Source: an archaeon (GTDB lineage Archaea; Thermoproteota; Nitrososphaeria; Nitrososphaerales; UBA183). Taken from it: a DNA stretch of 10,967 bases. The notes under the pieces are model-generated. The model saw nothing but the letters and a program-made list of their open reading frames with translations. It had not been told where the DNA came from and made no database searches. Shown in pieces: positions 1-10,967 of this stretch (position 1 is its first letter; every line of letters starts with the position of its first letter). The position numbers were made by a program, and so were the translations under genes. The stretch lies in contig JAKAPI010000021.1 of NCBI GenBank assembly GCA_021807225.1, positions 1 through 10,967 on the forward strand, read 5' to 3'.

Positions 1-25
1 TCGTTGTCTCGCGAAATTCACGCGG

Positions 26-50
26 CTCGGAAAAAAAATTTTCCTCCGAG
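26..50 (-). terminator. T-rich terminator hairpin after the aminotransferase gene
   Basis: An inverted repeat CTCGGA (26-31) / TCCGAG (45-50) encloses a run that reads as eight T on the minus strand. It lies just past the minus-strand aminotransferase stop at 62-64. Archaeal termination depends mainly on T-runs, so the T8 is the key part. The arms could help on either strand. Confidence 0.6.
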
Positions 51-61
51 GGTCTGAGCGA

Positions 62-1417
62 TCAGGAAGCCAGCGAGTCCAGCGCGTCGCCGAAGCTCTC
101 CCCGGTCAGTCTGATGTCGTCGTTGGAATGTGCGAGGGAGAGGCAGTACCTGTTCTCCGGCTTCAGGTAGACGCCGCGCGCGAGCAGTTCCAGGTCGATG
201 AGCCTGCGGAGCCTCAGGTCCGACGCCCTTGCGTCGCGGTAGTTCCTCACCTTCCTGTCCGTCAGATAGAAGTTGAACATGGCGCCCTCGCCTTCGAGGT
301 CGTGCGGGAGCGAGTGGCCCGCGAGCTCCCCGGCCACCATCCGCTTCAACGACTCGGTCTTCCGGAGCAGCCCGTCGAACCTCCCTCTGCGGGTCAACTC
401 CCTGACCGTGGCCATGCCCACCGAAAGTGAGAGGGGGTTACCATTGAACGTCCCGGAGTGAAAGACCTTCCTCCTGTTCCCCTTCCTCGGGTCGAGCTGC
501 TTCATCATCTCGGTCTCGCCCACGACAGCCCCGACGGGGAGCCCGCCGCCGATTATCTTCCCGAGGCAAGTCAGGTCAGGGGTGACTGAGTAGAACTCGG
601 CAGCGCCCCCTGGCCGCACCCTGAACCCCGTCTTCACTTCGTCGAAGACGAGGGGGATGCCGTGGTCCCTCGTCAGGCCCCGGAGGTTGCGCATGAACCC
701 TCGGTCAGCGGGGATCACCCCCTCCTCGAAGGGCTCCATTATCACGCAGGCGAGCTCCTTCGAGTTGGCTTCGATGATCCTCTCTGTCGCCTTCCAGTTG
801 TTGAAGGGGAGCGCTACCGACGCCGACAGCAAGGCGCCGTCCACGTCGACGCTGTCGCCTATCGGGGTCGGGGACTCTTGGCTCCCGGCCCTCTCGACAT
901 CCGGGGCGTAGCTGAAGAGAAAACGGTCGACGGCTCCGTGGTAGTGGCCCTCGAACTTCGCGACCTTCCTTCGCCCAGTGTGCCCCTTCGCGAGCCTGGC
1001 CGCGAGCAGGGTCGCCTCGAGCCCGGAGTTTGTGAACCTGATCATCCCGTCGGGGTGGTAGATGTCTCTGAGCGCCCCGCCATATTCCGACTCGAGCTCG
1101 GTCGGCGTCCCCATGACAGTGGTCCCGAACGTGCCGAAGACCGACTCCACCGACTCCTTCACGACCCTGCTGCCGTGCCCGAGGATGATGGCGCCGTAGC
1201 TGAGCAGGTAGTCGACGTACTTGTTGCCGTCCAGGTCCCAGAGGTGCGACCCATTCGCCCTCTTCATGAAAAGGGGGTACGGCTCGAAGTGCTTGATGCC
1301 CGCCATGACCCCGCCCGGCGTGACTTCGAGCGCCCTGCTGTAGAGCTCAGCCGACTTTCGCGTCCTGGCCTCGAAACGGGCGACGATGCCGCGCTCGTTG
1401 ATCTGGGACGCACGCAT
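62..1417 (-). CDS. PLP-dependent class III aminotransferase, glutamate-1-semialdehyde 2,1-aminomutase-like
   Basis: This 451-residue cytosolic enzyme is a fold-type I class III aminotransferase of the glutamate-1-semialdehyde aminomutase (HemL) type. It shows the N-terminal Y-S-R-A-L-x-V-T-P-G-G-V segment, the cofactor-phosphate region NSGLEA (residues 130-135), the FEGHYHG motif (about 155-161), the PLP-pyridine Asp of VFDEVKTGFR (Asp259) and the Schiff-base Lys of CLGKIIGGGLPVG (Lys287), then HSGTFNGNPL. Length matches the family. I start at the ATG at 1417 rather than the longer TTG at 1465, because a box CTTAAA sits about 27 bases upstream, fitting a leaderless transcript. Canonical HemL has FDEVMTGFR; Lys replaces the Met here, and NSGTEA is NSGLEA. 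It may therefore be a paralogue acting on another amino-ketone or aldehyde rather than the heme-pathway enzyme. The family call is firm; the substrate is open. Confidence 0.9.
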   Translation of the reverse strand: MRASQINERGIVARFEARTRKSAELYSRALEVTPGGVMAGIKHFEPYPLFMKRANGSHLWDLDGNKYVDYLLSYGAIILGHGSRVVKESVESVFGTFGTTVMGTPTELESEYGGALRDIYHPDGMIRFTNSGLEATLLAARLAKGHTGRRKVAKFEGHYHGAVDRFLFSYAPDVERAGSQESPTPIGDSVDVDGALLSASVALPFNNWKATERIIEANSKELACVIMEPFEEGVIPADRGFMRNLRGLTRDHGIPLVFDEVKTGFRVRPGGAAEFYSVTPDLTCLGKIIGGGLPVGAVVGETEMMKQLDPRKGNRRKVFHSGTFNGNPLSLSVGMATVRELTRRGRFDGLLRKTESLKRMVAGELAGHSLPHDLEGEGAMFNFYLTDRKVRNYRDARASDLRLRRLIDLELLARGVYLKPENRYCLSLAHSNDDIRLTGESFGDALDSLAS

Positions 1418-1439
1418 GGGGCTCAACTTCGCGGGCGGT

Positions 1440-1449
1440 CGTTTAAGCG
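1440..1449 (-). promoter_or_regulatory. TATA-like box for the aminotransferase gene
   Basis: On the minus strand the segment reads ACGCTTAAAC, centred about 27 bases before the ATG at 1417. That is the spacing expected for box A and a leaderless start. It is the reason for choosing the shorter start codon. Confidence 0.5.
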
Positions 1450-1510
1450 TATTCCGCTGAGACAAGACTTCGGGCGCGACTCGTTTTCACTACTGAGAAT
1501 CGTATCTTCG

Positions 1511-1520
1511 GCTTATATCC
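1511..1520 (+). promoter_or_regulatory. TATA box of the cupredoxin-Rieske-cytochrome b operon
   Basis: GCTTATATCC is a good archaeal box A, centred about 28 bases before the in-frame TTG at 1544. It predicts a transcript starting at or just before that codon. It lies about 65 bases from the divergent aminotransferase box, so the two transcription units share one short control region. Confidence 0.6.
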
Positions 1521-1543
1521 GCTGGTCGGACGGAATTAGTTGT

Positions 1544-2230
1544 TTGAGTTCGAAGACCACCGTAACGGGGGGACTTGTCGTCGCAGTCCTCGCCGTCGCG
1601 CTGATTCTCGCCGGCTACGGAGGCGCGGTCGCCGTAGGAGGGGCAGGGGTGAAGACCGTCACCACCACGGTCGTGACCACCACGACCAACTCGTCGTCGG
1701 CTTCGCCGTACGTTGTCAACCTGGTCATAGCCACCGGGAGCATCTTCAACTCGACCGTGGGGGACCAGCCGGGCTTCTTCCTCCTCGGGCCAAACGGCCT
1801 GGAGTCGACTGCAAACCTCACCCTCCCGGCCAACCGCCTGATTGAACTCGTGATAGTGAACTACGACGACGGCGCCGCTTCCCTTGCCGTCCCCAACGAC
1901 AACGTGGTCTCTGGGACGGTGGGCGGGAGCGTGTTCGTCGCCTCCAACGCCAACATCAACGCCAGCCAGGGGGCGTCAGGGATCGTCCCCACCGGCGGAG
2001 AGAAGGTCGCGTCAATCCCCGCCGACAACGTCTCCCACACATTCACCATCCCCGCCCTCAACCTGAACATCCCGGTCCCGGTGTCTTCGACCGTCGTCGC
2101 CTACTTCACCATCACCAAGGCCGGCACCTACTTCTGGTACTGCGAAACGACCTGCGGGTTCGGCCCCAACGGCACGCTGGGGGCGATGGAGACCCCTGGC
2201 TGGATGACCGGCGACCTGGTGGCGAGCTGA
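1544..2230 (+). CDS. Membrane-anchored cupredoxin-like copper protein
   Basis: A 228-residue extracytoplasmic protein. Residues 7-35 form a hydrophobic signal/anchor, 36-54 a Thr/Ser-rich linker, and the rest a beta-rich cupredoxin domain. Candidate copper ligands are His165 (VSHTFTI), Cys200 and Cys204 (YFWYCETTCG), and Met215 or Met221. The Cys-x3-Cys spacing recalls the CuA centre of cytochrome oxidase subunit II (C-x3-C-x3-H-x2-M), but no His follows and His165 is the only His in the protein, so the site is unusual. The reading frame stays open far upstream, but that part is antisense to the aminotransferase. TTG 1544 is chosen for its TATA spacing and because the hydrophobic anchor follows at once. 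As first gene of the bc-type operon it is the likely electron acceptor from the Rieske protein, or a fixed subunit. Cupredoxin fold is likely; partner assignment is inference. Confidence 0.85.
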   Translation: MSSKTTVTGGLVVAVLAVALILAGYGGAVAVGGAGVKTVTTTVVTTTTNSSSASPYVVNLVIATGSIFNSTVGDQPGFFLLGPNGLESTANLTLPANRLIELVIVNYDDGAASLAVPNDNVVSGTVGGSVFVASNANINASQGASGIVPTGGEKVASIPADNVSHTFTIPALNLNIPVPVSSTVVAYFTITKAGTYFWYCETTCGFGPNGTLGAMETPGWMTGDLVAS

Positions 2231-2239
2231 TAAACTGAC

Positions 2240-2263
2240 GCCCCCATCGCTGTTGGAGGGGGC
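2240..2263 (+). promoter_or_regulatory. Hairpin covering the Rieske ribosome binding site
   Basis: GCCCCC (2240-2245) and GGGGGC (2258-2263) are perfect complements with a 12-base loop in the 39-base gap between the cupredoxin and Rieske genes. The right arm overlaps the GGAGG (2255-2259) that would serve TTG 2270, so it could tune translation. In GC-rich DNA a chance hairpin is possible. Confidence 0.35.
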
Positions 2264-2269
2264 AGGTGC

Positions 2270-2908
2270 TTGACTTTGGCGGGGGGCGAAGGCACTGGAG
2301 GGGACGACAAAGACGAGTCCCGCCGTGATTTCCTGAAGACCGCCGCAGCCATCTCGGGGGTGCTGGCCGTCGCAGGCATCGCCTCCGTCATGAAGTCGGT
2401 GGTGATCCCCTCGGTCCCGGGCCCGACGCAGACCGGCTTTCCCAGGGTGAAGGTGTCGAGCCTGGGCGAGCTGTCCACAGGGAAGGTCGTGATCTTCAAC
2501 TATCCGCTCGACAACGAGCCCAACATCCTCGTGAAGCTGGGGCAGGCCGCGTCCGGGGGAGTCGGGCCCGACGGGGACATAGTCGCCTTCAGCCAGATCT
2601 GCCAGCACCTCGGGTGCATCTGGGGGTACGTGGCTCCGGGGAGCTCTCCTTCGGTCAACCCTTCGTACGTCGCAGCCCAGCCCTCTGGCTATTGCCCCTG
2701 CCACGGCAGCGTCTACGACCTCGCCGAGGGGGCGAAGGTCATCGGAGGGCCATCGCCGAGGCCACAGCCGCAGGTCCAGCTGGACGTCGACGGCTCAGGA
2801 AACATCTACGCGGTCGGCATGGGCCCGCCGGCGATCTTCGGCCACGGCACCGGCTCGAGCGACGTGATCAACGACCTCCAGGGCGGCAGCCTGGTGACGT
2901 CGACCTAG
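2270..2908 (+). CDS. Rieske [2Fe-2S] iron-sulfur protein of a bc-type complex
   Basis: This 212-residue protein passes electrons from quinol at cytochrome b to the soluble or cupredoxin acceptor. It has an N-terminal Tat signal with SRRDFLK (residues 17-23) followed by a hydrophobic anchor (about 26-46). The cluster-binding boxes are CQHLGC (Cys111, His113, Cys116) and CPCHGS (Cys142, Cys144, His145), so all four iron ligands and the disulfide pair are present. The gap between the boxes is a little long and Gly/Ser/Pro-rich. The C-terminal 25 or so residues (GHGTGSSDV...) extend past the core. Start TTG 2270 has GGAGG 10 bases upstream; TTG 2276 is also possible because AGGTG at 2264-2268 fits it. 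The stop is 10 bases before the cytochrome b start, whose ribosome binding site overlaps it. Confidence 0.96.
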   Translation: MTLAGGEGTGGDDKDESRRDFLKTAAAISGVLAVAGIASVMKSVVIPSVPGPTQTGFPRVKVSSLGELSTGKVVIFNYPLDNEPNILVKLGQAASGGVGPDGDIVAFSQICQHLGCIWGYVAPGSSPSVNPSYVAAQPSGYCPCHGSVYDLAEGAKVIGGPSPRPQPQVQLDVDGSGNIYAVGMGPPAIFGHGTGSSDVINDLQGGSLVTST

Positions 2909-2918
2909 GTGAGAGCGA

Positions 2919-4406
2919 GTGGGAGAGAGCGAAGGGGCGCTTCAGCGGCTCGCGGGGTGGATCGACTCAAGGCTTGGTCTGAGCTACCCCCTGCTCCGTC
3001 CGGTCCCCCGGTACGCCCTGAACCCGTTCTACTGGCTCGGCGCCCTGGCCGTGGTAGCCTTCGTGATACAGGGGGTCACCGGGATGATAATGATGCTCTA
3101 CTACGTCCCCAGCCCGACCCAGGCCTACGCGTCGACCCTCTACATCTTCCAGAGCGTCTACAACGGACGGTTCTTGGAGACGATCCATCTATACACCGCC
3201 TACGCCATGATAATGCTCGCCTTCATGCACATGATGAGGGGGTACTTCGTCTCTGTGCACAAGAAGCCGAGGGAAGTCATGTGGGTGGTCGGGATGCTGA
3301 TGGGGTTCGTCACCCTGGGGTTCGGATTCACCGGGTACCTCCTCCCGTGGACCGTGGTCTCGAAGTCGGCCACCGACGTCGGGGTCGGGATGGTCAGCGC
3401 ACTCCCTCAGCCCGTCTCGTCCCTCCTCACCTTCCTGATCGTGGGGGGCGGCGGGGACTCGGCTGAGATTCTCAGGTTCTTCGACCTCCACGTCGTCATC
3501 CTGCCGGCCGTGCTTCTGATCCTCCTCGTGGTGAAGATGTACATGCTCGAGTCCCACGGGGTGGCCGACCCGACCGGGGGCAAGCCGGCCGAGCCCAAGC
3601 CCAGGACCTCGCCCATCTTCCCTGATGTGACCATGTACCTCTTCGAGCTCTCCCTCCTGTTCGGAGCGGGGATGCTCCTGATCTCCGCGATCTTCCCCCT
3701 GAACCTCCCCCCAGAGTACTCCGCAGCCGCGGCGTCCCAGTACGTCCCCCAGCCAGACTGGTACTTCCTCTGGATCTACCAGGTGCTGAAGATGTCGTTC
3801 TTCGAGGCGAACGGCCCGCTCAAGCAGTTCGGGCTGCCGATCGCACTGACCCTCATCACGCTGATCTTCGTAGTCCTCGTCCTCCTCCCATTCATCGACA
3901 GGGGACGCGAGAGGCGCGTCTCGCGGAGGCCCTTCTACACCACGCTTGGCCTTCTGCTCGTCGGGGAGCTGGCGGTGCTCTCGTACTGGGGGCTTGTCAC
4001 CCCGGGTCAGACGATCCCTGCCGAGCAGGCCGCCCTCGTCGTCGGCGGGACGGCCCTCCTGATCGTAGCAGGGTCTGCGCTCATCTACGGCGCGATGTAC
4101 AGGCGGGCGAAGGGGAGGCTGACCACCGCCCCCCAGAATGAGATCCCGCACTCGGAGCTCCGGAGCGGGCTGGCCTTCACCGGGCTGGTCGCCCTCGGCG
4201 CCTTTTCGATAGGCATGCTCGTGAACGGGGCCGTCGGTGTGGCCATCGGAGACTACTCCTTCGGCTCGCTGGCGACGGTGGCGGGGTCGACGGCGTTGCT
4301 CGCCCTCGACCTAGTCGGGAGCGTGTTCCTGGTCTACCGGCTCGATCTGAGGACGGGAACGGTCAAGAGGCGCGTGAAGGCCCTGGAGCTCGGCTGGAGG
4401 GAGTGA
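2919..4406 (+). CDS. Cytochrome b of a bc-type quinol-oxidising complex, with extended C-terminus
   Basis: A 495-residue integral membrane protein. Helices A-D (about 36-62, 85-110, 118-143, 186-209) form the diheme bundle. His90 and His104 are the helix-B ligands, 14 apart as in all families. In helix D, His191 is present, but the residue 15 further on, where cytochrome b6 has its second His, is Lys206. The Qo-site tetrapeptide is PDWY (279-282), in place of PEWY. GYLLPW (139-144) matches the conserved helix-C end. After helices E and F (238-260, 305-325), three or four more hydrophobic segments follow (339-360, 371-394, 416-444, 448-475), so the b6 part, the subunit IV part and an extension are one chain. 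GTG 2919 has GGTGA six bases upstream, overlapping the Rieske stop. It is the third gene of the operon and one base separates it from the next. Confidence 0.95.
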   Translation: MGESEGALQRLAGWIDSRLGLSYPLLRPVPRYALNPFYWLGALAVVAFVIQGVTGMIMMLYYVPSPTQAYASTLYIFQSVYNGRFLETIHLYTAYAMIMLAFMHMMRGYFVSVHKKPREVMWVVGMLMGFVTLGFGFTGYLLPWTVVSKSATDVGVGMVSALPQPVSSLLTFLIVGGGGDSAEILRFFDLHVVILPAVLLILLVVKMYMLESHGVADPTGGKPAEPKPRTSPIFPDVTMYLFELSLLFGAGMLLISAIFPLNLPPEYSAAAASQYVPQPDWYFLWIYQVLKMSFFEANGPLKQFGLPIALTLITLIFVVLVLLPFIDRGRERRVSRRPFYTTLGLLLVGELAVLSYWGLVTPGQTIPAEQAALVVGGTALLIVAGSALIYGAMYRRAKGRLTTAPQNEIPHSELRSGLAFTGLVALGAFSIGMLVNGAVGVAIGDYSFGSLATVAGSTALLALDLVGSVFLVYRLDLRTGTVKRRVKALELGWRE

Positions 4407-4407
4407 G

Positions 4408-4677
4408 ATGCGGGCGAACCTGATAACGTTGCAGGTCATCTTCCTGATCGCGCTGCAGGTCGCGACCCTGGTGGTGCTGTGGCTCCTCAACCCGGTGACG
4501 CAGGTCGCGACGGACACCTTCGCGCTCTACCTGAGCCTTGACCTGCTGGCATTCGCCATGATCTCCTACATCTACAGGTCAAGGCGCGAAGCACGGGAGG
4601 CCAACGCAGGGTGGCTGGCGGTGGGGTATCTCGCCCTGATGATCCTGCTGGTGTCCAACCTGATCATCACAGCGTAG
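4408..4677 (+). CDS. Small three-helix membrane protein, probable accessory subunit of the bc complex
   Basis: An 89-residue protein with three hydrophobic segments (about 6-28, 37-56, 66-88) and a basic loop (YRSRREAR, 55-62) between the second and third. I do not recognise a named family. ATG 4408 follows the cytochrome b stop by one base and has GGAGG at 4396-4400, so the two are almost certainly co-translated. Stoichiometric production and the lack of any catalytic motif suggest a structural or assembly subunit. This role is inferred from position only. Confidence 0.8.
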
Positions 4678-4683
4678 GCGTAG

Positions 4684-4695
4684 CTCCGCTCGGAG
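4684..4695 (+). terminator. Short hairpin after the respiratory operon
   Basis: CTCCG (4684-4688) and CGGAG (4691-4695) form a tight stem within 20 bases of the last stop codon. There is no T-run after it, so a terminator role is weakly supported. The rest of 4696-4856 shows nothing I can name except a possible weak box (AACCTTCAAG, 4822-4831) about 30 bases before ATG 4857. Confidence 0.25.
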
Positions 4696-4856
4696 GGAGG
4701 GTCGCCCTGCGTCCGGGGTATCACGGTGGACTTCTGACGTCCCGCGGGCTGCCGCCTGGTCGCGCTGCAACCCCGCCCCAGCCGCCGTCCTCCTTCGCTG
4801 GGCGAGTGCTGTGCCCGGCCAAACCTTCAAGTGCGGGGGGTGCGAGTACCAAATTG

Positions 4857-5303
4857 ATGAGTGCAAAGCCAGCGCGGAAGCCTGCTTCGAAAGGCAAGAG
4901 GGCCGCCGGGTTCACCGACGAAGAGCGCGCCGCGATGAGGGAGCGCGTAAGGGAGCTGAATGCAGGCGCTGGGGAAGGGGAGAGCGCCGTGCTCGCGAAG
5001 ATCGGAGGGATGCCCCAGCCCGACCGTGCGCTGGCGGAACGGGTCCACGCGATAGTGAAGGCGAGCGCCCCTGGTCTCGCGCCGAGGCTGTGGTACGGCA
5101 TGCCCGCGTACTCCAAAGGCGGCAAAGTCGTCTGCTTCTTCCAGCCCGCCCACAAGTTCAAGTCAAGGTACTCGACCCTCGGCTTCAGTGACAAGGCGCA
5201 CCTCGACGAGGGCCGGATGTGGCCTAGCTCCTTCGCGCTGAAGGACCTTACCCCTGCCGAAGAGGCGAGGGTAGGGGCGCTCATAAAGAAGGCAGTGGGC
5301 TGA
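4857..5303 (+). CDS. DUF1801 / YdhG-like domain protein
   Basis: A 148-residue soluble protein. The first 17 residues are Lys/Arg/Ala-rich and probably disordered, followed by a helix (20-35). Residues 42-148 match the DUF1801 (YdhG-like, SHOCT-unrelated) fold family: a helix with [12 protein letters not shown], the signature [18 protein letters not shown] (78-95), then RYSTLGF and an end helix [15 protein letters not shown]. Bacterial members are sometimes annotated as iron chaperones (frataxin-like), but their function is poorly established. ATG 4857 is chosen; TTG 4854 directly before it is equivalent. No ribosome binding site is seen and a weak box lies about 30 bases upstream, so the message may be leaderless. 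It is monocistronic and faces a minus-strand gene at its 3' side. Confidence 0.85.
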
Positions 5304-5319
5304 GGCGTCGCCGCGGCCC

Positions 5320-5390
5320 CAGCTAGTGACTCCGTGAGCGGGAGACCACCCATCGGGATCGGACCCATCTTATGGACTCGAAGCTAGCTG
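5320..5390. repeat. Inverted repeat between convergent genes
   Basis: CAGCTAG (5320-5326) and CTAGCTG (5384-5390) are perfect 7-base complements separated by 57 bases in the convergent gap 5304-5496. Chance is possible. I see no other gene, RNA or T-run terminator in this gap. Confidence 0.25.
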
Positions 5391-5496
5391 CATGGCGAGA
5401 AAGCGCGACTCATCGAGGACGACTGACCCGCCCCTCTGAAGGCTGCATGGGGTCGCAGCGCGTCTTTGTGTGGGAGTCTGCCCGGGTATGAACGGG

Positions 5497-5898
5497 TCAG
5501 CCTTCACCGGCGAGCATCGCTTTCTTCATGACATCGACCTTCTCCTTCATCAGCGCGATCGCTGACTCCAGCTCTTTGCACCCTTCCTCCTCTCTGGCGA
5601 GCGCTTCCAGCAGGTCGACGATCTTCCCAGGCGCGCTTTGCATCCCCTGAGTGACTTCGCCCAGCGGGGCGTAGTCAAGCCGCCTTGGCATCTCGGAGAA
5701 TAGCCCCCGCTGCACCTGGTTGATCTCGCTGAGTTTCTCCTGGTCGGTCGCGGCGAGCCATGAAACCTCTCTTCCGGCGCGCAGGCTTTCGTAAAGCTGG
5801 TCCTGCAGTTTCGTGTAGGACGCCCAGTATTTCATCCATGCCTCGTTGAAGGCGGCGAAAATGTCTGCCAGCCTGCCGTCGCCGCCCCCTGGCTCCAA
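5497..5898 (-). CDS. Hypothetical alpha-helical protein
   Basis: A 133-residue protein of no family I recognise. It is almost entirely helical and charged: an aromatic-rich first helix (ADIFAAFNEAWMKYWASYTKLQDQLYESL, 11-39), a second around 50-70, and a C-terminal pair (90-128) ending KEKVDVMKKAMLAGEG with coiled-coil character. No signal peptide, metal motif or membrane segment is seen. The helical, Trp/Tyr-bearing layout is reminiscent of phasins or polyhydroxyalkanoate-granule proteins, but that is only a resemblance. The open frame extends to 6282, but the upstream part is low-complexity Arg/Pro/Gly shadow of another gene. I prefer TTG 5898, which has a CTATTAGC box about 29 bases upstream; the later ATG within EAWMKYW is less likely. 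Confidence 0.75.
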   Translation of the reverse strand: MEPGGGDGRLADIFAAFNEAWMKYWASYTKLQDQLYESLRAGREVSWLAATDQEKLSEINQVQRGLFSEMPRRLDYAPLGEVTQGMQSAPGKIVDLLEALAREEEGCKELESAIALMKEKVDVMKKAMLAGEG

Positions 5899-5923
5899 GT
5901 CACCGTTGACCGGCGGAGCTAGG

Positions 5924-5951
5924 CTAATAGTGTTTGGAAGCCAGTTTAATA
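5924..5951. promoter_or_regulatory. Divergent promoter region between the helical-protein and zinc-ribbon genes
   Basis: Two AT-rich boxes lie in an otherwise GC-rich stretch. CTAATAGT (5924-5931) reads ACTATTAG on the minus strand, about 29 bases before TTG 5898. GTTTAATA (5944-5951) on the plus strand is about 26 bases before GTG 5974. Each thus fits a leaderless start on its own strand. Confidence 0.5.
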
Positions 5952-5973
5952 GGGCCCCGGAACGATGAAAGTC

Positions 5974-6114
5974 GTGAATCAGACCCAGCCGGAAGTGTGC
6001 GTGACACACCGTATCAGGCTCCAGCCTGGTGAAACGTCCTCGACGCTCGCCTGTCCAGTCTGTGCCCAGATGAGCAACCAGGAGTCTCTCCGGAGACGTT
6101 CCCGCAGGCGCTAG
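5974..6114 (+). CDS. Small zinc-ribbon protein
   Basis: A 46-residue ORF with a C-x2-H-x14-C-x2-C arrangement: Cys9, His12, Cys27 and Cys30 (EVCVTHRI ... LACPVCAQM), the layout of a small zinc ribbon or treble-clef knuckle. It ends in an Arg-rich tail (SLRRRSRRR), which suggests nucleic-acid or ribosome contact. GTG 5974 is preferred since the TTTAATA box is centred about 26 bases upstream; ATG 5965 adds three residues. It overlaps only the non-genic upstream part of the minus-strand frame. Four ligands in correct pairs in a chain this short argue for a real gene, but I recognise no family. Confidence 0.6.
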   Translation: MNQTQPEVCVTHRIRLQPGETSSTLACPVCAQMSNQESLRRRSRRR

Positions 6115-6115
6115 A

Positions 6116-6141
6116 GGCGCGAACGCGCCGACTCGGGAGTC
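6116..6141 (+). terminator. Tandem hairpins after the zinc-ribbon gene
   Basis: Directly after the TAG at 6112-6114 are two abutting hairpins: GGCGCG-AA-CGCGCC (6116-6129) and GACTC-GG-GAGTC (6130-6141). More complementary segments follow (GACGG / CCGTC and GCGGTC / GACCGC up to about 6180). No T-run follows. They may protect or end the short transcript, or belong to a structured RNA. The rest of 6142-6290 holds no ORF I believe. Confidence 0.35.
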
Positions 6142-6290
6142 CCAGACGGCGGTCGGGGCCCGTCTCGGCCGCTGACCGCTCCGATCCCTGCCCCTGACGC
6201 GGCGTTCGGTGCACTGACGGTGCAAGAAGAGCGGGCCCCTTGGCTCGCGGTTCCAGGCGGTTTCCTGTCTCGACTTTCCCATCCGTCCCG

Positions 6291-6297
6291 TTTAATA
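6291..6297 (+). promoter_or_regulatory. TATA box of the TRAM-domain gene
   Basis: TTTAATA in a G/C context predicts a transcription start near 6320, giving a leader of about 35 bases that contains the GGTGA ribosome binding site (6344-6348), six bases before TTG 6355. Confidence 0.6.
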
Positions 6298-6354
6298 AGG
6301 CGCACAAGAGCGTTCTTCCATCGGGCGGAATAACGGTGGGATGGGTGAGTTGAA

Positions 6355-6627
6355 TTGAGTTTCGGTCGACGAGGAGGTTATGGCGACAGGGGAGGATACG
6401 GACGGAGTTCTGGGTCCTTCAAGAAGCCGGTTGAGGTCGGTAAGGAGTATGATGTCAGCATCTCCGACACCAGCAGGCGAGGAGAAGGCATTGCCAAGGT
6501 CGAGGGGTTCATCGTCTTTGTCCCTGGCACGAAGGTTGGCCAGAATGTGAGGATAAAGGTCACCCAGGTCTCCGAGAGGTTCGCTTCTGGACAGGTCGTG
6601 GAAGGTCCAGCTGCGGCATCCTCCTAA
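6355..6627 (+). CDS. Small TRAM-domain RNA-binding protein
   Basis: A 90-residue protein. Residues 1-22 are a Gly/Arg/Tyr/Ser-rich tail (RRGGYGDRGGYGRSSG) like eukaryotic RGG RNA-binding tails. Residues 24-83 are a TRAM domain, a five-strand beta-barrel: PVEVGKEYDVSISDTSRRGEGIAKVEG, FIVFVPGTKVGQNVRIKVTQVSERFASGQVV, with the typical G-x-G-I-A-x-v-x-G-F-x-V-F-V-P turn. Stand-alone TRAM proteins are abundant in archaea and several bind RNA, some acting as cold-shock-like chaperones. TTG 6355 has GGTGA at 6344-6348 and its own promoter. A terminator hairpin follows at 6678, so it is monocistronic. Confidence 0.93.
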   Translation: MSFGRRGGYGDRGGYGRSSGSFKKPVEVGKEYDVSISDTSRRGEGIAKVEGFIVFVPGTKVGQNVRIKVTQVSERFASGQVVEGPAAASS

Positions 6628-6677
6628 ACTGGTTCGCCAGCAAAGTAGTTCGGTGGCCCGGGTCGTCGGGAACGAGT

Positions 6678-6712
6678 TGGTCGGTCAAAGTCCGACCATC
6701 TCCTCTGTTTTT
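6678..6712 (+). terminator. Hairpin and T-run terminator after the TRAM gene
   Basis: TGGTCGG (6678-6684) and CCGACCA (6692-6698) form a perfect 7-bp stem with a 7-base loop, followed by TCTCCTCTG and TTTTT (6708-6712). This is a good intrinsic-type terminator. The following 6713-6806 shows nothing I can name. Confidence 0.65.
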
Positions 6713-6806
6713 GATCGTGCGTCTCCGGTTTCAGGTTTCGAAGGGCTCTAGGCGCTGTGTCTCGTGGGTTCCCATGCCCATCTCTGCGCATGTACGCACG
6801 GGCGAA

Positions 6807-6817
6807 CACTTAAAGTG
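6807..6817 (+). promoter_or_regulatory. TATA box of the fluoride operon
   Basis: CACTTAAAGTG contains a clear CTTAAA box in an 11-base palindrome. The predicted start lies about 25-27 bases on, at 6837-6839, exactly where the riboswitch begins. The symmetry could also serve a repressor, but CTTAAAG is partly symmetric by nature. Confidence 0.65.
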
Positions 6818-6838
6818 CCGATGCACGCTGGCCATTTC

Positions 6839-6890
6839 GGCGGTGAAGCTCGCCATAACCGCTCGTGCTAAACGAGCCAATAGCTTCTAC
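6839..6890 (+). ncRNA. Fluoride riboswitch aptamer (crcB motif)
   Basis: The segment follows the crcB-motif plan piece by piece. Stem P1 is GGCG (6839-6842) with CGCC (6851-6854), enclosing GUGAAGCU. Then come the A-rich joint AUAACC (6855-6860), the stem GCUCGU (6861-6866) / ACGAGC (6872-6877) with loop GCUAA, the joint CAAU, and AGCUUC-UAC (6882-6890). AGCUUC pairs perfectly with GAAGCU (6845-6850) as the pseudoknot. The order and the terminal UAC match the Thermotoga petrophila aptamer as I recall it. It sits just upstream of the fluoride channel gene, as in other members. This is a pattern call, not a covariance search. Confidence 0.88.
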
Positions 6891-6912
6891 CAAAACATCA
6901 AGCGAGCGGTTG
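6857..6912 (+). promoter_or_regulatory. Possible expression platform: alternative stem over the crcB start
   Basis: AACCGCUCGU (6857-6866), which contains the aptamer joint and the 5' arm of its second stem, can pair with GCGAGCGGUU (6902-6911) over 10 bp (nine Watson-Crick and one G-U). The right arm includes the first two bases of the TTG start (6910-6912) and the bases just before it. Forming this stem would break the aptamer, so fluoride binding should free the start codon. Confidence 0.55.
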
Positions 6913-7296
6913 AAAGTGAGATACGACCTGTTGTACGTGGCAGTGGGAGCCGTCCTAGGAGCGACTCTGCGCTATTTCATCACGAGCAGGAGCATCTTCT
7001 GGGGGAGCCTCCCTCTCTCCGTCCTCACGGTGAACATAGTTGGCAGCCTCATCCTAGGCATCTCAATGGCAGCGGTCCAGAGGCTAGGCCTGGGAAGCGA
7101 CTTCGTCCTCTTTCTCGGCATCGGGTTCTGCGGGGCCTTCACCACGATGTCATCGCTCGCGTTCGAGTCGGCGAACCTGATGGACGCAGGAATGTTCATC
7201 ACGGCCGCCGCTGACATAGGGTTGAACATGGGACTCTCGCTGGCGGTGATCTTCGTAGGTAGGGCGCTGGTCTTCCTGGTTGCGGGAGGCGGCTAA
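6910..7296 (+). CDS. crcB: Fluoride channel, CrcB/Fluc family
   Basis: A 128-residue membrane protein that exports fluoride passively; Fluc channels work as antiparallel dimers of four-helix subunits. Signatures: GAVLGATLRYF with conserved Arg21 (13-23), LTVNIVGSLILGI with pore Asn42 (39-51), GFCGAFTTMSS (72-82), and four hydrophobic segments (about 6-25, 36-57, 66-84, 97-125). The Phe-box positions read Met80 and Leu83, where TTFSTF is usual. TTG 6910 is chosen because GTG 6865 would start inside the riboswitch; GTG 6916 is the alternative. The ribosome binding site is weak (GAGCGG), fitting control by the upstream RNA. It heads an operon with the DUF190 gene 3 bases on. Confidence 0.93.
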   Translation: MKVRYDLLYVAVGAVLGATLRYFITSRSIFWGSLPLSVLTVNIVGSLILGISMAAVQRLGLGSDFVLFLGIGFCGAFTTMSSLAFESANLMDAGMFITAAADIGLNMGLSLAVIFVGRALVFLVAGGG

Positions 7297-7299
7297 GCG

Positions 7300-7629
7300 T
7301 TGTCATCGTCCAGGCCCCCGATGAAAAGGATGCTGAGGCTCACCGTCAGGGCGCGCTCCCACGACCAGTTCAGGGGTAGAAGCCTCGCCGACTCCCTGCT
7401 TGAACTGTATGCGAAGCAGGGGATAGGTGGGGCCACGGTGGTCCAGGGGATCAAGGGCTACGGGGTTCGCGGCGCGGCGAAGTTCGACGTGCTCGGCCTG
7501 TCGGTGAACCTCCCCATAATCATAGAGACGGTTGGTGAGTACGAAAAAGTCCAGGGAGTCTTGGCATCGGTCAAGACGATGGTCGGGACCAACGGCCTTA
7601 TCACGCTCGAAGAGGTCAACGCCTTCTGA
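7300..7629 (+). CDS. DUF190 family PII-like protein
   Basis: A 109-residue cytosolic protein. Residues 10-107 match DUF190, a ferredoxin-like fold related to PII signalling proteins that forms trimers: LRLTVRARSHDQFRGRSLADSLLELYAKQGIGGATVVQGIKGYG, then LPIIIETVGEYEKVQGVLASVKTMVGTNGLITLEEV. DUF190 genes often follow crcB, and a role in fluoride handling is suspected but not proven to my knowledge. TTG 7300 has GGGAGG at 7284-7289; ATG 7321 would still keep the domain but lacks a binding site. It lies 3 bases after the crcB stop and 14 before the next gene. Confidence 0.92.
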   Translation: MSSSRPPMKRMLRLTVRARSHDQFRGRSLADSLLELYAKQGIGGATVVQGIKGYGVRGAAKFDVLGLSVNLPIIIETVGEYEKVQGVLASVKTMVGTNGLITLEEVNAF

Positions 7630-7643
7630 GCGACGTCGATTCG

Positions 7644-8291
7644 GTGACCGCAGGCCTTCGGGCGATGTCCGATGGGATATCCAGATTGGCGGGAGAGATG
7701 TTGGCACTCGTCAACTCGCTTCGCACGACTCCAGACGATGAAGTTCAGAGGAGGCTGAAGGCCATTCAGGCCACGGAAGGAGAGGTCGACGCAGCCTTCG
7801 ACGAATCTGCGACACTGATCATGGGGCTGGAAATATTCCCAGTCAACCCTGACTACTTCCTCCAGATAGCGAGAGAACTGGACAGGATGTCTGACCTGAT
7901 CGAGCGCACCTGCCTTCTTCTGGAGTGGAGACACAGCCTGAACGAAGAGGAGTCCGAGCTGCTGGAAAGCGCCGCATCGCAGGTGCGGCAGCTCGCAGAA
8001 GACATTTCGGGGTGCATGGAGAACCTTGGCAAAAACAAGGAGTCCGTGGAGAGAGGGTGCGCAGTAGTCGTCGAGCGCGAGAAGACGGTCGACCAGATTA
8101 TGGGGCACTACACCAGGCTTTCATCAAGGAAGGGGTACGAGATAGAGAAGCGGCTTTGGCTGACCGACGTTCTCGGCAACTTGGACACGGTGGCCGACGG
8201 GGCTCGTGACCTCACGATTACGGTCCGCGTGATATCGGAGAAACTGGAAAAGCAAAGCAGGCTGGATGTAAAGCACGGCGTAATGAACTAG
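7644..8291 (+). CDS. PhoU-like protein (DUF47-type)
   Basis: A 215-residue all-helical cytosolic protein resembling the PhoU/DUF47 superfamily, whose members carry two three-helix halves with metal-binding acidic motifs. Here the halves carry ARELDRMSDLIE (Asp80, Asp84) and LGNLDTVADGARDL (Asp181, Asp185). Other helices fall at about 10-27, 32-62, 102-130 and 134-160. DUF47 proteins usually accompany Pit-type phosphate transporters, but none is present here. Instead it is the third gene after crcB and DUF190, so it may take part in the fluoride response. Start GTG 7644 is 14 bases past the preceding stop; ATG 7665 is possible. Neither has a strong ribosome binding site, so translation may be coupled. 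Confidence 0.8.
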   Translation: MTAGLRAMSDGISRLAGEMLALVNSLRTTPDDEVQRRLKAIQATEGEVDAAFDESATLIMGLEIFPVNPDYFLQIARELDRMSDLIERTCLLLEWRHSLNEEESELLESAASQVRQLAEDISGCMENLGKNKESVERGCAVVVEREKTVDQIMGHYTRLSSRKGYEIEKRLWLTDVLGNLDTVADGARDLTITVRVISEKLEKQSRLDVKHGVMN

Positions 8292-8292
8292 T

Positions 8293-8326
8293 CTGGCGTC
8301 CGCCCACCTCGCTGATGCCTCGCCAG
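8293..8326 (+). terminator. Hairpin after the fluoride operon
   Basis: CTGGCG (8293-8298) and CGCCAG (8321-8326) are perfect complements with a 22-base loop, directly after the TAG at 8289-8291. A TTTT follows at 8364, rather far away. A terminator role is possible. Confidence 0.35.
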
Positions 8327-8399
8327 CCAATCTGCTCAGATGCGGATGGAAAGTGGGGCCTGTATTTTCAATGAGGCACATGAAAGAAACCTGAGCCTA

Positions 8400-8448
8400 C
8401 CCACCTACCAGAGTACTTCCCAGGGAATCCCAAACTACGCCAGGTGGG
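8400..8448. repeat. Nested inverted repeats in the convergent gap
   Basis: CCCACCT (8400-8406) and AGGTGGG (8442-8448) are perfect complements, and between them lies TTCCCAGGGAA (8417-8427). This is in the gap 8292-8535 between the PhoU-like gene and the convergent transporter. It could end transcription from either side or be a small structured RNA. I see no ORF in this gap. Confidence 0.35.
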
Positions 8449-8535
8449 ATCCGCGACAGAAGTGCAGCGGACATCCTCCAAGAACCTGCATGGACTCCTA
8501 GAGCCGCTCCGGAGATACCGCCCGCGGGGACGGAG

Positions 8536-9708
8536 TCAGTCGTGCAGCAGGAGGGAGACAGGGAGGAGTACTATGAAGGCCGCTCCCATCGCGAAAAAGG
8601 TAGTCGACAGACCAGTCGACTCGATGAAGAAGCCAGCGAGAAGGGGCCCTATCGTGTAGCCCAGGTCCTTGAAGGTGGCTATGACGCCGGTCATGGCTAC
8701 CTTATCCTCGGCCATGACGTCGGACATCCTGGAGTAGAGAGCTATGAAGATCATCGTGTAGGAGACCGTGAACGCGGTCACGACGCCCAAGCTGTAGACA
8801 AAGTTGGAGGACAGGGGGATTAGGGTCGCTGTGAGGGCCGTCAGGACAACCGCGATAGGGAGGGTCTTCCTGACCCCTCTGCTGTCCATGAGGTGGCCAA
8901 TGGGGACCTCCAGGCTGACCGCAGGGATGAGGGCGACGGTAAGGATGATCCCGATTAGCGGGATGGAGATCCCTTCGGCGTTGAGGAAGATCGAGAGGAA
9001 GGAGTAGTAGACGTTGATCAGGGCGTAGAAGACCACGACCAGGAAAATTGTCTTGAGGAACTTCGACTCCTTCATCTTCTCCCTGAGTTTCTTTAACTGA
9101 ACGCCGAGGGACGCTCTCTCAGGCCTCGGACTCTCCTTGAGAAAGAACGTGACAACCAGGAAGGCCCCGACGCTCGTTGCGCTCAGGACGTAGAAGGGCA
9201 AGAAGAAGGACAGAATGGAGATTGCGCCTCCGACAACCGGTGAGAGGGCCGAAGCAAGGTCGTTCATGTCGGAGAAGAAGCCTGTCTCTTTTCCCCTGAC
9301 CGACTTCTCCGCATAGCTGAAGATGTATGCCCAGGAGGTCAGCCAGAGGAAGGATGAGGCCACCCCGCGCCCTACGCTCAGGAGCAGAAGCGACGCAAAG
9401 CTACCAGCCTGGGGGTAGAGCACGGCCAGCCCAGCGTAGAAGAGAAGCACGACCTGGAGAACCCTTTTCATGTTCATCCTGTCTTCGATTATGCCGAACG
9501 GGATGTTCAGAAAGACCCCTGCCATTGTCGTGATGGAAAGGACGACCCCAGTGAGGAACGCGTTGCCGGTGACATTGTTCACGTAGATGGAGAAGACCGG
9601 GGTGGTTACGCCCCAGCCGAAGGTGTAGATGAAGAAGGCCGAGGAGACGGGGAGGATCGCCCTGCGGAATGCCCTCAGATGGCGCAGTTCACTGAGGTCC
9701 TTGAACAT
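8536..9708 (-). CDS. Major facilitator superfamily transporter
   Basis: A 390-residue integral membrane protein with about 12 hydrophobic helices, in two halves joined by a basic cytoplasmic loop (190-219, rich in Lys/Arg/Glu). The MFS loop motif appears after helix 2 as PFGIIEDRMNMKR (70-82) and in degenerate form in the second half as PIGHLMDSRGVRK (269-281). Such proteins drive export or uptake of small molecules by proton coupling; the substrate cannot be told from sequence, though the type resembles drug-efflux or sugar-efflux members. ATG 9708 has GGTGA (9715-9719) six bases upstream and overlaps the TGA of a small ORF by one base, suggesting coupled translation. Confidence 0.92.
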   Translation of the reverse strand: MFKDLSELRHLRAFRRAILPVSSAFFIYTFGWGVTTPVFSIYVNNVTGNAFLTGVVLSITTMAGVFLNIPFGIIEDRMNMKRVLQVVLLFYAGLAVLYPQAGSFASLLLLSVGRGVASSFLWLTSWAYIFSYAEKSVRGKETGFFSDMNDLASALSPVVGGAISILSFFLPFYVLSATSVGAFLVVTFFLKESPRPERASLGVQLKKLREKMKESKFLKTIFLVVVFYALINVYYSFLSIFLNAEGISIPLIGIILTVALIPAVSLEVPIGHLMDSRGVRKTLPIAVVLTALTATLIPLSSNFVYSLGVVTAFTVSYTMIFIALYSRMSDVMAEDKVAMTGVIATFKDLGYTIGPLLAGFFIESTGLSTTFFAMGAAFIVLLPVSLLLHD

Positions 9709-9866
9709 CAGGGCTCACCCCCGGGTGCTTTCCTGTGCAACGTTGGCGCGCCTACCGGCTGTCCCTTCCCAGTGGGAGATGCCTTGACCAGGCACAGCAG
9801 GGATTCGAGGGCGCCTGCGACCGCAGCCGCAGGGACCTCCATGTTGAAGCGGGGGATCGGATTCAA
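9708..9866 (-). CDS. Possible small ORF translationally coupled to the MFS gene
   Basis: A 52-residue frame (residues 1-13 MNPIPRFNMEVPA, then an Ala/Leu-rich helix and a Gly/Pro/Lys tail) that ends in TGA overlapping the transporter ATG (TGATG). TTG 9866 has AAGGTG five bases upstream and lies about 20 bases after the start predicted from the CTTAAG box; the longer ATG at 9923 would lie upstream of that box. I recognise no family. It could be a leader peptide or small partner, or a chance frame in the transporter leader. Confidence 0.4.
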   Translation of the reverse strand: MNPIPRFNMEVPAAAVAGALESLLCLVKASPTGKGQPVGAPTLHRKAPGGEP

Positions 9867-9907
9867 GATAACACCTTGCCGGATGATGCGCAGGTCCGCC
9901 TCCGGGG

Positions 9908-9917
9908 GGCTTAAGAG
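9908..9917 (-). promoter_or_regulatory. TATA-like box for the small ORF and MFS gene
   Basis: On the minus strand it reads CTCTTAAGCC, with a predicted start near 9886. CTTAAG is palindromic, so it could also fire on the plus strand. Confidence 0.4.
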
Positions 9918-10090
9918 TTGCATTTGTGCCCCGATGCAGGGACGGTTGCGATGCTCACGGCAAACTCAACAAGACAGCTGACGGTGGAGACTCTGCCGGA
10001 TCTGGTGGTTCTTCACGACTCATCCTGCCCCCCTTCCGGCAAAACAGCGCCATGATGCGAGACCTGGTCGAGTGACACGGACATGAACTC

Positions 10091-10097
10091 TTTTATT
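10091..10097 (+). promoter_or_regulatory. TATA box of the MBL-fold gene
   Basis: TTTTATT is the only strongly AT-rich stretch upstream of this gene. It predicts transcription from about 10120, which would exclude the longer starts TTG 10096 and GTG 10102. The preceding gap 9924-10090 shows no other feature I trust. Confidence 0.45.
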
Positions 10098-10131
10098 GTC
10101 CGTGACGCACAAGCTCTTTGCCCTGAGCGCT

Positions 10132-10770
10132 TTGGTACCACAAATTGGCATACGAGACCTGGCCCCGAACCTCTGGATTTGGCGTGCAAGGCACCCCTTC
10201 TGGACTAAGGGTGCCGACTGGCAACCGGTGGTCACCTCCACGTATGTGGAGTCGGGAGGCGAAAGGTTCGTGCTGGACCCGCTTTCTCCGACCCTTGATT
10301 CCATCGGCCTGTGGGAAAGGCTGGACAAGAACCCTCCGACCATGGCCGCGGTTTTGATCCCGGACCACGTGAGGGACATCGACTTGTTTGCGCAGCGCTA
10401 TGGGGTCCGTGCGTTCGGTCCGCGACTTTACTGGGCCGACGACGTCCCGAAGACCAAGCTCGAGATGATTGAAAGCGATACCAGACTCCCCGGAGGGTTG
10501 GTCGCTCTTTACGATGGACGTGGACGGCTTGAAACTCCGATGTGGCTACCGGAGCAGAAGACAATCGTGTTCGGTGACGCCCTCACCGAGCGAGGTGGTG
10601 AGCTCCGCGTTTGGGATTCGCCTTGGCACCAAAAGCGAGCGCTCCCGGCCCTCCACGCCATGCTCGAACTCCCCTTCGAGAGGGTGATCATATCCCACTG
10701 TGACAGCGAGCCTGTTCATGACCGGGCGGGGTTCGAGAAGGCGCTGGAGCAGCCCCCTTGGAGGGGCTGA
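10132..10770 (+). CDS. Metallo-beta-lactamase-fold hydrolase-like protein with reduced metal site
   Basis: About 212 residues. The order of segments fits the metallo-beta-lactamase fold: IRDLAPNLWIW start, beta hairpin VVTSTYVESGGERFVLDPLSP, the metal-loop position AAVLIPDHVRDIDLFAQRYG, EQKTIVFGDAL with the bridging-Asp position, and the end RVIISHCDSEPVHDRAGFEKALEQPPW with the last His. The usual HxHxDH or HHxxD is only PDHVRD here, so part of the first metal site is missing and catalysis may be lost or altered. No substrate is suggested. Start TTG 10132 is chosen because the TATA box overlaps TTG 10096; the frame is open to 10096, which would give 224 residues. It converges on a minus-strand frame, with 9 bases between stops. 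Confidence 0.75.
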   Translation: MVPQIGIRDLAPNLWIWRARHPFWTKGADWQPVVTSTYVESGGERFVLDPLSPTLDSIGLWERLDKNPPTMAAVLIPDHVRDIDLFAQRYGVRAFGPRLYWADDVPKTKLEMIESDTRLPGGLVALYDGRGRLETPMWLPEQKTIVFGDALTERGGELRVWDSPWHQKRALPALHAMLELPFERVIISHCDSEPVHDRAGFEKALEQPPWRG

Positions 10771-10779
10771 CTTTGGCCC

Positions 10780-10967
10780 TCATGCCCCTTCGTCTGGTCT
10801 AGACCGTGAAGTGGGGTCAAACCCAAATTCTTGTACGCCGATTCTCTTGGCCCTCTCGCCCTCTTCGTCATCCATCGATTTGCACATAATGTCGAACAAC
10901 GTGTTGGTCAGGCTGTGGGGCCAGAGTACTATCAGCACCCGGGCGGACGCATGGCGCACGCGTAGAT
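10780..10967 (-). CDS. 3' part of an unidentified ORF cut by the window edge
   Basis: From the right edge, the minus strand reads 61 codons without a stop, ending in TGA at 10780-10782. The residues include ARVLIVLWPHSLTNTLFDIM, then CKSMDDEEGERAKRIGVQEFGFDP and an Arg/Asp-rich end. This reads like a hydrophobic beta strand, a helix and a charged tail. No stop or low-complexity bias argues against coding, but no family is recognised and the start is outside. Confidence 0.5.
   Translation of the reverse strand, partial: LRVRHASARVLIVLWPHSLTNTLFDIMCKSMDDEEGERAKRIGVQEFGFDPTSRSRPDEGA

Follow-up and report, generated by a model that had tools for sequence, protein, structure and literature searches.

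The window analysed here, a 10,967-nt stretch of an archaeal contig (JAKAPI010000021.1, forward strand), carries a fluoride riboswitch aptamer directly upstream of a crcB fluoride channel gene, and the question it raises is how the aptamer might control that gene. The original prediction was that the aptamer core can pair with the crcB start codon. We examined this pairing in the window, in relatives of the same family, and across the order and the phylum.

Aptamer, promoter and gene start

A covariance search (cmscan) with the Rfam models places the RF01734 fluoride riboswitch at 6830-6896 on the plus strand with 37.9 bits (E 1.1e-7, model positions 1-64), above the gathering score of 34 bits, and RF01734 is the sole Rfam match in the window at E values up to 1. 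The original prediction had called for this search and had staked itself on a score above threshold. It had also named the parts of the crcB motif, and a base-by-base check found every pairing where it had been placed. The aptamer extends from the first P1 base to the terminal UAC (6839-6890). The P1 hairpin (6839-6854) is formed by GGCG 6839-6842 and CGCC 6851-6854, and within it the pseudoknot 5' strand GAAGCU (6845-6850) pairs with the pseudoknot 3' strand AGCUUC (6882-6887), which is followed by UAC 6888-6890. The AACCGC core and the P3 5' strand together occupy 6857-6866, with GCUCGU 6861-6866 pairing the P3 3' strand ACGAGC at 6872-6877. In an alignment of 15 leaders (the window, 13 family loci and L090), 99.6% of the 240 cells of P1, P3 and pseudoknot are paired; the four P1 pairs are invariant in 15/15 sequences and all six pseudoknot positions pair in 15/15. 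The covariation score of the aptamer pairs was reached by 0/500 shuffles. By covariance score 6839-6890 is a fluoride riboswitch, which presumably binds fluoride.

The aptamer lies in the 5' leader of crcB (PF02537). A TATA-like promoter element, CTTAAAG, is found at 6809-6815 on the plus strand, 29-30 nt upstream of where the aptamer begins. Among 171 archaeal aptamer loci, TTTAWR-like elements are commonest at 29-31 nt upstream of the first P1 base, and 16/18 loci of the window's clade (defined below) have a 5/6 or 6/6 match to TTTAWR at 29-34 nt. In archaea an element at this spacing places +1 near the first base of the aptamer, so transcription would begin near 6839, in line with the original prediction.

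The crcB gene (FluC family, Pfam PF02537, E 2.2e-20) is assigned to 6916-7296 on the plus strand, with a GTG start favoured by a start position common to relatives. Among the 11 family genomes with both aptamer and crcB (including G068, whose leader is identical to that of G002), 10 have ATG, GTG or TTG at the position of GTG 6916, and G053 has CTG. The TTG at 6910-6912 is a possible but less likely start, and besides the window G001 and G053 are the sole family loci that have it in frame. Judged from these homologues, crcB probably starts at GTG 6916 rather than at TTG 6910. A start inside the aptamer (a 143-aa ORF from GTG 6865) was rejected as a gene-caller artefact because translation of the aptamer accounts for its extra N-terminal residues. 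CrcB predictions 143 and 150 aa long (window 6865-7296; P0002, P0012) seem to begin inside the riboswitch, probably through wrong start calls. The closest named CrcB homologues belong to Nitrososphaerota (P0004, P0008). Downstream on the plus strand, and probably in the same operon, are genes with Pfam matches to DUF190 (PF02641, 7300-7629) and PhoU-like DUF47 (PF01865, 7644-8291). By eye, ORFs like these two follow crcB in L001, and a DUF190-like ORF follows it in L006.

A conserved alternative helix

The contested strand AACCGCUCGU (6857-6866) pairs with GCGAGCGGUU (6902-6911) over 10 bp, as the original prediction held. The full helix joins UAACCGCUCGU (6856-6866) to the partner strand GCGAGCGGUUG (6902-6912, plus strand) in 11 bp including a terminal U-G pair, 6856/6912. 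Its stacking energy is about -21.4 kcal/mol; here and in the swap and strand tests below we used approximate Turner 2004 values, and fold energies were computed with ViennaRNA. This strength was reached by 3/5000 dinucleotide shuffles of the 28-nt leader end (6891-6918, through the GTG start) and by 1/5000 mononucleotide shuffles; of 7141 unshuffled 28-nt segments from both strands of the window, with the leader surroundings left out, 6 reached it. P3 and the alternative helix both use 6861-6866 and are therefore mutually exclusive, and this part of the original prediction also stands.

RF01734 was searched in 46 genomes of the family, of which 13 have a match and 7 exceed the cutoff. The aptamers occur at 15 places, representing 14 distinct loci, and a partner giving 8-13 bp through CCGC is kept at 13 of the 14. 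The exception, L121 (genome G044), lies before a Na+/H+ exchanger gene and has an aptamer without such a helix. The original prediction was to be abandoned if relatives kept the aptamer and lost the pairing; that happened at this one locus, and the pairing was retained at the others. A protein search found crcB in 12/46 family genomes, 11 of which have aptamer and partner. The single family crcB without an aptamer (L009, genome G008) also lacks the partner. The family, which contains G001-G006 and G008, includes Candidatus Gagatemarchaeum stordalenia (L008, genome G007).

Within the 15 aligned leaders, linkers differ in both sequence and length, and partner positions 6904-6909 are invariant in 15/15; changes at 6902 and 6903 all preserve pairing, and 6902-6909 are paired throughout. 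The position 6866/6902 occurs as U-G, C-G and U-A. The contested strand forms 114 Watson-Crick and 6 G-U cells with the eight partner positions (120 cells); against its P3 mate the 90 cells divide into 77 Watson-Crick, 12 G-U and 1 mismatch. The outer A-U pairs are poorly kept, 6857/6911 in 5/15 leaders and 6858/6910 in 12/15. The alternative pairing is real and conserved in the family. The original prediction expected the complementarity to be kept with compensating changes; it is kept, and within the family compensation is scarce, with one of ten pairs changed on both sides and the covariation score reached by 93/500 shuffles. We rejected within-family covariation as proof of the helix, which varies too little for such a test. 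Compensation is stronger between distant clades than inside the family.

Near-invariance of GCGAGCGG in the family, its Shine-Dalgarno distance from the start and its scant covariation would also fit a crcB translation or protein-binding signal that matches the aptamer core incidentally. We consider this unlikely, though it is the best placed of the alternatives weighed here. GCGAGCGG is missing at the crcB gene without an aptamer, and GCGAGCGG or ACGAGCGG is kept after aptamers that have no crcB downstream (L122-L124). The window has a single copy of the sequence and the loci of eight relatives (6.5-10.4 kb) have 0-3 copies per strand, counts that include the leader copy and the aptamer core. 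We also take its lack of likeness to GGAGGUGA to count against a translation signal, and in distant clades a different P3 goes with a different partner.

Captured strands across the order and the phylum

In the order, 85 of 400 genomes have an RF01734 match at E 0.001, and 71 exceed the cutoff; in the phylum, 75 of 398 have a match at E 1e-5, and 72 exceed the cutoff. Four weak matches (L171-L174) and one duplicate (L113) were left out of the 105 first matches, and 171 distinct loci were compared, window included. Within the order set, the 18 loci that carry the motif GGCGG[TA]G[AG] were taken as the clade, without reference to the helix; they comprise the 14 loci of G002's family, L090, L164, L165 and the window; the motif is absent from all phylum-only loci. 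Downstream complements of three aptamer strands (core/P3, the tail formed by the pseudoknot 3' strand and UAC, and the P1 3' strand) were tested separately against shuffles at p 0.05, a level at which about 5% of loci are expected to pass by chance. Four loci whose core falls outside the script pattern (L121, L155, L159, L224) were counted as not significant for the core.

In the window's clade the core/P3 helix is significant in 16/18 loci and the P1 3' strand in 3/18; a downstream complement of the pseudoknot 3' strand is significant in 0/18, window included. L165 fails the core test and has a different 12-bp helix. The rest of the order shows another pattern, with the tail significant in 75/82 loci, the core in 13/82 and the P1 3' strand in 5/82. 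In the rest of the phylum, core/P3 is significant in 20/71, the P1 3' strand in 14/71, the tail in 13/71 and none of the three in 31/71.

The tail helix elsewhere in the order is formed by UGUCUACC or UGCCUACC with GGUAGACA or GGUGGGCA. The order's platform shares the aptamer family, a similar promoter spacing and a helix just before a start-like codon with the window's platform; the difference is that it captures the pseudoknot strand and UAC, and the window's captures the core. In taking the pseudoknot strand it resembles the bacterial expression platform (as described in an excerpt of PMC11077080). An ATG lies within reach in 66 of the 75 tail-helix loci, 1-2 nt after the helix in 37 of these 66 and beginning inside it in 8. 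At two order loci with this layout, L158 and L159, the start opens crcB. The first start codon after the tail helix (the first ATG, else TTG or GTG) opens a frame of at least 116 aa in 39/62 order loci and of at most 59 aa in 23/62. The ATG beside the tail hairpin is thus not always a gene start, which leaves a translational reading of the tail platform unsecured for many loci. Direct start-codon occlusion may occur elsewhere, for instance among tail-helix loci.

Core/P3 helices of different sequence recur in the phylum: UCUAACCGCCUC/GAGGCGGUUAGG (7 loci, variants included), AACCGCCCUU/AGGGGCGGUU (4 loci, variants included), UUAACCGCCC/GGGCGGUUAA and CGCUUAUCCC/GGGAUAAGCG. In several distant groups the layout departs from that of the window, in that the partner is placed within the opening codons of the predicted gene. 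Beyond CCGC on the P3 side, 30 own pairs extend 3.5 bp as against 1.0 bp in 604 between-group swaps, and with a re-optimised register 10/5040 group permutations do as well as the own pairing; the groups were picked for having the helix, and both figures overstate the support. On the joining side, own and swapped pairs are equal at 2.2 bp. A test on unselected loci found the own leader to pair more strongly than 25 swapped leaders do on average at 118/171 loci (Wilcoxon 2e-10). In a matrix of swaps between groups, 4/11 groups have their own leader as the best column.

The P1 3' region bears on another reading of the window, in which the partner pairs mainly with GCUCGC 6848-6853, a perfect 6-bp match to GCGAGC, and P1 and the pseudoknot would come open when fluoride is lacking. 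Two clade loci outside the family (L164, L165) have their best helix on the P1 3' or joining strands, and the 14/71 phylum loci noted above have significant P1-3' helices. The best helix is with core/P3 in all 15 aligned leaders, however, and in the window the core/P3 match is 4-5 bp longer than the P1-3' match. In two G130 loci the A of the partner fits the U of P3 but does not fit the C found in the similar stretch of P1. We regard P1 as an improbable main target, slightly behind the signal reading above, and retain capture of core and P3.

At L182, L196, L205 and L212, the P1 3' strand (CCCACC, CCCACCU or CCCACCUU) pairs with GGUGGG, GGGUGGG or GAGGUGGG downstream of the aptamer. This partner resembles a Shine-Dalgarno sequence and is a possible third platform.

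Several aptamers in the set precede genes other than crcB. In the order outside the clade, L093, L107, L135, L136, L144, L152 and others score 37-43 bits with RF01734 before long non-crcB ORFs, which by eye have a hydrophobic N-terminal stretch and were read for 293 aa, still open at the fetched end. A Pfam search of six such ORFs (L093, L107, L125, L135, L136, L152) matched only L136, to cupredoxin (PF00127). These loci may carry a variant of the aptamer that binds a different ligand, or may point to a fluoride regulon of unexpected content. Clusters of 6 and 8 riboswitch matches within about 20 kb occur at L125 (G185 C37, 54-73 kb) and at L126 and L127 (G281 C57, 26-48 kb), respectively. Riboswitches at L175, L176, L183, L190, L199, L208 and L210 precede prenyltransferase-toroid-like proteins; PF00432 was tested in L175 and L199, and the others are alike by eye. 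Divergent aptamer pairs about 100-120 nt apart were found at L114/L124 (G130 C55), L193/L206 (G529 C51) and L189/L209 (G544 C133). Pfam gave no match for the ORFs that follow L123, L124 and L206, read as 92-127 aa.

A proposed translational switch

Folding energies from ViennaRNA, which exclude pseudoknot, fluoride and magnesium terms, favour P1 with the alternative helix (-22.2 kcal/mol) over P1 with P3 (-16.2 kcal/mol), the comparison of folds that the original prediction had proposed. In RNA 6839-6945 the alternative helix has a mean probability of 0.95. With 30 nt more of coding sequence (6839-6975) this probability is 0.73, yet the minimum free energy fold keeps P3. In RNA 6839-6900, where the partner is absent, P3 has a probability of 0.997. 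The alternative helix reaches at least 0.92 in 13 of the 15 aligned leaders (L112 0.21, L118 0.03), so that without ligand the model defaults to the alternative fold in most leaders; before the partner is made, P3 reaches at least 0.78 in 12/15. The bases of GTG 6916 are unpaired with probabilities of 0.11-0.55 in the free fold versus 0.86-0.98 with the aptamer enforced. In the enforced fold, 6 of the 8 bases of 6902-6909 have an unpaired probability of at most 0.16 and TTG 6910 one of 0.01-0.04, as the partner strand and this TTG pair with early coding sequence and only the GTG opens. This enforced fold, with the partner still paired to coding sequence, counts against the switch proposed next.

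We think it likely that the leader is a fluoride riboswitch that switches crcB translation on by strand exchange between P3 and the partner for the contested core/P3 strand. Complementarity, conservation and stability were computed; fluoride binding, the strand exchange, the block to translation and the start codon are inferred. In the proposed sequence of events, transcription would begin at or beside the first aptamer base, as promoter spacing suggests, and the aptamer would fold first, with P1, P3 and pseudoknot. When fluoride is lacking, the later-made 6902-6911 would invade and take the P3 5' strand and the AACCGC core. The resulting helix, of 8-13 bp in the clade and 11 in the window, would occupy the mRNA 5-14 nt before GTG 6916, and by doing so would keep the ribosome from loading. 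Fluoride and magnesium would lock the aptamer, P3 would retain its strand, and the exporter would be made.

With GTG 6916 as the probable start, the predicted ligand-free helix covers the ribosome landing zone, as expected of a translational riboswitch, and not the start codon. TTG 6910 has two or three of its bases inside the helix, and direct start-codon occlusion was rejected as the main reading of the window since homologues start at the position of GTG 6916. From the original prediction of a start that is paired without fluoride and free with it, we keep the fluoride-on logic, which would follow from the exchange, and set aside the occlusion of the start codon itself.

An action on transcription or RNA stability, not ribosome loading, would find precedent in bacteria, whose crcB RNAs are often overlapped by predicted terminators; this comes from the account by Weinberg et al. 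2010 of the crcB motif in bacteria and archaea (excerpt of PMC2864571). By eye, neither the window nor the aligned leaders show a terminator-like hairpin with a U-run downstream of the partner, and a start position is conserved 4-12 nt after the partner's GCGG in 11 leaders (6 nt in the window; L118 has CTG there). We give this explanation a small chance. Regulation probably acts on translation, which fluoride would switch on. The least probable reading of all is a chance or artefactual helix beside another, unseen platform: the energy models omit pseudoknot and ligand and do not favour the helix in 2/15 leaders, but 3/5000 shuffles and 13/14 family loci speak against it.

The window shares P1, P3, pseudoknot, AACCGC core, UAC end and downstream crcB with the published crcB motif (RF01734); no difference was seen in the aptamer itself, and it is the downstream partner that differs. 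Like the transcriptional switches of Bacillus cereus and Thermotoga petrophila, as excerpts of PMC11077080 and PMC13273304 describe them, it would use fluoride-gated invasion by a downstream strand and be on with fluoride. There the invader takes the pseudoknot 3' strand and leads to a terminator, whereas in the window it takes the core and P3 5' strand and no terminator was seen. A published covariation model likewise treats pseudoknot and P4 as alternative stems (excerpt of PMC13273304). The Thermococcus switch is also archaeal, fluoride-inducible and, at least presumably, translational (excerpts of PMC8241225 and PMC11077080); both sources cite the 2018 archaeal fluoride switch of Speed et al. 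as translational or presumably so. A 2021 paper (excerpt of PMC8241225) singles out the Thermococcus fluoride riboswitch as the one natural riboswitch of archaea established experimentally, and the T. kodakarensis transcriptome contains an 86-nt crcB RNA (excerpt of PMC4247193).

The original prediction knew of no description of direct start-codon occlusion on a nearly leader-only archaeal message. A translational archaeal fluoride switch had already been reported, and what is new, by comparison with the published bacterial switches, is the strand captured: core and P3, in place of their pseudoknot 3' strand. Among the open-licence matches listed, titles and abstract openings described neither a core/P3-invading fluoride platform nor fluoride riboswitches of Nitrososphaerota.

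We lean, by a modest degree, toward a view of archaeal fluoride riboswitches as one aptamer with interchangeable translational off-switches, distinguished by the captured strand (tail, core and P3, or P1 3'), in which the window's platform would dismantle the ligand-binding core and not the pseudoknot. The set of 171 archaeal loci, many of them sortable by captured strand, makes such re-wiring of one aptamer to ribosome control testable. Switches of about 80 nt that seemingly start at +1 are compact enough to be offered for use in archaea. Expression platforms are usually held to be too variable to compare, and the results suggest that clade-wise complementarity may make them readable.
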